Shown here: positions 1 through 64,000 of the stretch, piece by piece | How positions within the stretch are numbered: the stretch's first letter is position 1 | How the letters are laid out: each line of letters starts with the position of its first letter | DNA from: Candidatus Saccharimonadota bacterium | Lineage (GTDB): Bacteria; Patescibacteriota; Saccharimonadia; Saccharimonadales; Saccharimonadaceae | DNA length: 64,000 bases | Assembly: GCA_017431725.1 (NCBI GenBank) | Contig: JAFRKN010000010.1 | Span: forward strand, 1-64,000 | Reading direction: 5' to 3' | Made by a program: the position numbers and the translations under genes | The notes under the pieces: model-generated | Databases searched by the model: none | What the model was told of the DNA's origin: nothing | The model's input: only the letters and a program-made list of their open reading frames with translations

Positions 1-1275
1 AGTCGTCCCATCTGCATCTTTCTTCTCCCCACTAGTTGGATAACCAAGTGTGCCCCATTCAGTGCCAGTCTTAAACCATGCATCAAAAATACCACCAGAT
101 ATCTCCCATGCGCCAGTAGCAGGAGAATAATATATATAACCAAACTCAAATTTTTGCATCGCTCCTTTTCTTACTAAACCACGGTACTCCGAACTTATAG
201 GATAACCCATTTTCCCATTTTCACTTTTTAATTCCCTCCACTTTTCAAAAATACCACCAGACACATCCCAGGCCCCAGTCAAATCAGTCCAATAAATATT
301 TCCTATTTCATATTCCCTAAAACAACCTCCTCTTATCAAATCACATTTCTCCTCTTTTGTAGCTTTTCCTAAAATACTCTGTTCCCCACCAATTAAATAA
401 TAATATGCATTAATAGTAGAACCACTCGTCACCCCCCCAAACCAATCCTCAAAATACAAATAAAAATTCCTATTTCCATACGCCCCACAGGAATCTCCCG
501 TCCCATATCCCGCTGCCAACGCTGAAGCATTTGGCTGATACGGCGTATACCGATAAAGTGCGCTCGTTGCCAAACTCCTAATATTCACCACACTTCCCCC
601 ACACGCAGCCGAAGGATTATATTGCACATAGTTATTTCCTAGCGGATAATTTGTCCATCCCCCATCCAAAACCGTCCTAAACATCGCCGCCGCTTTTCTC
701 ACTTGATTTTTAAACCCATAATATTCGGAACTACACGGCGCCGTATCCGGGCATCCATACCCCGTCGCCGATCTAAATTGACGGTTATTCGGCCAAGAAT
801 CTGTAATCAAACTTTGCTCTTTTTGAAGTAATACAATCAAAACTTGCGGATTAATCCGATAATCCTGCGCCGCCCGATAAATAATCCGCGCCGCCGACTC
901 TCCATTAGGTACTTCCTCTCCATAAGCCGTTCCCTCCCCAAAAGTCTCTTCCGCCAAACACACAAAATGCCCATCTTTTATATGATATGTATAATTCGGA
1001 TAATAACTAGCGAGGTACGTCCTCGTATCCCTACAATTCCCCTTCGCCGTCAAAAATGCTTGAATCTCCACTTCGCTCATCGAATTATAATTGCCCATTT
1101 GATAATCAGAAATTATATAACCTGGATCAAAATTTGCTAAACTTGCCGCCTCTGCCTCATCATCTAAATCTTTGTACTCCTGTGCCAAAAAAGAAAACAA
1201 AAACACCGCCACAAACATCCCCAAAATAATAAACTTTATTCTTCCATCTCTTCTCCGCACCACCTTTTCCACCAT
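1..1275 (-). CDS. secreted LGFP-repeat protein with hydrolase-like N-terminal region (partial)
   Basis: The reading frame is open from an ATG at 1275 to the window edge, so the C-terminus is missing. A hydrophobic segment near residues 14-30 follows a basic start (signal peptide or anchor). Residues about 100-200 carry the pattern LLQKEQ, TGYGCPD and YYGFKNQV, which I recall from actinobacterial surface proteins annotated as hemagglutinin-related or murein-hydrolase-like. Residues about 315-425 hold repeated units with W..LGYP, typical of LGFP wall-binding repeats. The likely role is cell-wall binding or remodelling outside the membrane; catalytic activity is inferred. It starts 2 nt after the stop of the upstream gene, so it is the last visible gene of a leftward operon. 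Its coding strand is strongly G-rich. Confidence 0.75.
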   Translation of the reverse strand, partial: MVEKVVRRRDGRIKFIILGMFVAVFLFSFLAQEYKDLDDEAEAASLANFDPGYIISDYQMGNYNSMSEVEIQAFLTAKGNCRDTRTYLASYYPNYTYHIKDGHFVCLAEETFGEGTAYGEEVPNGESAARIIYRAAQDYRINPQVLIVLLQKEQSLITDSWPNNRQFRSATGYGCPDTAPCSSEYYGFKNQVRKAAAMFRTVLDGGWTNYPLGNNYVQYNPSAACGGSVVNIRSLATSALYRYTPYQPNASALAAGYGTGDSCGAYGNRNFYLYFEDWFGGVTSGSTINAYYYLIGGEQSILGKATKEEKCDLIRGGCFREYEIGNIYWTDLTGAWDVSGGIFEKWRELKSENGKMGYPISSEYRGLVRKGAMQKFEFGYIYYSPATGAWEISGGIFDAWFKTGTEWGTLGYPTSGEKKDADGTT

Positions 1276-1277
1276 TT

Positions 1278-1832
1278 TTATATACTTACCTCCCCATTTA
1301 TCACGCCTTCTTTTCCGTCAGAGCTTAATGTTATCACAATACCATAATCACCTGCGCCCAAAGCGCTAATCGGAATATTAAAGCCCTCACAAGTTGCTGT
1401 CGCCGCTGAACTTACAATTGTTGCTGAATCACTATAAACTGAACTTCCACCCCGCATCAAATCCAACCTGCAATTTCCTTCCGACAAATATTGATCAATA
1501 TTCACCCTTACCATCAAAAAGTTTCCCGACACCCCCGCATAAGTTATTACTCCAGTTAATTCTGATTTTTCATTTGGGTCATCTCCCTCATACAAAATTA
1601 CCTTTTTTTCTTCAACTACCTCCGGTATTTCCGTTGCTTCCAGATCCTCTCCATCGCCCTTTTCTGGCTCTTCAATTATTTCTGCAGTCCTCGTCTCATC
1701 TTCCCCGCTAGTTTTATCTCTAAAATAACTATCCCACACAAAATAACACACCGCTCCAGCCACCACTATCAAAATCAAAAAAATCAATCTCGCAATCCAT
1801 TTTCTACTTTTTCTTCGTCGTTTTGCTATCAT
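1278..1832 (-). CDS. single-pass membrane-anchored hypothetical protein
   Basis: The product is 184 aa. It has a basic N-terminus (MIAKRRRKSRK), one transmembrane helix at about residues 13-33, an acidic Glu/Asp-rich linker at about 40-85, and a C-terminal extracellular domain of about 95 residues with two cysteines (about 127 and 154) that looks beta-rich. I do not recognise the family. It sits between a CotH-like gene (21-nt gap) and the LGFP-repeat gene (2-nt gap), so all three are probably co-transcribed and act at the cell surface. Confidence 0.7.
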   Translation of the reverse strand: MIAKRRRKSRKWIARLIFLILIVVAGAVCYFVWDSYFRDKTSGEDETRTAEIIEEPEKGDGEDLEATEIPEVVEEKKVILYEGDDPNEKSELTGVITYAGVSGNFLMVRVNIDQYLSEGNCRLDLMRGGSSVYSDSATIVSSAATATCEGFNIPISALGAGDYGIVITLSSDGKEGVINGEVSI

Positions 1833-1853
1833 CAGACAATTCTCCTAATATAA

Positions 1854-3176
1854 TCATAACAATTTTAAAGGAAGTTGCCAACCCCTATCACCATATTCTT
1901 GCTCCAAATAATCAAATCTTTTTCTTATCCAATCAATCAGCTCTCGAACAGCATCGTCAAAATCATCTTTCCCCCATCTTTCGCCATCAAACATTGCCGC
2001 CGCACGCACCACGCTCGCCTTTTTCAAGCTTTTATTCAAAAATTCCTCTTTTCTTCCAGATAATCTTTCTTGAAATATTTCTAAAACCTCCTCCCGAAAC
2101 TCTGGTATATCCATCAAATTAAACATTATTTTTGAAAGACTTAAACTCACTTCATACCCTCCGCTAATTCCCCTCTCATCATAATATTCCTTCGAATTTA
2201 ATTCTTGTTTTCTAATCATTGTTTCAGTTGGAGCATAAAATCTTTCCCCCATCCAATTTCCCCAATTCCGGTTCGCAAAAGCTAAATCAAAATCCCAACC
2301 TGGTCCTGCATGAATTTTATCTTCTGACCCATCTTTATAAAAATAAAAGCTTGTCCAATATGCATCTGGATTAACCGTAAATTCCGATAACAAAAAATAC
2401 TTTGCAAAAGATTTTACATCCGTCAACTCTTCTATCTTTTCAAAATCCTTTTCTTTTATCGCAATCTCTAATTCGTTATATTTTTGCAAAAAATCAGCCA
2501 TCGCAATCTCCGTTTGATCTTCTTTTACCACATCTTTTATTACTAATAAATCTTCTTCACCCGTTGTATAATGTTTCTCATTTTTACCATATACATTATC
2601 AAGTTCCACCAATATTCCTAACGGATTTTTTAAATTTACCGACTCTTTATTAATTTCCATTGCATGTGTTAAATAATATAATCCCCGATATTCTTCATCT
2701 ATATATAATTCTACAAATTTACCTGAAAAAACATATTCCATTCCTAGCATATCTGCTAGTTCAAATGCTAAATCGTTCCTAAGATGCGTCGAATCCGTCG
2801 CGTTCGCCAATAAATACCATTTTTTCGCTTTTCCCATTTCCAAAAGATCTACTTTTTTTGTAAATTTAATTTGGTAAGGCTTCTTTTCTTGCGCCCAAGT
2901 CCCATTCCCTCGCCCTTTTATTTCGACCTCTTCATAATTATCACTTTTTTCTTCCTCACAAATTTCTAGATTATTCCCCACATACTTTATTTCTTTATCT
3001 CCGTTATCTATTTCTTCTATATTCCCCCCATTCAAAGTAATTTCTATTCTTGGTAATCCCCTTTCGCCACAATTTTTCTGTCTTTTTTCCAAATCCATTT
3101 TTAACAAAAAAAACTCCCCCACCACCACTATTAAAACCACCAGTCCAAAAACCCAAAACCAACTCCTCTTCATCAT
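1854..3176 (-). CDS. CotH-like protein kinase family, membrane anchored
   Basis: The product is 440 aa with an N-terminal transmembrane segment (about residues 5-25). The CotH signature follows: IKGRGNGTWAQEKKPYQIKF-like motif near residue 90, then LRNDLAFELA, ELYIDEEYRGLYYLTH, and the late GPGWDFDLAF motif. CotH proteins are atypical kinases first described on spore coats and also found on non-sporulating cells; here an extracytoplasmic role is inferred from the anchor. Two adjacent ATGs (3176 and 3173) are possible starts. An extended -10 (TGGTAGAAT on the minus strand) ends 7 nt before the start, so the mRNA may be leaderless. First gene of a leftward surface operon. Confidence 0.8.
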   Translation of the reverse strand: MMKRSWFWVFGLVVLIVVVGEFFLLKMDLEKRQKNCGERGLPRIEITLNGGNIEEIDNGDKEIKYVGNNLEICEEEKSDNYEEVEIKGRGNGTWAQEKKPYQIKFTKKVDLLEMGKAKKWYLLANATDSTHLRNDLAFELADMLGMEYVFSGKFVELYIDEEYRGLYYLTHAMEINKESVNLKNPLGILVELDNVYGKNEKHYTTGEEDLLVIKDVVKEDQTEIAMADFLQKYNELEIAIKEKDFEKIEELTDVKSFAKYFLLSEFTVNPDAYWTSFYFYKDGSEDKIHAGPGWDFDLAFANRNWGNWMGERFYAPTETMIRKQELNSKEYYDERGISGGYEVSLSLSKIMFNLMDIPEFREEVLEIFQERLSGRKEEFLNKSLKKASVVRAAAMFDGERWGKDDFDDAVRELIDWIRKRFDYLEQEYGDRGWQLPLKLL

Positions 3177-3204
3177 GCTATTATTCTACCACAAAAAAGC
3201 TCTC

Positions 3205-3531
3205 TTACTCTATGTCTATATCCAATATCTCTGCGGCTTTCTCTAAAATCTTTTTTTCTTCTTCCGAGCAAGTTGCCATCTTTATTTTAAATAATTCTAC
3301 TGTCTCTTCATGTTTGTAATCTAAAATCTCTAGCGACCTCGCTGCTCCTGTTACCTTTTTTAAAACCCCCCTATTCACCAAATTTTCAATATGTTCTGCC
3401 ACTGCCGAAACCGAAGAAAGCCCCAACCCAGCTTGAATTTCTCGATAAGAAGGCGAGTAGCCATTCTCCTCTGTAAAATCCCGCAAAAAATCCAAAACTG
3501 CTAATTGTTTCTTTGTTAACCTTACCGCCAT
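3205..3531 (-). CDS. LexA-type winged-helix DNA-binding protein without protease domain
   Basis: The product is 108 aa. Residues 4-70 match the LexA N-terminal winged helix: LTKKQLAVLDFLRDF, then SYREIQAGLGLSSVSAV as recognition helix and GAARSLEIL at the wing. The C-terminal 38 residues are a short charged helix (CSEEEKKILEKAAEIL). The S24 autoprotease domain of full LexA (about 200 aa) is absent, so RecA-stimulated self-cleavage cannot operate. It may be a repressor with another control, or an antitoxin-like regulator. It shares a symmetric promoter with the divergent LCP gene and may regulate it. Confidence 0.8.
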   Translation of the reverse strand: MAVRLTKKQLAVLDFLRDFTEENGYSPSYREIQAGLGLSSVSAVAEHIENLVNRGVLKKVTGAARSLEILDYKHEETVELFKIKMATCSEEEKKILEKAAEILDIDIE

Positions 3532-3535
3532 ATGT

Positions 3536-3545
3536 TATAATTATA
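3536..3545. promoter_or_regulatory. symmetric bidirectional -10 element, LexA-like/LCP genes
   Basis: The 10-bp palindrome TATAATTATA contains a plus-strand TATAAT (3536-3541) and a minus-strand TATAAT (3545-3540). Each ends exactly 8 nt before a start codon (3550 on plus, 3531 on minus), and the whole intergenic space is 18 bp. One melting region probably serves both genes, giving leaderless mRNAs in both directions. Confidence 0.75.
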
Positions 3546-3549
3546 AACA

Positions 3550-5205
3550 ATGGAAAAAAATAAATCAATTGATGGGCTTATCTCTCGTCGCTCCAAAAAG
3601 ACGGTTTCTAAAAATACTTCTAAAAATTCTTCCAAAAATCTCTCCTCTAAGCCCTCCAAAAAATCTCCAAAACCTCTTGCTAATCCTTCAAAAGATTCCC
3701 TCAGTTCTTTAGCCGACGAATTTAATTCTTCCTCCGCCCCAAAAGAACCTTCCATAAAATCTCAACCAGTTAACCCCATTGAAGATTTTCTTCAACCAGT
3801 GCAAGCTTTTGATTTTGACGAAAAAACCGGTCAACTTCAAGCCATTCAAAAAACCCCTCATCAAAAACCTAAAAAGGAGAAAAATCCAATTTCTAAAAAA
3901 CGCAAAATTATCGTTGGTATTATTTTAACTATCGTCTTATTAGTAATCGGAGCTATCACTTGGTTGGTTCTCTGGGGCAACGACATTATTGCCAAAATTA
4001 CCGGCGGGCAAGGTAATGTCCTCGATCTTCTTTCTCTCGCCAGTGAAACTTACGAACCTCTAAAAACCGACGAAAATGGTCGCACCAATATTCTCGCCTT
4101 CGGCACCAGTGGCTACAATATGGAAGGCGAGGAAGGCAATGGGGTTCATGATGGCGCCCAACTCACTGACTCTATTATGGTTATCAGTTTAGACCAAGAA
4201 ACTGGTGACATTGCTATGTTGTCTCTCCCTCGTGACCTTAAAGTCTCTGCCACCTGCACCGCCACTAGTAAAATCAACGAACTTTATTGGTGTAATAATA
4301 TGGCAGGCGACAACGAACAAGCCGGCGCCGAAGCCCTAATGTCTGAGGTCAGCAATATTCTCGGACTTGAATTTCAATATTATGCCCATCTTAACTGGGG
4401 CTCCCTCATTCAAATCGTTGACACCTTAGGAGGCATCAATGTCACCCTCGATGAAGATATTTCCGATTACTACTACACTGGAGCCGTTTTTAAAGCCGGA
4501 GTTGAATACACTATCGACGGTGGGCAAGCTCTTGGCCTCGCTCGTGCCAGACATGGTACCACCAGTGGTGATTTTTCTCGTGGAGCTTCTCAACAAAAAA
4601 TTCTCATCGGCATTAAAAACAAAGTTTTCGAAAAAAATCTTTCTCTATCCGAAATTATGAATCTAGCCTCCACACTCGGCGACAACCTTCGTACTAACTT
4701 CTCCCTCGAAGAGATGAAAACCTTAGCTCATCTCACCTCCAATTTTGATTTCGACACCATCCGCCAAGTTTCCCTTATCGAACCCAATCGGCTCATGACC
4801 ACAGGTAATATCAACGGCATTTCTTATGTTTTACCATCAGGCGGCGCTAATTATTATCTCAAAATTCAAGAATATGTCGCCAAAATGTTTTCTAGTGATC
4901 CTCGCACTTATGAAGAGTCTACTATTTTAGTCTTAAATGGCAGCAACGAACCAGGCGTTGCCTCTATCGAAAAAACCGCCCTTGAGGAAGCCGGCTACTC
5001 CAACATTTATATTGACGATGCCCCCGCAGGCGAATACCCCAACGGCTACACGCTCTACTTTATTACTGATATCGCTCCGGGCACCAAAAAACTCCTTGAA
5101 GAAAAATATAATCAAACCGCCAAATCCACCGAAGAACTGCCCGAAGATATTTCCACCGACTACGATTTTGTGATCATTATTGGCAGTAAAGATAAAACTA
5201 ATTAG
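3550..5205 (+). CDS. LytR-CpsA-Psr (LCP) family wall-polymer ligase
   Basis: The product is 551 aa. A Ser/Lys-rich cytoplasmic region (1-118) precedes one transmembrane helix (about 119-142). The LCP catalytic domain covers about 170-400, with NILAFGTSGY, DSIMVISLD, LSLPRDLKV and GLARARHG motifs that bind the polyprenyl pyrophosphate and the metal. A LytR C-terminal domain (about 455-545, ILVLNGSNEPGVA) follows. LCP enzymes transfer glycopolymers from lipid carriers to peptidoglycan outside the membrane. The start has a TATAAT ending 8 nt upstream and no ribosome-binding site, so the mRNA is probably leaderless. The 3' end lies inside the arm of an inverted repeat shared with jag. Confidence 0.9.
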   Translation: MEKNKSIDGLISRRSKKTVSKNTSKNSSKNLSSKPSKKSPKPLANPSKDSLSSLADEFNSSSAPKEPSIKSQPVNPIEDFLQPVQAFDFDEKTGQLQAIQKTPHQKPKKEKNPISKKRKIIVGIILTIVLLVIGAITWLVLWGNDIIAKITGGQGNVLDLLSLASETYEPLKTDENGRTNILAFGTSGYNMEGEEGNGVHDGAQLTDSIMVISLDQETGDIAMLSLPRDLKVSATCTATSKINELYWCNNMAGDNEQAGAEALMSEVSNILGLEFQYYAHLNWGSLIQIVDTLGGINVTLDEDISDYYYTGAVFKAGVEYTIDGGQALGLARARHGTTSGDFSRGASQQKILIGIKNKVFEKNLSLSEIMNLASTLGDNLRTNFSLEEMKTLAHLTSNFDFDTIRQVSLIEPNRLMTTGNINGISYVLPSGGANYYLKIQEYVAKMFSSDPRTYEESTILVLNGSNEPGVASIEKTALEEAGYSNIYIDDAPAGEYPNGYTLYFITDIAPGTKKLLEEKYNQTAKSTEELPEDISTDYDFVIIIGSKDKTN

Positions 5206-5357
5206 CAATAATTCGAAGCATTTTGGAATCGCCCGATAAAAATTACAACAGTTACGGGCGAGTAACTGGTACTGAAATACCAGGACGAACCCGCCTAATC
5301 TGTTGTAATTTTTATACGGCGCGCATTTCAACGCTGAGAATTATTGCTAATTAGTTT
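5195..5357. repeat. nested palindromic element spanning the convergent LCP/jag 3' ends
   Basis: Perfect 20-nt outer arms lie at 5195-5214 and 5338-5357, and perfect 16-nt inner arms at 5236-5251 and 5300-5315. The core (5252-5299) forms two small hairpins: GTTAC/GTAAC around GGGCGA, and CTGGTA/TACCAG around CTGAAA. The outer arms contain the stop codons and last codons of both flanking genes, which both end in ...AACTAATTAG. It could act as a bidirectional terminator, but the two-hairpin core inside long arms matches the design of the in-gene elements elsewhere in the window. Confidence 0.75.
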
Positions 5358-5812
5358 CCCGTCTTACTGATTATAAGCTTCCGTTCTCTTCCTTCCCCCT
5401 CCGAATGCGTCTCAATATCCGAATAATCTTGTGCAAATTTATGTACCACTCGACGATCCGCCGCATTCAAATTCAGTTCCATTGGCTCCCCCGTCTCACG
5501 CACTTTCTTTATCCACCCTTCCGCTTTTTCTTCAATTCTATCTGCTCTCTGCCTCTTATAATTTGCTACGTCAACATTCACCCTTACTACTTCCGCTTCT
5601 TTTGAAACTAAAGCCATCGAAACAATATGCTGAAGCGCTCTTAGATTATCCGCATTCCGCCCAATAAGAAGCGAGTTTAGTGAAGTCGAAGGCACCGACA
5701 ATTGAATTACTTCATCATCAATTGTCGAACTTACTGCCACATTAATCCCAAAAAAACTGAGTAAGTCTTCCAAGTACCTGGCGGCAAACCTGATTGATTC
5801 ATCTTTATTCAT
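5351..5812 (-). CDS. jag: KhpB/Jag (EloR-like) RNA-binding protein, KH plus R3H domains
   Basis: The product is 153 aa. A KH domain covers about residues 15-80 (LLIGRNADNLRALQHIV as the GxxG-type region) and an R3H domain about 90-150 (MELNLNAADRRVVHKFAQ). The N-terminal Jag_N domain of Firmicutes homologues is missing. KhpB binds RNA with KhpA and influences cell elongation in streptococci. The gene follows yidC by 3 nt with a good AAAAGGAG site, in the classic rpmH-rnpA-yidC-jag order. The final codons form an arm of a long palindrome. Confidence 0.9.
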   Translation of the reverse strand: MNKDESIRFAARYLEDLLSFFGINVAVSSTIDDEVIQLSVPSTSLNSLLIGRNADNLRALQHIVSMALVSKEAEVVRVNVDVANYKRQRADRIEEKAEGWIKKVRETGEPMELNLNAADRRVVHKFAQDYSDIETHSEGEGRERKLIISKTGN

Positions 5813-5815
5813 ATT

Positions 5816-6934
5816 TTATCTCCTTTTCTTTTTATTATCTTTCGCGGAGATTCTAGTTATTTTTGTTCCTGTCTTTTTATTTTCTATTACCTCGGCTTCT
5901 TGTATATTTCTTAGTTCTTTTAAAACTGCCTTATCAGTAGCAGCATCAATTTTTGCCTCAGCTCTTCTAAAAACTATTTTTTGTTGAATAATAGTCACTA
6001 CATTACTCAAGAAATAATAAAATGCCAATGCTCCGTTTAAATTAAACATAATAATAAACATCATGATCGGCATCATAGCCGACATCTGCCCAGTTGCAAA
6101 ACTATTAATATCTGAATTTTCTAACTCTTTTCCTTCTTTAGCGTCATTCAATAAATCACGAAACTTCTTTTTCTTCTCTGACTTTCCCGAAGGCATTTGT
6201 TGTTTTACCGCCAAATACTGCACCACCGACGCTAAAATTGCACAAATCAAAATAAATAATGCGCTCAAACTAAAGTTTCCCATCAAGACATCACTAGCTT
6301 TTACGTCTAATCTAATCACACCAAATAGTTGCGGATGAAAATCATATTCCGCTTTTTCTTCGTTTGGAATTTCATTGTTTTTTAAATCCGCCAGATAAAT
6401 TTCCTGTTTTTCTTCTAATGCTCTTATTTCCGAACCTTCATATGCCACAATTTCGTATGCCCGATTCATTAAATTATCTACTGGCATTGGTGTTGCAATC
6501 ACTCTAATTGCTGAAAAAATTGCAATAAAAATTGGTAGCTGAATACATAGGGTCAAAATCGAAGCAAAAGGCTTTACATTATACCTCTTATAAAGATCCA
6601 TTGTCTGCAAAGATTCCAGTTGCTTATTTCCCTTACAGTTTTTCTTTATTTGAGTTAGTTCTGGTTGTAGCTTTCTGATTAGCTTAGTTTGATCAAACTG
6701 TTTTTTCGTCAATGGCCACATTAATAGTTTTACCAAAAGCGTAAAAATAATAATTGCTAAGCCAAAATCATGTACTAAATTAAAAATTATGAACAAAACG
6801 TTTACAATTGGCCGCACCAAAATCACATCAATGAAATTAAAAGGACCTCCTGTCATAATCGAACCAATCACAAAAACAATAAAGAGACTAAGATAAACAT
6901 ATTTTTTCACACTCTTTCTATCCATTCTTTTCAT
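5816..6934 (-). CDS. yidC: membrane protein insertase YidC/Oxa1
   Basis: The product is 372 aa. Hydrophobic segments lie at about 10-30, 35-72 (FGLAIIIFTLLVKLLMWPLTKKQ, the conserved Oxa1 helix with its positive residue), 115-135, 220-245 and 290-320. A basic Lys/Arg-rich tail (KKKRR) may contact ribosomes. An inserted polar loop sits at about 145-205. YidC inserts membrane proteins alone or with SecYEG. There is no signal-peptide plus large periplasmic P1 domain, so it is of the Gram-positive type. It overlaps rnpA by 17 nt and is followed by jag. Confidence 0.93.
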   Translation of the reverse strand: MKRMDRKSVKKYVYLSLFIVFVIGSIMTGGPFNFIDVILVRPIVNVLFIIFNLVHDFGLAIIIFTLLVKLLMWPLTKKQFDQTKLIRKLQPELTQIKKNCKGNKQLESLQTMDLYKRYNVKPFASILTLCIQLPIFIAIFSAIRVIATPMPVDNLMNRAYEIVAYEGSEIRALEEKQEIYLADLKNNEIPNEEKAEYDFHPQLFGVIRLDVKASDVLMGNFSLSALFILICAILASVVQYLAVKQQMPSGKSEKKKKFRDLLNDAKEGKELENSDINSFATGQMSAMMPIMMFIIMFNLNGALAFYYFLSNVVTIIQQKIVFRRAEAKIDAATDKAVLKELRNIQEAEVIENKKTGTKITRISAKDNKKKRR

Positions 6935-7277
6935 TATAACACACCTTACTTTCTTCTACTAATTTCCCCAGTATTTTTTCTAATTCTTGAAAAGGTGTTT
7001 TTATTAATTCTTTTGAATAAACCACAAAAACATAATCTCGTTCTTTTGGTATCATTGCAATATTTTGCCTCAGAACCTCATAAATCCTTCGTCTAATTCG
7101 GTTCCTTTTTACCGCCGATTTCTCCACTTTTTTCGACACTACCACAGCAAACCGTGTAAACCCCCGCATATTATTCGCAACAATCAAAGACATCTTCGCT
7201 GATCGAATTGTCTTTCCTTTCTGATAAACATATCTCACTCCCCCCCGAGAATGAAATCGATATTTCTTACCTAACAT
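6918..7277 (-). CDS. rnpA: ribonuclease P protein component
   Basis: The product is 119 aa. It carries the RNR-type signature SAVKRNRIRRRIYEVLR near residues 55-70, preceded by FAVVVSKKVEK, as in RnpA. The protein binds the catalytic RNase P RNA to mature tRNA 5' ends. The RNA subunit is not visible in this window. The gene begins 8 nt after rpmH and overlaps the start of yidC by 17 nt, implying translational coupling. Confidence 0.93.
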   Translation of the reverse strand: MLGKKYRFHSRGGVRYVYQKGKTIRSAKMSLIVANNMRGFTRFAVVVSKKVEKSAVKRNRIRRRIYEVLRQNIAMIPKERDYVFVVYSKELIKTPFQELEKILGKLVEESKVCYNEKNG

Positions 7278-7285
7278 ACTATATA

Positions 7286-7423
7286 TTATATAGCAAGTTT
7301 AGCTCGGCCTTTCAAACGACGACGCGCTAACACCTTTCGTCCATTTTTCGTGGCATTTCTCTTCATAAACCCATGTTCAACTTTACGTTGACGCTTGTGT
7401 GGTTGATATGTTCGTTTTGGCAT
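7286..7423 (-). CDS. rpmH: 50S ribosomal protein bL34
   Basis: This short gene of 45 aa reads [14 protein letters not shown]... on the minus strand and contains the L34 core [15 protein letters not shown], ending KLAI. L34 is a small basic subunit protein. It heads the leftward rpmH-rnpA-yidC-jag operon and is divergent from dnaA, the standard arrangement near bacterial origins. Confidence 0.95.
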
Positions 7424-7655
7424 AAAATATTATTCCTTAAACTTTTGTTAATTTCAAATTCTTTTTATAGTATACCTCATTTTTCCACAATTTTCAAGAA
7501 GTTTTCCACATAGTTTTTAGGGAGTCTCTTTCTCCTGTGGAAAGTTTTTCCTCTGTTCCTATTTTTTTATATTAAACCATATTTTTCCTCACTAATTTCC
7601 TGTGGAAAACTCCATTTTCTATGCTATACTAATTAAAAAGGAGGTTAGTTACAAA
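7424..7655. other. probable oriC part 1 (DnaA boxes upstream of dnaA)
   Basis: The AT-rich spacer between rpmH and dnaA has DnaA-box-like sites TTTTCCACA at 7481-7489 and 7502-7510, and inverted TGTGGAAAG at 7536-7544 and TGTGGAAAA at 7601-7609. They match a TTWTCCACA-type box with T at position 3. AT-rich DNA at 7550-7590 could be the unwinding region. The boxes could also serve dnaA autoregulation. Confidence 0.6.
7622..7644 (+). promoter_or_regulatory. dnaA extended -10 and ribosome-binding site
   Basis: TGCTATACT (7622-7630) is an extended -10. AAGGAGG (7638-7644) lies 11 nt before the ATG at 7656. Unlike most first genes in this window, dnaA therefore has a short leader and a strong Shine-Dalgarno site, which supports ATG 7656 over the upstream GTG at 7602 that would place the -10 inside the coding region. 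Confidence 0.65.
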
Positions 7656-9020
7656 ATGTATGACGTTTGGAAAAACGCACTTGCTGAGATCGAGCAACAA
7701 GTTTCTGCCGCTAATTTTTCTACTTGGTTTCAAAACACTTCCCTCCTCTCTGCAGAAGATGGCAATATTAAAATCGGTGTCAAAAATTCCTTCTATGTCA
7801 AACAGCTCCGTGCTCGTTATCTCGAAATTATTATTTCTGCTCTCAAAAACAATAACATCAACGTCGTTAATGTAGAATTTGAGGTTAGTTCTAGCCCTAA
7901 AACCAAAATTAAATCTCGCGAAATTACCAAAAATCAAACTTCCTTCAAAGATCGCGTTAAAACCCTTCATCTTGAATCCAAAAAAAATCAACTTGAATAT
8001 CAAAACGGTCTTAACGATAAATATACCCTAGATAATTTCGTTGTTGGCTCCAATAACGATTTAGCGGTTTCTGCCGCTAAAAGCATCATTGATGCTCCTG
8101 GAACTCGTTATAATCCTTTTTTTCTTTACGGTGGTCCTGGTTTAGGTAAAACCCATCTCGTTCAAGCTATTGGCAACGAACTCTTAAAAAGAAACCCCAA
8201 CTTAAAAATTCTTTATACCCCCACCTCACACTTTTATTCTGACTTTATCGAAGCTATCCAAAATGGCAAAGGTAAAGAATTTAATCGTAAATTTCAAAAA
8301 CTTGATTGTCTTATTATTGATGATTTTCAATTTATCGTCAATAAAGAAAAATCTCAAGAAGAGTTCTTTAATATCTTTAACGACCTCTATCAACTCAATA
8401 AACAAATCATTGTTACTTCGGATCGTCTACCTAGTCAAATCAAAACCGTTGACGAACGTCTTGCTTCTCGCCTCACCTGGGCTGGTGCTTTCGACCTCCA
8501 GCTCCCCAAATTCGAAGACAAATGCGCCATTCTTCGCGCTAAAGCTGATCTTATGGGTGCCGAAATTGAACCAGAGGCTATCGAATATATTGCTGAAAAC
8601 GTTAATACTAATATCCGTGATCTCGAAGGAGAATTTTCTACTATTCTTTTAATGTCCGAGGTTAGAGGCCTTACTCCCTTAGAACTTATTAATAACGGCT
8701 CTGTTAGTGTTAATAAAATTTCTAAAATACGCCCTGTCTCCCCCAAACAAATCATCGAAAAAGTTGCCAAATATTTTAATTTAAGTGTAAAAGAAATGTG
8801 TGGAAAATCACGTGTCTCTAATATCAAAAATGCTCGCCAGGTCGCCATGTTTCTCCTCTCTAAAGAATTAAGTCTTAGCACTAATAAAATTGCCTCCGAA
8901 GTTGGTGTTAAAGACCATACTACTGTTATGCATGGAATTAAAAAAATTGAAAAAGATTTAAAATTAGATTTTGCTCTTCGTGATCAAATTGAAGCTATAA
9001 AGGAAAAAATCTATGGTTAA
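7656..9020 (+). CDS. dnaA: chromosomal replication initiator DnaA
   Basis: The product is 454 aa from the start chosen by its AAGGAGG site. Domain I is at about 1-80 (WKNALAEIEQQVSAANFSTWF). The AAA+ domain has Walker A GGPGLGKTH and Walker B LIIDDFQF. Domain IV, at the C-terminus, carries the DNA-binding signature KDHTTVMHGIKKIEKDL. DnaA-ATP binds oriC boxes and opens the duplex. It is followed by dnaN and recF. Confidence 0.97.
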   Translation: MYDVWKNALAEIEQQVSAANFSTWFQNTSLLSAEDGNIKIGVKNSFYVKQLRARYLEIIISALKNNNINVVNVEFEVSSSPKTKIKSREITKNQTSFKDRVKTLHLESKKNQLEYQNGLNDKYTLDNFVVGSNNDLAVSAAKSIIDAPGTRYNPFFLYGGPGLGKTHLVQAIGNELLKRNPNLKILYTPTSHFYSDFIEAIQNGKGKEFNRKFQKLDCLIIDDFQFIVNKEKSQEEFFNIFNDLYQLNKQIIVTSDRLPSQIKTVDERLASRLTWAGAFDLQLPKFEDKCAILRAKADLMGAEIEPEAIEYIAENVNTNIRDLEGEFSTILLMSEVRGLTPLELINNGSVSVNKISKIRPVSPKQIIEKVAKYFNLSVKEMCGKSRVSNIKNARQVAMFLLSKELSLSTNKIASEVGVKDHTTVMHGIKKIEKDLKLDFALRDQIEAIKEKIYG

Positions 9021-9281
9021 TTTTAGTCTTCATTTTTCTTTTGTGAAAAAAATGTGGAAAACTATCTGTAAATCTTGGTGTAAAAAAGGTGTACCTTTTT
9101 GTGTAAAAATTTTCTCCTTTCAAAAAAATGTGTATATGGTTAACTTTTTCTCCACTTTTTCTCACCACTCCACTATTTTTCCCACAACCATCCCACCTCT
9201 ATACCAAATCAATTTTTTCCACTATTCCACCAAGCTTACTATTACTACTAATATTAATTTTTAATAAAGGAAAGGAAAATT
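9021..9281. other. dnaA-dnaN spacer, probable oriC part 2
   Basis: This 261-bp, very AT-rich spacer contains TGTGGAAAA at 9053-9061 and several related sites (TGTGTAAAA, TTTTCCCACA, TTTTTTCCAC). Pyrimidine-rich stretches dominate the plus strand. No protein-coding gene or clear RNA gene is visible. Bipartite origins flanking dnaA are known in other bacteria; assignment here is inferred. Confidence 0.5.
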
Positions 9282-10382
9282 ATGAAAATCAAAGTCACGC
9301 AAGAAAAATTAAGTAAAGCCTTAAATAATATTAGTCGCATCGCCATTGGAAAAGTTACTCTACCTATCTTAAATAATGTTTTAATTAGAGTAAATAAAAA
9401 GAAAGTTTCATTAATCACTACTAATCTAGACATGGCTATGATAGATTTTCTCCCAGTCTCAAATTCAGAAGAAGGAGTGGTTACAGTTCCAGCTAAACTC
9501 CTCGCCGAATTTATTTCCAATCTCCCCAAAGGAGAAATTGTTGAAATCTCTTCATCTGATACAAAAGTTACTATTTCTTCTGGAAAATATTCCTCTATTA
9601 TTAATGGTGCTTTAGCGGATGACTTTCCTGAACTTCCTGAAATCAACGAAAAACAAGCCGTCACTTTTAAACTAAGTGTCGAAGAATTTAAAAATAGTTT
9701 AAGCCAAGTCATAATTGCTAGCTCTAACGATTTAACTAGACCTGCACTAACTGGTGTGTATTTTAATACTTATAATCATGTTTTAGCTATTGCTGCTACT
9801 GATGGTTATCGTCTAGCTGAAAAAAAACTTATTAGTAAGGTAGAAAGTGAAGTTAATGCTATTATTCCGTCTAGTTCACTTCAGGAGGTTCTTCGTTCAG
9901 TTAGTGATGATGTAGAAGAAATCGAAATATCCTTCAACGATGATTTAGTTAGATTTAGACTTGGTGAAATAGAAATAATTTCAAAACTCATAGATGCTAG
10001 CTTTCCAGATTATCAAAGACTTATTCCTAAAGACTGTAATATTACAACCGTTTTAAATCGTGAAGAACTTATTCGTGTCACAAAACTTGCCGCTCTCTTT
10101 GCTAGGTCTGTTGGCGGCTCTATTATTTGTGAAACCAAAAAACCAGACACTTTTTCTGTTAAATCTATCGCTAATGAATTTGGTGAAAATGATTCAAAAA
10201 TCGAAACAACGGTAGATCAAACTGGAAAAGTTAATCTGAATTCCCGGTTTCTTTTAGATGCTCTCAACGCTTTGGAAGAGCCAGAAATTAGTTTTAGTTT
10301 TTCAGATCGTATTGCCCCGATTCTTCTTAAAAACAAGAAAGACCAAAAATATACTCATATCATAATGCCTCTAAACTCATGA
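9282..10382 (+). CDS. dnaN: DNA polymerase III beta subunit (sliding clamp)
   Basis: The product is 366 aa, the usual length of a bacterial clamp with three repeated domains. Recognisable stretches include NNISRIAIGKVTLPILNNVL near the N-terminus, the middle RPALTGVYFN..ATDGYRLAEKK region, and the C-terminal HIIMPLNS ending related to the canonical YLVMPMRL. The clamp holds polymerase on DNA. It has an AAAGGAAAGG site upstream and its last codons overlap recF (ATGA). Confidence 0.96.
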   Translation: MKIKVTQEKLSKALNNISRIAIGKVTLPILNNVLIRVNKKKVSLITTNLDMAMIDFLPVSNSEEGVVTVPAKLLAEFISNLPKGEIVEISSSDTKVTISSGKYSSIINGALADDFPELPEINEKQAVTFKLSVEEFKNSLSQVIIASSNDLTRPALTGVYFNTYNHVLAIAATDGYRLAEKKLISKVESEVNAIIPSSSLQEVLRSVSDDVEEIEISFNDDLVRFRLGEIEIISKLIDASFPDYQRLIPKDCNITTVLNREELIRVTKLAALFARSVGGSIICETKKPDTFSVKSIANEFGENDSKIETTVDQTGKVNLNSRFLLDALNALEEPEISFSFSDRIAPILLKNKKDQKYTHIIMPLNS

Positions 10383-11401
10383 TTATCAAATCCATTAATC
10401 TTACCAATTTTCGTAACCACGACACTTACCGTCTTGAATGTCATCAAAACACCTCATTAATTCTCGGAAAAAATGGTAGTGGTAAAACTTCTGTTCTTGA
10501 AGCAATTTATATTTCTACTCGTGGTAAAAGTTTTCGGGCAAGTGACCACGAAATTATCAAAAACGGCACTGAATTTTACCGCATCGAATTAGAATATAGT
10601 AGTGGTGAAAAAATTTTGATCACTTATGATGGTAATAATAAAATTTTTCTCATTCTTGATAAAAAAAGTAAACGCTTACCTAAAAAACATCAATACCCCA
10701 TTGTTTTATTTCTTCCCTCTGATTTAAACCTTATTAGTCATGCCCCAAGTCGTCGCCGGGATTATTTTGATCGTGTTTTTAGTGAGTTTGATGAAAATTA
10801 TAATCAAAATCTTTTGAAATATGAAAAATCATTAAAACAACGCAACGAAATTCTAAAAAATGAGTTTATTACTCAAGATTCCTTATTTTCTTGGAATTTA
10901 TTATTAGCAAAATATGGTACTAAATTATTTAACAGTCGTCAAAAATTTATTCAAGAAATCAACCAAGAACTAACTAAAACTTATCGTTCTATTGCTGAAA
11001 ACGCTGACGAAATAGAAATTTTTTACAAAAGCGAAGCTAGTGGTTTATCTGAATCCAAATATTTGAATATTCTCGAAGAAAATTTTCAAAAAGACCTCCT
11101 TATTAAACACACTAGTTTTGGAGTTCATCACGATGATTATGTTTTTTATTTTAATCACAAAATTGCCGATGGCTCCGCTTCTCGTGGTGAAACTCGTTCC
11201 ATTATTCTCGCTTTAAAATTCATTGAAGCCAACCTTATCTACGATAAACAACACAAAAAACCCATTATCCTCTTAGACGATGTTTTTTCCGAATTAGACC
11301 CCACTCGTCGTCGTTGCCTCATCAAAAATTTTCGTAATCATCAAGTTATCATCACTAGTGTAGAAGATTTTCAGGATAATCAATCATCCCAAACAGCATA
11401 A
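10379..11401 (+). CDS. recF: DNA replication and repair protein RecF
   Basis: The product is 340 aa, with Walker A LGKNGSGKTSVLEAI, an ABC-type signature SASRGETRSIILALKF, and Walker B PIILLDDVFSELD. RecF helps load RecA at gaps. The start overlaps the dnaN stop by 4 nt. The 3' end overlaps the convergent gene by 22 bp, so there is no room for a terminator between them. Confidence 0.95.
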   Translation: MIIKSINLTNFRNHDTYRLECHQNTSLILGKNGSGKTSVLEAIYISTRGKSFRASDHEIIKNGTEFYRIELEYSSGEKILITYDGNNKIFLILDKKSKRLPKKHQYPIVLFLPSDLNLISHAPSRRRDYFDRVFSEFDENYNQNLLKYEKSLKQRNEILKNEFITQDSLFSWNLLLAKYGTKLFNSRQKFIQEINQELTKTYRSIAENADEIEIFYKSEASGLSESKYLNILEENFQKDLLIKHTSFGVHHDDYVFYFNHKIADGSASRGETRSIILALKFIEANLIYDKQHKKPIILLDDVFSELDPTRRRCLIKNFRNHQVIITSVEDFQDNQSSQTA

Positions 11402-13611
11402 TAATCCTTCAAGAAAGCTACTACCGGATTTTCATTTCCCTCAAAAAATTTAATATTATTATAAGCTGTTGAATCGTTTGAATATTGTCTTAATGCTGCT
11501 GTTGCCCTTGCCAAAGACACATATCTTTGTGCATATTTGTAAATTTGCCACTCTGGATTACTAGCAGAATTTACAAATGCCGCCCCTGAGGCAATCCTCT
11601 TTTTGGCGTCCGACGCACTTAGGGCGGTTTTTATCATCTCTAAAATATTTTTTGAAAACGGAATAGAATTGGATCCTTTATTTAATGAATCCAAAATTCC
11701 CCCATCTATTACCCCTAAAGGCGTCTTTCTTTTATTGTTATACAAAATAAAACCAGCCAAAACAGAATCTTTTTTAATGGTTCTACTTCCGTTTGCATTT
11801 AAATCTGTGTTCTCTTCCACAAACTTAATAAACCCAGCATCATTAAAGGTGTCATTTAGGGTTGAAGTATCAAAAGTCGCGGTCTCAGAACATTGTACCG
11901 AACCCACTGCACCAATCGTTGCATATGTTTCACAATCTCCAAAATTGTCTAAATACCCATCTCCGCTCTTTGCGTAAGACATTGGTGTTAAAGTCACAAC
12001 AGAAGAATTAATTAAACCAGCAAAAGATTTTATTCCTATTAAATCAGAACCTCTCATACTATACAAAGCAAAATTATAAATAATTGAACCCAGAAAGGTA
12101 TTTTTTGAAGTTATATCAAATGGACTACGATTTTTTCGGTCAACTTCCGCATCCATTGCTAAAATTTCCGCATTTAATCTATTATAACTAATTACCGCCG
12201 CCTCATCTCCAGCTGTTGCTCCACTCCGCTTAGCTAGTTCCTTTCCTACATTTACTGCTCCCTCAACTAAAAATTCTCCCGCATTAATACCTTTTATTGT
12301 TTCATAAGAATTATCCATCAACGAACTCGAAACAATCGGACTTAATAATTTTAAAAGCGCTTGCGAAGCTAGCGTTATTCCATTACTAATAAACCGACCA
12401 ATTGCACCTTTCGTTTTTTTTGCAGTCGAAGTAATAGTCCCAGCAATTACCGATGTTCCCCCCTTTTGCCCTACCTGATTTTCGATTAATTTCAAAACTC
12501 GGTCCGAAGAATAATTTTCTACCTCTTCTGCTCTTACTTTATTCCCAGACAAAATTGCATACAAACTCGGCGATTCTACCGGAGTGCCTTTCGTTTTCTT
12601 TATCTCGCCTGTTTTTACGTCTACAATTTCAGATTCACTATCCTCATATAAATAATTCATCGCTTCATTAATTTTTGACTCATTTCCTTCCCCAGCTTTC
12701 ATCTTACTCACATTTTCCATAAAAGTTAAGAAAAAGAGGCTCGATCTCTGTTCCTTTGAAATCGTATCGGCCACTTTTATCGCGTCTGCAGTATTTAACG
12801 CCGATTCTGTCGCGTTTGCCGCCGGATTTTTTTCCCTCACAGCATCAATAAAACCCTCAGCATCACTATTAGAAGAAGTTGCAGCCTCTCCGGTTTCTTC
12901 ATACTCATAATACACTTCAGTCTCACCAGTTTCCTCATTTTCCTGAGTTTTTTGCACTAAAGCTACGGTATTTACGCTTATGTCGCTTCCCTCACCAAGC
13001 ACTGAGGACATTACTTCATCAAAGTCTGCCCCACTATTATAATTATTTCTATTGGTACCAATTTCCCTAAATACCTCTCTGGCCTCTTCGTCGTAATAAT
13101 ATGCCGCCCTTCCATAGGTGGCATTATTAAAAGCATTATATAAATTTATATTATTATTAACTTCAACGATAAAATTTTCAGCTGTAACAATTGTGTCTCC
13201 AATTTTTAAAATTAACCCGCCCGCATTTTCGTTTTGTTCAATAAATTCTCCCCCACTCAAATACCCCACCAATACGCCATTTTCTTTTAAAATTTTTACC
13301 GTATCGCCAGGGATTTTTCCCTCATATAAAGCTTGTTGGAATACTAATTCTTTACTTTTTACCGCATCGCCATATTGCACGTCTGTTTCTTCAATCAATC
13401 TCTCAGAAATTGCTGACGGCACAAGATTTCCAGTACCAAACAATAGCAAAAAAACCACCAACATTATGGTAAAAAAAAAAGCCGCTCCTAGAGATCGGAA
13501 AGTTTTGAAAGACTTTTTTTGAACGCTCCTCTTTCCTACTACATGAGAAATCACCTGATTATTTTCTAAGGCTGAACTTTCACTTGACCTCAATATTTCC
13601 TCAGCGGACAT
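11380..13611 (-). CDS. large membrane-anchored hypothetical protein
   Basis: The product is 743 aa and I do not recognise the family. A cytoplasmic N-terminus (1-40) leads to one strong transmembrane helix (about 42-62, FFFTIMLVVFLLLFG), then a large, probably extracytoplasmic region rich in Ser, Asn, Glu and Thr. A second amphipathic or hydrophobic patch lies at about 385-415 (GITLASQALLKLLSPIV). The late part contains two cysteines in NFGDCETYATIGAVGSVQC. The start is preceded by an extended -10 (TGATATAAT) ending 10 nt upstream, suggesting a leaderless mRNA. It is monocistronic and convergent with recF. Confidence 0.75.
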   Translation of the reverse strand: MSAEEILRSSESSALENNQVISHVVGKRSVQKKSFKTFRSLGAAFFFTIMLVVFLLLFGTGNLVPSAISERLIEETDVQYGDAVKSKELVFQQALYEGKIPGDTVKILKENGVLVGYLSGGEFIEQNENAGGLILKIGDTIVTAENFIVEVNNNINLYNAFNNATYGRAAYYYDEEAREVFREIGTNRNNYNSGADFDEVMSSVLGEGSDISVNTVALVQKTQENEETGETEVYYEYEETGEAATSSNSDAEGFIDAVREKNPAANATESALNTADAIKVADTISKEQRSSLFFLTFMENVSKMKAGEGNESKINEAMNYLYEDSESEIVDVKTGEIKKTKGTPVESPSLYAILSGNKVRAEEVENYSSDRVLKLIENQVGQKGGTSVIAGTITSTAKKTKGAIGRFISNGITLASQALLKLLSPIVSSSLMDNSYETIKGINAGEFLVEGAVNVGKELAKRSGATAGDEAAVISYNRLNAEILAMDAEVDRKNRSPFDITSKNTFLGSIIYNFALYSMRGSDLIGIKSFAGLINSSVVTLTPMSYAKSGDGYLDNFGDCETYATIGAVGSVQCSETATFDTSTLNDTFNDAGFIKFVEENTDLNANGSRTIKKDSVLAGFILYNNKRKTPLGVIDGGILDSLNKGSNSIPFSKNILEMIKTALSASDAKKRIASGAAFVNSASNPEWQIYKYAQRYVSLARATAALRQYSNDSTAYNNIKFFEGNENPVVAFLKDYYAVWDD

Positions 13612-13671
13612 AACTACTATTATTATATCACACTTTTCTTAAAAAGTAAAGGTTTATGCTATAATCAAAAC

Positions 13672-14973
13672 ATGATTAAAGTTGAAAAAATTATTCCCGG
13701 CGGCCAAGCACTTGGCACTCATGATGACGGTCGAAAAATTTTTTTCTGGAACGCCCTGCCAGACGAGTTGATTGAAGAATTCAAAATCACTAAAAAGAAA
13801 ACCCATTATTATGAAGCTATCGCCACTAAAATCAAACAGCCATCTAGCCATCGTATTGCACCAAAAGACGAGTGTTTTTTATCAACTTCTCCGTGGCAAA
13901 TCTTAGATTTTTCCTATGAAAATCATCTCAAAAAAACCTTAGTTAATGAAATTTTTAATGCACATAAAATTAAAATTGAATCCCCCGAAATTATTACCGA
14001 CAATCAAAAATATTTTTATCGCAACAAAATGGAATATGCTCTCTACTGGAATCATGGAACTCAAAAAATTCACCTTGCCTTTCACGCTCGTGGCTCTCAC
14101 CAAAAAATTCCTATCAAGCAGTCCTCTCTTGAAAGACCTGAAATTTTTGCTACAGCAGAAGCCATAGTTAATAATTTGAATATTCTTCAAGACGAAGCCC
14201 GTCGTTATCAATCACTTCTTTTAAGGTGTAACCAAAACGGTGAAGTTTCTGGCGGACTCTTTGAAAAACACAAACCTCACCCCGTATTTAAAAATCTCAC
14301 CGATCAAATTTTAGGTCAAAATTATTCTTACTCTCCTAATGGTTTTTTTCAAATTAACCTCCCTGTTTATGAACTTGCCCTAAAAGAAATTCAAAAACAC
14401 ATTCATACCGACAAAGTTCTCGATCTCTACGCTGGTGTTGGCACTATTGGTCTCTCCACTGCCCGTCACAAAAAACTCACTCTCGTCGAATCCGACCAAT
14501 CTGCCTTTTCAGAACTAGCTGAAAACTGCAAGAGGAATGAGTTCGAGGGAATCCGGCAGGTCAGTACCATTTTCGAGGAGCATATTTTTCGACAAAACTG
14601 CAAGAGGAATGGGTTCGAGGGGATCCGGAGTTACGACGAGGACGAGCGCGCCGACCCCGTGACGACGGGCGTCGGCGACGCGCCCCGAGAGCCCATTCCT
14701 CTTGCAATATTTAGCAAATCCGAAAATGTCACAGACTTTATCGAACCCGACCAAACTGTTATTCTTGATCCTCCTCGCGCCGGTTGCGACCGCAAATTAA
14801 TCGATAAATTAAATGAAATTAGGCCAAAAACTATCATTTATCTTTCTTGTAATCCTGCCACTCAAGCTCGCGACGTTAAATTATTATTAGAAAACTATCA
14901 AATTAAACATATCCAACCTTTCAACTTTTTTCCTCGCACTCCTCACATTGAAAACCTAGTTGTTTTGTGCTAA
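13672..14973 (+). CDS. TrmA/RlmD-like RNA m5U methyltransferase with in-frame palindromic insert
   Basis: The product is 433 aa. The SAM motif is VLDLYAGVGTIGLS, the catalytic cysteine region IIYLSCNPATQARD, and the DPPRAG motif VILDPPRAGC. FFQINLPVYELAL is also characteristic. These enzymes methylate C5 of uridine in tRNA or 23S rRNA; the exact substrate is unclear. Residues about 284-345 are not part of the fold: they are encoded by a palindromic element inserted between the SAM acidic motif and DPPRAG. The native ENxKRNG motif is present twice because part of the element is a direct repeat. TATAAT ends 8 nt before the ATG, so the mRNA is probably leaderless. Confidence 0.85.
   Translation: MIKVEKIIPGGQALGTHDDGRKIFFWNALPDELIEEFKITKKKTHYYEAIATKIKQPSSHRIAPKDECFLSTSPWQILDFSYENHLKKTLVNEIFNAHKIKIESPEIITDNQKYFYRNKMEYALYWNHGTQKIHLAFHARGSHQKIPIKQSSLERPEIFATAEAIVNNLNILQDEARRYQSLLLRCNQNGEVSGGLFEKHKPHPVFKNLTDQILGQNYSYSPNGFFQINLPVYELALKEIQKHIHTDKVLDLYAGVGTIGLSTARHKKLTLVESDQSAFSELAENCKRNEFEGIRQVSTIFEEHIFRQNCKRNGFEGIRSYDEDERADPVTTGVGDAPREPIPLAIFSKSENVTDFIEPDQTVILDPPRAGCDRKLIDKLNEIRPKTIIYLSCNPATQARDVKLLLENYQIKHIQPFNFFPRTPHIENLVVLC
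14521..14706 (+). repeat. in-gene palindromic element, composite, methyltransferase locus
   Basis: The arms are 14599-14616 and 14689-14706 (17 of 18 pair; left arm begins TGCAAGAGGAATGG). The core 14617-14688 is 72 nt, GC-rich and identical to the core in valS; it includes CCCCGTGACGACGGG and a GCGCCGACC/GGGCGTCGGCG-type stem. Upstream lies a direct repeat of the arm and core start (14522-14554 versus 14598-14632) separated by a piece resembling the ATPase-locus core (TCGAGGAGCATATTTTTCGA). The whole stays in frame with no stop. Confidence 0.85.
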
Positions 14974-14987
14974 ACTTTTTTTAAGAC

Positions 14988-15077
14988 GGAAAGGTGGCCG
15001 AGTGGTTTAAGGCGCACGCTTGGAAAGCGTGTAAAGGGGCAACTCTTTCGCAGGTTCAAATCCTGTCCTTTCCGCCA
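14988..15077 (+). tRNA. tRNA-Ser (anticodon GGA)
   Basis: The acceptor stem GGAAAGG pairs with CCTTTCC. The anticodon loop is TTGGAAA inside a CACGC/GCGTG stem, and there is a long variable arm typical of serine tRNA. The T-loop is GTTCAAATC and the terminal CCA is encoded. It ends 10 nt before the ABC transporter gene, so it may be co-transcribed with it. Confidence 0.95.
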
Positions 15078-15087
15078 TACAAAAAAT

Positions 15088-15915
15088 ATGGAGAAAAAGG
15101 TGAGCGAAAATATTGTAATAGAATTAAAAGGCCTAACAAAAAGATACGGCTATGGCGATACCGAATCTTTTGCCCTCAAAGATTTTGATTTAACTATTAA
15201 ACGCGGTGAATTTATCATGATTATGGGCCCGAGTGGCTGTGGTAAAACCACCCTGCTTAACATTATTGGTCTTCTCGACCGAGCCACGCGCGGCGAATAT
15301 ATTCTTAACGGTGAAAATGTTGCCGGAATTTCCCTTCGTCGACAAGCACGTTTAAGAGCCAAAAAAATTGGTTTTGTTTTTCAAAATTTTAATCTTATTG
15401 AAGATTTACCTATTTTAGAAAATGTTGCTCTCCCTCTAATTTATACTGGGCACTCTAAGACCTCCCGCCTCAAAAATGCTTCTTCCGCTCTCAAAAGATT
15501 TCATCTTCAAGAACGTGAATATTATTTGCCTTATCAATTATCTGGTGGTCAACAGCAACGCGTTGCCATCGCCCGCGCCATTGTCTCCGATCCCGAAATT
15601 ATTTTAGCCGATGAGCCTACTGGCAATTTAGATTCACGCTCTTCTCATATTGTGATGGAAGAATTAAAAGCCATTCACGAAGAAGGCAACACCATCATTA
15701 TGGTAACTCATAACCCTGCTCTAACCGTTTATGCCACTCGCGTGATTAATATGTTGGATGGCCAAATTGATACCGATGTCAAAACCGTTGCTGATGCTAA
15801 CCTACCTCAACCAATTAGTGTCAAAATTAAAAAGAAAAAAGCCTCTAGCCCCACCATCGTTCAACCAGATATCAAAAAATCAGAAAAACGTAAAAAAAAT
15901 CGGAGAAAAAAATAA
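15088..15915 (+). CDS. MacB/LolD-type ABC transporter ATP-binding protein
   Basis: The product is 275 aa. Walker A is GPSGCGKTTLLN, the signature LSGGQQQRVAIARAI, Walker B ILADEPTGNLDSRS, and the switch histidine lies in MVTHNP. The last 45 residues are a Lys-rich tail beyond the nucleotide-binding domain. It energises the FtsX-like permease encoded immediately downstream (stop and start codons abut). MacB-type pairs act as mechanotransmission exporters, often for peptides or lipoproteins; the substrate here is unknown. Confidence 0.93.
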   Translation: MEKKVSENIVIELKGLTKRYGYGDTESFALKDFDLTIKRGEFIMIMGPSGCGKTTLLNIIGLLDRATRGEYILNGENVAGISLRRQARLRAKKIGFVFQNFNLIEDLPILENVALPLIYTGHSKTSRLKNASSALKRFHLQEREYYLPYQLSGGQQQRVAIARAIVSDPEIILADEPTGNLDSRSSHIVMEELKAIHEEGNTIIMVTHNPALTVYATRVINMLDGQIDTDVKTVADANLPQPISVKIKKKKASSPTIVQPDIKKSEKRKKNRRKK

Positions 15916-17148
15916 ATGGTTTCACTTTTTCAAACTCATCTCAAACTTGCACGCACCGCAATTAAAGAAAATCGCACCCGCTCTTTCTTAACTTGTCTTG
16001 GTATTGCTATTGGTGTTGCCAGTATTATTTTAATACTTTCTCTTATGGGCAGCATTTCCAATTTAGTTAAGAGCGAAATTAGTGAAATTGGTTCCGATCT
16101 TATTGTGGTTCGTCCCAGCTCAACCAAAGATTCCATTACCAGCGTTATTGAAGAATTAACCGCCTCTAATTCTTTTCAAAAAAGTAATCTTACCATTACC
16201 GATGTTTCCGCCATTAGTGCAATCGAAAATGTTTCTGCGGTAGCGCCAATTTCGGTTTCGGTAAATACAGTCGCTTCCGAAAAAAATACTTTTTCTTCTG
16301 TTCCCATTTTGGGCACTAACCAAGATTTCATTACCGTCGAGCCTTTTGCCTTGAAATATGGTTCGTTTTTTAGCAAAGACAATCGTGAGAATTCCGTTGT
16401 GCTTGGTTATAATCTTTCTTTATCTTTATTTAATACGATCAACAGCACGGTCGGAAAAACTGTCACTATTATGGGCGAAAAATTTATGATAGTTGGCGTT
16501 TTAGACGAAATAGAAAAATCCATTAATTTTGACAATATTGATTTTGATAACGCTCTTATCATGGATATAGAAAGTCTCGACCAAATCACCGGCTCAACTC
16601 AAATTCAACAAATTAATGTCAAAGCAACCAACACCAATAGCTTAACTTCAGTCTCCGAAAATATTTCTGAAACGCTCACCAAACAAAAACTTGGCGACCA
16701 AAATTTCACTGTCCTCTATGGCAACGCCATTACTCATCCAGCCAGCTCGCTTTTTAGTGTTGTTTCTGGTATGCTCACGCTAGTTGCTGCCATTTCTCTC
16801 ATTGTTGGCGGTATTGGGGTAATGAATATCATGCTGGTTTCTGTCTCTGAGCGCACTCACGAAATTGGTATCCGCAAAGCCGTCGGAGCGTCATCTCGCA
16901 ATATTTTGATGCAATTTCTCTTTGAAGCGCTGATTCTTTCCGTACTCGGCGGATTTTTTGGCCTCATTTTAGGCTATATTCTCGCTTTTCTTATTTCCAT
17001 CATCACTCCGTTTGCACCTTATCTTAGTTTAGAAATTATTTTAGTCACCCTTCTTACTACTTTGTTGGTAGGTATTATCTTCGGTATCTATCCTGCTCTT
17101 AAGGCGGCTTCCAAAAATCCTATAGACTCACTCAAACACTATCGCTAA
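15916..17148 (+). CDS. MacB/FtsX-type ABC transporter permease
   Basis: The product is 410 aa. It has an N-terminal transmembrane helix (about 22-45), a large extracytoplasmic MacB-PCD-like domain (about 46-285), and three C-terminal helices (about 287-312, 330-362 and 372-400) in the FtsX fold. The motifs VGGIGVMNIMLVSVSERTHEIGIRKAVGA and PALKAASKNPIDSLKHYR match the family. Partner of the preceding ATPase. Confidence 0.93.
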   Translation: MVSLFQTHLKLARTAIKENRTRSFLTCLGIAIGVASIILILSLMGSISNLVKSEISEIGSDLIVVRPSSTKDSITSVIEELTASNSFQKSNLTITDVSAISAIENVSAVAPISVSVNTVASEKNTFSSVPILGTNQDFITVEPFALKYGSFFSKDNRENSVVLGYNLSLSLFNTINSTVGKTVTIMGEKFMIVGVLDEIEKSINFDNIDFDNALIMDIESLDQITGSTQIQQINVKATNTNSLTSVSENISETLTKQKLGDQNFTVLYGNAITHPASSLFSVVSGMLTLVAAISLIVGGIGVMNIMLVSVSERTHEIGIRKAVGASSRNILMQFLFEALILSVLGGFFGLILGYILAFLISIITPFAPYLSLEIILVTLLTTLLVGIIFGIYPALKAASKNPIDSLKHYR

Positions 17149-17164
17149 TGTTATAATAAAATAT

Positions 17165-18409
17165 ATGAAACAATTACTCGAAAAATTACCATTCTACAAT
17201 TCTCTTACTCTTCCTTACCATTATGCTCAAGCTGTCGCTGCTGGAATCAAATATCAATTTCCTGGTCGTAAGCTTCGCATCATTGGTGTTACAGGGACTA
17301 ACGGCAAAACCACTACCTGTTTTATGATTTGGAATATGCTAAATCTTGCTGGTCATAAAACTGGTCTCATGACCACCGTAGCTTGGGGCGTCAAAAATTT
17401 AAAGCCCGAACTAGGGCACATGACCACGGTTGATGCCTTAACTTTAAACAATCGTATTGCTACCATCAAAAAGCAGGGCGCCGAATTTTTAGTTCTTGAA
17501 ATCACTTCTCATGCTCTTGCTGAATTTAGGACTCTTGGTATCCCTATAGAAATCGCCGTTTTTACTAATCTTACCCATGATCATCTTGATTATCACAAAA
17601 CTATAGAAAAATATCGTGCCGCCAAAGGCAAACTATTCAAAAAGGCCCAATTCTCTATTTTTAATGCCGACGACCCAGCCACTAAATATTTCAAAAAACT
17701 TACACCTAATTATCTCACTTATGGTATAAAAAATGGTGAAAAACGTGCTAAAAACCTTAAACTTTCCGTTTCTGGAGTAAAATATTCATGTGGTGATATA
17801 AATATTACAACAAAAATACCTGGCGAATTTAATGTTTACAATTCTCTAGCCGCTGCTCTCGTTGGCAAAAAGCTTGGGCTTTCAAAAGAAAGCATCGAAC
17901 AAGGCATTTCTAGCCTAGATTCTGTCGAAGGGCGCATGAATATTATCGATGAAGGCCAAAATTTTACTGTTATTGTAGATTATGCTCACGCTCCCGATGC
18001 CCTCGAAAAAGTTTTTAGTTCTGTTAAAGGCCACAAAGGCCGTATTATCTCCGTACACGGCGGTGCGGGGCGACGCGATCCTTCTACTCGTCCCATTCGC
18101 GGCGAAATCTTAGGAAAAAATTCCGATATCGTCATTATTACCGAAGACGATTCACGCGACGAAGATCCCGAAAAAATCGCTGCCGGTTTCATTGAGGGCG
18201 CCGAAAAAGTCGGCAAAAAACTTGGTAAAGATTTAATCAAAGAATTAAATCGCGAAAAAGCTATCGAAACTGCTCTTAAAAAAGCCAAAAAAGGTGACCT
18301 AGTTCTTATCTTAGGCAAGGGTCACGAAAAAACTATCCTTCGTGCCGACGGTCCTCACGATTTTGAAGATATCAAAATCACCCAAAAACTCCTCAAGAAA
18401 CTCAAATAA
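17165..18409 (+). CDS. murE: UDP-N-acetylmuramyl-tripeptide synthetase (MurE)
   Basis: The product is 414 aa, slightly shorter than usual MurE (about 480) because the N-terminal domain is reduced. The ATP loop is VTGTNGKTTT, the ligase motifs are FTNLTHDHLDYHKT and VDYAHAPDALEKV, and the C-terminal motif is GKGHEKT. MurE adds the third stem residue of peptidoglycan. The amino-acid selectivity position reads DDSRDEDP instead of the DNPR of diaminopimelate enzymes, so Lys versus DAP cannot be assigned. TATAAT ends 7 nt before the ATG (probably leaderless). Confidence 0.9.
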   Translation: MKQLLEKLPFYNSLTLPYHYAQAVAAGIKYQFPGRKLRIIGVTGTNGKTTTCFMIWNMLNLAGHKTGLMTTVAWGVKNLKPELGHMTTVDALTLNNRIATIKKQGAEFLVLEITSHALAEFRTLGIPIEIAVFTNLTHDHLDYHKTIEKYRAAKGKLFKKAQFSIFNADDPATKYFKKLTPNYLTYGIKNGEKRAKNLKLSVSGVKYSCGDINITTKIPGEFNVYNSLAAALVGKKLGLSKESIEQGISSLDSVEGRMNIIDEGQNFTVIVDYAHAPDALEKVFSSVKGHKGRIISVHGGAGRRDPSTRPIRGEILGKNSDIVIITEDDSRDEDPEKIAAGFIEGAEKVGKKLGKDLIKELNREKAIETALKKAKKGDLVLILGKGHEKTILRADGPHDFEDIKITQKLLKKLK

Positions 18410-18411
18410 AG

Positions 18412-19164
18412 TTATTGCTCTGGGTCGTATTCTGCTAACCCATCAATGATTTTTTCGTTGTCAATTCCTAATCCATAGGCAATTGCTGCCGCAGACGCCA
18501 TATAAGAAACCGCTGTTTCTCCTGGCACAAACGTTGCCACAGAAATAATTTCTGACTTAATTGATAAGGTAGCTTCTGTCCCATGCGCATAAAGTTTAGA
18601 ATTCAGAATTTTTACATCTGCACTTGTTTGCCCAAAAGAAATAGTCTTTTTCTTTCCCTTAAATTCACTAAATTTTTCATAATTAATGTCATCATGATTT
18701 AATACCACAATTTCTGGAGACATATCAAACAGAGTTTTTTCATTTTCTATATACTCTTCCGGGTCCATGTCTTTTAGCCCTGCCGTCACAAAATTAGTCA
18801 TTGCTGCCACCGTTACAGGCAGACCATAAAAAACATTGTCTCTTAAATCTTCTGCCGGCACGGTCACCACAACATAATTCGCTCCCGCTTTCCAAGCGTC
18901 ACTTAAAAATTTATGCAACATTCCAATTTTAAAAGGTTGGTCAGAAGCTAGAACCGCCACTTGTTCCCCGCTTGCTCTCAAGATTTCATGTATATAGTGG
19001 GCTACGGTAGTTTTTCCAGTTGTTCCAGTAATGGCAATTAATTTCATGTCTCTTATCGGATTGCCATAATAAGTCTTCAAAATTTTCGCTTTTATTTTTT
19101 GCGACTTTGATTTCAAACCACCCTTTTTGTTTTTAGTTTGATTAAAGTCTTCCTTTTTTCCCAT
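18412..19164 (-). CDS. shortened Mur-ligase paralogue (central ATP-binding domain only)
   Basis: The product is 250 aa. A basic N-terminal stretch precedes TYYGNPIRDMKLIAITGTTGKTTVAHYIHEIL, a MurE-like P-loop, and a Mur-ligase central domain (VVLNHDDINYEKF; YMASAAAIAYGLGI). It stops after the central domain, so the C-terminal glutamate-ligase domain that holds the amino acid is absent. Mur synthesis of a product by itself is unlikely. It converges on murE with only 2 bp between stops. It could be a decayed paralogue or a regulatory partner; the frame is intact. Confidence 0.8.
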   Translation of the reverse strand: MGKKEDFNQTKNKKGGLKSKSQKIKAKILKTYYGNPIRDMKLIAITGTTGKTTVAHYIHEILRASGEQVAVLASDQPFKIGMLHKFLSDAWKAGANYVVVTVPAEDLRDNVFYGLPVTVAAMTNFVTAGLKDMDPEEYIENEKTLFDMSPEIVVLNHDDINYEKFSEFKGKKKTISFGQTSADVKILNSKLYAHGTEATLSIKSEIISVATFVPGETAVSYMASAAAIAYGLGIDNEKIIDGLAEYDPEQ

Positions 19165-19202
19165 AACACCTTCATTATATCACTCTCTCCCCAAAAAAAC
19201 AA

Positions 19203-19372
19203 AGCAACAAAAAACGCGCGTTTACGCGTGGCGAAAGAAAGGATTCGCACCGAGCGCGAAGCGCGAGATTCGAGTTCTGCCTTTTGATGCGTTTCGCAAG
19301 AAACGTGGCAAAAAAAGATTCGATCTGAGTAAAACGAAGAACGAATCTTGCTTTTTTGTGCGCATTTATGCG
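19203..19372. repeat. hairpin-rich insert bounded by a degenerate second tRNA-Ser 3' end
   Basis: On the minus strand, downstream of tRNA-Ser(CGA), a degenerate copy of its 3' end plus hairpin recurs: GCGAATCCTTTCTTTCGCCACGCG (19223-19247 region) against the real GAATCCTTTCGCTTCCGCCACGC (19369-19394). Between them lie further hairpins (AAGATTCG/CGAATCTT followed by Ts; CGTTTC/GAAACG; GCGC/GCGC). The distal copy ends in CGCGTAAACGCG plus a T-run, a credible terminator. No coding gene is visible. Confidence 0.6.
19209..19230 (-). terminator. rho-independent terminator distal to tRNA-Ser(CGA)
   Basis: On the minus strand an ACGCGTAAACGCGCG-type hairpin is followed by TTTTTTGTT. It could end the tRNA-Ser transcript. 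Confidence 0.6.
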
Positions 19373-19462
19373 TGGCGGAAGCGAAAGGATTCGAACCTTC
19401 GAGACGGTTACCCGCCCACACGATTTCGAGTCGTGCGCCTTCAACCACTCGGCCACGCTTCC
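19373..19462 (-). tRNA. tRNA-Ser (anticodon CGA)
   Basis: The acceptor stem GGAAGCG pairs with CGCTTCC. The anticodon loop CTCGAAA sits in a CACGA/TCGTG stem, the variable arm is long, and the T-loop is GTTCGAATC. CCA is encoded. Its 3' end and trailing hairpin are partly repeated about 145 nt downstream. Confidence 0.95.
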
Positions 19463-19601
19463 ACTATTATTTTACCATAAAAACGTCTTTTTTTCTATGC
19501 TTACCATAAAATATGTTATAATAATGTTGTCATCGGCAACGATGATGCTCATTTAATTTCTAGGTGGATGTTTTTGATTATTTAATTAATAGCATCCACA
19601 T

Positions 19602-19680
<79 letters not shown>

Positions 19681-19682
19681 TG

Positions 19683-19712
19683 AAAAAATAAGATCACTAG
19701 GTCTTATTTTTT
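19683..19712 (+). terminator. terminator after tRNA-Arg(GCG)
   Basis: The hairpin AAAAAATAAGATC-ACTAG-GTCTTATTTTTT is immediately downstream of the tRNA CCA and ends in a T-run. Confidence 0.8.
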
Positions 19713-19744
19713 ATATTTTATTATATTTATGTTATACTAAATTT

Positions 19745-20239
19745 ATGCAGTGGGAACAAATAACAGACATCATTTTAATATCATCAATTGTAACTCTTGC
19801 GGTTTTTGTGGTTATTGGCATTGTTCAGTGGATCACCCGTAAATCTTTTGAAAAAGTTGACCGGCGTCTCCGTTGGATGCCTCTCCCTCTAGCCTTAATG
19901 GCGATTACATACTTTATCTTTGACAAACTCTTAATTTTAGCTACCCGTCCTAACGGTTCAGGTGAGCCTTCCTTCCCTTCCACCCACGTCATGGTTGTTG
20001 CCACTATTTTTTTCTTAGCGACTATGAATCTTCCAAAATATGTTAAATCAAAAACCGCACGCATCATTCTTGAAATTATTATGATTGTATTTATCTCACT
20101 CACCTGTATTGGTCGTGTGATGTCTAATATGCACTCTCCACTCGATGTAATTTTTGGTCTTATTTTTGCCTTCCTCTTCACGGAGGTTTATTATCAGGTT
20201 TTAAAGAAGAAAAAATCCAAGAAAGGCAAAAATGAGTAG
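19745..20239 (+). CDS. PAP2-family membrane phosphatase
   Basis: The product is 164 aa with about five hydrophobic segments. The PAP2 motifs are visible: ATRPNGSGE, PSFPSTHV (motif with the catalytic His), and GRVMSNMHSPLDVIFG. Such enzymes dephosphorylate lipid phosphates such as undecaprenyl pyrophosphate, which would recycle the wall carrier; the substrate is inferred. ATG 19745 was chosen because TATACT lies just upstream and longer frames run into the tRNA-Arg gene. It overlaps the HIT gene by 8 nt. Confidence 0.85.
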   Translation: MQWEQITDIILISSIVTLAVFVVIGIVQWITRKSFEKVDRRLRWMPLPLALMAITYFIFDKLLILATRPNGSGEPSFPSTHVMVVATIFFLATMNLPKYVKSKTARIILEIIMIVFISLTCIGRVMSNMHSPLDVIFGLIFAFLFTEVYYQVLKKKKSKKGKNE

Positions 20240-20606
20240 TATTTTCACCAAAATTATCAACAGCGAAATTCCCTGTTATAAAATTTACGAAGACGATAAA
20301 ACCATCGCTTTTCTAGACATCCACCCCGAAACTCCTGGCCACACTCTTGTCGTTCCAAAAAACGAAGTCGATAAAATTTATGAACTTCCCGAAGAAGATT
20401 ATCGAGCTCTCATGGATACGGTTAAAAAACTTTCCGCCCACATGGAAAAAATTTTGGGTACTCGTACTCTCTGGAAAGTCATTGGCACTGACGTTCCTCA
20501 TGCCCACGTCCACCTTCTTCCCTACGACGAATCTTGGCAGCATGGTCGCACTCTCGACCTCTCTCCCGAAGAATTTGCGCAAATCCGAGAAAAACTTGCA
20601 ATGTGA
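20232..20606 (+). CDS. HIT family nucleotide hydrolase/transferase
   Basis: The product is 124 aa with the catalytic triad motif HAHVHLLP near residue 92 and the typical ENIPCYKIYEDD-like start (INSEIPCYKIYEDDKTIAFLD). HIT proteins hydrolyse nucleoside phosphoramidates or related dinucleotides. It overlaps the PAP2 gene and is followed 12 nt later by valS, which has its own -10 element. Confidence 0.92.
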   Translation: MSSIFTKIINSEIPCYKIYEDDKTIAFLDIHPETPGHTLVVPKNEVDKIYELPEEDYRALMDTVKKLSAHMEKILGTRTLWKVIGTDVPHAHVHLLPYDESWQHGRTLDLSPEEFAQIREKLAM

Positions 20607-20618
20607 TATAATTATCTC

Positions 20619-23381
20619 ATGAGATTTAGTAGTAGTTATGAACCGGGGGAATATGAAAGTGATATTTACGCTGCCTGGGAAACCAGCGGCATTTTTAATC
20701 CAAAAATGACCACTTTACCTGTCGATAATAACGACGATGGTATTGACGACCGTGAAGAAAATATTTCTGATTCTAAAACCTTTTCTATCGTCATGCCACC
20801 ACCAAACGCTAATGGTAATTTACATATTGGTCATGGCTTAACTATCGCTCTCGAAGATTCCCTTACTCGTTACTATCGCTTAAAAGGCCGTTCGTCTTGG
20901 TATATTCCTGGTGCCGACCATGCTGGTTTTGAAACCTGGGTCGTCTATGAAAAAGAATTAGAAAAATCCGGTCATACTCGTTTTGAATATTCACGTGATG
21001 AGCTTTATGCTCGCGTCTGGAATTTCGTCGCCGAACAACGCGGCAATATGGAACTCCAACTTCGAGCCCTAGGCGCCTCCTGTTCTTGGGATGATTTAAC
21101 TTTTACTTTAGATGAAAATGTTATCGACCGTGTCTATACGACTTTTGAAAAAATGTGGAATGATGGTTTAATTTATCGAGGGGAAAAACTCGTTAATTTT
21201 TGTCCAAAACACCAAACCGCTTTTGCCGATATCGAAGTTGAGCACGAAGACGAAAAAGGTACTCTTTGGGACATCGCCTATAAACTAGTCGAAGAGCCAA
21301 AAGATGCATCTTTAGCTCTATCTCGAGAGATTATTGTTTCTACCACTCGTCCCGAAACCCTCTTTGGCGACGTCGCTGTGGCAGTAAATCCTAATGACGA
21401 ACGCTACAAAGATTTAATTGGCAAACACGTCGAATTGCCTTTAACAGATAGAACTATCCCTATTATCGCTGATGAACACGCCGACCCCGAATATGGCACC
21501 GGTGCTGTCAAAATTACCCCAGCTCACGATTTCGACGATTTCGAAGTCGGCGAACGCCATCATCTCGAACGCATCCAAGTTATTGCCGAAGACGGCACGA
21601 TGATTAATGTTCCCGAAGAATATAACGGTTCAACTACAGCAGAATGTCGCAAAAAAGCCCTCAAAAATCTTAAAGAACAAGGCCTCTTAAAAGGCGAGAA
21701 AAAAATCGAGCATACCGTAGCGCATTGTTATAAATGTGGCACCACTATCGAGCCAATGCTTAAAGAACAATGGTTTATTGATGTCGAAAGACTCGCCAAA
21801 ACTGCCATCGAACATCTAGAAAATAATGAAATTAAATTCTATCCCGATAACAAAAGAAAAATTCTGATTGATTATCTCAAAAACTTAAAAGACTGGAATA
21901 TCTCTCGCCAAATTCCCTGGGGTATTGCCATTCCCATGTTTAGAAAAATTGACGATCGCGCCACCGACGAGCCAGAGTGGATTTTTGATCGCAGAACCAA
22001 TCTAAAAGAAATCGAAAAAGCTGGTGTTAAATATATTCGCGACGAAGATACTTTTGACACTTGGTTTTCTAGCTCTCATTGGCCTATTGTCTGTACCAAC
22101 TGGACCGAAGAAAATTATAACCCCTATTATCCTCTCAATGTTATGGAAACTGGCGCCGATATCCTCTTCGCTTGGGTTGCCCGGATGATTATGATGGGGA
22201 TTTACGTTACTGGCGAAGTTCCTTTCCGCGAAGTCTATCTTCACGGTCTCGTTCTCGACGCTCACGGTAAAAAAATGAGTAAATCTAAGGGTAACGTTAT
22301 TAATCCTATGGATCTCGTTACCAGATATGGTTCCGACGCTTTCCGTTTAGGCATTCTAAGGGGTCGTTCTGCCGGCATGAACCAAGCCTTCTCCGAAAAC
22401 TCAGTTATTTCCGGTCGTAACCTCTGCAATAAACTCTGGAACATCTCCCGCCTCATCCAATCTCTCGTCGATGAAAACGAGCAAAGCGAGCGAGAAAATC
22501 TTATTTCTGAGGGGATCCGGAGTTACGACGAGGACGAGCGCGCCGACCCCGTGACGACGGGCGTCGGCGACGCGCCCCGAAGAAATAATGATTTCTCGCT
22601 CGCGTATTCTACCCTCAACATGGGCGAAGACTGGATCTGTCGCGAAATTAATGATTGCTTGAAACAGGTCGAAAAAGATATGAAAGCCTACCGCTTTGCC
22701 GAAGCCGTCGAAATTCTTTACCAGACCATTTGGGATAAATACGCCGATTGGTTCTTAGAGAGCCAAAAAATCTATAAAAATACGGAACTCTTAAAGATCA
22801 CTCTAGAGATGCTACTGATTGCTCTCCACCCCTTTGCCCCCTTCGTTACCGAAACAATCTGGCAGAATCTTTCTTGGACCGAAGGCTTTATTGCCACCGC
22901 TAAATGGCCCGTAAAACTTCAATACGACCCAATTTCCGCCGAGAATTTTGAAAACATAAGAATTATCGTATCTGAAGTCAGAACGACCTTACAGAGCCTG
23001 CCAGGCACTAATAATAGCAAAAAATATAACCTTCTTTATGACAACGATAGCCTCGTAGATGATAACCGACTCCTTATTCAAACCCTGTCGAAGGTCCCAG
23101 CCATTAACCCTCTTGATGGTTCCCCACGCGGCCTCCGACTCGCTCTGGTTAATCACGAACTTTATCTCGACGTTTCCGAAAAAGTTGTTACTACATACAA
23201 AGACACTTTAACCGAAAAAATTCTTAGCACCGGTCGTGAGCTAAATGCTCTTAACGCTCGTATGATGAACCCAAATTACATCAAAAAAGCCCCAGAGCAT
23301 CTTGTTAAAGAAACCGAAGATGCTATCAGGGAGAAAGAATCCCTAATCAATCGTTTGAAACAGCAACTCTCCCTTATCTAA
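20619..23381 (+). CDS. valS: valyl-tRNA synthetase with in-frame palindromic insert
   Basis: The product is 920 aa. Class I signatures are GNLHIGHGL (HIGH) and KKMSKSKGN (KMSKS). The editing domain holds GTGAVKITPAHDFDDFEVG, and a C-terminal coiled coil is present. It charges tRNA-Val. Residues about 623-662 are encoded by a palindromic element inserted just after the catalytic core, at the junction with the anticodon-binding domain, a position likely to tolerate a loop. The 24 residues from its core are identical to those in the methyltransferase at 13672. TATAAT ends 6 nt before the ATG. Confidence 0.95.
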   Translation: MRFSSSYEPGEYESDIYAAWETSGIFNPKMTTLPVDNNDDGIDDREENISDSKTFSIVMPPPNANGNLHIGHGLTIALEDSLTRYYRLKGRSSWYIPGADHAGFETWVVYEKELEKSGHTRFEYSRDELYARVWNFVAEQRGNMELQLRALGASCSWDDLTFTLDENVIDRVYTTFEKMWNDGLIYRGEKLVNFCPKHQTAFADIEVEHEDEKGTLWDIAYKLVEEPKDASLALSREIIVSTTRPETLFGDVAVAVNPNDERYKDLIGKHVELPLTDRTIPIIADEHADPEYGTGAVKITPAHDFDDFEVGERHHLERIQVIAEDGTMINVPEEYNGSTTAECRKKALKNLKEQGLLKGEKKIEHTVAHCYKCGTTIEPMLKEQWFIDVERLAKTAIEHLENNEIKFYPDNKRKILIDYLKNLKDWNISRQIPWGIAIPMFRKIDDRATDEPEWIFDRRTNLKEIEKAGVKYIRDEDTFDTWFSSSHWPIVCTNWTEENYNPYYPLNVMETGADILFAWVARMIMMGIYVTGEVPFREVYLHGLVLDAHGKKMSKSKGNVINPMDLVTRYGSDAFRLGILRGRSAGMNQAFSENSVISGRNLCNKLWNISRLIQSLVDENEQSERENLISEGIRSYDEDERADPVTTGVGDAPRRNNDFSLAYSTLNMGEDWICREINDCLKQVEKDMKAYRFAEAVEILYQTIWDKYADWFLESQKIYKNTELLKITLEMLLIALHPFAPFVTETIWQNLSWTEGFIATAKWPVKLQYDPISAENFENIRIIVSEVRTTLQSLPGTNNSKKYNLLYDNDSLVDDNRLLIQTLSKVPAINPLDGSPRGLRLALVNHELYLDVSEKVVTTYKDTLTEKILSTGRELNALNARMMNPNYIKKAPEHLVKETEDAIREKESLINRLKQQLSLI
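22486..22603 (+). repeat. in-gene palindromic element, valS locus
   Basis: The arms are 22486-22508 and 22581-22603 (20 of 23 pair; left arm begins GCGAGCGAGAAAATC). The core 22509-22580 is identical over 72 nt to that at 14617-14688, although the arms share nothing with the arms there. The open reading frame is kept and the conserved hairpin CCCCGTGACGACGGG is read as Pro-Val-Thr-Thr-Gly. Confidence 0.9.
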
Positions 23382-23395
23382 ATTCTTGACACTCC

Positions 23396-23424
23396 ACTTA
23401 TCTCATGTTATTATATAAATAATA
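23396..23424 (+). promoter_or_regulatory. consensus promoter for the 109-aa gene
   Basis: TTGACA (23396-23401) and TATTAT (23419-23424) are 17 bp apart, with TG one base before the -10. The leader that follows (about 23431-23488) contains a hairpin ACGCCC/GGGTGT followed by TTTTTT, which could be an attenuator or the valS terminator, then AAGGAGG before the ATG. Confidence 0.7.
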
Positions 23425-23488
23425 GAATTTTTTCTACGCCCTTTTTCAGGTATCTTTTCGGGTGTTTTTTATTTAAGGAGGTCTTAGC

Positions 23489-23818
23489 ATGAATCACAAC
23501 TTGAACCGTTTGGAAGAAATGAAAGCATTAGAATTAACAACGGATATGTCTACTAACAATCTGTTAAGTCTCTACGATTTTTCACTCAAGATGGGTTTTG
23601 AAACGCTTGCCGTAATTTGTCAAAACGATCTTTTAGACCGCAATGAAAAGGCAAAGACTCAAGAAGTCTTCCTAAAATTTGCCCAAGATCTTTTTAACGA
23701 CCAGCTTCCCATGTTCAATTCCCTCGTCCTTCGCCTCTACGGCGAAGAGAGCGATGGTCCCCTGCCCGATGTCGCTATCGAAAAAGCTACCAACCGCTTT
23801 TTCAGAGCAGTTTATTAA
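23489..23818 (+). CDS. small hypothetical cytoplasmic protein
   Basis: The product is 109 aa, mostly helical, without a signal or transmembrane segment: MNHNLNRLEEMKALE... ending ATNRFFRAVY. I do not recognise the family. It has one of the few full -35/-10 promoters here, a structured leader, a strong AAGGAGG site 9 nt upstream and its own terminator, so it is a well-expressed single-gene unit. Confidence 0.7.
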   Translation: MNHNLNRLEEMKALELTTDMSTNNLLSLYDFSLKMGFETLAVICQNDLLDRNEKAKTQEVFLKFAQDLFNDQLPMFNSLVLRLYGEESDGPLPDVAIEKATNRFFRAVY

Positions 23819-23827
23819 CGTCAAGAT

Positions 23828-23860
23828 ACCCCCTTCCCCCGACCATCATCGGGGGTTTTT
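23828..23860 (+). terminator. rho-independent terminator after the 109-aa gene
   Basis: CCCCCG-ACCATCAT-CGGGGG is followed by TTTTT. Confidence 0.85.
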
Positions 23861-23871
23861 ATGTCTAATTC

Positions 23872-24090
23872 TTAAACCTCACCCGATTTTTTATTAAACT
23901 TATCTAAATTAAACAGCGGTTTCTTGTTCCCGTCAATAATCCCTTGTGCTTCTCTCAATAATTTTTGCAACGCCTTTTCCGAAGTCGCCGACCCAACATG
24001 CACCGTCTGTACCACTCTTCCCCGTTCCTTATAGCAAACCTGCACCCCCGTCGCTCCCGAAGTCGTCTTGAATCGCCTAATATAAGCCAT
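23872..24090 (-). pseudogene. N-terminal fragment of an IS1634-type transposase
   Basis: The product is 72 aa: MAYIRRFKTTSGATGVQVCY then VVQTVHVGSATSEKALQKLL. This matches the conserved start of IS1634/IS4-like transposases (Y.RR..T.SGATAVQ...HIGSAH). Full enzymes are about 500 aa; the DDE catalytic part is absent. The frame is open, so it may be a domesticated short protein. An extended -10 (TGTTATAAT) ends 8 nt before the ATG. Two long nested palindromes lie directly upstream. Confidence 0.6.
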
Positions 24091-24110
24091 ATCAAGATTA
24101 TAACACAATA

Positions 24111-24271
24111 GCAGTATATGTTTTTCTAGTAGCATAAACATCGATTTAAAATTTTGACACGTATATTCCTGCCGTCACAGAGAAAGTTGCCCGTAGGGCA
24201 ATCTTTCCCTGCTGACCAGTGTATGACGTGCTCAAAATTTTAAGTCCAGCTACTAGAAAAATATATGCTGC
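24111..24271. repeat. nested palindromic element next to the transposase fragment
   Basis: The outer arms are 24111-24133 and 24249-24271 (21 of 23 pair). The inner arms are TTAAAATTTTGACACG (24146-24161) against GTGCTCAAAATTTTAA (24228-24243). The centre is a hairpin GAAAGTTGCCC-GTA-GGGCAATCTTTC (24182-24207). No coding capacity. Together with the next element it fills the gap before femX. Confidence 0.7.
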
Positions 24272-24332
24272 CAGACCGCGCATTGAGAGAAGAACAGAAT
24301 AATATGTTATCCACAAACGTAATAAAACCAAT

Positions 24333-24542
24333 GGTTTATAATTCCCTGTTCATTTAGCAACCATCACGCTTGGCAACCCGACTTGACAAACCATCTCGCT
24401 CAAGCTAAAATCAGAGTAACAACTCCTGTAAATCTCAGGAAGTTGGGAGTAGTTTTAGCAACCAAAGCACAAAATCTTAAGACGAGCACTTTTATTGCTA
24501 AAACAGAGATAATTTATCAAGTCGGTAGGGAATTATCCAACC
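24333..24542. repeat. second nested palindromic element or structured RNA upstream of femX
   Basis: The outer arms are GGTTTATAATTCCCT (24333-24347) and AGGGAATTATCCAACC (24527-24542). The next arms are CCCGACTTGACAAA and TTTATCAAGTCGGT. Inner pairs are GCTAAAATCAGAGTAACAAC.. against ..GTTGGGAGTAGTTTTAGC, and TTTTAGCAA against TTGCTAAAA. It contains a consensus promoter, so it may be transcribed as a structured RNA or leader. I see no known RNA family in it. Confidence 0.6.
24383..24411 (+). promoter_or_regulatory. consensus promoter inside the palindrome upstream of femX
   Basis: TTGACA (24383-24388) and TAAAAT (24406-24411) are 17 bp apart on the plus strand. Transcription would start near 24418 and run through the structured region toward femX, which also has its own TATAAT (24624-24629 region). 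Confidence 0.5.
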
Positions 24543-24638
24543 GGATATTATGGTTATGCAATAAAAAGCATAAGCAGTCAAGAAAAAGCACGTGTTCTAT
24601 AAAAGAATACATGGATTTTGATGTTATAATAAAAGAGT

Positions 24639-25571
24639 ATGAAAATTCCAATAACCCAATCTAAAGAATGGCAAAAACTCCAAGATGATCTCGGAGAAAT
24701 TAGCTTTTTCGAGCAGGGAAGCGGTTATCAATATCTCGCAATTTTAAAAACTACCCCCGTTGGGAATTATCTCTATCTCCCTTACGGTCCAGTTTCAGAA
24801 GATAAAAAAGGCTTTGAAAATGCCCTTAAATCCCTCAAGCTTCTCGCAAAACGCCAAAAAGCCTTCTTTATTCGCGTTGAACCAACTAATCCCACATCTA
24901 CTCAAGACCTTCCTAAAAATGCCCAAAAAATTCATGATTCAAACCCCGAAATGTCTTGGGTGCTTAATCTTAAAGACGATAAATCGACCATAATTTTCAA
25001 TTTTTCGCATGGAGTTCGCAACGCTTTTAATACTTTTACAAAAAGAGGTCTCAAGGTTGAGCAAACCAAAAACCTCGAAAATATCAATTATCTCGTAAAA
25101 CTCCAAACTAAGCTCTTCAAAGAAAAGAAAATCAACACTTTCAGCAAATCCTATCTGGAAACAGAGCTTAGTCAACCTTTCGCCACTCTTTATTTAGTCA
25201 AATATTTTGATCCCGAAAAAAATACTGAAAAAGTCGTCGCCGCTAGCCTATTTTTTGACTATAAAAAGACTCGCTATTATATGCAATCTGCTTCTGATAA
25301 CGATTACAAAAAACTTCCAACCACTGTTGCTCTCCTCACTACTGCAATCTTTGATGCTAAGGAAAAGGGTCTTGAATATTTTGATTTTTGGGGAATTGCC
25401 CCCGATAACGCCCCCAACAATCATCCCTGGAAAGGCTTCACCAAATTCAAGAAATCTTTCGGTGGTCAAGAAATTAAATATGCCGGTACCTACGATATTG
25501 TCTATAAGCCCGCCAAATACCGACTTTACCAAAGCATGCGTAGATTTAATCGTTTTATCAGGCATCTCTAA
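24639..25571 (+). CDS. FemABX family peptidyltransferase
   Basis: The product is 310 aa with two GNAT-like halves. It contains YLYLPYGPV, FNFSHGVRNAFNTF, FFDYKKTRYYMQSASD and FDFWGIAPDNAPNNHPWKGFTKFKKSFGG, typical of FemX/FemA enzymes that add amino acids from aminoacyl-tRNA to the peptidoglycan stem, forming interpeptide bridges. No tRNA-binding coiled-coil arm is obvious, so it is FemX-like. The stop abuts the ATG of the ATPase gene. TATAAT ends about 9 nt before the start. Confidence 0.88.
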   Translation: MKIPITQSKEWQKLQDDLGEISFFEQGSGYQYLAILKTTPVGNYLYLPYGPVSEDKKGFENALKSLKLLAKRQKAFFIRVEPTNPTSTQDLPKNAQKIHDSNPEMSWVLNLKDDKSTIIFNFSHGVRNAFNTFTKRGLKVEQTKNLENINYLVKLQTKLFKEKKINTFSKSYLETELSQPFATLYLVKYFDPEKNTEKVVAASLFFDYKKTRYYMQSASDNDYKKLPTTVALLTTAIFDAKEKGLEYFDFWGIAPDNAPNNHPWKGFTKFKKSFGGQEIKYAGTYDIVYKPAKYRLYQSMRRFNRFIRHL

Positions 25572-28022
25572 ATGAGTCTTTCTGGTCTGTCAAGTGCTGA
25601 AGTAGCCGCCAAAATTAAACAGGGAAGAACCAACCAAATTCCCCGTCAAAATTCCCATTCAATTCAAAAAATCATCACGCGCAATCTATTTACCATTTTC
25701 AACCTCGTTAATCTTATCCTTGCCCTGATGGTTTTATTTGTTGGCTCCTACAAAAATCTTCTCTTTATTTTTATTGCTATCGCCAACACCCTCATCGCTA
25801 TTGTCAATGAAATTCGCGCTAAAAAAACCATCGATAAAATGCGCCTTTTAGCCGAGCAACGACCCACTGTCATCAGGGATGGCAAAAATCTCCAAATCGA
25901 CCCAAACGAAATTGTCGACGGCGACCTCCTTATTTTTGGTCTTGGCGACCAAATTCTTGTCGATTCCGAAATCAAAGAGGGCACAATTGAAGTTAACGAA
26001 TCTTTCATCACTGGCGAATCCGACAACATCAAAAAACAACCTGGCGATAAACTAATCTCTGGTAGCTTTGTGGTTTCTGGCATCTGTAAAGCCACCGCTA
26101 TCTCTGTTGGCGCAGAGAATTATATCTCAAAACTCGAATCTTCCGCTCATACCATCAAAACGGCCGACTCCAAACTCTTCAAAATCATGAACAACATTGT
26201 TAAATACATTTCTTTTGTTCTTATCCCTATCGGCGCTCTTCTCCTCTGGTCACGTTTTCGCATCGAAGGCGAAACCACCGAAATTGCTGTCACCTCTACC
26301 GTCGCTGCTCTCATCAACATGATCCCAGAAGGCCTCATCCTCTTAACCTCCTCTGTCCTCGCCCTCTCCACTATTCGTCTCAGTCGCCAAAAAGTCCTCG
26401 TTCAAGACCTCTATTCTATCGAAACTCTTGCCCGTGTCGACTGTATCGCTCTTGATAAAACCGGCACCTTAACTACCGGCAATCTGACCGTAAAAAATTT
26501 TATTCCAGTCAGTGATGGCAAACTTCTTTCCCCTACCGACCTCAAAAATCCTCAAAATCGCGCCGAAAAAGCCCTTCAGAACACACTAAAGCTTATTTTA
26601 AGCCACGACACAGCAAACAACGCCACTTCTACCGCCTTAAAAGGAGAACTCCTCAAAAATACCAAATTTGAGCCCACAGAACAAATCCTAGAGACAATTC
26701 CTTTCTCTTCCGATCGCAAATATTCCGGCGTCAAAACTAAAAAAGCCATCTACCTCATGGGCGCCCCCGAATTTCTCACAGATCAAAAATACGACATAGA
26801 AGGGAATTACCGCATTTTGGCTGTTGTTAAATGCGAGGAATACCCTCGTTCGAGGAGCATATTTTCCGACGGGGAAAATACGGAGCGAGCTCTCCCCGTA
26901 ACGACGGGCGAGAGCGAGCGTTCCGAGAACGACGGGTATCCTCGCATTTCGTCAAAGTTGATAGGTCTTATTTTATTCGAAGATGAACTTCGCAAAGACG
27001 CCAAAAATATTATCAACTATTTCTATGACAACGATGTTGATATCAAAATCATCTCTGGCGATAATCAAAACACTGTCGAAAACATTGCCGCTTTGGCTGG
27101 TGTTAAAAACATCAATAGTATTGATCTCTCTAATCTAAAAACCCCTATCGATTATGATAAACTTGTAGAAGACTACAACATCTTCACCCGTGTCAAGCCC
27201 AGCCAGAAAAAATCTCTCATCCTTGCCTTAAAAAAACAGGGGAAAACAGTTGCCATGACTGGTGATGGCGTCAACGATATCCTCGCCATGAAAGAAGCCG
27301 ATTGTTCCATCGCTATCGGTGAAGGCTCCGACGCAGCGAGAAAGTCTGCCAAACTTGTCCTCTTAAGCTCCGACTTTTCCGCTTTCCCTAAGATTATCGA
27401 CGAGGGCCGCCAAACCATCAACAATCTTGAGCGTTCCACGGCGCTCTTCCTTGCTAAAACCGTCTATGCTAGCATCCTTGCCGTTCTCTTCGTCTTTCTC
27501 CCCTTAAGATATCCTTTTACCCCCATCGAAATGACCCTTCTCAACTTTACCTGTATTGGATTCCCAGCTTTTATCCTCGCTCTCGAAAAAAACACCGACC
27601 GCATCAAAAATCGTTTTGCCAAAAACATCATGCAATATTCCGTCCCTATTGGCCTCACCGTCACAATTTGCACCCTTATTCTTTCAATTCTCGCCCACGT
27701 CAACGATTTTTCGCATTTCGAGCTCACCACTACTTCAGTTTTCGTTACCTTCACGATTGACCTTATTCTCATCTATTGGATTTCTCGGCCCCTCAATCTG
27801 CTCCGCGCAACTCTTCTTCTCACTATCATTGGCATCATGGTTGCCACCTTCCTTATCCCCTTTACTCGCCAATTCTTCGAATTCACTTTCCTCACCGAAA
27901 ACGGTCTGGTTGTTACCATCTCCGTCGCCGCTATCGGTATTCTCATTTTCGCCATCATCCGTCGCCTGATGTACCGCCTCTCCGCCCGTGTCTTCAAAAC
28001 CCGCCCACATTTAAATCTTTAA
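25572..28022 (+). CDS. P-type cation-transporting ATPase (CtpE-like) with in-frame insert
   Basis: The product is 816 aa. The phosphorylation motif is DKTGTLTTG, the actuator TGES motif is present (FITGESDNIKKQ), and the hinge motif is MTGDGVNDILAMKEADCSIA. The transmembrane segments, including MIPEGLILLTSS, and NLERSTALFLAKTVYA resemble actinobacterial CtpE, a calcium transporter; ion specificity is inferred. Residues about 420-460, in the nucleotide-binding domain, derive from a palindromic insert. Translationally coupled to femX. Confidence 0.88.
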   Translation: MSLSGLSSAEVAAKIKQGRTNQIPRQNSHSIQKIITRNLFTIFNLVNLILALMVLFVGSYKNLLFIFIAIANTLIAIVNEIRAKKTIDKMRLLAEQRPTVIRDGKNLQIDPNEIVDGDLLIFGLGDQILVDSEIKEGTIEVNESFITGESDNIKKQPGDKLISGSFVVSGICKATAISVGAENYISKLESSAHTIKTADSKLFKIMNNIVKYISFVLIPIGALLLWSRFRIEGETTEIAVTSTVAALINMIPEGLILLTSSVLALSTIRLSRQKVLVQDLYSIETLARVDCIALDKTGTLTTGNLTVKNFIPVSDGKLLSPTDLKNPQNRAEKALQNTLKLILSHDTANNATSTALKGELLKNTKFEPTEQILETIPFSSDRKYSGVKTKKAIYLMGAPEFLTDQKYDIEGNYRILAVVKCEEYPRSRSIFSDGENTERALPVTTGESERSENDGYPRISSKLIGLILFEDELRKDAKNIINYFYDNDVDIKIISGDNQNTVENIAALAGVKNINSIDLSNLKTPIDYDKLVEDYNIFTRVKPSQKKSLILALKKQGKTVAMTGDGVNDILAMKEADCSIAIGEGSDAARKSAKLVLLSSDFSAFPKIIDEGRQTINNLERSTALFLAKTVYASILAVLFVFLPLRYPFTPIEMTLLNFTCIGFPAFILALEKNTDRIKNRFAKNIMQYSVPIGLTVTICTLILSILAHVNDFSHFELTTTSVFVTFTIDLILIYWISRPLNLLRATLLLTIIGIMVATFLIPFTRQFFEFTFLTENGLVVTISVAAIGILIFAIIRRLMYRLSARVFKTRPHLNL
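26829..26949 (+). repeat. in-gene palindromic element, ATPase locus
   Basis: The arms are AAATGCGAGGAATACCC (26829-26845) and GGGTATCCTCGCATTT (26934-26949). The core has two hairpins: GGAGC-ATATTTTCC-GAC-GGGGAAAATACGGAGC, and CTCCCCGTAACGACGGGCGAG. The second carries the family motif, again read as Pro-Val-Thr-Thr-Gly. The AGCGTTCCGAG tail recurs at the second argS element. Confidence 0.85.
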
Positions 28023-28065
28023 ATTAAGTTTTTGTGCTACAATAAAACCATAAGAGGAATTTTTT

Positions 28066-29034
28066 ATGGAACCAAATTTAGAAACTATTTCAACTGAAAT
28101 CGTCGAAACTTCAACCGAAGCTCCGACCGTTGCCCCAGAAAAACCTAAAAAATCAAAAGGTCTAATTGCAACGATTGTTATTCTCTCCATCCTCGCTGTC
28201 GCTGCCATCGCTGCCGCAGTCTATTTCTACCTAGATGCAAGCAATAAGGTTGCCGCTAACTCTGAGCTCCAAGCTAAACTTGATCTTCTCAAAACCGAAA
28301 CCGGCGCCGAACTTATCGAAACCACCGAAAATGGCACCACTACTGTAAACACACCTGAATTAGAGAGATCAAAAGTAAAAAAAATTGTCCAACAAGTCTA
28401 TCAATCGGTTTCTTCAAATATTAGCGATGGTCGTTTTGAAACTGTTTATAGTGACAGTTCTATGATTAAAATCCCTGATTCAACTGTTTACACATCATCT
28501 AATGAGTCATATGGAGTTACTTCATGGGGATTCTATACTTATTCCAATGCAGGAGATGATATCATGGCTAACGCACATATTTATGCCGAGACAGTCTTAG
28601 CCGATAATGGTTTCATCGAAGATAAAGAACTTATGTCTAGCAAATTATTCCATAATTCAGATAATGGCATATATTGTGATGTATCTGAAAATAGCCTCCC
28701 TTTTTCCATGTCCTGTAGTAAAGATACTTGGATTTCAGATGAGAATAAAAACCTTGCTTTAGCCCTTGCTAAAGCAGCAAACGTATTTTTTGTATCAGCA
28801 GATACAAGTAATATTACGGATAGCACCATTTCCCCATACCAAAGATTAACCGCAGGCGGGCCTGGTGCAGTCTTATTATTTTATCGTGTTTCTCCAGATG
28901 CAGATTGGCAATTTTTCACAGGTACGCAAGATTCTATCCCGTGCAGTAACTATACTGGTGACGTCGCTAAGGCCTTTGCGGGTGATATTTGTTATGATGA
29001 GTCTACTAGCGAAAATTCCACTGTCCAACCATAA
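28066..29034 (+). CDS. membrane-anchored hypothetical protein
   Basis: The product is 322 aa. A short acidic cytoplasmic N-terminus leads to a transmembrane helix at about residues 30-55 (GLIATIVILSILAVAAIAAAVYFYL), a short coiled stretch, then an extracytoplasmic domain of about 240 residues with four cysteines and many Ser/Asp/Asn. The family is not recognised. It has a TACAAT -10 and an AAGAGGAA ribosome-binding site, and is followed by a bidirectional terminator. Confidence 0.7.
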   Translation: MEPNLETISTEIVETSTEAPTVAPEKPKKSKGLIATIVILSILAVAAIAAAVYFYLDASNKVAANSELQAKLDLLKTETGAELIETTENGTTTVNTPELERSKVKKIVQQVYQSVSSNISDGRFETVYSDSSMIKIPDSTVYTSSNESYGVTSWGFYTYSNAGDDIMANAHIYAETVLADNGFIEDKELMSSKLFHNSDNGIYCDVSENSLPFSMSCSKDTWISDENKNLALALAKAANVFFVSADTSNITDSTISPYQRLTAGGPGAVLLFYRVSPDADWQFFTGTQDSIPCSNYTGDVAKAFAGDICYDESTSENSTVQP

Positions 29035-29061
29035 GAAAAAATAGACCCCCGGTCTATTTTT
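29035..29061. terminator. bidirectional terminator between the 322-aa gene and tsaD
   Basis: AAAAAATAGACC-CCC-GGTCTATTTTT has T-runs on both strands between convergent genes; it overlaps the last codons of tsaD. Confidence 0.8.
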
Positions 29062-30151
29062 CAATTGACACTCTAGGATAAATATTTAGGCTATACGGAT
29101 CCGTCGACTTTACTCCCGACTGAACTTCGTAGTACGCCGCCGCTGCTACCATCGCCCCATTATCTCCTGAAAGCTTAGGAGCAGGGAAATACGCCTCTTT
29201 TAAAGCCTTGCGCAACACTTCATTCGCACTCACCCCTCCAGCAACCACCACCGACTTCACATCCGGATGTTGTTCCAGGGCCATTTTAAGTTTTTCAATC
29301 AGAATATCCACCGCAGTCTTTTGGAACGATGCCGCAAAATCCGCCACTTGTTTCGGATTGAGCAACTCCTTCAACTGATGTGATGGGTACGAAATTGGCA
29401 CTCCGACCTCTTTCTGCACTGCCCGCAAAACTGCTGTCTTTAACCCCGAAAACGAAAAATCTAATTCCGGAACTTTCGGATGTGGGAACTTATATTTTGA
29501 TGCATCCCCAGTAAGTGCCGCCTTCGCAATCGACGGCCCTCCTGGATAGGGAAGACCAAGTATCTTCGCTACCTTGTCAAAACACTCCCCAACCGCATCA
29601 TCATTCGTCGTCCCGATAATCTCGAACTGATTATGCCCCGCCATATACAAAATCTGCGTATGTCCCCCCGAAACAACTAGCGCAATCAGGGGAAAAATCG
29701 GTTTAAGCCTAGCTGAGGGACTAAAGCTTGGGCAAGCGCTCTTGAGCGGTCCCGAAGCTGGGCTTAAACGATTTTCCCCTGTTGAATCGAGCCAATTCGC
29801 ATACACATGTGACTTCAAATGATGCACCGCATATAACGGTTTATCATGTAAAATCGCTAACGTTCTTGCCGTCAACGTCCCAATCAGAAGCGATCCCAAA
29901 AGTCCCGGTGCATGCGTCACTGCAATCGCGTCAATATCATCCCAGTTACACGAAGCATCAGACAGCGCCTTATTCACAACCGGCATCATCGCCTCAAGAT
30001 GCGACCTCGCTGCTACCTCTGGGATTACGCCACCGTATTCCTTAAAAATATCAATCTGTGAAACTACTACGTTTGATAAAATTCGGGCTCCATCCTCAAC
30101 TACGGCTGCCGCCGTCTCGTCGCAACTTGTCTCTATTCCTAATATTTTCAC
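29054..30151 (-). CDS. tsaD: tRNA t6A synthase subunit TsaD with in-frame palindromic insert
   Basis: The product is 365 aa. ILGIETSCDETAAAVVEDG starts the ASKHA fold, the metal motif HHLKSHVYANW is present (normally HxEGH), and VVSGGHTQILYM and VAGGVSANEVLR are conserved. TsaD transfers threonylcarbamoyl to A37 of ANN-decoding tRNAs. Residues about 124-155 fall between the metal-binding histidines and the SGGHT strand and derive from a palindromic insert. The start is GTG at 30151, with TGTATAAT just upstream. The Glu of the HxEGH motif is Lys here. Confidence 0.93.
   Translation of the reverse strand: MKILGIETSCDETAAAVVEDGARILSNVVVSQIDIFKEYGGVIPEVAARSHLEAMMPVVNKALSDASCNWDDIDAIAVTHAPGLLGSLLIGTLTARTLAILHDKPLYAVHHLKSHVYANWLDSTGENRLSPASGPLKSACPSFSPSARLKPIFPLIALVVSGGHTQILYMAGHNQFEIIGTTNDDAVGECFDKVAKILGLPYPGGPSIAKAALTGDASKYKFPHPKVPELDFSFSGLKTAVLRAVQKEVGVPISYPSHQLKELLNPKQVADFAASFQKTAVDILIEKLKMALEQHPDVKSVVVAGGVSANEVLRKALKEAYFPAPKLSGDNGAMVAAAAYYEVQSGVKSTDPYSLNIYPRVSIEK
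29687..29781. repeat. in-gene palindromic element, tsaD locus
   Basis: The arms are 29687-29709 (begins CAGGGGAAAAATCGG) and 29761-29781; they pair fully apart from two single-base bulges. The core 29710-29760 has inner stems GGGAC/GTCCC, GCTTGGGCAAGC and CGCTCTTGAGCG. It lacks the CCCGTNACGACGGG motif of the other elements, so it is a different core in the same architecture. It stays in frame on the minus strand. Confidence 0.85.
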
Positions 30152-30197
30152 CCCTTAATTATACAATAAAATCTCTCTATCCGTCAAAACCCGCCCA

Positions 30198-30236
30198 TCA
30201 TATGACATTCATATGACAAACATATGACATGTCATA
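30198..30236. repeat. 39-bp direct repeat, downstream copy flanking fic
   Basis: This perfect copy of 31622-31660 consists of three spaced CATATGACA units and ends ATGTCATA. It overlaps the last codons and TGA stop of fic. Confidence 0.95.
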
Positions 30237-31581
30237 CGTCTTTTTCAAAAATCTGCTCTTTTACATTATTTTCTATCTTGTATGAAACATTTTTCCCGTC
30301 ACTATATGAAAAAACCAACCCCAACTCTTTTAATGCCTTTAAATCTCTATACGCAGTCCTTAGTGCTACACCATGCATCAAGCTATAAGACGTTCCACTA
30401 GTTGATATGTCATTTCCACTAGCCAAAAATTTTAACGTGTCTACCTGCCGACTATTTAACATTGGATATTTCGTTCTAATAATCACGCTGACCCCCTCAT
30501 TCTCTGACTTCTTCTTTTCTATATGTTCATTAAAAGCATTAATTGCCTTCAAAACACACCTCAAATTATAATCGTAGAAATATGTAAAATCATAATCATC
30601 CTGTTCTGCATAAATATATGCGTACGCGTAAGAATGTTGAGATCTTTTTAATATCATTGAGATAGGTATATATCCAATTGCCCAATAATTATGTCTAAAC
30701 AAATACCAATAAAATACCGCCCGTGCCAACCTACCATTTCCATCAGGGAAAGGGTGTAAATAACCAATCCAAAAATGCAATTGAATTGCTTTTATCACTG
30801 GGTGGATAAAATCCGAATCATCATTCGCGTAAGCAACTAGTCGTTCCAATTCATATTTAACAAATTCAGCTTTCGGCGGTACATGAGCGACCATTGCGTC
30901 ATAGTTCACTACAATTTCGTCGCTGTCTTTTCTTAGTTCTCCAGATTTATATTCATCATCTAGTGTTTTTTCCGTCAACTCACTTTGTAAAGTTTGCAAC
31001 AAATACAATGATAATTCACGATCTTTATATTCGTTCTCGATTTTTTTCATTACTCTATAATTATTTACTATCATTTGTTCGCTCTTATTGCGAGGCCTGA
31101 TTTTTTCGGTCAACATTTTTTTTGCATATTTGCTCGCCGTATCTGCCCCTTCTAGCTGGCTAGAAGCAATTGATTCTTCAACAATGCCTCGTGCCAAATA
31201 TTTTTGACGGTTATTAACTTGAACCGTTGTCGTTGTATCCGCCAAAAAGGCTCCACCCATATACATATCTATTTCTCGTAAATATTTATCCGTATATAAA
31301 GGTCGATACCACGTAAAATAAATACCTTTTTCGGATTTAACTGGAATTTCTACAGAAGAGATTTTTCTAATCTGCCTTATAAGATACCATGCATCGCCCG
31401 ATCGATTAAGATGAAATTTTGCCTTATCCCAATAAAGATATTCTTTGTTTGATACTCGATTAAACATTTTTTCTACTACAGACCGATTTTCTCCTAAAAG
31501 ATAACCAAGCAATAGCTTTGAGCCATGTTCTTTTTCTACCTCTGGCGGGGCTTCGATTTTTATCCGTTCATTCTCATACAT
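30232..31581 (-). CDS. Fic family protein (probable AMPylator) with C-terminal winged helix
   Basis: The product is 449 aa. The catalytic Fic motif is HPFPDGNGRLAR (about residues 274-285), and an N-terminal inhibitory helix motif SSQLEG at about 136-141 fits the (S/T)xxxE(G/N) class. The C-terminal region (about 370-445) looks like a winged helix. Fic enzymes transfer AMP or other moieties to protein hydroxyls; the target is unknown. The gene lies exactly between perfect 39-bp direct repeats, and its stop codon is inside one of them, suggesting a mobile cassette or self-binding operators. Confidence 0.9.
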   Translation of the reverse strand: MYENERIKIEAPPEVEKEHGSKLLLGYLLGENRSVVEKMFNRVSNKEYLYWDKAKFHLNRSGDAWYLIRQIRKISSVEIPVKSEKGIYFTWYRPLYTDKYLREIDMYMGGAFLADTTTTVQVNNRQKYLARGIVEESIASSQLEGADTASKYAKKMLTEKIRPRNKSEQMIVNNYRVMKKIENEYKDRELSLYLLQTLQSELTEKTLDDEYKSGELRKDSDEIVVNYDAMVAHVPPKAEFVKYELERLVAYANDDSDFIHPVIKAIQLHFWIGYLHPFPDGNGRLARAVFYWYLFRHNYWAIGYIPISMILKRSQHSYAYAYIYAEQDDYDFTYFYDYNLRCVLKAINAFNEHIEKKKSENEGVSVIIRTKYPMLNSRQVDTLKFLASGNDISTSGTSYSLMHGVALRTAYRDLKALKELGLVFSYSDGKNVSYKIENNVKEQIFEKDV

Positions 31582-31621
31582 AAAGACATTCTAGCACAAC
31601 ATATGACAAAAGTCAAGAATG

Positions 31622-31660
31622 TCATATGACATTCATATGACAAACATATGACATGTCATA
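31622..31660. repeat. 39-bp direct repeat, upstream copy flanking fic
   Basis: This is identical to 30198-30236. It lies about 40 bp upstream of the fic start, with another partial unit (CATATGACA) at about 31600. That position suits an operator or promoter as well as a recombination site. Confidence 0.95.
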
Positions 31661-31682
31661 TATATCACTACACGAATTATTA

Positions 31683-32111
31683 TTAGTGATGGTATGGTCC
31701 ACCAGTTGCAATCTGGGAAGCTCGATAAATCTGTTCACAAACTATTAATCTCGCAATCATATGTGGAAAGACTAACTTTGAAAAACTCCATACAAAATCT
31801 GCTCGCTCCCTAGCCAAATCCGAGAATCCATACGCCCCTCCAATCAAAATCACTACCTCTCGCGAGCTAGAAAACGCCTTTTCTAATCTCTGTGAAAATT
31901 CATCTGATGATATATTTAAACCCCTTTCATCGCAACAAATCACATATTCCCGCCCCGAAAACGGCCAATCAGCTAATTTCCGTGCCAATTTTTCTTCCTC
32001 CAAAAACTCCCAACTAATCTCAAACGGTTTTCTTAGCCGTTTTTCATATTCTTCACAGGCTTCTTGGCACCAAGCAACACTTTTCTTCCCCCCACAAATT
32101 ATTCTAATCAT
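31683..32111 (-). CDS. rlmH: 23S rRNA pseudouridine-1915 N3-methyltransferase RlmH
   Basis: The product is 142 aa. The SPOUT knot motifs are VILIGGAYGF and SFSKLVFPHMIARLIVCEQIYRA, and it ends GGPYHH. It methylates m3-pseudouridine 1915 in helix 69. ATTATA on the plus strand (a minus-strand TATAAT) ends 6 nt before the ATG, so the mRNA is probably leaderless. Confidence 0.95.
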   Translation of the reverse strand: MIRIICGGKKSVAWCQEACEEYEKRLRKPFEISWEFLEEEKLARKLADWPFSGREYVICCDERGLNISSDEFSQRLEKAFSSSREVVILIGGAYGFSDLARERADFVWSFSKLVFPHMIARLIVCEQIYRASQIATGGPYHH

Positions 32112-32151
32112 TCTTTTATTATAGCATTTTTTATGGTAAAATATAGGTCAT

Positions 32152-32226
32152 TGGACCGTCGCCAAGCGGTAAGGCACTGGGTTTTGGTCCCAGCATTCGC
32201 AGGTTCGAATCCTGCCGGTCCAGCCA
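32152..32226 (+). tRNA. tRNA-Gln (anticodon TTG)
   Basis: The acceptor stem TGGACCG pairs with CGGTCCA. The anticodon loop TTTTGGT lies in a CTGGG/CCCAG stem. The T-loop is GTTCGAATC and CCA is encoded. The last 19 nt recur at 32390-32409. Confidence 0.95.
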
Positions 32227-32228
32227 CG

Positions 32229-32271
32229 GAATTAAAGAAAGACCCACAGGGTCTTTATTTAATTCCGTATC
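32229..32271 (+). terminator. hairpin directly after tRNA-Gln
   Basis: ACGGAATTAAAGAAAGACCC-ACA pairs with GGGTCTTTATTTAATTCCGT over about 19 bp. There is no trailing T-run, so its terminator role is uncertain. Confidence 0.5.
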
Positions 32272-32321
32272 TAGGATAGGTAGGATGAGAACCGTAGGTT
32301 CGACCGGACGACGAAGCGAAT

Positions 32322-32350
32322 AAAAACCGAGAGCGAGCTCTCGGTTTTTT
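32322..32350 (+). terminator. terminator-like hairpin inside the tRNA-Gln insert
   Basis: AAAAACCGAGAG-CGAG-CTCTCGGTTTTTT is a strong stem with T-runs on both strands. Confidence 0.7.
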
Positions 32351-32502
32351 GAGCGAGGAGGAACGGAAGGTTTTGCGCTAGCAAAACCTAATCCTGCCGG
32401 TCCAGCCACAACCAGAAGAAGACTCCGAAGGAGTCTTATTTTGATTCCGATTCGCCCCTCTTCCCGCTTGTGCTTTTCTCTAAAGTGTGCTATAATAAAC
32501 CT

Positions 32503-34668
32503 ATGTCTAAACGAAAGCGAAAGAAAACCAACAGACGAACAAAAAAAGAAGCTCCAGTCGAGCACGAACTTCCCGGTGGTTTCTGGCGTCAAATTGCCGC
32601 TGTCATCATGATTGCATTGGCTCTCTTTTTCGTCATCACTTGGTTTGGTCAAGGCGGCACCGTCCTCAACGGAATCCACAAATTTATTTTAAAAGGTCTT
32701 GGCTTTGCCACCTTTTTTATCCCCGCCCTCCTCGTTTATTTAGCTGTCAAAATTTTCCGCAGTAACGATAATCGCGTCGCCATCCCTGTCTACATTGCAA
32801 GCCTCCTCATGATTCTTTGGCTTTCCGGCATCGCTGCCATCTGGCAAAACGGCGGTATTGTCGGCGGTTGGCTCAACTCTCTTTTTACTAATTTCTTAAG
32901 TCAAGGCGTCGTCATTTTCGTCTACATCGTCCTCATTTTTATCACCACTGCTTTCATCCTTCAACTTTCCCCCGTTACTTTCTTCAAAGGCACCAAAAAT
33001 CTCGTCAAAAATCCCAAAACCCCTGCTGAAGACACTTCTAAAAAAGATAAAAAACTCGGCAAACTCGAAATCAAAGTCAATTCCGGCATTGGCCCGCTCG
33101 AACCCAGCGATAAACCCGTTTCTAAAACTCCTACAAAAACTGAACCCGCCAAACTCGAAGAAAAGGCCCTCGTCGCCGTTTCTGACCCCGACTGGAAAAT
33201 GCCAAGCACAAACTTATTAACCAAAAAGCAATCTCCCGCCGACGCTGGCAACATCCAACAAAACGCCTATATTATCAAAAGCACTTTTGCCGAATTTGGC
33301 ATCGATGTCGAAATGGAAGGCGCCAATGTCGGCCCACGCGTCACCCAATATACTTTGAGAGCTCCCGGTGGCGTCAACCTCGCCAAAATCGCCGCTCGCG
33401 ATAAGGAACTGGCCTACAAACTCTCCGCCCAAACCATTCGTATCGAAGCCCCCATTCCTGGCACTCAACTGATCGGCGTCGAAGTCCCCAATATCCGCTC
33501 TGCTACCGTCTCTTTGAGGGGCATTCTAGAAAGCGACGAATGGCACAAAAACACCGAGCCCCTCACTTTTGCCATTGGCAAAAACATCTCCGGCAAGCCC
33601 ATTGTGGCCGATCTCTCCAGCATGCCTCACCTTCTCATCGCCGGTACCACCGGCTCTGGTAAGTCCGTTATGACCAACACCCTCATCATGTCGCTCCTCT
33701 ATCGCAACGCTCCTAGTGATATGCGCCTCATTATTGTCGATCCAAAACAGGTCGAAATGGTCCAATACAACGACATCCCCCACCTCCTTACCCCTATCAT
33801 TACCGATACGTCCAAAGCCCTCTCTGCCATGAAATGGGCGGCTGGCGAAATGGACCGTCGCTACAAGCTCATGGCCGACGAAAAAGTCAAAAAAATCTCC
33901 GACTACAACAAAAAAATGGAGCAAACCGCCAGCCAAGACACCGACACCAAAAATAGCAAAATGCCCTACATTGTTATCGTTATCGACGAAATGTCCGACC
34001 TCATGATGCAGGCTTCTAAAGAGCTCGAACCTTTGATTGTTCGTATCGCCCAACTCGGTCGTGCTGCTGGTATGCACCTTGTCCTCGCCACCCAAAAACC
34101 AATCGTCAAAGTCATTACCGGCCTTATCAAAGGGAACATCCCTTCCCGCATCGCTTTCCGCGTCCTCACTTCTATGGAATCTCGCATCATTCTCGACCTT
34201 TCCGGCGCCGAAAAATTACTCGGTCAAGGCGACATGCTTCTCTCCACCGAAAAAACCATGAACGGCCCCGAGCGCATTCAGGGCGCCTGGACTCCCGACG
34301 AAGACATCGAAAAAGTCACCAGCTTCCTTCGCGCTCAGCGCCCTGCCGACTACAACGCCGAAGTTATTGCCCAACAAGTCGCCATCAAAGGTCTTGGCCC
34401 AGAAGCCGGTGGCAGTATCGGCGATCTTGGCCGTCGCTACGACCCAAACGACCCTGTAGTTAGAAAGGCCGTCGAAATCTCCCTAAATAAAGGTAAGTTC
34501 TCTACCGCCATGCTCCAAACTTATCTTGGCAAAGGTCATGGTTTTGTTTCTGGCCTTGCCATCTGGTTCGAAGAAATCGGCGTCATTGGCCCTCAAAACG
34601 GCAACAAACCACGCGATCTCCTCATCACTTCTATGGAAGAATTCGACCAGCTAAGTAATTTGTCATAA
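32503..34668 (+). CDS. ftsK: DNA translocase FtsK/SpoIIIE
   Basis: The product is 721 aa. N-terminal membrane segments lie at about 25-45, 58-80, 88-112 and 130-152. A short linker follows, then the beta/alpha motor domain with Walker A AGTTGSGKSVMTN and Walker B IVIDEMSDLM, and a C-terminal gamma winged helix (FSTAMLQTYLGKGHGFVSGL, IGVIGPQNG). It pumps DNA at the division septum and activates XerCD. ATG 32503 is chosen because the TATAAT at 32490-32495 ends 7 nt before it; a longer frame would translate the promoter. Confidence 0.95.
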   Translation: MSKRKRKKTNRRTKKEAPVEHELPGGFWRQIAAVIMIALALFFVITWFGQGGTVLNGIHKFILKGLGFATFFIPALLVYLAVKIFRSNDNRVAIPVYIASLLMILWLSGIAAIWQNGGIVGGWLNSLFTNFLSQGVVIFVYIVLIFITTAFILQLSPVTFFKGTKNLVKNPKTPAEDTSKKDKKLGKLEIKVNSGIGPLEPSDKPVSKTPTKTEPAKLEEKALVAVSDPDWKMPSTNLLTKKQSPADAGNIQQNAYIIKSTFAEFGIDVEMEGANVGPRVTQYTLRAPGGVNLAKIAARDKELAYKLSAQTIRIEAPIPGTQLIGVEVPNIRSATVSLRGILESDEWHKNTEPLTFAIGKNISGKPIVADLSSMPHLLIAGTTGSGKSVMTNTLIMSLLYRNAPSDMRLIIVDPKQVEMVQYNDIPHLLTPIITDTSKALSAMKWAAGEMDRRYKLMADEKVKKISDYNKKMEQTASQDTDTKNSKMPYIVIVIDEMSDLMMQASKELEPLIVRIAQLGRAAGMHLVLATQKPIVKVITGLIKGNIPSRIAFRVLTSMESRIILDLSGAEKLLGQGDMLLSTEKTMNGPERIQGAWTPDEDIEKVTSFLRAQRPADYNAEVIAQQVAIKGLGPEAGGSIGDLGRRYDPNDPVVRKAVEISLNKGKFSTAMLQTYLGKGHGFVSGLAIWFEEIGVIGPQNGNKPRDLLITSMEEFDQLSNLS

Positions 34669-34739
34669 AATGATTTTGGTACTATTAAATTAAGTATTTT
34701 TAGTTAGACATGCTTAATTTAATAATATCAAAATCATTT
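34668..34739. repeat. AT-rich palindrome after ftsK
   Basis: The 30-nt arms 34668-34697 and 34710-34739 pair at 27 positions around a 12-nt loop. It begins in the ftsK stop codon. It may act as a terminator, although the stem is AT-rich and no T-run follows. Confidence 0.7.
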
Positions 34740-34771
34740 CCATTTCAAAAAACTTATGCTACAATATCCTC

Positions 34772-36502
34772 ATGGGAAAACACAAAACGTTGGTCAAACC
34801 AAAACCATTAGCCCCCGCTTTTGTTTTTAGTCTTTTTAATCTTATTTTTGCTACTCACTCTGTCAGCGCCCTTACCTATTCTCAGGACGTTGGCACTAGC
34901 TTCACTTTTAGCCCCATGATTACTATTAGTGTTTCTGGAGATTTACTGATTAACAATCTGGCACCCGGTAGTTCTAGTGATAGTAATATTGTTACTATTA
35001 ATGTTGAATCGAATAATATTGTTGGTTATAGTGTTAACGCTACGGTGGGCGATAGCAACCAAGCCTACACTGATTTAAGAATAGATAGTAATAATGCCAA
35101 TAATGCTTTTTCTGCTTTAAGTTCTAATGTTGCTAGTTTGAGTGCTTTTAGCGATGATAAGTGGGGTTATAGCTATTCTAGTAATGGTGGAACTACTTGG
35201 GTTAGTGGTAACGTTGGCAGCACTAGCACTGGATATAATGGATTGCCGCTATATACTGGCACTGGTGTGCTGATTATTGACACTTCTTCAGCTGGAAGTT
35301 CGACTGTCCAGTTTAAGATTGGGGCGAGAGCTAGTACGGTGAGGAGTTCGGGAAACTATACTAATGTGATTAACTTTTTAACGACTTCTAAAATTCAGAC
35401 CACCGATTATACTTTCAGCTATTTGCCGAATGATGGAAACGGAGGCGCTGATGTTTCTAATATGCCAAGCCCTGCGACATTGAGTGGGACCATTACCGAT
35501 AATTTGAACCTTACGTTGTCTAATGCTGTGCCGACGAGAACTGATTATACTTTTGTGGGGTGGTGCGACGGGACGGTAACCACTACTAATTTTAACGATT
35601 CTTGTTCCGGAACGACTTATCAGCCGGGGGATAATTATTTGATTGCGAATGTTGGCAATAGTGTTACTTATTTGCTTTATGCGTTGTGGGAAAGCAATAC
35701 GAGATTTATTAATTTTGGGGTTTGTGATAATCGTAGCGATCAATTTGCTACTTCGTGCAGCGATCCGGATATGTATATAGCCGAAGAAAATATGACATGG
35801 GGCGATTGGATAGAGTCGGAATATAGTGATGCAGCAAGAGAGGAAAGTGATGATGGTGTTACTTATGAGATCGGCTATTATGATATAGATGATTTTTATC
35901 ATGACGTAGTGTATATTGAGGATCATTATGAGGATGGCAGTAGGTTGTTTAGCGACACGTATTATTTATATGTTCCGGGCAATAATTATTATGTGGGCTA
36001 TGTCCATGTTTCGGCTTCTGACTATATTGAGCCAAATGCGATTTATAATTTGCCAGCAGAGTGTCTCACTGGTGATCATCTAATCACTATGGGTGATGGT
36101 TCCTTGAAACGATTGGATGAGATAAAGTGTGGTGACTATGTGAGATCTTATGATTGGACCACGAATAAGCTAGTTCCAAAGAAAGTTATCTTCTCGGATG
36201 CCGATGAAGGGAAGACTCATGTAGAATATGATAAGTGGACTTTCGACGACGGAACAATTATCAAGACCGTCCATCGCCACGAATTTTACAACGCAGAGGC
36301 TAAGAGATTTAAATATATGGATGAATGGAAAATTGGTGAACATACTTACAAAGAAGATGGCACTAAACCGGCTTTAGTTGCGCACGAACTAGTGAAGAAG
36401 ACAGTGCGACATTACAAGATTACGCTTGAAGGTGGTACTAATTACTTTGCTAACGGCCTACTAACTGGTGATAGAAACAATCCAAAAGAAATAATTCTTT
36501 AG
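34772..36502 (+). CDS. secreted surface protein with Listeria-Bacteroides repeat and C-terminal Hint domain
   Basis: The product is 576 aa. A signal peptide (1-33, cut near VSA-LTY) is followed by a beta-rich Ser/Asn region (about 34-205). A Listeria-Bacteroides (InlB-B type) repeat lies at about 210-310 (YTFVGWCDG, TTYQPGDN, YLLYALW) and an acidic Tyr/Asp region at about 310-430. A Hint (hedgehog/intein) domain starts at Cys 431 (ECLTGDHLI) with HRHEF and NYFANGLLTG motifs. There is no C-terminal splice junction with a downstream extein, so self-cleavage rather than splicing is expected. Base use flips here: the plus strand becomes G-rich, unlike nearly all of the window, suggesting shuffling or transfer. 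Confidence 0.85.
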   Translation: MGKHKTLVKPKPLAPAFVFSLFNLIFATHSVSALTYSQDVGTSFTFSPMITISVSGDLLINNLAPGSSSDSNIVTINVESNNIVGYSVNATVGDSNQAYTDLRIDSNNANNAFSALSSNVASLSAFSDDKWGYSYSSNGGTTWVSGNVGSTSTGYNGLPLYTGTGVLIIDTSSAGSSTVQFKIGARASTVRSSGNYTNVINFLTTSKIQTTDYTFSYLPNDGNGGADVSNMPSPATLSGTITDNLNLTLSNAVPTRTDYTFVGWCDGTVTTTNFNDSCSGTTYQPGDNYLIANVGNSVTYLLYALWESNTRFINFGVCDNRSDQFATSCSDPDMYIAEENMTWGDWIESEYSDAAREESDDGVTYEIGYYDIDDFYHDVVYIEDHYEDGSRLFSDTYYLYVPGNNYYVGYVHVSASDYIEPNAIYNLPAECLTGDHLITMGDGSLKRLDEIKCGDYVRSYDWTTNKLVPKKVIFSDADEGKTHVEYDKWTFDDGTIIKTVHRHEFYNAEAKRFKYMDEWKIGEHTYKEDGTKPALVAHELVKKTVRHYKITLEGGTNYFANGLLTGDRNNPKEIIL

Positions 36503-36525
36503 AAAAAAATGGTACCTTTTTCGGC

Positions 36526-36888
36526 ATGCAAAGACCTAAAAAGAATTATCAGAAATGGATGGGCGTTAAAACTCGTATTAATAATTCTAGCAAAACCAGA
36601 AAAATCAATGAAGGCGATATTGTTTGGGCCGCAATAGGCGAAAACGTTGGTGTAGAAATAGATGGTAAAGGCGAGAAATATTCAAGACCAGTTATTCTCT
36701 TGAGAAAACATTCAAGCAGGTATTTTACTGGGGTTCCTTTAACTTTTCGGCCCCATAAAGGAAGTTGGTATTTTAGATTTAAATTTCGTGATAAAGAACA
36801 AGTTGCAATATTAGTGCAAACCAAATTAGTAGACACAGCTAGAGTTTATAGTCGAATGGGGAAACTTTCTCATAAAGATTTTCAATAG
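36526..36888 (+). CDS. MazF/PemK-like endoribonuclease toxin, solitary
   Basis: The product is 120 aa. It has EGDIVWAAIGENVGVEIDG, YSRPVILLRK, TGVPLTFRP and VAILVQTKLVDTARV, matching the PemK/MazF SH3-like fold in order. Family members cleave mRNA or tRNA. No MazE-like antitoxin gene is adjacent. It lies 23 nt after the Hint-protein gene in a different frame. A candidate small RNA is encoded on the opposite strand just downstream. Confidence 0.8.
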   Translation: MQRPKKNYQKWMGVKTRINNSSKTRKINEGDIVWAAIGENVGVEIDGKGEKYSRPVILLRKHSSRYFTGVPLTFRPHKGSWYFRFKFRDKEQVAILVQTKLVDTARVYSRMGKLSHKDFQ

Positions 36889-36910
36889 GTTTTTTATGAT
36901 TTTATTAAAA

Positions 36911-36978
36911 GAAAAAATATACCCTAGTTTTAAAACTAGGGGGCGACTAAGTGTCGAAAATCGTATCTTCCGATACGC
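36911..36978 (-). ncRNA. candidate small RNA (about 68 nt), opposite strand
   Basis: A minus-strand promoter (TTGACG, 17 bp, TAAAAT) would start transcription near 36978. The predicted RNA has hairpins CGTATC/GATACG and CGAC/GTCG, then a perfect 20-nt palindrome CCCTAGTTTTAAAACTAGGG (36922-36941) and a TATATTTTTT tail typical of termination. I do not recognise the family. Confidence 0.55.
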
Positions 36979-36984
36979 ACCACA

Positions 36985-37013
36985 ATTTTACCAAAAATTA
37001 ACAGGCCCGTCAA
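36985..37013 (-). promoter_or_regulatory. promoter of the candidate minus-strand small RNA
   Basis: On the minus strand TTGACG (37013-37008) and TAAAAT (36990-36985) are 17 bp apart, with TGG before the -10 as an extended element. Confidence 0.6.
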
Positions 37014-37052
37014 CATTTAAGCTAAATAATACTAGATATCATAAAATAAGTA

Positions 37053-37118
37053 TGGCATAATCGATTGATTGAGAGAGCGACCTACTGGCGGAATACAGAT
37101 GGGCCAAGCTCTCTTTTT
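37053..37118 (+). ncRNA. candidate tiny RNA or attenuator upstream of rpsF
   Basis: An extended -10 (TGGCATAAT, 37053-37061) would start transcription near 37068. The product of about 50 nt is one stem, GAGAGAGC/GCTCTCT, capping a loop that contains CTACTGGCGGAATACAG, followed by TTTTT. It ends just before the main rpsF promoter. It could be a small RNA, or the terminator of something starting further upstream. Confidence 0.45.
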
Positions 37119-37123
37119 ACCTC

Positions 37124-37152
37124 TTGCCAACCCCTTTAACCTATGCTATAAT
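37124..37152 (+). promoter_or_regulatory. rpsF operon promoter
   Basis: TTGCCA (37124-37129) and TATAAT (37147-37152) are 17 bp apart, with TGC before the -10 as an extended element. It gives a leader of about 70 nt containing the S6:S18 motif. Confidence 0.75.
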
Positions 37153-37170
37153 TACTCTAATATTAGCTCA

Positions 37171-37212
37171 GCAAACGAGCCAACTCCCACGAAAAGGAAG
37201 AGCCGCGTTTGC
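37171..37212 (+). promoter_or_regulatory. S6:S18-binding leader motif (ribosomal autoregulation)
   Basis: GCAAACG (37171-37177) pairs with CGTTTGC (37206-37212), with an unpaired CCG (37203-37205) on the 3' side and an internal loop, upstream of rpsF. The known S6:S18 mRNA motif has exactly a stem with a conserved CCG mimicking 16S rRNA, and feedback-regulates rpsF operons. Assigned by position and the CCG feature. Confidence 0.7.
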
Positions 37213-37230
37213 TTTAACCAAAGGAGTTTT

Positions 37231-37578
37231 ATGAAAGACTATGAACTCACGGTCCTCTTTCATCCCGACCTCGAGATGAATTTAGACCCCGCCCTCGATA
37301 AGGTGAAAAAAATTATCGAAACTAACGGCGGCAAAATTACCAAAGAAGAAAACGATGGCAAAAAACGCCTCGCTTACAAAATTGGCAGTCAAGATTTTGC
37401 CGTTTATTACTATTTTGACGTTGCTTTGTCCAGCGAAGCTCCGCTCAAGATTTCGTCCACTCTAAACATCACCGACGAAGTCTTGCGTTACTTGCTTGTT
37501 CGTACCGATACCCATCGGGCCAAAGCTCTAGCTCGTCAAAAAGCCGACGAAAAAACTAATGAGGAAAAAGGAGAATAA
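37231..37578 (+). CDS. rpsF: 30S ribosomal protein bS6
   Basis: The product is 115 aa: MKDYELTVLFHPDLEMN, then GKKRLAYKI and the C-terminal RYLLVRTDTHRAKALA. ATG 37231 is used because an AAAGGAG site lies 8 nt upstream and longer frames overlap the leader motif and promoter. It is followed 2 nt later by ssb. Confidence 0.95.
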   Translation: MKDYELTVLFHPDLEMNLDPALDKVKKIIETNGGKITKEENDGKKRLAYKIGSQDFAVYYYFDVALSSEAPLKISSTLNITDEVLRYLLVRTDTHRAKALARQKADEKTNEEKGE

Positions 37579-37580
37579 TC

Positions 37581-38036
37581 ATGCGTGGATTTAGCAAAGC
37601 CATTATCACCGGCAACCTAACTCGCGACCCAGAACTCCGCACCACCCCAAATGGTGCCAGCGTTTGTAGTTTCTCGGTTGCTGTTAATCGTGTTTATCGC
37701 GACTCAAACGGAGAACAAAAAGAAGACGTTTCCTTTATTGATTGTTCCGCTTGGGGCAAACTCGGCGAAATGATCAACCAATATGCCAAAAAAGGCTCTG
37801 GCGTCCTCGTTTCTGGCCGTCTCGACCAACGTAGTTGGGAAGACAAAACCGACGGCAAAAAACGCTCCCGCGTCGAAATTGTCGTCGAAGATTTTAATTT
37901 CACTGGTAGCGCCCGTAGCGACAATAGCAGTTCCGCTTCAGGCAATTTTAACGCTGGCGACTCCACTGAGCCAGCCGCCGACATCCCCGACGATATCCCC
38001 GATGAAGAAATTGATTTGAGCGATGTCCCATTTTAA
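37581..38036 (+). CDS. ssb: single-stranded DNA-binding protein
   Basis: The product is 151 aa. An OB fold lies at about 1-108 (KAIITGNLTRDPELRTTPNG, FIDCSAWGKLGEMI, VSGRLDQRSWEDKDG-like). A disordered Ser/Asp linker ends in the acidic tip DLSDVPF that recruits repair and replication proteins. It sits in the usual rpsF-ssb-rpsR order. Confidence 0.96.
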   Translation: MRGFSKAIITGNLTRDPELRTTPNGASVCSFSVAVNRVYRDSNGEQKEDVSFIDCSAWGKLGEMINQYAKKGSGVLVSGRLDQRSWEDKTDGKKRSRVEIVVEDFNFTGSARSDNSSSASGNFNAGDSTEPAADIPDDIPDEEIDLSDVPF

Positions 38037-38062
38037 CATCTTAAAAGCGAAGGAGAATTTAT

Positions 38063-38257
38063 ATGAAAAAACTTAAAAGCGATCCGAATCTCTATTTCGA
38101 CTATCGCGACATCAAAACCCTCCAGCGGTATCTCGATAGCTATGGTCGGATTGAGCCAATTGCCAAAACTGGCCTTTCTGCCAAACAACAGCGCGACCTT
38201 GCCGTTGCTGTGAAGCGTGCTCGTCATTTGGCACTTTTACCATTTGTTGCTAACTAA
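38063..38257 (+). CDS. rpsR: 30S ribosomal protein bS18
   Basis: The product is 64 aa: [47 protein letters not shown]. It forms a heterodimer with S6. No rplI (bL9) follows, unlike the usual order; the next gene is efp. AAGGAG site upstream. Confidence 0.96.
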
Positions 38258-38266
38258 AGGAGAAAT

Positions 38267-38827
38267 ATGTACGGACCAACAGATCTAAAGAAAAATACCC
38301 TCATTACTTTAGACGGCCAGCCGTATAAAGTGGTGGAATATTCTCAAAAAGTCATGGGGCGTGGTGGCTCTATTGTTAATGTAAAAGTCAAAAACTTAAT
38401 TACTGGCGCATTGCTCCCCAAAACTTTCAAAGGCCAAGAAAAAATCGAGCCCGCCGAAGTCACCACCAGAAAAGTCCAATATCTCTACAAAGACGACGCC
38501 AAGTTTTATTTTATGGACCCAGAAACTTTTGAGCAATATGAGCTTAACGCTGACATGGTCGGCGACTCTCAAGATTTTATGAAAGATGGTGATGAAATGG
38601 AAATTCAGTTTTATAATGGCACTCCCATCAATCTTCAACTTCCTAAAAATCTTTGGCTCCAGGTTACCTATACCGAAAATGCTGTCAAAGGCGACACTTC
38701 AACCTCGGTCATGAAAGACGCAACCCTAGAAACTGGTGTAGCCATCAAAGTTCCCGCCTTTATTAAAGAAGGCGACGTTATCTCAGTCGACACGGATACC
38801 TATGCCTATCGCGAACGCAAAAAATAG
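38267..38827 (+). CDS. efp: translation elongation factor P
   Basis: The product is 186 aa with the three beta-barrel domains of EF-P. The tip of domain I reads MGRGGS, placing Arg 32 where E. coli has Lys 34. EF-P relieves stalling at polyproline; tip residues are normally modified (lysylation, hypusination or rhamnosylation). Overlaps the next gene by 26 nt. Confidence 0.94.
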   Translation: MYGPTDLKKNTLITLDGQPYKVVEYSQKVMGRGGSIVNVKVKNLITGALLPKTFKGQEKIEPAEVTTRKVQYLYKDDAKFYFMDPETFEQYELNADMVGDSQDFMKDGDEMEIQFYNGTPINLQLPKNLWLQVTYTENAVKGDTSTSVMKDATLETGVAIKVPAFIKEGDVISVDTDTYAYRERKK

Positions 38828-39386
38828 AGGATATTTCAAAATTGAAGGTGCCTCCTGTGCCTTCGATTTTGATTTTCGCAATAAAGTCGTTTTAGACATT
38901 GGTTCCTCAACCGGCGGATTTACTGAATATGCCTTAGAAAAAGGTGCCAAAAAGGTTATTGCCATCGAAAAGGGCACCAACCAAATGAAAGCACCCCTCC
39001 GTTATGACCCCAGAATCGACCTCCACGAAAAAACCGACATCTTCAGCGTGAGAACAAAAGAGTCAGCTTCTGAGGGGCATTCGCCAGATGTCATTCTAGC
39101 CGACGTCTCGTTTCTATCTCTAAAAAAGATTCTAAAACATGCAAAAGAGCATTTAGCTCATCAAAATACTGATTTTCTTGTGATGCTAAAGCCTCAATTC
39201 GAAGCCAGCTCAAACCAGCTCACAAATGGCGTCGTCAAAAACGAAACCATCCGCCGCAATATTATCAAAAATTTCGAATCTTGGCTCAAAACCAACCACT
39301 TCGTCATCGTCAAAAAACGTGATAACGAACTCAAAGGCAAAACCGGCAACACCGAAAGATTCTATTGGCTAAAATTAGAGAACTAG
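38802..39386 (+). CDS. TlyA/FtsJ-like rRNA methyltransferase without S4 domain
   Basis: The product is 194 aa. The SAM motif is VVLDIGSSTGGFTEYALEKGA. Other TlyA motifs are DVILADVSFLSL, LVMLKPQFEAS and GNTERFYWLK. TlyA methylates rRNA 2'-OH groups in mycobacteria; here the N-terminal S4 RNA-binding domain is missing. The start lies inside the end of efp, so translation is coupled. Confidence 0.82.
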   Translation: MPIANAKNRGYFKIEGASCAFDFDFRNKVVLDIGSSTGGFTEYALEKGAKKVIAIEKGTNQMKAPLRYDPRIDLHEKTDIFSVRTKESASEGHSPDVILADVSFLSLKKILKHAKEHLAHQNTDFLVMLKPQFEASSNQLTNGVVKNETIRRNIIKNFESWLKTNHFVIVKKRDNELKGKTGNTERFYWLKLEN

Positions 39387-39406
39387 AGAATCTACTTTAC
39401 ATTTCT

Positions 39407-39517
39407 AGCACTCAAATGTTTATTTGTGGGGGCATCCGCAGTTGCTGCGAGGACGCAGCGAGGAGCCCCGTGAAGACGGGCGCGACGAGCGTCCCCACAA
39501 ATAAACATTTGAGTGCT
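39407..39517 (+). repeat. intergenic palindromic element with perfect 25-nt arms
   Basis: The arms are 39407-39431 and 39493-39517 (25 of 25 pair; left arm begins AGCACTCAAATG). The core 39432-39492 carries GCAGTTGCTGC and CCCCGTGAAGACGGGCGC, the family hairpin. It occupies the tlyA-pilM gap. Confidence 0.9.
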
Positions 39518-39574
39518 TGCATTATTAAAGCTTGGCGCACAGTCATCACGAATAAAAACTACCTTATGTTTTCT

Positions 39575-39605
39575 AACACTTAAATATTTATTTGTGGGGG
39601 CATCC
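39575..39605 (+). repeat. degenerate extra copy of the left arm of the 39407 element
   Basis: AACACTTAAATATTTATTTG plus TGGGGGCATCC matches the left arm and the first core bases at 39408-39437, in the same orientation. Similarity also extends about 15 nt upstream. The rest of the core and the right arm are missing. Confidence 0.75.
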
Positions 39606-39653
39606 ATCAATTTTTTTCTTGCTTTTTATTTCGATAATGCTTATAATATTGAT

Positions 39654-40700
39654 ATGAACTTATTGCATGGCGTGGGCGATTTCTTCTCCCTAGACATAGG
39701 AACGAATTCGATGCGAATTGTGCAACTTTCTGGTAGCAGCCAACACGGCTGGACTCTCCAGAAGTATGCCTATGTCCCTATTGACCAAAGATTAGCACAG
39801 GATTCATCCGATCTCGGTAAAAAACGGCTCGGCGAAGCTATTTTGGGTGCTGTCAACCAAGCTGGCATCAAAACCAAAAACATTGCACTTGGTCTCCCTG
39901 CCGGCAAAACTTTTACTTCTATTGTCGAAACCGAAACTTTGCCCGAAAAAGAACTCAAAAAATCTTTCAAATACGAAATCGACAAATATGTTCCGATGGC
40001 CATGAGTGATGCCAAAGCCGATTATGTTGTGCTAGGGCTTAGCCCCAACGATCCTGCCAAAACCGAAATCCTCGTTTCTTCCGTTGCCAAAGATTATGCC
40101 GAATCCACTATGGAAATGATCGAAAAAACCGGGCTAAATATCGTTGCAATGGAACCCGAGCCGCTTGCTATGGCGCGCTCGCTCAGTATACCAGGCGCTA
40201 TCGATGCTACCATGATCGTGGATTTTGGCGAAAAATCCACCGATCTTGTGATTACCTACAAAGGCCAACCTCGCTTAGTCCGTTCTATTCCGGGTGGTTT
40301 TGGTGTGCTCACCAAAGCTGTTGCCAGTGGCTTGAATGTTCGCGAAGATCAAGCCTATCAATTTATTCTTAAATTCGGTCTCGACGAAAATCAAGTCGAA
40401 GGCCAAGTTTTCAAAATCTTAAACAGTCATCTTGATAATTTTGCTTCTGAACTTGCCAAATCCGTGCGCTTCTTCCAAACTAAATATATTAATGGTAAAA
40501 TCGGTGGTATTGTTCTTTCTGGTTATGCTAGCATGATTCCTCTTTTTGCCGAATATATCGAAGCCAAAACCAATATCCCCACCATGAAAGGCAATCCTTG
40601 GCAATTTGTACGCACCACCGAAGACCAGCAACGTGCTCTTATGAATGTCGCTAGCGAGTTTGCCGTCGCTATTGGTTTGTCAGAAAGGAGTAATGACTAA
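39654..40700 (+). CDS. pilM: type IV pilus assembly protein PilM
   Basis: The product is 348 aa of actin-like fold: FSLDIGTNSMRIVQL (phosphate 1), TMIVDFGEKSTDLVI (phosphate 2), IVLSGYASMIP. PilM forms the cytoplasmic ring that binds the PilN tail. ATG 39654 is chosen because the TATAAT at 39642-39647 ends 6 nt before it. First gene of the rightward pilMNO-X-B-T-C operon. Confidence 0.9.
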   Translation: MNLLHGVGDFFSLDIGTNSMRIVQLSGSSQHGWTLQKYAYVPIDQRLAQDSSDLGKKRLGEAILGAVNQAGIKTKNIALGLPAGKTFTSIVETETLPEKELKKSFKYEIDKYVPMAMSDAKADYVVLGLSPNDPAKTEILVSSVAKDYAESTMEMIEKTGLNIVAMEPEPLAMARSLSIPGAIDATMIVDFGEKSTDLVITYKGQPRLVRSIPGGFGVLTKAVASGLNVREDQAYQFILKFGLDENQVEGQVFKILNSHLDNFASELAKSVRFFQTKYINGKIGGIVLSGYASMIPLFAEYIEAKTNIPTMKGNPWQFVRTTEDQQRALMNVASEFAVAIGLSERSND

Positions 40701-41821
40701 TGTCACGCGAAATCAATCTTGTCCCCGACATCAAAGACGAAATGATCAGAACCCTCAAGCTTAGAAATTTTATTTTCTTTCTCTGCATCATCGTCGCTTC
40801 TGCTAGCGCCGGTCTCACTTTTCTCGTTGGTCTAGTCATGGGCGGCCAGCAACTTGCTCTCACCAGCAAACAAAATACTCTAGAAAATCTTTCTGCTAAA
40901 CTTAATTCCTACAGCGATCTCAACGATTTTCTCACCATCAAAGACCAACTTGGCAGTCTTTCCACTCTTGCCAACAACAAACAGGTTTTATCTCGCACCT
41001 TCAATACTTTATCTGCGCTTCTCCCCACTGGTGCCGACACCATCACCATTTCAGAATTAAACGTTAACCTTTCCGAAAATCAACCGACTTTCAGTTTTGA
41101 TGCTCAAGCCAACGCCGGCAAAGAACCTTTCATTGATTACAACGTTCTCGACGCCTTCAAAAAAAGTATGCAATTCATGCGCTATGATTATGGCAAATAT
41201 GTCGACAAAAACGGTTCCACCATCCCAGCTTACTGTATTATCGAATCTGGCAATGATGGCAACACTTTTTCTGACCCCTCAAATGGCATCTACGCATTTT
41301 GGACCATAGAAGGCGAAGGTTGTGCTCCTGCGGAGGGCTCGGACACTTATTCCACCGAAGATTACAACGGCACCAAAGTTGTTCGTATTTGGCGCACCCC
41401 TCAATTTAACGATTGGTATAACCAATCTTATATGACTCTAGATGGAACCATTTCCAATATTGAACATTTTGAAAGCTCCTGTACCACTTACAAAGGTGAC
41501 ACCAGCCAAGGCAGTATCAACCCCAAATGGACCGAAACCAATGAAAATTGCAAACTTGTCCCAGGTGGCACTGATGGTATTAGGATTTCTGATTCTTCCA
41601 ATGGTCGGGGCGCTTCCGACGAGTTAGTTCTGCGCTTCTCGGCTATTATTTCACTTTCCCCCGAAGTATACAAATTTTCCAATACCCACATGCTCGCCAT
41701 CGCTCCATCTGGACGACGTAACGTCACCGATTCTTATGTCCAAATCCAAGCCATGTTTGGTGAGCGTGCTGCAGACTGCGAAGAAGGCGACACCGCCTGT
41801 AAGACGAATGGAGGAGAATAA
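40700..41821 (+). CDS. pilN: PilN-like pilus alignment protein with large insertion
   Basis: The product is 373 aa. It starts MSREINLVPD, the conserved PilN cytoplasmic tail that docks in PilM. One transmembrane helix lies at about 24-48, then a coiled region and an alignment-domain fold. PilN is usually about 200 aa; here about 150 extra residues (about 150-310) with four cysteines lie inside the extracytoplasmic part. Its start overlaps the pilM stop by 1 nt. Confidence 0.8.
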   Translation: MSREINLVPDIKDEMIRTLKLRNFIFFLCIIVASASAGLTFLVGLVMGGQQLALTSKQNTLENLSAKLNSYSDLNDFLTIKDQLGSLSTLANNKQVLSRTFNTLSALLPTGADTITISELNVNLSENQPTFSFDAQANAGKEPFIDYNVLDAFKKSMQFMRYDYGKYVDKNGSTIPAYCIIESGNDGNTFSDPSNGIYAFWTIEGEGCAPAEGSDTYSTEDYNGTKVVRIWRTPQFNDWYNQSYMTLDGTISNIEHFESSCTTYKGDTSQGSINPKWTETNENCKLVPGGTDGIRISDSSNGRGASDELVLRFSAIISLSPEVYKFSNTHMLAIAPSGRRNVTDSYVQIQAMFGERAADCEEGDTACKTNGGE

Positions 41822-41824
41822 AAA

Positions 41825-42694
41825 ATGGCCAAAGAAATTGCAATAGGGAAAAGAGCAAAAATCTCCGAAGCCCAACAATATATGCTACTTTCGGTTTTAG
41901 GCGCCGCAATTTTTCTCGGTATCGCCATCTCTCTCATTTCACATTTTGTCCAACAAATTTCTTTTAACACTAAAGTTATCATGGAAGAAGAAAAAGCCAT
42001 TGTTGCTTATTCCAACGTCATCAAATCAACTGGCATCTGCAAAAGCCCAAGAGGCACTATTTATTCCGATGACGAACTCAAAAAATGTGATCCAGATGCT
42101 ATTGAAGTTTCCGAAATACCTGGAACTCTGCGCGCCAACATTTTAGAAAAATTAGCTTCAAACGAAGCGCTCAACTCTGTCCCCAAAGAAGATGATTCTA
42201 ATTGTATTAATCCAGAAACCAAAAAGAATTTCACCTACAAAGAGCTCAACAAAATTTATCAGGATGCCGACAGCGCTAATGAATTAAAATCCGCTAGTCA
42301 ACTCATCAAAAGTTGTTCTGCTCTTCGCGTCATCCCAGATGCTCTTCCAGCCTTCAAAAACGAAGAAGCCCTTCTTGCTAGCTTAAATAAATTATTCATT
42401 GTTTCTGGTTGGGAACCCGAATCACTTAGCCCTAGCGGCTCGTCTTCTTCACCGTCAAGTAGCAGCAGTCTTAATACCATTTCCGTCCGTCTTTCAGTTG
42501 AGGCCAGTAGCTCCACCACCATGACCGTTCTTCATAACATCGAACGTTCAATTCGCGAATTTAATATCGAACGCGCCAGTATCGAATGGGGCGGAGATAA
42601 TTCTCTCATCCTCCAAGCCCAAGCCACTGCCTATTATACCAATGAAGCTTCCATCACCGAAACTAACAAAACTATAAGCCCGGAGGGAAAATAA
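41825..42694 (+). CDS. pilO: PilO-like pilus alignment protein
   Basis: The product is 289 aa. A short cytoplasmic start leads to a transmembrane helix (about 18-42) and a coiled coil, then a cysteine-containing middle, a Ser-rich linker (about 198-215, PSGSSSSPSSSSS) and a ferredoxin-like C-terminal region (TISVRLSVEASS.. TVLHNIERSIREF). Assigned mainly by position after pilN and by topology; sequence similarity to PilO is weak. Confidence 0.65.
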   Translation: MAKEIAIGKRAKISEAQQYMLLSVLGAAIFLGIAISLISHFVQQISFNTKVIMEEEKAIVAYSNVIKSTGICKSPRGTIYSDDELKKCDPDAIEVSEIPGTLRANILEKLASNEALNSVPKEDDSNCINPETKKNFTYKELNKIYQDADSANELKSASQLIKSCSALRVIPDALPAFKNEEALLASLNKLFIVSGWEPESLSPSGSSSSPSSSSSLNTISVRLSVEASSSTTMTVLHNIERSIREFNIERASIEWGGDNSLILQAQATAYYTNEASITETNKTISPEGK

Positions 42695-42697
42695 TCT

Positions 42698-42976
42698 ATG
42701 AAAACTGATCTCGCTAGCTCTATCGGTGCCGCCATCATTGGAGTGTTGTTAGCCTATTTCGTTTGCAATCTCTTTATTGGTGAAATCGAGCCAGTCACCA
42801 TCAAAACAGTTGACACCTCCGTCACTGCCGATCTTGTCGACCCCAATATTGAAGTTTTCAATTACAAAGCGCTTAATCCTACCGTCGAAGTCTATGTAGG
42901 TGATTGTAGCGAATACAATTCTTATGGCGAATGTATCGAAAATAACACCGTCCAAACTGACCAGGGGAACGACTGA
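42698..42976 (+). CDS. small single-pass protein of the pilus operon
   Basis: The product is 92 aa with one helix at about 8-28 (IGAAIIGVLLAYFVCNLFIG), a Val-rich extracytoplasmic stretch, and two cysteines near the end (GDCSEYNSYGEC). It may take the place of PilP or be a minor assembly factor; the family is not recognised. Its TGA overlaps the pilB ATG. Confidence 0.65.
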   Translation: MKTDLASSIGAAIIGVLLAYFVCNLFIGEIEPVTIKTVDTSVTADLVDPNIEVFNYKALNPTVEVYVGDCSEYNSYGECIENNTVQTDQGND

Positions 42977-44739
42977 TGGCTCTTTTAACTAAAGATGCCG
43001 AAGAAAAAATTATTAACCTTCTGATAGGAGAAGGTCTTGCTGATAGTAACTTAGTTTATACCATTAAACAAGAAGCCGAGAGGGAAAACAAGCCAGTCCT
43101 TTCCGAATTAGTTAGTCGCAAAATCATCAGCGATGACATGGTCGCTCACGCTACCGCTGTTATCATTGGTGTGCCTTATGTTGAATTAAAAAATATTACC
43201 ATCGATCAAGACATTCTCGCCAAAATACCAGGCGATGCTTCCTCGCGCGTGCTTGCCGTCCCGCTTGGCGAAAAAGACGGTATGTTAAATATTGCCATGG
43301 TCGACGTCACCAACGTCCAATCTACCGACTATTTGTCTAATCTCGTTAATCAACCTATTCGTGTTTGGATGTCCTCCGAGCGTGGCATCCGCGAAATGTT
43401 AGAACAATATCACGGTGATTTTTCCGGCGTCAAAGAAGCCGTCAAAGAAACCGACGAAGAAACTGCCGAAAAAGAAAAATCCAACGTTAAAACTATTGTC
43501 CAAGATTCTCCAATTTCCAAAGCCCTCACCACAATTCTAAGTTATGCTGCCAAAACCAAAGCTTCTGATATTCATATTGAGCCACTTGAAAATTCGCTCA
43601 TCATTCGCTGTCGCATCGATGGTGTGCTTCGCAAAATCATGGAGCTCCCCAAAGCCGTTGCTCCCGCTCTCGTCTCTCGCGTTAAAATCCTTAGTAATCT
43701 CAAAATTGATGAGCACCGTATTCCTCAAGACGGTCAATTCACGGTCTTAGTTGATGATCAAGAAATTGATCTGCGTATTGCCATTTCTCCTGTCACTTGG
43801 GGCGAACAAGTTGTCATTCGTCTTCTTGATAAAACCGGCGTTTCTATGGAAATTGGCAAAATGGGTATGAGTGGTCGCGCCCTTCGTGATGTGCTTGAAG
43901 GCATCAAAAAACCCAACGGTATGATTCTAACTTCTGGTCCTACCGGCTCTGGTAAGTCAACTACTCTTTATGCTCTTATCCAACAAATTAAGTCTGAAGC
44001 TATTAACATCGTTACCCTCGAAGATCCAGTTGAATACAAAATGAACGGCATCAACCAAATTCAAGTCAATGTTGACGCCGGCCTCACTTTTTCTTCCGGT
44101 CTACGCTCTATTTTGCGTCAAGACCCAGATGTCGTCATGGTCGGGGAGATTCGTGATTCCGAAACCGCCGGCCTGGCCGTTCAAGCTGCCCTCACCGGCC
44201 ATCTTGTTTTCTCTACTCTCCACACCAACTCCGCTGCCGGGATTTTGCCACGTCTTCTTGATATGGGTGTTGAACCTTTTCTCTTAGCTTCAACTCTAAA
44301 CGTGGTTATTGGCCAACGACTCGTTCGTCGTATTACCGAAAAACGTGAAATGTATAAATCTTCCGAAGTAGAAACCGAAGGAATCAATTCTATCATTGGT
44401 GATCTTCTCCCCCACGACAAAGAATCCGTTGCCAAAGTTAGCGAAGATTTAGGTTATCCTGGCTTACCCGTCAAAAACGATAATTTTTACATGCTCGCAC
44501 GCGGCGTCGATTCCAAAGAAACACCTGGCGGTTATTCTGGTCGCGCCGGTCTTTATGAAACTATCGTAGTAGACGAAGACATTCAAAAACTAATTATTTC
44601 TCATTCTACTGCCAACGAAATTATGCGACTTGCCAAAACAAAGGGGACTGTTACTATGCGTCAGGACGGAATTTTAAAAGCCTTATCAGGCATCACATCA
44701 CTAGAGGAGGTCAACCGCGTAGCCAGCGATTTATCGTAA
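42976..44739 (+). CDS. pilB: type IV pilus extension ATPase PilB
   Basis: The product is 587 aa. An N-terminal MshEN/T2SSE_N domain lies at about 5-150. The ATPase core has Walker A GPTGSGKSTTLYALI, the Asp box with ITLEDPVEY, Walker B VVMVGEIRDSETA and the His box TGHLVFSTLHTN. The tetracysteine zinc motif found in many PilB proteins is absent. It powers pilin polymerisation. Confidence 0.94.
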   Translation: MALLTKDAEEKIINLLIGEGLADSNLVYTIKQEAERENKPVLSELVSRKIISDDMVAHATAVIIGVPYVELKNITIDQDILAKIPGDASSRVLAVPLGEKDGMLNIAMVDVTNVQSTDYLSNLVNQPIRVWMSSERGIREMLEQYHGDFSGVKEAVKETDEETAEKEKSNVKTIVQDSPISKALTTILSYAAKTKASDIHIEPLENSLIIRCRIDGVLRKIMELPKAVAPALVSRVKILSNLKIDEHRIPQDGQFTVLVDDQEIDLRIAISPVTWGEQVVIRLLDKTGVSMEIGKMGMSGRALRDVLEGIKKPNGMILTSGPTGSGKSTTLYALIQQIKSEAINIVTLEDPVEYKMNGINQIQVNVDAGLTFSSGLRSILRQDPDVVMVGEIRDSETAGLAVQAALTGHLVFSTLHTNSAAGILPRLLDMGVEPFLLASTLNVVIGQRLVRRITEKREMYKSSEVETEGINSIIGDLLPHDKESVAKVSEDLGYPGLPVKNDNFYMLARGVDSKETPGGYSGRAGLYETIVVDEDIQKLIISHSTANEIMRLAKTKGTVTMRQDGILKALSGITSLEEVNRVASDLS

Positions 44740-44760
44740 TGCTTGTGGTATAATAATATT

Positions 44761-45849
44761 ATGGAAAATAGTGGGCAACTCAGTCAAAATCAACCAAAGA
44801 TCGAAACATTACTCGAAGAATGTATCCGTCGCAACGCTTCAGATTTACATATTCAATATGGTCTTCCGCCAATTCTTCGCGTTGACGGTGCCTTAACCCC
44901 AGTTGCCGGCACCAGCGTTTTAAACGAAGAAGTTGTCCGCAATCTAATTTTTGCCACCCTCGACGACGACCAACAAAAAATTCTCATGAAAGACAAAGAA
45001 TTTGATTATTCTTTTGCTTTTGGTGATATCGCTCGTTTTCGTGTCAATGCTTTTCACGAACGTGGTAAACTTGCGGCCGCTTTTCGTTTAATCCCTAATC
45101 AAATCAGAAGCATCAATGATCTTGGTATGCCAGCCATCGTTGAAACTTTTGCTGATTTTCCACGCGGACTTGTTTTGGTTACTGGTCCCACCGGCTCTGG
45201 TAAATCCACTACGCTTGCTGCTTTAATCGACAAAATCAACCGCGAAAAATCTACTCACATTATCACTATCGAGGACCCGATTGAATTCACTCACAGATCT
45301 CAGCGTTCCGTCATCGCTCAACGCGAAGTGCACTACGATACTTTTTCCTTTGCCGCTGCCCTTAGATCAGTTCTCCGTGAAGACCCTGATGTAGTTCTTA
45401 TTGGTGAAATGCGCGATCTTGAGACGATTCAGGCTGCTATTACTATTGCCGAAACTGGCCATCTCGTTTTTGCTACCCTCCACACCAATTCCGCCGCTCA
45501 ATCCATCGATCGTATGATAGATGTTTTCCCATCTCACCAGCAACCTCAAGTTCGTTCTCAACTTTCTAATATGTTAATGGCAGTTTGTGCTCAACGTCTT
45601 GTCCCTGCTATTGGTGGTGGTCGCGTGGTTGCCGCCGAAATTATGATTGCAAATTCTGCTATTCGCGCCCTCATTCGTGATGGTAAAACTCACCAACTTG
45701 ACACTGCCATCCAAACTGGCGCCGATCAAGGTATGCAGACAATGGATCGCACGCTAGCCAAACTCGTCCAAACTGGTGTAATTACTTACGATTCCGCTCG
45801 TGAATATGCCGTGGATGTCACTGAATTTAATAGGTTAGTAAAAGGCTAA
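44761..45849 (+). CDS. pilT: type IV pilus retraction ATPase PilT
   Basis: The product is 362 aa. The N-terminal PAS-like domain is ASDLHIQYGLPPILRVDG. The core has Walker A GPTGSGKSTTLAALI, IITIEDPIEF, VVLIGEMRDLETI and the PilT AIRNLIR-like motif (AIRALIRDGKTHQLDTAIQT). It drives retraction and twitching. An extended -10 (TGGTATAAT, 44746-44754) ends 6 nt before ATG 44761, so it may also be transcribed separately as a leaderless mRNA. Confidence 0.94.
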   Translation: MENSGQLSQNQPKIETLLEECIRRNASDLHIQYGLPPILRVDGALTPVAGTSVLNEEVVRNLIFATLDDDQQKILMKDKEFDYSFAFGDIARFRVNAFHERGKLAAAFRLIPNQIRSINDLGMPAIVETFADFPRGLVLVTGPTGSGKSTTLAALIDKINREKSTHIITIEDPIEFTHRSQRSVIAQREVHYDTFSFAAALRSVLREDPDVVLIGEMRDLETIQAAITIAETGHLVFATLHTNSAAQSIDRMIDVFPSHQQPQVRSQLSNMLMAVCAQRLVPAIGGGRVVAAEIMIANSAIRALIRDGKTHQLDTAIQTGADQGMQTMDRTLAKLVQTGVITYDSAREYAVDVTEFNRLVKG

Positions 45850-45850
45850 A

Positions 45851-47056
45851 ATGAAACGATTCAACTACAAAGCCAAAGAAAAAGAAACCGGCAAGCTCAT
45901 CAAAGGCAATATTCAAGCCGAAAACGAGCAAACCGCCGGCCGTCTTTTAATTGAACAAGGCTATATCCCCCAATCTGTTATCGAAGAAGGTACTGGTTTC
46001 TTTGGCAATAAAGGTCATGTCACCAACAAAGACCGTATTATGTTTACTCGCCAACTAGCGACCCTTATTGGTGCTGGTCTTCCGCTTGCTACTAGTCTTC
46101 GCACCGTTGCCGAGCAAACTCAAAGCAAAAACATGAAAAATATCGTTGAAGAAATCCTCACTAGCGTCGAAGCAGGAAAAAGTCTTTTTGACGCTTTTTC
46201 TCAACACGATAGTGTCTTTAATGGCGTCTATCTGGCTCTCATCAAAGCCGGCGAAACTTCTGGTACTCTCGATATCGCTTTAAAACGCCTTGCCGACCAA
46301 GAAGAAAAAGATGCTGCCATGCTTTCCAAAATTAAAGGCGCTCTCGTTTATCCTGTTATTATCCTCGCCGTTATTATTGCAGTCCTTGCTTTTATGATGG
46401 TAATGGTCGTTCCACAAGTCAAAAATCTCTACGAAGACATGGGCGAAGAACTTCCAGCTCTCACTCAATTTTTAGTTAATATGTCTGACTTTTTTGCTGT
46501 TTTTTGGTGGTTGATAGCGCTTATACTTATAGGTATTTGTGGTGGTTTATACTTTGCTGTCAAAAGGACTCCAGTTGGGCGTCATGCTATGGACTCTTTT
46601 AAGATTCATGTTCCAATCTTTGGCGCTCTCTTCCGCAAACTTTACGTTTCTCGTTTTGCTCGCACTTGTGAAATGATGCTAGCTACTGGTGTTCCTATGC
46701 TCGATTCGGTCAAAATTTCCATCGGCGCTGTTAACAACGTCGTAGTCGAAGAAGAATACACTAAATCTCTAGAAATCATCAAAGGTGGCAAGCCACTTTC
46801 TGAATCTCTTAAAGACAGAAATTATATGCTCCCACTTATTCCTCAGATGGCTTCTATCGGTGAAGAATCCGGTAAGATCGACGAAATGCTCGGCAAAGCC
46901 GCCCAAGTTTATGAGAATGAACTTGACGAGCAAATCAACAGTATTTCGACTATGATTGAGCCAATCCTCATGGTTATCATGGCCGGCCTCATCGGCGTGG
47001 TCATCGGCGGTACTCTCCTTCCAATTTACTCTCTCGTCAACTCCGTCGCCGCCTAA
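45851..47056 (+). CDS. pilC: type IV pilus platform protein PilC
   Basis: The product is 401 aa with two T2SF domains: RQLATLIGAGLPLATSL and ARTCEMMLATGVPMLDSV mark the repeated cores. Transmembrane segments are at about 168-192, 215-238 and 368-395. It couples the ATPases to pilin insertion in the membrane. Starts 1 nt after pilT. Confidence 0.93.
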   Translation: MKRFNYKAKEKETGKLIKGNIQAENEQTAGRLLIEQGYIPQSVIEEGTGFFGNKGHVTNKDRIMFTRQLATLIGAGLPLATSLRTVAEQTQSKNMKNIVEEILTSVEAGKSLFDAFSQHDSVFNGVYLALIKAGETSGTLDIALKRLADQEEKDAAMLSKIKGALVYPVIILAVIIAVLAFMMVMVVPQVKNLYEDMGEELPALTQFLVNMSDFFAVFWWLIALILIGICGGLYFAVKRTPVGRHAMDSFKIHVPIFGALFRKLYVSRFARTCEMMLATGVPMLDSVKISIGAVNNVVVEEEYTKSLEIIKGGKPLSESLKDRNYMLPLIPQMASIGEESGKIDEMLGKAAQVYENELDEQINSISTMIEPILMVIMAGLIGVVIGGTLLPIYSLVNSVAA

Positions 47057-47070
47057 ATTAAAGCTTTATA

Positions 47071-47097
47071 AAAATACTCCCTTTCGGGAGTATTTTT
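47071..47097. terminator. bidirectional terminator, pilC/pilin
   Basis: AAAATACTCCC-TTTC-GGGAGTATTTTT lies between convergent genes, with T-runs on both strands. Confidence 0.85.
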
Positions 47098-47115
47098 ACT
47101 AACCTCTAGCTAATT

Positions 47116-47760
47116 CTATTGGTCATCTAAGCAATAAACACCTGACCCTTCAAGCTGATATATTAAAGCATAGCGACGATTATCAGATTTGACTATACTC
47201 GTTTTATCACATTTAGCACCAGGTACAATAAAAATGGTATGGGCTTTATAAGTATCATTTCCACTTAAATCATATTTGCCATCTGCCCAAGTCAATGTAG
47301 CTAAATCTTGGTTCTCTGGACTTTTTAAATTACTTGGTGTCGCAGGACCAGAGATATTGCCACCAATAACTACATTATATAAAGTCCCATCCGGATCGGC
47401 AAAGGTGTTAGTCACTTCACCATCTACGGTAGCAGCAGTCGTATTCATATATTCACGAACTATTTTACAAGCATCATTATTGCAATCATTTGATGAAATT
47501 TGTGCTTTCGCCGCCCAAGAAGATGCATCAGGAAGATTATTTGGGTCACTAGAACTAGTATTATTAGTTTGCCATTGTGCTAATGCAGTACTCAACCTAG
47601 CAATATCGTTACGGCGGGCCGTATCACGCTGTGAACGCTGGAGCGCCGGTAAGGCTACGAACACCATGAGGAAAATCAAACCCGCAATCGCGAGTACGAG
47701 CACCACCTCAATAATCGTGAACCCTTTTCGTTCCGATTGATTAGTTAATTGTTTAGGCAT
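47116..47760 (-). CDS. type IV pilin A (divergent copy)
   Basis: The product is 214 aa. A leader with KGFTIIEVVLVLAIAGL gives a class III prepilin cleavage site (G before F) and Glu at +5. The hydrophobic helix is followed by a globular domain with disulphide-capable cysteines and a C-terminal YCLDDQ. The first 60 residues are nearly identical to the divergent pilin at 47976, including a stretch of 26 identical nucleotides, while the rest differs. A GGATAAT site precedes the ATG. Confidence 0.88.
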   Translation of the reverse strand: MPKQLTNQSERKGFTIIEVVLVLAIAGLIFLMVFVALPALQRSQRDTARRNDIARLSTALAQWQTNNTSSSDPNNLPDASSWAAKAQISSNDCNNDACKIVREYMNTTAATVDGEVTNTFADPDGTLYNVVIGGNISGPATPSNLKSPENQDLATLTWADGKYDLSGNDTYKAHTIFIVPGAKCDKTSIVKSDNRRYALIYQLEGSGVYCLDDQ

Positions 47761-47790
47761 ATTATCCTTTCATTTATTAGTTACGCTTAC

Positions 47791-47946
47791 GTCGCAGAAC
47801 GACTATTGTTCGACGATAAAATCAAAATTTTGCTCTAATAAGCAACATATTAGCTGGAATTTAAAAACCCCAAAAAGCTCTTGCTTTTTTGGTAGTTTTT
47901 GATATGATGAGGTAAAGACTATGTCGCAAAATAGTCGTTCTGCGAC
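47791..47946. repeat. inverted repeats enclosing the promoters of two divergent pilins
   Basis: Perfect 17-nt arms GTCGCAGAACGACTATT (47791-47807) and its complement (47930-47946) are extended inward by about 10 further similar bases. The enclosed 122 bp holds a plus-strand promoter (TTGCTT 47881-47886, 16 bp, TATGAT 47903-47908 with TG) and a weaker minus-strand candidate. A hairpin CCAAAAAGC/GCTTTTTTGG is also present. Confidence 0.75.
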
Positions 47947-47975
47947 ATAAAGCTAAGTCTAGAAAGGATTTATTT

Positions 47976-48638
47976 ATGACAAAAGCAGATACTAACTCTA
48001 AAAAAGGCTTCACCATCATCGAAGTCGTGCTTGTGCTTGCTATCGCCGGCCTTATCTTCTTGATGGTCTTCGTCGCGCTCCCAGCGCTCCAGCGTTCACA
48101 GCGTGATACCGCACGTCGTAACGATTTAGCTCGTGTCGACACCTCTTTGGTGCAATACCAAACGAATAACCAAGGTACTAACGATGGGTCCAACCTGCCA
48201 TTCAATTCTACCACATACAGAGGCGGCGCTAACTTTACCGCTACAAATACAACTTCAATAAATGGTCAAAATCTAACCGTAGGTGGCCCATGTGGCGATC
48301 GGCCGACCAGTAATACTGGTGGTGGTAGTGCTATGGCATGTATCTTCCTAAGAGACTATATGAATACTGGTGTTGCGGGTACGAATAAAACCAATGAATT
48401 CCAAGACCCAGCCGGCGTTTATTATGGTATGGATATCACAAAACTAAGCAGCGGCGAAAGTAAAACATACAAAGACCTTCAAGTAGGTGGGTCTGATGGC
48501 GCAACAATGGACTATGTGGTTCATGTGTTGACAAGTGCTAAGTGCGATGGTGAAGTTGCAGTAGCCGATACTGCCCGCCACTTCGCCATCATTTACCGCC
48601 TCGAAGGTGCTGGTACTTACTGTATCGACGATCAGTAG
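47976..48638 (+). CDS. type IV pilin B
   Basis: The product is 220 aa. It has KKGFTIIEVVLVLAIAGLIF with the prepilin peptidase site, a hydrophobic helix, and a globular domain with Cys residues, ending YRLEGAGTYCIDDQ. The N-terminal third is nearly the same as pilin A and the C-terminal motif is shared with pilins A and C, while the middle differs. Probable major or minor pilin; which one is expressed may depend on the intergenic region. Ribosome-binding site AGAAAGGA upstream. Confidence 0.88.
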   Translation: MTKADTNSKKGFTIIEVVLVLAIAGLIFLMVFVALPALQRSQRDTARRNDLARVDTSLVQYQTNNQGTNDGSNLPFNSTTYRGGANFTATNTTSINGQNLTVGGPCGDRPTSNTGGGSAMACIFLRDYMNTGVAGTNKTNEFQDPAGVYYGMDITKLSSGESKTYKDLQVGGSDGATMDYVVHVLTSAKCDGEVAVADTARHFAIIYRLEGAGTYCIDDQ

Positions 48639-48692
48639 AATATCGCTTAATCTTATCAATAACTCCAGCGGAGCTATATGATAAAAAGTAGC

Positions 48693-48723
48693 AAATAAAC
48701 CGGAATTTACTTCCGGTTTATTT
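48693..48723. terminator. bidirectional terminator between pilins B and C
   Basis: AAATAAACCGGAA-TTTAC-TTCCGGTTTATTT between convergent genes. Confidence 0.85.
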
Positions 48724-48766
48724 ATTGGCTAGTTACTTATTTTAAACCCCCTTAATCCCTCCAACT

Positions 48767-49300
48767 TTAAGTACTAGTGCAATATACCCCCGACCCCTCA
48801 AGCCTATATAACACCGCTAGATTACGCGGATTAGAAACCCTCACAGCCTTGCTCCCAGAACATTTTGCTTTTGTTATCACTAAAATAGTATAGTTATTTT
48901 CAGAAAATGATTTATCCTCCAAGTCGCCGCCCTCACAGTCAGCGCCTGGTTCATTAGCTCCGGTACATCCTATTACATTTAATTTATAATATTCTCCATC
49001 CGGATCTACGAAATTTCCTAAATATTTATTATAAAATCCTTGCCAAGTATTTTCAGCACCGTCACCGTCATTCACCACTTCTCCCGTCCCCGTCGGCAAC
49101 GCTCCTCGGTTATTTGTTTGATATTTTTTTACCGTCTCTACAAAAGAAAGCATATCATCACGCCTTTGCGTATCACGTTGCGAGGCCCTTAAACCCGGCA
49201 AAGCCACAAACACCATCAAAAATATGAGACCTGCAATCGAAATCACCAACGAAACCTCAATCACCGTAAACCCTCGTTTTGATTTAAGTAGATTCTTCAT
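48767..49300 (-). CDS. type IV pilin C
   Basis: The product is 177 aa. It starts MKNLLKSKRGFTVIEVSLVISIAGL, a prepilin leader with cleavage after Gly and Glu at +5. The globular part is shorter than in pilins A and B but ends similarly (YRLEGSGVYCTST). It has an AAGGAG site. Faces pilin B and diverges from pilD. Confidence 0.88.
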   Translation of the reverse strand: MKNLLKSKRGFTVIEVSLVISIAGLIFLMVFVALPGLRASQRDTQRRDDMLSFVETVKKYQTNNRGALPTGTGEVVNDGDGAENTWQGFYNKYLGNFVDPDGEYYKLNVIGCTGANEPGADCEGGDLEDKSFSENNYTILVITKAKCSGSKAVRVSNPRNLAVLYRLEGSGVYCTST

Positions 49301-49370
49301 TATAGTTCTCCTTATGCTTAAATTATAAATTATTTTCCAGAATAAACAAGAGCCATGATAAAATTAGAGT

Positions 49371-50165
49371 ATGAGAACACTTTTCCTAATTTTATTATTT
49401 ATACTCGGTGCCTGCTTTGGCTCTTTCCTATGTTGTCAAGCTCGTCGTCTGCGTTTAAAAGCAACCAAAAAAATAAAAAATCTCGGTTCTCGCTCTATCT
49501 GTCTCTCTTGTAAAACTCAACTAAAATGGTTTGACAATATCCCAATCATTTCCTGGCTTGCCTTAAAAGGGAAGTGCCGCAAATGTGGCAAAAAAATCGG
49601 CCTCTTAGAAATTTTATCTGAACTTGGTTTGGCGCTGGCTTTTCTTGCACTTGGCACTACCATAAACCCCCTATCAGCTGCTCCTCTAGAATGGGCTATT
49701 TTCATTTTTACTCTATTCTTAACTTTGAATTTAGCTTTTCTAGCAATTTACGATGGTGCTTATGGTGAACTTCCCACCCGTTATCTCATTATTTCTATCT
49801 TCTTCGCATTCATCATCTTCGCTCTAAAATTCTCTTCAGCCCTCTCTATCGCTCCATTTTCGCCAGAGCTTATTTTCGAACCTCTCCTAGCCGTCACCAT
49901 TCTCGGCGGATTATATCTTATTTTATATCTCATCTCAAAAGGGAAATGGGTCGGCGATGGCGATTGGTTACTCGGGACCGCACTCGGCCTCGCTCTTTCC
50001 AGCGCCTGGCTCGCCCTGATTAACCTTTTTCTCGCTAACGTTCTCGCTTGTATCATCATGTTCCCAATCGTTAAAAAATCCAAAAACAAAAAAATCTACT
50101 TCGGCCCGTTCATGGTCATCGCTTTCATCATCACTCTCACTTTTTCTAATTTTTTGACTATGTAA
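49371..50165 (+). CDS. pilD: prepilin peptidase (A24 family)
   Basis: The product is 264 aa with about seven membrane segments. The cytoplasmic zinc-type cysteines are CLSCKT and CRKCGK. The two catalytic aspartates lie in AIYDGAYGELPTR and KWVGDGDWLLG (GxGD). It cleaves the pilin leaders at Gly and methylates the new N-terminus. Length and motifs are normal. Confidence 0.93.
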   Translation: MRTLFLILLFILGACFGSFLCCQARRLRLKATKKIKNLGSRSICLSCKTQLKWFDNIPIISWLALKGKCRKCGKKIGLLEILSELGLALAFLALGTTINPLSAAPLEWAIFIFTLFLTLNLAFLAIYDGAYGELPTRYLIISIFFAFIIFALKFSSALSIAPFSPELIFEPLLAVTILGGLYLILYLISKGKWVGDGDWLLGTALGLALSSAWLALINLFLANVLACIIMFPIVKKSKNKKIYFGPFMVIAFIITLTFSNFLTM

Positions 50166-50248
50166 AAAATATCAAGGTGTGAAGTTGCCTGCGAGCAAAA
50201 AACTCCTAATCTTTATAGACTTAAAACAAACTGTGCTATAATAAACTT

Positions 50249-51064
50249 ATGGTAAAAAAGGGTGACACTTTAATCGAAGTAACTTTAGCAGTTGGTATTT
50301 TTTCGATGATTGCTATTGCTGTTGTTTCTGTCATGAACAGCGGCACTTCGGGCGCCCAAACCGCCCTCGAAGCTACTTTAACGCGCGAGGAAATCGACGC
50401 TCAAGCCGAAGCCCTCAGATTTATCCAAAATTCCGCTGCCAACGGCGACGAACGCTATAATTCTCTCTGGAAGGAAATAGTCAGTAACGCTATTGATTTT
50501 ACGGGGACAACTTATCCGCCCGGCAGTAAAGAAAGTATTTTTCAATTTGCGCCTGAAACTTGTGGCGATTTATACGATAATAAAACAGATACAGATAATT
50601 TTAGCACTGCTATTAGCCAAAAAGCTTTTATCATCAACACTCACGGGCTCGGCAATTTTTCTAATACAGATTTTACAACGCTTAATTCCACCGAGCAAAA
50701 TACTGCTATCGAAAATATCTTTGTCACTGTTAATGAAAATAATCTAGGCGAAGAGGGCATTTTTAGTGAAGCCTCAACTTATCCTCATCTCATTTTTACT
50801 TCCGCTAGTGGTTCTAATTCCGATTCTAATTCCGATTCTGGAGCCTTATCAGACGAAACCAACTACAATCAATTATCAAAAGCCGAAGGCATTTATATTG
50901 TCGCCATAAAAGATAAAGGAACAAACATTGGAGGAGATAATAAAGATAATAAATCCGCTTTCATTGATTTTTATATTCGTACCTGCTGGTATGGTTCAAA
51001 CGACCAAACGCCATCCACTATTTCTACTATCATTCGCCTTCACGATCCGAACGTTATGGAATAA
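50249..51064 (+). CDS. minor pilin/pseudopilin
   Basis: The product is 271 aa. KKGDTLIEVTLAVGIFSMIAIAVVSVM is a pseudopilin-like N-terminus (Gly-Asp at the cleavage site rather than Gly-Phe, Glu at +5). The ectodomain has two cysteines and a Ser/Asp/Asn-rich stretch. The TATAAT ends 7 nt before the ATG (probably leaderless). A tip-initiating minor pilin of the PilV/PilX type is inferred. Confidence 0.8.
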   Translation: MVKKGDTLIEVTLAVGIFSMIAIAVVSVMNSGTSGAQTALEATLTREEIDAQAEALRFIQNSAANGDERYNSLWKEIVSNAIDFTGTTYPPGSKESIFQFAPETCGDLYDNKTDTDNFSTAISQKAFIINTHGLGNFSNTDFTTLNSTEQNTAIENIFVTVNENNLGEEGIFSEASTYPHLIFTSASGSNSDSNSDSGALSDETNYNQLSKAEGIYIVAIKDKGTNIGGDNKDNKSAFIDFYIRTCWYGSNDQTPSTISTIIRLHDPNVME

Positions 51065-51066
51065 AT

Positions 51067-52005
51067 CTATTTTGTTTCCGAATGAAATTTTTCGTGGATT
51101 TCTTTTAAATGCGCATCCGTTACATGCGTATAAATTTGCGTAGTTGAAATGTCTGCATGCCCTAGCATCGATTGCACCGACCGAAGATCCGCCCCATTCA
51201 TCAGTAAATCCGTTGCAAAAGAATGCCGCAGAGTATGAGGAGAAACGTGTTTGGTGATTCCAGCTAGCCTCGCATATTTTTCCACAATTCGTTCCACCGA
51301 ACGTGCTGTAATTCGCCGATAATTTCCCGAAGTATCCACCGCCTGCATATTGCGCGAATTATTCAAAAACAGTGCCGGCAGGGAATCAGTCCTCGCATCT
51401 AAATAATCTTGTACCCGATCCGCCGCCGATTGGCTAATAAAAATTGGCCGGTCTTTTGAACCCTTACCCCGAACCATAAATTCTCGTCGTTCCAAATTAA
51501 TCGAATCTCGGTTTAAACTCACTAGCTCCGAAACTCGAAGACCACCAGAATATAAAAGCTCAATAATTGCTCGATCTCTTAGCCCCGATTCAGTTGCTAA
51601 ATCAATCTGATCCAACATATCCTCGACTTCATCAAAATGTAAAAAAGTTACTTGTTTACGGATTACATGTGGCAAATCAACCAAAGAAGGGTCGAGCGAT
51701 TTAATTTCTCGCTTTGCCAAATACTTTAAAAACCCCCTAAGAGCAATTAAATGATAAGCTTGTGTAATAGTTTTTAAATCATCGCTTCCATTTTCCGATC
51801 CATATCGATTCAACCCCAATCGGTATTTTCTCAATAACTCTCTCGTAATATCTTTTGGCCCCATTTCATCTTTTTTTAGTATTTCTAACGAAATTTCTAC
51901 GAATCGCTCCAAATAAAGCCGATAATTATCGACAGTTTTCTTGCTTCGCCCTGACTCAACTTCCAGATGTTCCAGAAAATCATTTATCAGATCATAAATA
52001 TCCAT
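51067..52005 (-). CDS. XerC/XerD-type tyrosine recombinase
   Basis: The product is 312 aa. A SAM-like N-terminal domain lies at about 5-95 and the catalytic domain at about 115-305, with Arg in YSGGLRVSEL, HTLRHSFATDLL, LGHADISTT and the nucleophile Tyr in QIYTHV. It probably resolves chromosome dimers with FtsK; only one Xer gene is seen here. It could also act on small mobile elements. ATG 52005 is chosen because the TATAAT ends 7 nt before it and a longer frame would translate the promoter. Confidence 0.9.
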   Translation of the reverse strand: MDIYDLINDFLEHLEVESGRSKKTVDNYRLYLERFVEISLEILKKDEMGPKDITRELLRKYRLGLNRYGSENGSDDLKTITQAYHLIALRGFLKYLAKREIKSLDPSLVDLPHVIRKQVTFLHFDEVEDMLDQIDLATESGLRDRAIIELLYSGGLRVSELVSLNRDSINLERREFMVRGKGSKDRPIFISQSAADRVQDYLDARTDSLPALFLNNSRNMQAVDTSGNYRRITARSVERIVEKYARLAGITKHVSPHTLRHSFATDLLMNGADLRSVQSMLGHADISTTQIYTHVTDAHLKEIHEKFHSETK

Positions 52006-52103
52006 AATTAAATTATAGCATAACATCTATGGGTAACGATTGGAGAGGGGGAAAGCCGACAAGCCCTGTCGAAAATGTGCTATAATATCAAAAAGGAGTT
52101 TTT

Positions 52104-52619
52104 ATGGCAAAATCACAAGATTATATTCAAAGAACTTTAGTAGTTTTAAAGCCTGATACTGTCCAACGTGGCATCATCGGCGAAATCATCCAGCGTTTCG
52201 AACGTGTTGGTCTCAAAATTGTCGGTATGAAGATGGTCATGCCAGAAGAAAAACTTTACCGGCAACATTATGAAGATATCGGTCAAATGATTACTCGTCG
52301 TGGCGAACAAGCCTACCGCTACAATGTTGAGTATATGATGACTGGCCCCGTTATTGCGATGGTCTTAGAAGGCGTAGAGGCTCAACCACTTGTCCGTAAA
52401 ATCGTTGGCCCTACCGAGCCAAAATCTGCCGAAATGGGTACTATTCGTGGCGATTATTCTCACATGAGTTTCGGTTACTCTGATGCCAAAGGCACCGGCG
52501 TCCCAAACCTTGTTCACGCTTCCGGTTCTCTCGAAGAAGCCAAAAAGGAAATCGACCTCTGGTTCAACGCCAACGAACTCTACGATTACAGCGATCTTAA
52601 CGAAAAATATACAAGATAA
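52104..52619 (+). CDS. ndk: nucleoside diphosphate kinase
   Basis: The product is 171 aa. It has RTLVVLKPDTVQRGIIGEII at the start and the active-site histidine in NLVHASGS. The usual length is about 140; about 30 extra residues lie around residues 65-80 and at the C-terminus. It balances NTP pools. An AAAAAGGAG site lies upstream of the ATG, with the TATAAT some 20 nt away. Confidence 0.93.
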   Translation: MAKSQDYIQRTLVVLKPDTVQRGIIGEIIQRFERVGLKIVGMKMVMPEEKLYRQHYEDIGQMITRRGEQAYRYNVEYMMTGPVIAMVLEGVEAQPLVRKIVGPTEPKSAEMGTIRGDYSHMSFGYSDAKGTGVPNLVHASGSLEEAKKEIDLWFNANELYDYSDLNEKYTR

Positions 52620-52654
52620 CTGGTGAAAGCCTTTTTGTTAGCATAATAAGGTTT

Positions 52655-52714
52655 AGATAATAAAAATCAACGTGGCGTGAAGCCATCACTTATTAAAGTT
52701 ATTTTTTATTATCT
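52655..52714. repeat. palindrome between ndk and the ABC operon
   Basis: AGATAATAAAAA (52655-52666) pairs with TTTTTATTATCT (52703-52714), with an inner TGGC/GCCA hairpin. It probably acts as a bidirectional terminator between convergent genes. Confidence 0.65.
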
Positions 52715-53430
52715 TATAATACCTTCTTTAAGAATTCCTTCACTCTTGGAGTTTTTGGGTGCTCAAAAAACTCAATTGGCGTTCCTTCTTCAATGATTTT
52801 CCCCTCATCAATAAACACAATACGCGTCCCCACCTCTTTCGCAAAATTCATTTCGTGCGTCACTATCATAATTGTCATCCCTTCATCCGCCAGCTCATGA
52901 ATCAAGGCTAAAACGTCTCCGATCGACTCCGGGTCAAGCGCAGAAGTTGGTTCATCAAATAAAAGCACTTTTGGCTCCATCATCATTGCTCGGATAATTG
53001 CTACCCGTTGTTTTTGTCCACCCGATAAACTAGCAGGGAAAGCATCAACTTTATCCAGTAAACCAATATGGCGTAACAGCCCCTTTGCTTTTTTCTCCGC
53101 CTCTTCCTCGCTCATTAATTTTAATATCACTGGCGCAAGAGTCAAATTTTTCATTACGGTCAAATTATTAATCAAATTAAAATGTTGAAATACCATCCCG
53201 ATATCTTGACGTATTTTCTCGATATTTTTATCTGTGATTAAAGTGTCATCAAGATAAATTTCTCCAGTCGTCGGTTCTTCAATGCGATTGATGCATCTTA
53301 AAAAGGTTGATTTTCCAGAACCAGATGGACCCAAAACTATCACTTTCTCTCCATCTTTTAATGTAAAATCAATTCCTCTCAAAACTTTGTTTGACCCAAA
53401 ATTTTTCTTAAGATTCCGCACGGAGATCAC
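52714..53430 (-). CDS. polar amino-acid ABC transporter ATP-binding protein (GlnQ-like)
   Basis: The product is 238 aa. Walker A is [15 protein letters not shown], the signature [17 protein letters not shown], and Walker [15 protein letters not shown]. It energises uptake of a polar amino acid such as glutamine. It overlaps the permease gene by 23 nt; last gene of the operon. Confidence 0.93.
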
Positions 53431-54112
53431 TTTTTCTCAACCCTTTCTCCACCCTCTTGATTATAAACGAAATCAAATAAACCACGGCCAAATAAAATAG
53501 TGCCGCCGTAAACATTGGCACTACATAACTTGACATATTTTGCCCAGAACCAATATCTTTTGCTGCCATATTTAAATCATACATTCCTACCATACTCACA
53601 ATTGCAGTTTCCTTTATCACAGTAATAACTTCATTGCCAAGTGCCGGAATAATATTTTTAATTGCTTGTGGCGCCACAATTTTTTTAAAAATTACCATTC
53701 GTGGCAAACCCAAAGCTAGTCCTGCCTCTGTTTGCCCTTTATCTACTGACAAAATACCACCCCGAATAATTTCTGCCGTATAAGCCGCTGAGTTAAACCC
53801 AAAAGCCAAAATTGCCGTTACAATTTGCGGAAAACCTCGTATTGCAAAAATCACAAAAAACATAATAAAAAGTTGCAACGCCATTGGCGTCCCTCGAATA
53901 ATCGTTACATATATTCTACAAATAAATTTCGGCACGGCTAGCCATGCCGATGGCTTTGCCGTGTCTACTAGCGCAATAATTGTTCCAAGCAAAAACCCAA
54001 TCAAAATTGCGAAAAAGGCAATCTCGAGCGTCAATAAAAATCCGTGCCAAAGGGAATCAATATACTCCGGCGTAGAAAACAGCTCAACTAATTTTGAAAA
54101 GAATTCTTCCAT
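53408..54112 (-). CDS. polar amino-acid ABC transporter permease (HisM/GlnP-like)
   Basis: The product is 234 aa with membrane segments at about 20-45, 75-105 and 195-218. The EAA loop region is [29 protein letters not shown]. It belongs with the preceding binding protein and following ATPase; starts directly at the stop of the binding-protein gene. Confidence 0.92.
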
Positions 54113-54973
54113 CTAAAATCCCATATATTTTAGCACCAATCTGTCAATTTCAGTTATGCCGTCGGCGTCTTCGGTTAACATTTCCGCCAGAACTTCATTA
54201 AAGGCTTCTAAAAGTTCCGTTCTTTCTTTGTTTACAGCCACAGCATAAGATTCTTCTGCTGGATAATCTTCCGCTACATTACCCCCCATATAATATAATG
54301 GCAAAGCTGCTAAATTCGGATTTTTTTCTACGATAAATTTTGCCGGCAGTTCATCTGCAATTGCAAAGTCAATTATATGCGCGCTAATTGCATCCGCTGC
54401 TAACTGGTGAGAATCAAACCCCTTTATTTCCGCTCCTTTATCTTTTAAGACGCCATTATCAATTTCTTCAGCCGCAAACAAATATCCAGTCCCTCCAGTC
54501 TGAGAACCAAGTCTTTTCCCAGCTAAGGCATCCCAAACAATATGCCCATTGCGAACTTCTGGCGCCATATTCTTATCGTAAATAACATATTGGACAGATG
54601 TATAATAAGGAATACTAAAATTCACTTTTTCCGTTCTAGACGGAGTAATCGTTAGCCCTGCGACTCCTGCATCTGCAATTTTTCCTGCCGCCACATTGTC
54701 AATTATTACATCAAACTCAACGTCTTTTATTTCGATACTTTTTCCTAATTTTTCTGCTACACGGTTGATAATTTCTACGTCAACTCCCTTTATCTCTCTC
54801 CCCTCATAGAACTCAAATGGCGCAAAAAATGCATTCGTCTCTATTATGTAATCCGAAACTCTTAGATTTTTTATAAAAAAGAAAGTGCCAATTCCAATTA
54901 TTAGCACTATTAAACTAATTACTATTTTTTCTGCATCTAAAAATGCTTTTTTCTTAGACTTCTTCTTGCTCAT
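54113..54973 (-). CDS. membrane-anchored amino-acid binding protein (SBP family 3)
   Basis: The product is 286 aa. A Lys-rich start and one transmembrane helix (about 15-36) replace the usual lipoprotein signal. The SBP_bac_3 fold follows: GVDVEIINRVAEKLGK, DAGVAGLTITPSRTEKVNFSIPYY, LGSQTGGTGY. ATG 54973 (MSKKKSKKK) is chosen because the TATAAT ends just 7 nt before it. First gene of the importer operon. Confidence 0.9.
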   Translation of the reverse strand: MSKKKSKKKAFLDAEKIVISLIVLIIGIGTFFFIKNLRVSDYIIETNAFFAPFEFYEGREIKGVDVEIINRVAEKLGKSIEIKDVEFDVIIDNVAAGKIADAGVAGLTITPSRTEKVNFSIPYYTSVQYVIYDKNMAPEVRNGHIVWDALAGKRLGSQTGGTGYLFAAEEIDNGVLKDKGAEIKGFDSHQLAADAISAHIIDFAIADELPAKFIVEKNPNLAALPLYYMGGNVAEDYPAEESYAVAVNKERTELLEAFNEVLAEMLTEDADGITEIDRLVLKYMGF

Positions 54974-55013
54974 GCTTTTATTATAACACAACAACCAGTC
55001 TCTATACAAAATC

Positions 55014-55089
55014 TGGTGACCCGGGTGCGAGTTGAACGCACAACCTCTTCCTTAGGACGGAATTGCTCTATCCATTGAGCTACCGGGCC
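55014..55089 (-). tRNA. tRNA-Arg (anticodon CCT)
   Basis: The acceptor stem GGCCCGG pairs with CCGGGTC (one G-T), and the anticodon loop GTCCTAA gives CCT for AGG. The T-loop is GTTCAACTC and CCA is encoded. Confidence 0.93.
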
Positions 55090-55102
55090 AAATATTATAT
55101 GC

Positions 55103-55112
55103 TATAATTATA
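55103..55112. promoter_or_regulatory. symmetric -10 shared by tRNA-Arg(CCT) and the SurA-like gene
   Basis: TATAATTATA gives a plus-strand -10 ending 6 nt before ATG 55115 and a minus-strand -10 ending 17 nt before the tRNA 5' end. TGC precedes the plus-strand -10 as an extended element. Confidence 0.65.
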
Positions 55113-55114
55113 AC

Positions 55115-56122
55115 ATGACTCTGTTAAAGAAGAAAGATGAGAAAAAAACTGAACAAGAAAAGGTCGAAGAACGCCGTGAAGAGGTGCTTGCCGCTGGCCG
55201 TAAATTTAAATATCCTCTTCAATGGACTAAACATCGCATTGTTATTAATACTATTTTGATTGCTTTTGTAGTTTTTGCCATGATCACTATTGGGGGATGG
55301 CTAGCTCTTTATCGATTAGGTATGACCGACGAATTACTCTTCCGTGTTACTAAAATCCTGCCAGTTCCAGTCGCCACTGTCGATGCAGAAAACGTTCGTT
55401 TTTCCGATTATTTGATGTTTTTCCGTAGTAGTATTATTTCTATCGAACGACAATCTGGTAGTCAATTCGACAAAACTTCCGCTGAAGAGGTACGTACCAA
55501 ATACAAACGCTCCGCTCTCTCAGAAGCCGAAGCATACACCTACGCTTTAAAACTTGCCAAAGAATTAGGCATTTCCGTTTCTGATGAAGAAATCGCTACT
55601 GAATTTTATCGTCACCTCAAGATTGGCGGTATCGATCGTAGCGAAGAGGGATTTATCAAAATCATAGAAGATAATTTTGGTCTCACCAAAAATGAATACG
55701 AACGTATGCTCTATTTAACGCTCATCAAAGCCAAAGTTGAAGCATCAATCGACGTAAAAGCCAATGAAATTGCCGAAAAAGTCGAAACAATCTTAAAAGA
55801 TAACGGCAATAATTATCAATCCGCCGTCGAACAATTAGGCGATGCCATCATCTACGAAGAAACCGGTGGGCTCGTCGGTAGTAAGAATATCGATGGTGGT
55901 CGCGCTTCCGAAGCCATCAAACTCGAACCCGGCGAAAGCAGTGGGCGCTTCATCTCGATGAATGGCGACGGTTATTATTTTGTTAAGCTTATTTCAAAAA
56001 CTGAGGCTGAAGTCAATTTTGTTTCCATCAAAGTTCCGTTCACCGAATTTGACAAACGGTTTAATACTCTTTCCGAAGAAAACAAAATCGACGAATTTAT
56101 TGAAATCAAAATTGAAGATTAA
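55115..56122 (+). CDS. membrane-anchored SurA/PrsA-like peptidyl-prolyl isomerase
   Basis: The product is 335 aa. A charged cytoplasmic start leads to a transmembrane helix (about 46-70), then a SurA-N-like helical domain (about 85-240) and a parvulin-like domain (GGLVGSKNIDGGRASEAIKLEPGESSGRFISMNGDGYYFVKLISK). It probably folds secreted proteins outside the membrane. It converges on the restriction endonuclease gene with overlapping stop codons. Confidence 0.8.
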   Translation: MTLLKKKDEKKTEQEKVEERREEVLAAGRKFKYPLQWTKHRIVINTILIAFVVFAMITIGGWLALYRLGMTDELLFRVTKILPVPVATVDAENVRFSDYLMFFRSSIISIERQSGSQFDKTSAEEVRTKYKRSALSEAEAYTYALKLAKELGISVSDEEIATEFYRHLKIGGIDRSEEGFIKIIEDNFGLTKNEYERMLYLTLIKAKVEASIDVKANEIAEKVETILKDNGNNYQSAVEQLGDAIIYEETGGLVGSKNIDGGRASEAIKLEPGESSGRFISMNGDGYYFVKLISKTEAEVNFVSIKVPFTEFDKRFNTLSEENKIDEFIEIKIED

Positions 56123-56988
56123 ACAGAAAAAGGTATTTTTAATCGTTTTAAGATTTTTTTAAAATCATCTAGCGAATGTTTGTTATCTTTTAATACTAAA
56201 TATTCTACTCTGCGCGCTTTTAGTTGATTCTTATTTTGCTCGCTCAGAGTATCGGCCACAAAAATATCACTGTCCCTAGCTATTGTAGCATCTGCACTTT
56301 CTGGATTACCTTTCCCCATCAATTTTACCTCTATTCTGTAAACTTTCCCATCAGAACTCTTTAATTTGTAATCTACCTCTCTGTCAAAAGCCTTCTTTTT
56401 ATCTTTATGGAAAGGCTTATTATCTATATTTTTCTTTGGCACTCCAGCCGATTTACAAAGTTCATCTAGAAGTGGTTTTTCAACTTTTTTACCAATCGAA
56501 CTCCAAGCCCCTCCTCTTATCTGAAGTTTTTTGGTCGCTAAAGCATTTATCACTAATAGGCTTTCTTCCAACGATAGATTCACGGTAATCTCTTTGTAGC
56601 TTATTTTTATGTTTATATTCAAATCATTGCTTACATCTTTTTCTAATTCGGCGACCAAAGAATTTAAATAATCAAAATTATTATTAGCAACGTCTAAGAC
56701 AAGGTTCTTTGAGGCCGTCCCATAAATATTTGTAATAGTTTTCTTATTCATACCAGCGAAAACCGCGACTTCATCAGGAGAAAATCTATCAGAAGTGATG
56801 AAATATTTTCTATACCATTCTAAAGTGATTAGTTTATCGTTCATTTTTGCTTCAACTATTTTTTTAAAAAAAGATAGTGTAAAATCAAAAAATTTTGCAT
56901 TTATCGCATTTATTACCTCATCACGGTAATCCTCACCTTTCATGAGTTTATTCACCGTGTTTTTTATCACGTCATCTTCGAACGTCAT
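56119..56988 (-). CDS. CfrBI-like type II restriction endonuclease
   Basis: The product is 289 aa. The C-terminal half has REVDYKLKSSDGKVYRIEVKLMGKGNPESAD.., with an E-VDY...EVK nuclease core and the GGAWSSIGKKVEKPLL region that I associate with the CfrBI family (CCWWGG cutters). The N-terminal half is helical. The site specificity is not certain. It overlaps the methyltransferase gene by 17 nt, forming a complete restriction-modification pair. Confidence 0.75.
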   Translation of the reverse strand: MTFEDDVIKNTVNKLMKGEDYRDEVINAINAKFFDFTLSFFKKIVEAKMNDKLITLEWYRKYFITSDRFSPDEVAVFAGMNKKTITNIYGTASKNLVLDVANNNFDYLNSLVAELEKDVSNDLNINIKISYKEITVNLSLEESLLVINALATKKLQIRGGAWSSIGKKVEKPLLDELCKSAGVPKKNIDNKPFHKDKKKAFDREVDYKLKSSDGKVYRIEVKLMGKGNPESADATIARDSDIFVADTLSEQNKNQLKARRVEYLVLKDNKHSLDDFKKILKRLKIPFSV

Positions 56989-58132
56989 AATATCCTTTCT
57001 CCCCCTTATTTATTAAATCAGCATATTTTTCATTTAGCTCACACATAATTGGAATTCTATTCATTGATTTCGCCACTCTTCCTAACGTTCCAGAGCCAGC
57101 GAAAGGGTCAAGTATCGCATCGTTCTCAAAGGAATAATATTTTAATATTCTTCTGCAAAGCTCATCAGGAAACACCGCTGGGTGATTTTTATTTGATTTG
57201 GGCGCTATATACCAACAATTATTCGTGTCAATTTCTTCATCTTCATGCCTGTCGTATTTTTTATAATCTTTTATATTTTTATCAAGTAAAAAATTACATT
57301 TTTTTCTATATATCATTATACTTTCAGTGATGCAGTTAGGTTTATAGGATAATGGTTCGCGTGTTTGTAAATAACCACCTATTCGGTTAGGAACTGATGG
57401 CTCTGGTTTAATCCAAATTATTTCATCAATAAAATAAAAACCCGCTTCTTCCAATATTTTATGGTAATCATAATGAATAGGGTACCGTATACTTTCAAAT
57501 TCACGACCTGGTCGCTTGGTTATAACAGGGGAAATATTTATAATAAAAAATCTTCCGTCTTCCAAAACACGATTCACTGCCTTAAAAATTGCCCCCATTT
57601 TTTTTAGGTAATCTTTATAAGAATGATAATCAGAATATTCTCTTGCATTATAATATGGCGGAGAAGTAAAAGTCATTTGTATAGATTTTGCCGGTAATTT
57701 TTTTAGTGTTTTTTCCGCGTCTCCTATCAGTAACGTAGGTTTTAAAGTGATTTCGCATTTTTTTCGTTTTGTTTTATTTTGACGATAAGTAAAATAATCT
57801 GCCATCTTGTCTAAAATTTCATTATGATAATGCAATCTAATTTTTTCACCTAGTTCGTAAAAGTTTTTATCCATTTTACCTTTATAAAGACACGTTCTAA
57901 ACATCTGATAAATTAATTCCATAGGGTTCTTAGAATTAAAAGCCTGATGTTTTATAAAATTAAAAACTCTCTCGTTATCATCTTGTCTTCCGATAGAAGA
58001 AACTACTTCTCGTCTCAAATCTAACTTTAAATTATAATTATCAAAATAATCCAATAATAAATCAAAACTTTCTTTGGACTTATTTTTTCCTAAAGATTTA
58101 ATTTTTTCTACCGTAGTGCCATCACGTGGCAT
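56972..58132 (-). CDS. DNA methyltransferase of the CfrBI-like system (probably N4-cytosine)
   Basis: The product is 386 aa. Motif IV is TSPPYYN (SPPY is typical of N4-cytosine enzymes) and motif I is DPFAGSGTLG near the C-terminus, so the order is the beta class. About 140 N-terminal residues form an extra helical domain. It protects the host against the linked nuclease. ATG 58132 (MPRDG) is chosen for its GGAGG site; a TTG at 58144 is less likely. The unit interrupts the interval between the SurA-like gene and tRNA-Gly. Confidence 0.85.
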   Translation of the reverse strand: MPRDGTTVEKIKSLGKNKSKESFDLLLDYFDNYNLKLDLRREVVSSIGRQDDNERVFNFIKHQAFNSKNPMELIYQMFRTCLYKGKMDKNFYELGEKIRLHYHNEILDKMADYFTYRQNKTKRKKCEITLKPTLLIGDAEKTLKKLPAKSIQMTFTSPPYYNAREYSDYHSYKDYLKKMGAIFKAVNRVLEDGRFFIINISPVITKRPGREFESIRYPIHYDYHKILEEAGFYFIDEIIWIKPEPSVPNRIGGYLQTREPLSYKPNCITESIMIYRKKCNFLLDKNIKDYKKYDRHEDEEIDTNNCWYIAPKSNKNHPAVFPDELCRRILKYYSFENDAILDPFAGSGTLGRVAKSMNRIPIMCELNEKYADLINKGEKGYYDVRR

Positions 58133-58173
58133 TTTTGCCTCCAATTATTTATACCAATTATAACAGATGTGAA

Positions 58174-58201
58174 CAAAAAAATCCTTTTTTCAAGGATTTT
58201 T
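58174..58201 (-). terminator. terminator of tRNA-Gly
   Basis: On the minus strand AAAAATCCTTGAAAAAAGGATTTTTTT forms a short stem with a T-run right after the tRNA CCA. Confidence 0.7.
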
Positions 58202-58203
58202 AT

Positions 58204-58278
58204 TGGTGCGGGTAGAGGGAGTCGGACCCTCGTCTCATCCTTGGGAAGGATACATAATAGCCGTTATACGATACCCGC
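58204..58278 (-). tRNA. tRNA-Gly (anticodon CCC)
   Basis: The acceptor stem GCGGGTA pairs with TACCCGC. The anticodon loop TTCCCAA gives CCC for GGG, the T-loop is GTCCGACTC, and CCA is encoded. Its promoter (TGATATAAT on minus) is separate from that of argS. Confidence 0.93.
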
Positions 58279-58327
58279 TAACACTATTATTATATCACAC
58301 CCCCTATAATTATGATATAATTACTTT

Positions 58328-60124
58328 ATGCAAGAAATTGAAACTAGTCTTAAAAAAGTTATTCAAGGCCTTTACGATCTCGATTTTGATCCCGAAATTA
58401 CTCCTTCGCCCGAAAATATCGACGCCGATTATTCTTCAAACGCTCCGCTCAAGCTTGCCAAAATACTCCACAAATCTCCCCTAGACATCGCCAGAGAAAT
58501 AGAGATTAATTTTGGAACTTTAGAGACCGTGCCCCGCGAGCCTTACGAGGCGAGCGAAGTGAGTGAGCCCCGTAACGACGGGCGCGAACGAACGAGGTCG
58601 AAAAAGTTCAAAATTAGTCTCTCTTCTCCTGGCTTTATCAATTTTACTTTGTCCGATGATTACTTATTGAACGCCGTTAAAGATTTAAACGAAAATTTTG
58701 CAAGAAGTATTTCTAGCAACGAATTTAAAGGCAAGACTGTCGTCTGCGAATTTAGCGACCCCAATCCCTTTAAAGTCCTTCACGTCGGCCATCTCTATAC
58801 TAGCATTGTTGGTGATTCTATCAGTCGACTTTTTGAATATGCTGGTGCAAAAGTTATTCGGGCTAACTTTGGTGGCGATGTCGGCCTTCACGTCGCTAAA
58901 ACCATGTATATTTTAAAACAAAAGAATCTAGATGATTTAACTATTGAAGATATTGCGAAATGCTACGTTGAGGGTACCTCCGCCTACGAAGAAGATGAAA
59001 AAGCCAAACAGGAAATTACCGAACTCAATAAAGAAATTTATAAAATCAATTCCGAAAATATTCACGATTCTGATCTTGCCAAATTATACTGGAAGGGCAG
59101 AGAATTATCTTACGATTATTTTAATCAATTTTACGATTCCATCGGTGTAAAATTCGATAAGTATTATCCTGAGTCTACCGTTGCCGAACTTGGAACCAAA
59201 AAAGTAAAAGAAGAATTAGAAAATGGTGTTTATGAAGAATCTAACGGTGCCATTATTTTCGACGGTAAAAAATTCGGCCTCCACACCCGTGTTTTTATCA
59301 ATCAAGCGGGTGTCCCGACTTACGAGACCAAAGACGTTGGTTTAATTTTTACTAAATGGGATGATTATCATTTTGATAAGTCTGTTATCATCACTGGTTC
59401 CGAGCAACTTGAATATATGAAAGTCGTTCTCAAGTCTATTGAACAATATGCCCCTGAATTAGTAGAAAAAACTAGCCACTTAACTCACGGCCTAGTTAAA
59501 CTTCCTGGTAACGTTAAAATGTCATCTAGAAAAGGAAACTTTCTCAGGGCTGTTGATGTCATTAGTCTAATCCGCGAAGAGCTAAAAGATTCCTATGGCT
59601 CAACTGACGACACCATTTCTCTCGCCGCTACTAAATACGCTTTTCTCAAATATAAAATGGGCGGCAACATCATTTTTGATCCAAAAGAATCCGTTAAAAT
59701 GACTGGCAATTCTGGCCCCTATCTCCTCTACTCTTGTGTCAGAGCCAAGAAGATTTTGGCGTCTGCAAATGATGCTTTTGAGGAGCATAATCGCCGACGG
59801 GGCGATTACGGAGCGACCGAAGCCCGTAACGACGGGCCTGAGGGAGCGTTCCGAAAAAGCATCATTGCAGATGCAGAGCGTAATCTTATTAAAAAGATTC
59901 TTGAATACAAGACGTTGTTGCAGGAGGCGGTCAAAGAAATGGCTCCGCACAAAGTCGCCAATTATTTATACGAACTTGCCCAATCTTTTTCCCGCTTCTA
60001 TGAAAACTGTCCTGTTATCGGCTGTAATCGCGAATCCGAACGTCTCAAACTTGTTAAAATTTATCTAGAAACTATGGCCCACGGGCTAAATATTTTAGGA
60101 ATTAAAATCCCAGAGGAGATGTAA
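58328..60124 (+). CDS. argS: arginyl-tRNA synthetase with two in-frame palindromic inserts
   Basis: The product is 598 aa. The HIGH motif is FKVLHVGHL, the KMSKS-like motif MSSRKGNF, and an Arg-N-like domain opens the protein. DALR-type C-terminal helices end LNILGIKIPEEM. Residues about 60-97 (end of the Arg-N domain) and about 479-515 (start of the anticodon-binding domain) come from two different palindromic inserts, read as Pro/Ala-Arg-Asn-Asp-Gly at the hairpin, a different frame from that in valS. TATAAT ends about 8 nt before the ATG. The stop overlaps the orn start. Confidence 0.94.
   Translation: MQEIETSLKKVIQGLYDLDFDPEITPSPENIDADYSSNAPLKLAKILHKSPLDIAREIEINFGTLETVPREPYEASEVSEPRNDGRERTRSKKFKISLSSPGFINFTLSDDYLLNAVKDLNENFARSISSNEFKGKTVVCEFSDPNPFKVLHVGHLYTSIVGDSISRLFEYAGAKVIRANFGGDVGLHVAKTMYILKQKNLDDLTIEDIAKCYVEGTSAYEEDEKAKQEITELNKEIYKINSENIHDSDLAKLYWKGRELSYDYFNQFYDSIGVKFDKYYPESTVAELGTKKVKEELENGVYEESNGAIIFDGKKFGLHTRVFINQAGVPTYETKDVGLIFTKWDDYHFDKSVIITGSEQLEYMKVVLKSIEQYAPELVEKTSHLTHGLVKLPGNVKMSSRKGNFLRAVDVISLIREELKDSYGSTDDTISLAATKYAFLKYKMGGNIIFDPKESVKMTGNSGPYLLYSCVRAKKILASANDAFEEHNRRRGDYGATEARNDGPEGAFRKSIIADAERNLIKKILEYKTLLQEAVKEMAPHKVANYLYELAQSFSRFYENCPVIGCNRESERLKLVKIYLETMAHGLNILGIKIPEEM
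58505..58618 (+). repeat. in-gene palindromic element 1, argS locus
   Basis: The arms are 58505-58528 (begins ATTAATTTTGGAACTTTAG) and 58596-58618; about 18 positions pair with a bulge. The core contains GCGAGCCTTACGAGGCGAGC and CCCCGTAACGACGGGCGC. Open in frame. Confidence 0.8.
59762..59871 (+). repeat. in-gene palindromic element 2, argS locus
   Basis: The arms TCTGCAAATGATGCTTTT (59762-59779) and AAAAGCATCATTGCAGA (59855-59871) pair apart from one bulge. The core GAGGAGCATAATCGCC-GAC-GGGGCGATTACGGAGCGA then GCCCGTAACGACGGGC closely parallels that in the P-type ATPase gene. Confidence 0.85.
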
Positions 60125-60648
60125 TGAAAAAAGCCAATTTATTCTGGATAGATTTAGAGATGACCGGGTTAGATCCCAAAAAAGATAAAATTCTTGAAGT
60201 TGCCGCCATCGCTACCGATATAAAACTAAACGAGGCAGCTAAATATGAATCGGTCGTTAAAGTCGACGAAAACTTTATGAAAAAACGTATGGTTGGTGAA
60301 TTTTGGGAAAAGAACAGCAAATCTCGCGATGCATTGATGGAACAAAACGAAACTGGTAAGCCCATAGAAGAAGTCGAAAGGGAATTAATCGAATTTCTAG
60401 ATCAAAATTTTGGCAAAGAAATTTATCTTGCCGGTAATTCTATCCATCAAGATCGCAAATTTATTGAAAACGAAATGCCTGAGCTGAATAAAAGATTCCA
60501 TTATCGTATGCTCGACGTTTCTGCCTGGAAAATCTATTTTGAAAATGCCTTGAACAAAAAGTTTATCAAATCAGAAAATCATCGAGCGCTGGATGATATT
60601 AATGGTTCAATTGAGGAGCTAAAATGGTACTTAACATTTCTAAAATAA
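60124..60648 (+). CDS. orn: oligoribonuclease
   Basis: The product is 174 aa of DEDDh exonuclease fold: LFWIDLEMTGLDPKKDKILEV, then GNSIHQDRKFI and the HRALDDINGSIEEL end. It degrades 2-5 nt RNAs and pGpG. The start overlaps the argS stop by 1 nt; its end overlaps the next gene by 25 nt. Confidence 0.93.
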   Translation: MKKANLFWIDLEMTGLDPKKDKILEVAAIATDIKLNEAAKYESVVKVDENFMKKRMVGEFWEKNSKSRDALMEQNETGKPIEEVERELIEFLDQNFGKEIYLAGNSIHQDRKFIENEMPELNKRFHYRMLDVSAWKIYFENALNKKFIKSENHRALDDINGSIEELKWYLTFLK

Positions 60649-60911
60649 GTGGAATTAAAGATTTTTCTATTCAAACCGAAAAAGATCGCGAGCTCTATCT
60701 AAAAGACGGTCGTACTTTTCTTGTTCTTCATCGTAACACTATCGAAATTCGCTGTGACGAAAAATTAAGTGATTATCTTCAATCAAAATACGAATCCGTC
60801 ATGGAATCACGCTATTATGGTCATGGCGGTATCGAAATCGTCCTCGCCGGTCAACTAAATCAGCAAGAAATTGAAGATTTAATTAGACTTAGCTATAATC
60901 TTACTCAATAA
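60624..60911 (+). CDS. MmcQ/YjbR-like small protein
   Basis: The product is 95 aa. The layout is KDGRTFLVLHRNTIEIRCDEKLSDYLQS.. GGIEIVLAGQLNQQEIEDLIRLSYNL, which resembles the MmcQ/YjbR double-wing fold (nucleic-acid-associated, function unknown). Translationally coupled to orn. Confidence 0.6.
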   Translation: MVLNISKISGIKDFSIQTEKDRELYLKDGRTFLVLHRNTIEIRCDEKLSDYLQSKYESVMESRYYGHGGIEIVLAGQLNQQEIEDLIRLSYNLTQ

Positions 60912-60915
60912 TAAT

Positions 60916-61350
60916 TTATTTCTTATTTTCTTCGGCTTCTGCTTTTTTATCACGTTTCCGATTTAAGCGGTTCATTCCTTTAATAATCATAAAGATTACC
61001 CAAGCAATAATCAAGAATTGAATCACATTTTGGATAAAATTGCCATAAGCAATCACCGCTTCATCACCTGTCCCAAAAAAATTCGGTACTCGGATTGCCA
61101 ATCCCGTAAAATCAACTCCGCCTGCAACCAACCCTACAATTGGCATCACGATATCATTCACCAGAGAATTCACAATAGCCGTAAAAGCCCCGCCTACCGC
61201 AACACCTACCGCAAGATCCACAACAGACCCTCGGTTAATAAATTCTATAAACTCTTTCTTGAAACTAGAACCGCCATTCCGTGCTTTTTTTAAAGTTTCT
61301 TTTGCCCGCTCTTTTTTTGAAATATTTTCTTTTTGTTCGGATTTTGTCAT
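60916..61350 (-). CDS. mscL: large-conductance mechanosensitive channel
   Basis: The product is 144 aa. The core is [44 protein letters not shown] (first helix), with the second helix at about 100-122. It releases solutes at hypo-osmotic shock. The 30-residue charged N-terminal extension is longer than usual. Downstream of the 204-aa membrane protein gene. Confidence 0.94.
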
Positions 61351-61361
61351 ATTTTCCTTTC

Positions 61362-61976
61362 TTATTTAGTTTCCGAATAATCACTAAACTTATTATATAA
61401 GTTTTCCAAACTATTATAGGAGCTCGTAAGAGCTTCCTTCAAACTATCACTCTTGGTTGAATTTATAATCTTGGCCTCTTCAGTCATAATTAATGAAATT
61501 TCATAGGCCATCTTGTGAGCATAGATTCTATCTAAAATTCCATTTATTTTTGCATTAAATAACTCCGTATTTAAAGCGTCCTTCGCCAAATTTGCTTCAC
61601 TCAAAATATTTTTATTTATATCTTTTTCTTTAAACTTATATTTTCCCGTGATATATTCGGTTAAATCTTTGTTAGTGTTAGTCAAAATTCCGTATAGAGA
61701 TGCGCTATTTGATCTCAAATCTGAAGATCTTACAGAAGATTGATATTCATTGATTATCCCAGCCGTATTATCAAGATGCAATTTTAATGCAAATGATAAC
61801 TCTTTTTCTCCCCCTTTTCCACTCCCCAAAATCATTCCAAACACAACAATCACTACCAGTATGACTAGACCAATCATCCCCACCATAAAAAATTTCGAAG
61901 AAAATAATCCACCCTTCTTTTTTGCTACTGGACGGTTTGTCGCAGAAATCTGATCAAGATACTCTTGTCCTTCCAT
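61362..61976 (-). CDS. single-pass membrane hypothetical protein
   Basis: The product is 204 aa. A cytoplasmic N-terminus precedes a transmembrane helix (about 30-52), and then a mostly helical extracytoplasmic domain. The family is not recognised. It shares a 24-bp palindromic promoter with dnaG and is followed by mscL after 11 nt, so it may be osmotically or envelope related. Confidence 0.7.
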
Positions 61977-61997
61977 ATGCTATAATTATAGCATATG
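61974..61997. promoter_or_regulatory. 24-bp perfect palindromic promoter containing both start codons
   Basis: The sequence is a perfect palindrome (half: CATATGCTATAA). Its ends are the start codons of the minus-strand gene (61976) and dnaG (61995). The centre TATAATTATA gives both -10 elements, each with TGC extension and each exactly 8 nt from its ATG. Confidence 0.85.
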
Positions 61998-63629
61998 AAC
62001 GACCTAAAGGAGGAAATAAAATCTCGTTTGAGTGTGGAAGATGTGGTGGGTCAATATGTCGAGCTAAAACGTGCTGGGCGCAATTTAAAAGGTCATTCGC
62101 CTTGGGGAGTAGACAAAACCCCATCTTTTATGGTTTCGCCAGAAAAAGGTATTTGGCATGATTTTTCTGCCAACAAAGGCGGCGATATTTTTACCTTTAT
62201 TATGGAAGTCGAAGGAGTTAGTTTCAAGGAAGCTCTAGAGAAATTAGCTAATAAAGCCGGGGTTGATCTTTCCAAATATCGTGGTAATAATCCAAATCTT
62301 ACCAAGAAAAAAAATCGAGCTCGCGCAGCCCTCGCTTTAGCTACCAAATATTATCAACTATGTCTCACCCGCAACAAGCCAGTCTGTGAATATGTTTTTT
62401 ACCAACGCAATCTCAATCGCAAAACAGTTTCTGATTTTAAAATCGGCTATGCTCCAGCTAGTGGCAAAGCTTTAACTGGAGTTCTCCAAAAACGTGGATT
62501 TAATCTAACAGAGCTAGATGACGCTGGTCTTCTTAATCGTTTTAAAGGAGATTTATTCCGCGATCGCATGACTATTCCATTTATAGATACGTCTGGTAAT
62601 ATTATCGGTTTTACTGCTAGAATCTTGAAAAAAGCTGAACCAAAATATCTTAACACCCCCGAAACCATTCTTTTTAATAAGTCTCGTTTTATCTTTGGTC
62701 TTTATCAAGCCAAAGAATCTATCTTGCATAGCGGTTTTGTTGTGATTGTAGAAGGGAACATGGATGTCATTTCTTCCCATCAAGCTGGCGTCAAAGAAGC
62801 AGTAGCTACTTCTGGCACTGCCATGACCGAGCAACATTTAAAAACGCTGAGCAATTTTACTCATGACATTCGTCTTGCTTACGATGGGGATGAAGCCGGT
62901 ATTAAAGCTACCGAGCGCGCTATCATGATGGCGGGCGATTTAGGTATTGATATTACGGTCATTTCAGACTATCACGGCGCCAAAGATCCAGATGAGTTAA
63001 TTCAAAAAGACCCCAAACTCTGGCAATCTGCCGTAGAAAAACGCGTTCCCGCCGTTGAATGGTTATTAAAAAAATATGAAGAAAATCTCAATCTAAACTC
63101 TGCTCCCGACAAACGCAAATATTCCGATGTCGCTCTTAAACTCTTGGGATATGTCAAAGATGAAGTTGAACGCGCTAGCTATGAAGAAAAAGTCGCCAAA
63201 AAACTAGATGTTGAAGTTGAAATTTTACGCGAAAAGGGCGAAAGATTGAACAAAAAAATTGCACAATCCACCCACAAATATCTTAAAAAACCTAAAACCG
63301 AATTCAAAAGCAACCAGTTAAAAAAACTTGAAAACAGCCTACTCGCCTTAAAAATTTTTGGTGGTATTACTAAAACTAAAATTCCTTTCGAAGTGCCTGA
63401 AGACGAAACCAAACTAGACGAACTCGAACTAATTTTTAATCGTGAACACGAAAACGTCGGCGATAATAATCTAGAAAAAGAAGCTACCGAACTTCTCTTT
63501 CGCTACAATAGGGAACTAAACAGACAAAAAATTAAAGCCTTAAACGCTGAATTGGAAAACCTCGACGAAGATTCCGCAGCATATGACAAAATTCTTAAAG
63601 AAATTTACGAATTACAAAACGCATCTTAA
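61995..63629 (+). CDS. dnaG: DNA primase DnaG with degenerate zinc domain
   Basis: The product is 544 aa. The N-terminal zinc-domain position reads GHSPWGVDKTPSFMVSPEKG then WHDFSANKGGD: the four usual ligands (CxxH, CxxC) are replaced by Ser 35, Gly 38, Asp 56 and Ala 59. The catalytic Toprim region is intact (VVIVEGNMDVIS, LAYDGDEAGIKATERAI, GAKDPDELIQ), as is the RNA-polymerase-like basic region. The C-terminal part is a helicase-binding region (about 420-544). It makes primers for replication. Followed by rpoD, as in many bacteria. Confidence 0.93.
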   Translation: MNDLKEEIKSRLSVEDVVGQYVELKRAGRNLKGHSPWGVDKTPSFMVSPEKGIWHDFSANKGGDIFTFIMEVEGVSFKEALEKLANKAGVDLSKYRGNNPNLTKKKNRARAALALATKYYQLCLTRNKPVCEYVFYQRNLNRKTVSDFKIGYAPASGKALTGVLQKRGFNLTELDDAGLLNRFKGDLFRDRMTIPFIDTSGNIIGFTARILKKAEPKYLNTPETILFNKSRFIFGLYQAKESILHSGFVVIVEGNMDVISSHQAGVKEAVATSGTAMTEQHLKTLSNFTHDIRLAYDGDEAGIKATERAIMMAGDLGIDITVISDYHGAKDPDELIQKDPKLWQSAVEKRVPAVEWLLKKYEENLNLNSAPDKRKYSDVALKLLGYVKDEVERASYEEKVAKKLDVEVEILREKGERLNKKIAQSTHKYLKKPKTEFKSNQLKKLENSLLALKIFGGITKTKIPFEVPEDETKLDELELIFNREHENVGDNNLEKEATELLFRYNRELNRQKIKALNAELENLDEDSAAYDKILKEIYELQNAS

Positions 63630-63688
63630 TTATTTTATTTTAAAACATTTAAAATTTCTCAGCCAAAAATTACAATAAGATATAAAAC

Positions 63689-63717
63689 TTGCAATTATCA
63701 TCATATTCGATTATAAT
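63689..63717 (+). promoter_or_regulatory. rpoD promoter
   Basis: TTGCAA (63689-63694) and TATAAT (63712-63717) are 17 bp apart; the ATG at 63726 is 8 nt after the -10, so the message should be leaderless. Confidence 0.7.
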
Positions 63718-63725
63718 TTCTCGTA

Positions 63726-64000
63726 ATGAGCGTTAATAAAGACGATATTTTGAATGCAAAAGATTTAACTCTGGAAATTGACGAACCAGAGACCGATGAC
63801 TTAGAGAATGAAGAAGAGCTTTCTGATGAAGAGCTCGCAATCACTGCCGAAAACGTTGATGCGTTCGCCGACGATTCAGTTCGACTTTACCTTCGCGAAA
63901 TTGGTAAAATCCCGCTCCTTACTCCCGAAGAAGAAGCAGATCTAGCCAAAAAAATTGTCAAAGGCGATAAAAAAGCCAAAAACAAAATGGTTGAGTCCAA
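63726..64000 (+). CDS. rpoD: primary sigma factor RpoD (partial, N-terminus)
   Basis: The 91 codons seen read MSVNKDDILNAKDL, an acidic region (DELE-type), then sigma region 1.2: DDSVRLYLREIGKIPLLTPEEEADLAKKI. The frame is open to the window edge. It is downstream of dnaG, the common dnaG-rpoD order, but has its own promoter. Confidence 0.88.
   Translation, partial: MSVNKDDILNAKDLTLEIDEPETDDLENEEELSDEELAITAENVDAFADDSVRLYLREIGKIPLLTPEEEADLAKKIVKGDKKAKNKMVES

Follow-up and report, generated by a model that had tools for sequence, protein, structure and literature searches.

Short palindromic elements in protein-coding genes of gut Saccharibacteria and a possible inverted duplication of their insertion sites

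The closest described systems to the elements reported here are the Rickettsia palindromic elements (RPE), which form several families, interrupt metabolic genes of a reduced genome without breaking the reading frame, and are read through as an extra peptide, each family having its own conserved sequence and peptide, with no host-derived arms described in the two papers (PMC10969869, PMC3733652). Similarly, REP-like repeats have also been found within ORFs (PMC3733652). In mitochondria, the translated genes of Nematomorpha contain perfect inverted repeats, both arms of which encode conserved protein, and the palindromic byp elements of Magnusiomyces interrupt many essential genes and remain untranslated through ribosomal bypassing, as described for both in PMC6649704.

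The elements analyzed here were recognized in a stretch of 64,000 nucleotides (the window) from a Candidatus Saccharibacteria genome of 752 kb in 18 contigs, in which the elements and their parts are given on the plus strand. In valS, a 72-nt core (22509-22580) is predicted to be Y-shaped, with a tandem-GA junction, a small 5' hairpin, and a main hairpin of CCCGT-GACG-ACGGG, and it is flanked by a locus-specific left arm of approximately 23 nt (22486-22508), which has the bulged A that is typical of the family, and by its inverted counterpart on the right (22581-22603), the left arm reading GCGAGCGAGAAAATCTTATTTCT and the reverse complement of the right arm GCGAGCGAGAAATCATTATTTCT. A second copy lies in a gene for a TrmA-like (tRNA uracil-5-) methyltransferase, with a left arm at 14599-14616, a core at 14617-14688, and a right arm at 14689-14706, the outer part of which (PLAI) matches relatives with an empty site. 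As had been claimed in an earlier note on this DNA, the two cores are identical (72/72 nt).

The same note stated that the arms are unrelated between these loci and that each arm has its match only in its partner at the same locus, and this was borne out by the inverted-arm scores, which are 36 in valS and 33 in the methyltransferase gene and fall to 7.5 and 9.5 when the arms are exchanged between the two loci. The random background, taken from 4,000 window positions, has a mean of 8.5 and a 99.9th percentile of 23, and one of the sampled positions equaled the valS score, which may be the valS locus itself. Across 139 elements of eight core subfamilies, with arms of approximately 20 nt and a complementarity of around 91%, the median score of an element with its own arms is 29 vs. 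10 for arms exchanged within the subfamily, and 92% of the own-arm scores exceed the 99th percentile. The arms are imperfect complements, usually with a one-base bulge. Their specificity to the locus holds overall but not throughout, since, for certain subfamilies, some of the bases closest to the core are part of the element itself, such as CTCTTC/GAAGA in type B, and one long arm, GCGAGGAATACCCTCG, is common to four type A copies of the genome, with few outer bases differing.

Other elements are found in the same window, including a type A element with long arms, in frame within a P-type ATPase gene (26829-26949), a type B element, the arms of which are 36 nt long, located between ftsJ-like and pilM-like genes (39396-39528), and two elements in frame in argS. 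The first argS element (58499-58624) corresponds to an empty 42-nt site in four relatives, and the second (59759-59874) is shared with a related genome (G003), in which the core is identical and the arm changes are compensated. Apart from these elements, an exact 39-nt direct repeat, TCATATGACATTCATATGACAAACATATGACATGTCATA, is present at 30198-30236 and 31622-31660, bounding an ORF at 30232-31581, and a 70-nt repeat is found at the start of the window (83-314) in two copies (71%), 162 nt apart.

The hairpin-pattern search returned some 30 copies in the 752-kb genome, with more than 170 elements in the genus as a whole and copies in 21 of 22 same-genus genomes, and only a single hit was obtained in other families of the order (G049), which we take as chance. 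The DNA pattern of the core matched at least 116 stretches of GTDB r220, and, among the matches listed, 80 of 80 are from Candidatus Saccharibacteria, mostly of ruminant-gut origin. The host genes include valS, leuS, ileS, argS (two sites), aspS, gatB, obg, mnmA, nifS, and dus, as well as queA, tgt, rarA, uvrD, miaA, and others, with names assigned from the sequence and, for the window only, confirmed against Pfam. Ten copies belong to a second core family of unrelated sequence (GGACCGTAAGCTTGGGCGAGCGCCCTTGAGCGTGTCC), in which the arms are built in the same way. When RNAalifold was run across all core types, it aligned the main hairpin together with the pairs flanking it and nothing else, and the Rfam search returned tRNAs alone at the gathering score, with nothing close to the threshold at the element. 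In two loci (L046, 3222-3333, and L336, 6871-6971), class I cores are split by a different GC-rich sequence of short length (CGCCCCTTGGGACGCG...), and one element appears to be nested in another. At the orthologous sites of leuS (L135 and L070) and rarA (L193 and L169), the elements lie in opposite orientations and have similar arms.

Like RPE, these are short palindromic repeats of several families that are inserted in frame, given that all 79 of the occupied sites compared keep the frame and contain no stop. The RPE arms are conserved along with the whole repeat. This does not hold here, where the conservation in the subfamily profiles drops sharply at the ends of the core, and the left arms beside the core are 39% identical across the loci of one subfamily, with far more conserved cores. 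Unlike RPE, approximately 20 nt on each side are specific to the locus in the Saccharibacteria elements, and one side appears to be an inverted copy of the host sequence. The elements also resemble those of the REP/REPIN type, which are mobilized by RAYT (Y1) transposases, in being short mobile hairpins with a non-autonomous spread, and they differ from that type by their locus-specific arms and by the lack of a Y1 transposase in 18 same-genus genomes. The byps, on the other hand, are not translated, and as every insert here is in frame and free of stops, neither RNA splicing nor ribosomal bypassing is needed. A miniature transposon (MITE) would have short direct target repeats and conserved terminal inverted repeats. 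The flanking repeats described here, which leave room for direct repeats of a few bases, are inverted and locus-specific. No element known to us makes an inverted duplicate of its target, and no transposon known to us acts in this way.

The reading that we prefer, with a probability of roughly 0.6, is that these are mobile short palindromic elements of one genus of gut Saccharibacteria, found in frame in protein-coding genes, and that each insertion adds the core together with an inverted copy of the neighboring host sequence, approximately 20 nt in length. This was examined by searching for the flanks of the host genes in related genomes and extracting the sites, which gave 18 sites in conserved genes, with 79 occupied and 71 empty orthologues. 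The difference in length between the occupied and empty sites, minus the core, was divided by the length of the arm, so that a ratio of 1 is predicted for a single duplicated arm, 0 for a palindrome that was already in place, and 2 for a palindrome imported whole. The earlier note had proposed this comparison, expecting the empty site to contain only one arm, and the length gained is indeed that of one arm and not two, with a median ratio of 0.94 (95% CI 0.80-1.26; based on 16 sites with 40 class I elements), or 1.07 when the median is taken over the 16 sites. A separate boundary method, applied to 49 occupied sites, found one arm to be the closest prediction in 30 cases, a whole palindrome in 17, and a pre-existing palindrome in two, and the outcome that would have refuted the note, i.e., empty sites that already have both arms, is thus absent in aggregate.

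The peptides encoded by the arms offer a second line of evidence. The reconstructed arms are more like the peptide of the empty orthologue than shuffled arms are (mean z of 0.91, n = 98 arm tests), and part of this signal comes from arms that reach into conserved flanking residues, which by itself identifies such an arm as host sequence. Where the evidence is clearest, the host-like arm is on one side only, being the right arm in argS, obg, and leuS, and the left arm in aspS and rarA. The left arm of rarA reads KEGIIIE vs. KEDIVIE at the empty site, for example, and the arm in obg reads RERILLADL vs. RDGEIIADL. The preferred reading is also favored by the excess of own-arm over exchanged-arm scores, the sharp ends of the core, the shared arm architecture of the second core family, the preserved frame of all 79 inserts, and, as described below, the partial copies and the compensated arm changes. 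All the comparisons are between species, with no more than approximately 77% nucleotide identity in valS, and involve fast-evolving loops, so individual cases are seldom decisive. The loop in valS varies too much for the native arm to be picked. In the methyltransferase gene, the left arm had been thought to be native, but the relatives favor the right arm (PLAI, z of 2.66) over the left (z of -0.64), and this locus has an additional 72-nt direct duplication, which complicates its analysis. The inverted duplication of the target, as first proposed, is therefore supported in aggregate but not for every copy, given that around one third of the sites fit a whole palindrome by length and that valS is undecidable.

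The sites that fit a whole palindrome leave some room for the possibility that the whole palindrome is mobile, with the core and both arms coming from a donor and the locus-specific appearance reflecting a fast divergence of the arms. The 17 of 49 sites that fit by length and lack a native arm, the ratios in mnmA, which are well above 1, and the long arm common to the four type A copies all point in this direction. As an account of the family, it is nevertheless unlikely, given that the median ratio is close to 1 rather than 2, that the left arms of a subfamily differ between loci far more than the cores do, and that the arms continue into conserved host residues.

The history of the arms after insertion bears on another possibility, in which the core arrives with short arms or none, the long arms being formed afterwards through template-switch correction between the flanks and kept for some function of a bulged-stem RNA or DNA (e.g., processing, or recognition by a structure-specific enzyme). 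In the orthologous elements, 15 arm pairs have double-compensated changes and eight have one-sided changes, which implies that the arms are either corrected or selected. In addition, a bulged base is found on the 5' arm of the element, 7-14 nt from the core, in 96 of 171 cases, 86 of which are purines, vs. 18 of 171 with a comparable position on the 3' arm. The alignments show this bulge for each of the two core families, whether a copy is coding or intergenic, and it is present in the valS copy of the window. It tracks the orientation of the element and not the native arm, with which the leuS pair in opposite orientations agrees. The idea that the native arm is always the 5' arm, the bulge being a one-base deletion in the copy, was ruled out, given that the native side varies.

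Both the compensated changes and a recurrent bulged purine linked to the orientation favor later correction, as does a parallel with the coding palindromes of Nematomorpha, which are likewise inverted repeats in translated genes with arms kept complementary, template switching being the maintenance proposed; no mobile conserved core is described for them, unlike the Saccharibacteria elements, the arms of which are short, bulged, and placed around such a core (PMC6649704). Correction of this type would overwrite the flank and add only the length of the core, however, and the gain observed is the core plus one arm, which makes it an improbable origin for the arms. The insertion of the core into quasi-palindromes with both arms already native, for which short inverted repeats in the sole empty leuS site (G023) and in the short methyltransferase site of another genome (G018) could be cited, as well as the methyltransferase copy of the window, which could fit by length if its 72-nt direct duplication is excluded, was rejected in aggregate and retains very little plausibility, as it predicts a ratio of 0 and fits only two of the 49 sites.

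Under the preferred reading, that an inverted copy of the host sequence is added together with the core, the resulting order, in which the core is followed by an inverted copy of the host arm that precedes it, is the product expected from foldback priming, and hairpin-primed copying is inferred to be the best fit. The core would become joined to the 3' end of the target and, being self-complementary, would fold back into a hairpin, the 3' end of the core then priming synthesis across approximately 20 nt of the strand that carries it. The extension product would rejoin the opposite flank, and later template switching inside the palindrome may maintain the complementarity of the arms. Hairpin-primed copying, one of the two mechanisms suggested at the outset, remains the one that best fits the product, by inference only, and it does not account for the recurrent bulge, which is unexplained by plain copying, as this predicts perfect arms.

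Partial copies, of which there are around half a dozen cases, may also be informative, given that what they retain of the core is mostly its 5' portion, in many cases next to a directly repeated left arm. Near the methyltransferase element, the left arm and the first bases of the core are found at 14522-14556 and again at 14594-14628, and the left arm of the type B element, followed by GTGGGGGCATCC (39402-39437), is repeated directly at 39570-39605. Other examples are found in argS of one genome (G018) and at locus L327, and queA of the former genome has a truncated core alone. This asymmetry suggests, in small numbers, that the strand of the element is synthesized in the 5'-to-3' direction and that its synthesis may end prematurely. 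The partial copies could also come from slippage at a hairpin that was already present.

No dedicated enzyme was found for these events, for which the Y1 transposase and reverse transcriptase were examined. The Y1 transposase of the RAYT type was rejected, given that PF01797 is absent from 18 same-genus genomes and that the same search detects it both in control genomes and in further families of this order. Reverse transcriptase is present in 13 of 18 same-genus genomes vs. one of 12 others. Two of its loci have template and variable repeats that differ nearly always at one base type and look like diversity-generating retroelements, and no repeat was found at two further loci. Given this resemblance, and two genomes with elements and no reverse transcriptase (G003 and G004), it is disfavored as the dedicated mobilizer, although it is enriched in the genus. 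The near-identical retroelement repeats lie beside a reverse transcriptase at 4899-5012 and 5692-5805 of locus L212 (G000 contig C8), with a second pair at 4461-4656 and 4936-5131 of L216, and nearly all of their differences affect T in the strand given, corresponding to A in its complement. It is possible, although this is held only tentatively and at somewhat less than even odds, that several hairpin cores of unrelated sequence are mobilized by one trans-acting system of the Saccharibacteria, which, at each insertion, would copy approximately 20 nt of the target in inverted and bulged form.

No Saccharibacteria palindromic insertions were found reported in the open-licence literature, which is weak evidence of their absence. 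Direct target repeats are the usual hallmark by which transposition is recognized. A mobile family that leaves inverted repeats of the host sequence would point to an undescribed route of DNA integration, and, if the trans-acting system does exist, it would be marked by target duplication in inverted orientation, in contrast to known transposons, the duplications of which are direct. The many occupied and empty sites make the mechanism testable. Finally, these elements rewrite the loops of essential proteins, such as tRNA synthetases, Obg, and tRNA modification enzymes, in abundant gut episymbionts.

What the first reader, a model, noticed from the sequence alone, without database searches (positions are those of the whole stretch)
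58505..59871. The same element is translated in two different frames
In the methyltransferase, valS and the ATPase the shared hairpin is read Pro-Val-Thr-Thr-Gly. In both argS copies it is read Arg-Asn-Asp-Gly, one frame away. The element therefore appears selected to be open in more than one frame rather than for one peptide sequence.
Basis: seen in the sequence. Interest (0 to 1): 0.72.

Follow-up and report, generated by a model that had tools for sequence, protein, structure and literature searches.

The report
Hairpin repeat read in every frame
A gut Saccharibacterium carries about thirty copies of a folded DNA repeat inside working genes, read in all six frames, and the DNA fold rather than the encoded peptide seems to be what evolution preserves.

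Summary
The window's genome (752 kb, genus of Candidatus Saccharibacteria) has at least 30 copies of a ~120-nt hairpin element; 27 lie in frame in long ORFs. Sense frame 0 (PVTTG) has 9, sense frame 2 (RNDG) 9, sense frame 1 one, antisense frames 4, 3 and 1: all six frames. In one valS loop, different species carry it in frame 0 or frame 2. Frame 1 is almost unused because the usual loop (TRA) puts a stop there; the one frame-1 copy has loop TGCC. So frame use looks like a stop filter. Direct selection for multi-frame openness gets only mixed support: stops are in excess over all alternative frames, but depleted once sense frame 1 is left out. What is conserved is nucleic-acid structure: a sequence-conserved three-way-junction core on ~20-bp arms that differ between loci yet pair. 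In five argS orthologues, 4-fold sites differ at 57% upstream but 3% in the core, and arms change in compensating pairs. Copies sit mostly (71 of 79) on the C-rich strand, whatever the gene direction. It works like Rickettsia palindromic elements, but is strand-biased and keeps its pairing. The mover and any function are inferred.

The parts
58501..58624 (+). element copy 1 in argS (arms, core, loop motif 58569-58582), sense frame 2, RNDG
59758..59874 (+). element copy 2 in argS (core 59780-59855, loop 59823-59836), sense frame 2, RNDG; shared with at least 4 other species
58328..60124 (+). argS host gene, 598 aa, Arg_tRNA_synt_N, tRNA-synt_1d, DALR_1
14594..14711 (+). element copy in methyltransferase ORF 13672-14973, sense frame 0, PVTTG
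22486..22603 (+). element copy in valS ORF 20619-23381, sense frame 0, PVTTG; hot-spot loop
26829..26953 (+). element copy in P-type ATPase ORF 25572-28022, sense frame 0, PVTTG; shared-arm subfamily
39396..39528 (+). intergenic element copy, arms 39396-39431 / 39493-39528
39570..39605 (+). partial copy (5' arm plus first ~10 nt of core) beside the intergenic copy

Best explanation
A non-autonomous, interspersed palindromic element of ruminant-gut Saccharibacteria. Shown: it is a ~76-nt core (two hairpins, tandem GA/GA mismatches, loop CCCGTRANGACGGG) closed by ~20-bp arms whose sequence differs between loci but which pair. It sits in frame in conserved genes in all six frames and mostly on one chromosome strand. 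At a fixed site it keeps core sequence and arm pairing while the encoded arm peptide drifts. Inferred: the working form is the folded single strand (ssDNA exposed during replication, less likely an RNA from that strand). It spreads to new loci in an orientation set by the replication fork, and only insertions that are in frame and stop-free in the host frame survive, which makes it look multi-frame. Arms are kept paired by selection on the fold, probably helped by template switching between arms. The moving enzyme is unknown.
For: Copy number and control. Frames; same valS loop in two frames. Frame 1 used only by a copy without the loop stop (L175). Arms: distal-arm self-pair scores above the 95th percentile of other-pair scores in 66 of 73 copies, above the 99th in 46. 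Five argS orthologues: 98.6% of cells paired, 10 pairs with changes on both sides (shuffles 4.0 +- 1.3; slid versions 0-2); 4-fold sites differ 4/129 in core against 237/416 upstream, arm peptide differs 44-49% against 15% upstream. Strand: element strand C-rich for 67 of 73 copies and 4 of 6 further ones. Wobble: GT 33 vs AC 13 in the arms on the element strand, also where the gene is antisense (17 vs 2), so the preserved fold is not the mRNA's. Shared arms in 4 own copies in 3 genes show arms can travel with the core.
Against: No Y1 transposase in 43 of 45 genus genomes, and RT absent from element-bearing G003 and G249: no mover identified. Retained core and arms at old sites could mean a host function rather than a selfish element. 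Copies are related, so probabilities are not independent. dnaA does not mark a skew switch, so leading/lagging is not established. 8 of 79 copies are on the other strand.
Confidence: 0.6

Rival explanations
1. Pure mutational maintenance: replication template switching (quasipalindrome correction) builds and repairs the arms; no selection on the fold.
For: Template switching is reported to create and maintain hairpins (PMC8794818, passages) and is proposed for coding palindromes of Nematomorpha (PMC6649704, passages). L076 left arm matches the native empty site (score 10, 0 of 72 other arms as good) while its right arm does not (52 of 72); L060 right arm matches native (11, 0 of 72) while the left does not. 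Strand bias fits a fork process.
Against: GT exceeds AC mismatches on the element strand (33 vs 13), where copying errors should be symmetric. The core is conserved at synonymous sites. A 1-nt 5'-arm bulge is present in 47 of 73 copies. In the rest of the 19 filled/empty pairs neither arm is clearly native.
Confidence: 0.2
2. A host function at DNA level: an oriented chromosomal signal (replication, segregation or repair site) tolerated in genes.
For: Strand bias independent of gene direction; conservation at one site over deep species divergence.
Against: Exact-motif copy number runs from 0 to 24 among genomes of one genus (0 in 4 of 43); different subtypes occupy the same loop in different species.
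Confidence: 0.12
3. An RNA-level element of the host mRNA (splicing, ribosome bypass, or mRNA stability).
For: Very stable folds; most genic copies are sense (46 of 70).
Against: 24 of 70 are antisense, with arms that also pair; GT bias stays on the element strand there; genic copies are stop-free in their host frame, which removal or bypass would not need.
Confidence: 0.05

Closest known systems
Rickettsia palindromic elements (RPE) and Wolbachia WPE
   Same: ~100-150-nt palindromes, in frame in conserved genes without destroying them, solvent-exposed sites, sites shared between species (PMC2229807, PMC3767692, passages)
   Different: Here core plus locus-variable paired arms, all six frames, strand bias, arms kept paired by double changes; RPEs are described as losing repeat identity with time (PMC6649704 citing Claverie and Ogata); phylum differs
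CGTC- and GTAG-tagged REPs (RAYT)
   Same: short interspersed palindromes, some intragenic (PMC3733652, passages)
   Different: REPs are 20-40 bp with an unpaired terminal tag; here ~120 nt, no such tag seen, CGTC falls inside the paired loop stem; no Y1 transposase
Coding palindromes of Nematomorpha mitochondria
   Same: hairpins inside translated genes with arms evolving together (PMC6649704, abstract and passages)
   Different: those are perfect repeats whose arms encode conserved protein regions; here a shared, conserved core family with imperfect arms
Enterobacterial RU and other MITEs with ORFs
   Same: small elements fused in frame to genes (PMC2759123 listing; PMC2229807 passages)
   Different: many MITEs there have terminal inverted repeats and target duplications; no fixed target duplication was seen here

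Membership tests
Rickettsia palindromic element | ~100-150-nt palindromic repeat in many dispersed copies | tested here: met
   30 copies, ~120 nt
Rickettsia palindromic element | in-frame insertion in conserved protein genes | tested here: met
   27 of 30 own copies in ORFs of at least 130 codons
Rickettsia palindromic element | sequence homology to the described RPE families | not tested
   no Rickettsia sequence was compared; 27 of 27 named genome stretches with the type-A pattern are Saccharibacteria
Rickettsia palindromic element | palindrome decays with time (as described in PMC6649704) | tested here: not met
   pairing retained by double changes in 5 argS orthologues; poorly paired or degenerate copies do exist, L012 and L028
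GTAG REP / RAYT | Y1 tyrosine transposase partner | tested here: not met
   PF01797 in 2 of 45 genus genomes, none in G000, G003, G249
CGTC REP | unpaired CGTC tag at one end of a 20-40-bp palindrome | tested here: not met
   CGTC lies in the paired stem; element is longer
Rfam RNA families | match to a curated model at gathering score | tested here: not met
   only tRNAs in the window
Replication template-switch palindrome | one arm native, other arm its inverted copy | tested here: inconclusive
   clear in 2 copies (L076, L060); not in the other copies of the 19 filled/empty pairs

The most novel reading that the evidence does not exclude
A new kind of strand-locked single-strand DNA element: its folded strand is produced at the replication fork, inserts in fork-set orientation by an unknown enzyme or by fork template switching, and is afterwards kept by selection on the fold inside essential genes, so that genes such as argS and valS encode a DNA structure and a protein at once.
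Probability: 0.3. Interest if true: 0.85.

Novelty: new variant of a known kind. Interest (0 to 1): 0.68.

Why it matters
It extends protein-coding palindromic repeats to the Candidate Phyla Radiation. It gives a system, with many species and sites, in which frame-neutral insertion, strand bias and nucleotide-level constraint can be measured in the same element. The filled and empty argS and valS loops make the old question of how such palindromes move and why they persist directly testable.

Tried and rejected
Rfam: tRNAs only in the window, nothing in five sampled stretches. Viral contigs: 0 matches of the type-A pattern. IS200/RAYT partner rejected; RT partner not supported. mRNA-level function rejected by antisense copies.

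I first read the empty sites as a general 'inverted target duplication'. A score test against arms of other copies did not bear that out: only L060 in the 19 pairs, plus L076, are clear; the earlier wording in the notebook is too strong. I also first noted the argS core variant as argS-specific; one search shows it in L071 and L078 too. In G000 no other fetched copy carries it.

Leading/lagging strand: dnaA (window 7602-9020) does not coincide with a skew switch, so the C-rich strand is only presumed lagging from the general rule that leading strands are G-rich (PMC2684129, abstract in listing).

Not in print, as far as these searches of the open library go: searches listed no title on such an element in Saccharibacteria or Patescibacteria; of the papers listed by the Saccharibacteria and Patescibacteria searches only PMC10221324 was opened on this point (passages). 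Ogata 2002 (PMC186582) is not held; RPE statements come from the papers named. PMC5896051 was looked at in passages and not used.

Selection in the sample: the 73 copies are 24 own plus 49 from loci fetched by a type-A pattern and stretches of G003, G249, G313 and G285; copies nearer than 300 bases to a locus end and repeats of an identical context were dropped. Variants with other loops are missed, so counts are lower bounds.

Full report
What was claimed and what is there. That is correct. The window is contig C3 of a 752-kb genome. Named contigs that carry the type-A pattern are all Candidatus Saccharibacteria, many from ruminant guts (27 of 27 stretches). The loop motif CCCGTRANGACGGG occurs 24 times in the genome, 0 times reversed; six further copies with one loop change also fold.

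Frames. Of 30 own copies, 27 lie in ORFs of at least 130 codons: sense frame 0, 9; frame 2, 9; frame 1, 1; antisense 0, 1, 2: 4, 3, 1. In 73 copies from several genomes, 70 are in such ORFs: sense 22 / 0 / 24 for frames 0 / 1 / 2, antisense 9 / 7 / 8. Frame 1 is shut by the loop's own TAA or TGA. The only frame-1 copy (L175) has loop TGCC and so no stop. In valS, 30 orthologous loci show a hot-spot loop: 9 carry the exact motif there, 3 in frame 0 (L141, L147, L150) and 6 in frame 2 (L143, L144, L146, L164, L166, L170); L167-L169 are empty.

Alternative-frame stops in the core are 155 against 124.8 +- 8.6 in dinucleotide shuffles; without sense frame 1 they are 64 against 93.9 +- 7.8. With arms, the figures are 516 against 509.6, and 327 against 391.7 without frame 1. 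The depletion is real outside frame 1 but uneven, and related copies are not independent. A filter at each landing site, acting on a GC-rich (68%) sequence that has passed through several frames, gives the same picture.

Anatomy. Each copy is a ~76-nt core with two hairpins, in most copies bordered by GA/GA mismatches, on ~20-bp arms. The arms differ between loci, yet each pairs with its own partner: 66 of 73 above the 95th percentile of other pairs. A 1-nt bulge in the 5' arm is found in 47 of 73, in the 3' arm in 27. One subfamily (window 26895, two copies in L013, one in L018) shares its arms between genes.

Constraint. argS site 2 is filled in five species. Core 4-fold sites differ at 4 of 129 comparisons, upstream ones at 237 of 416; arm peptides differ at 44-49%. 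Pairing is 98.6%, with 10 pairs changed on both sides against 4.0 in shuffles and 0-2 in slid versions. A further relative, G012 (L028), has a degenerate insert there.

Strand. On third codon positions the element strand is C-rich for 67 of 73 copies and 4 of 6 more, whatever the gene direction. In G034 the total skew is negative in all 14 sampled stretches of C3 (to 285 kb) and positive in all 6 of C2 (to 189 kb), and all six listed copies follow it. The sign does not switch at dnaA, so which strand leads is unknown. At one site L061 and L079 carry different subtypes in opposite orientation.

Which strand folds. In the arms GT mismatches (33) exceed AC (13) on the element strand (p 0.0045; by copy 25 vs 9, p 0.009). 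In antisense genes it is 17 vs 2. The preserved fold is therefore more likely that of the element strand than of the message.

Origin of arms. Insertion sizes against empty sites, worked out by hand as 77 + unaligned query - gap, run from about 66 to 134. In two copies one arm is native and the other new; most comparisons cannot tell.

Distribution. Exact motif: 39 of 43 sampled genomes of the genus, 6 of 8 of genus g32, 2 elsewhere in 294 genomes of the order; 32 of 379 across a phylum sample. A 14-base motif found once in a distant genome need not be the element; those hits were not examined.

Verdict. Ordinary in kind (protein-coding palindromic repeats are known), unusual in being frame-neutral across all six frames, strand-biased and structure-conserved, and, by the searches named, not found described in this phylum.

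Noticed in passing
30198-30236 and 31622-31660: Identical 39-nt repeat rich in CATATGACA flanking the ORF 30232-31581 (minus strand).
   Followed up: no
14522-14593: 72-nt in-frame near-duplication just upstream of the methyltransferase element, with an element-like GAGGAGCATATTTTTCGA inside.
   Followed up: partly
7602-9020: dnaA lies here but GC skew keeps its sign on both sides; G034 and G027 contigs also keep one third-position sign across dnaA.
   Followed up: partly
L149, L152 (valS loop): Other long inserts (for example REVESSRVPESTGRRPDSTTRF) in the same loop suggest a second intragenic repeat family.
   Followed up: no
L061:5535 and L079:5135: Same gene site holds different element subtypes in opposite orientation, with similar arms.
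   Followed up: partly
G000:C8:7363-7974 and C7:1817-2203: Reverse transcriptase domain matches in the own genome (the second is below the curated cut-off), possibly diversity-generating retroelements (recalled, not tested).
   Followed up: no
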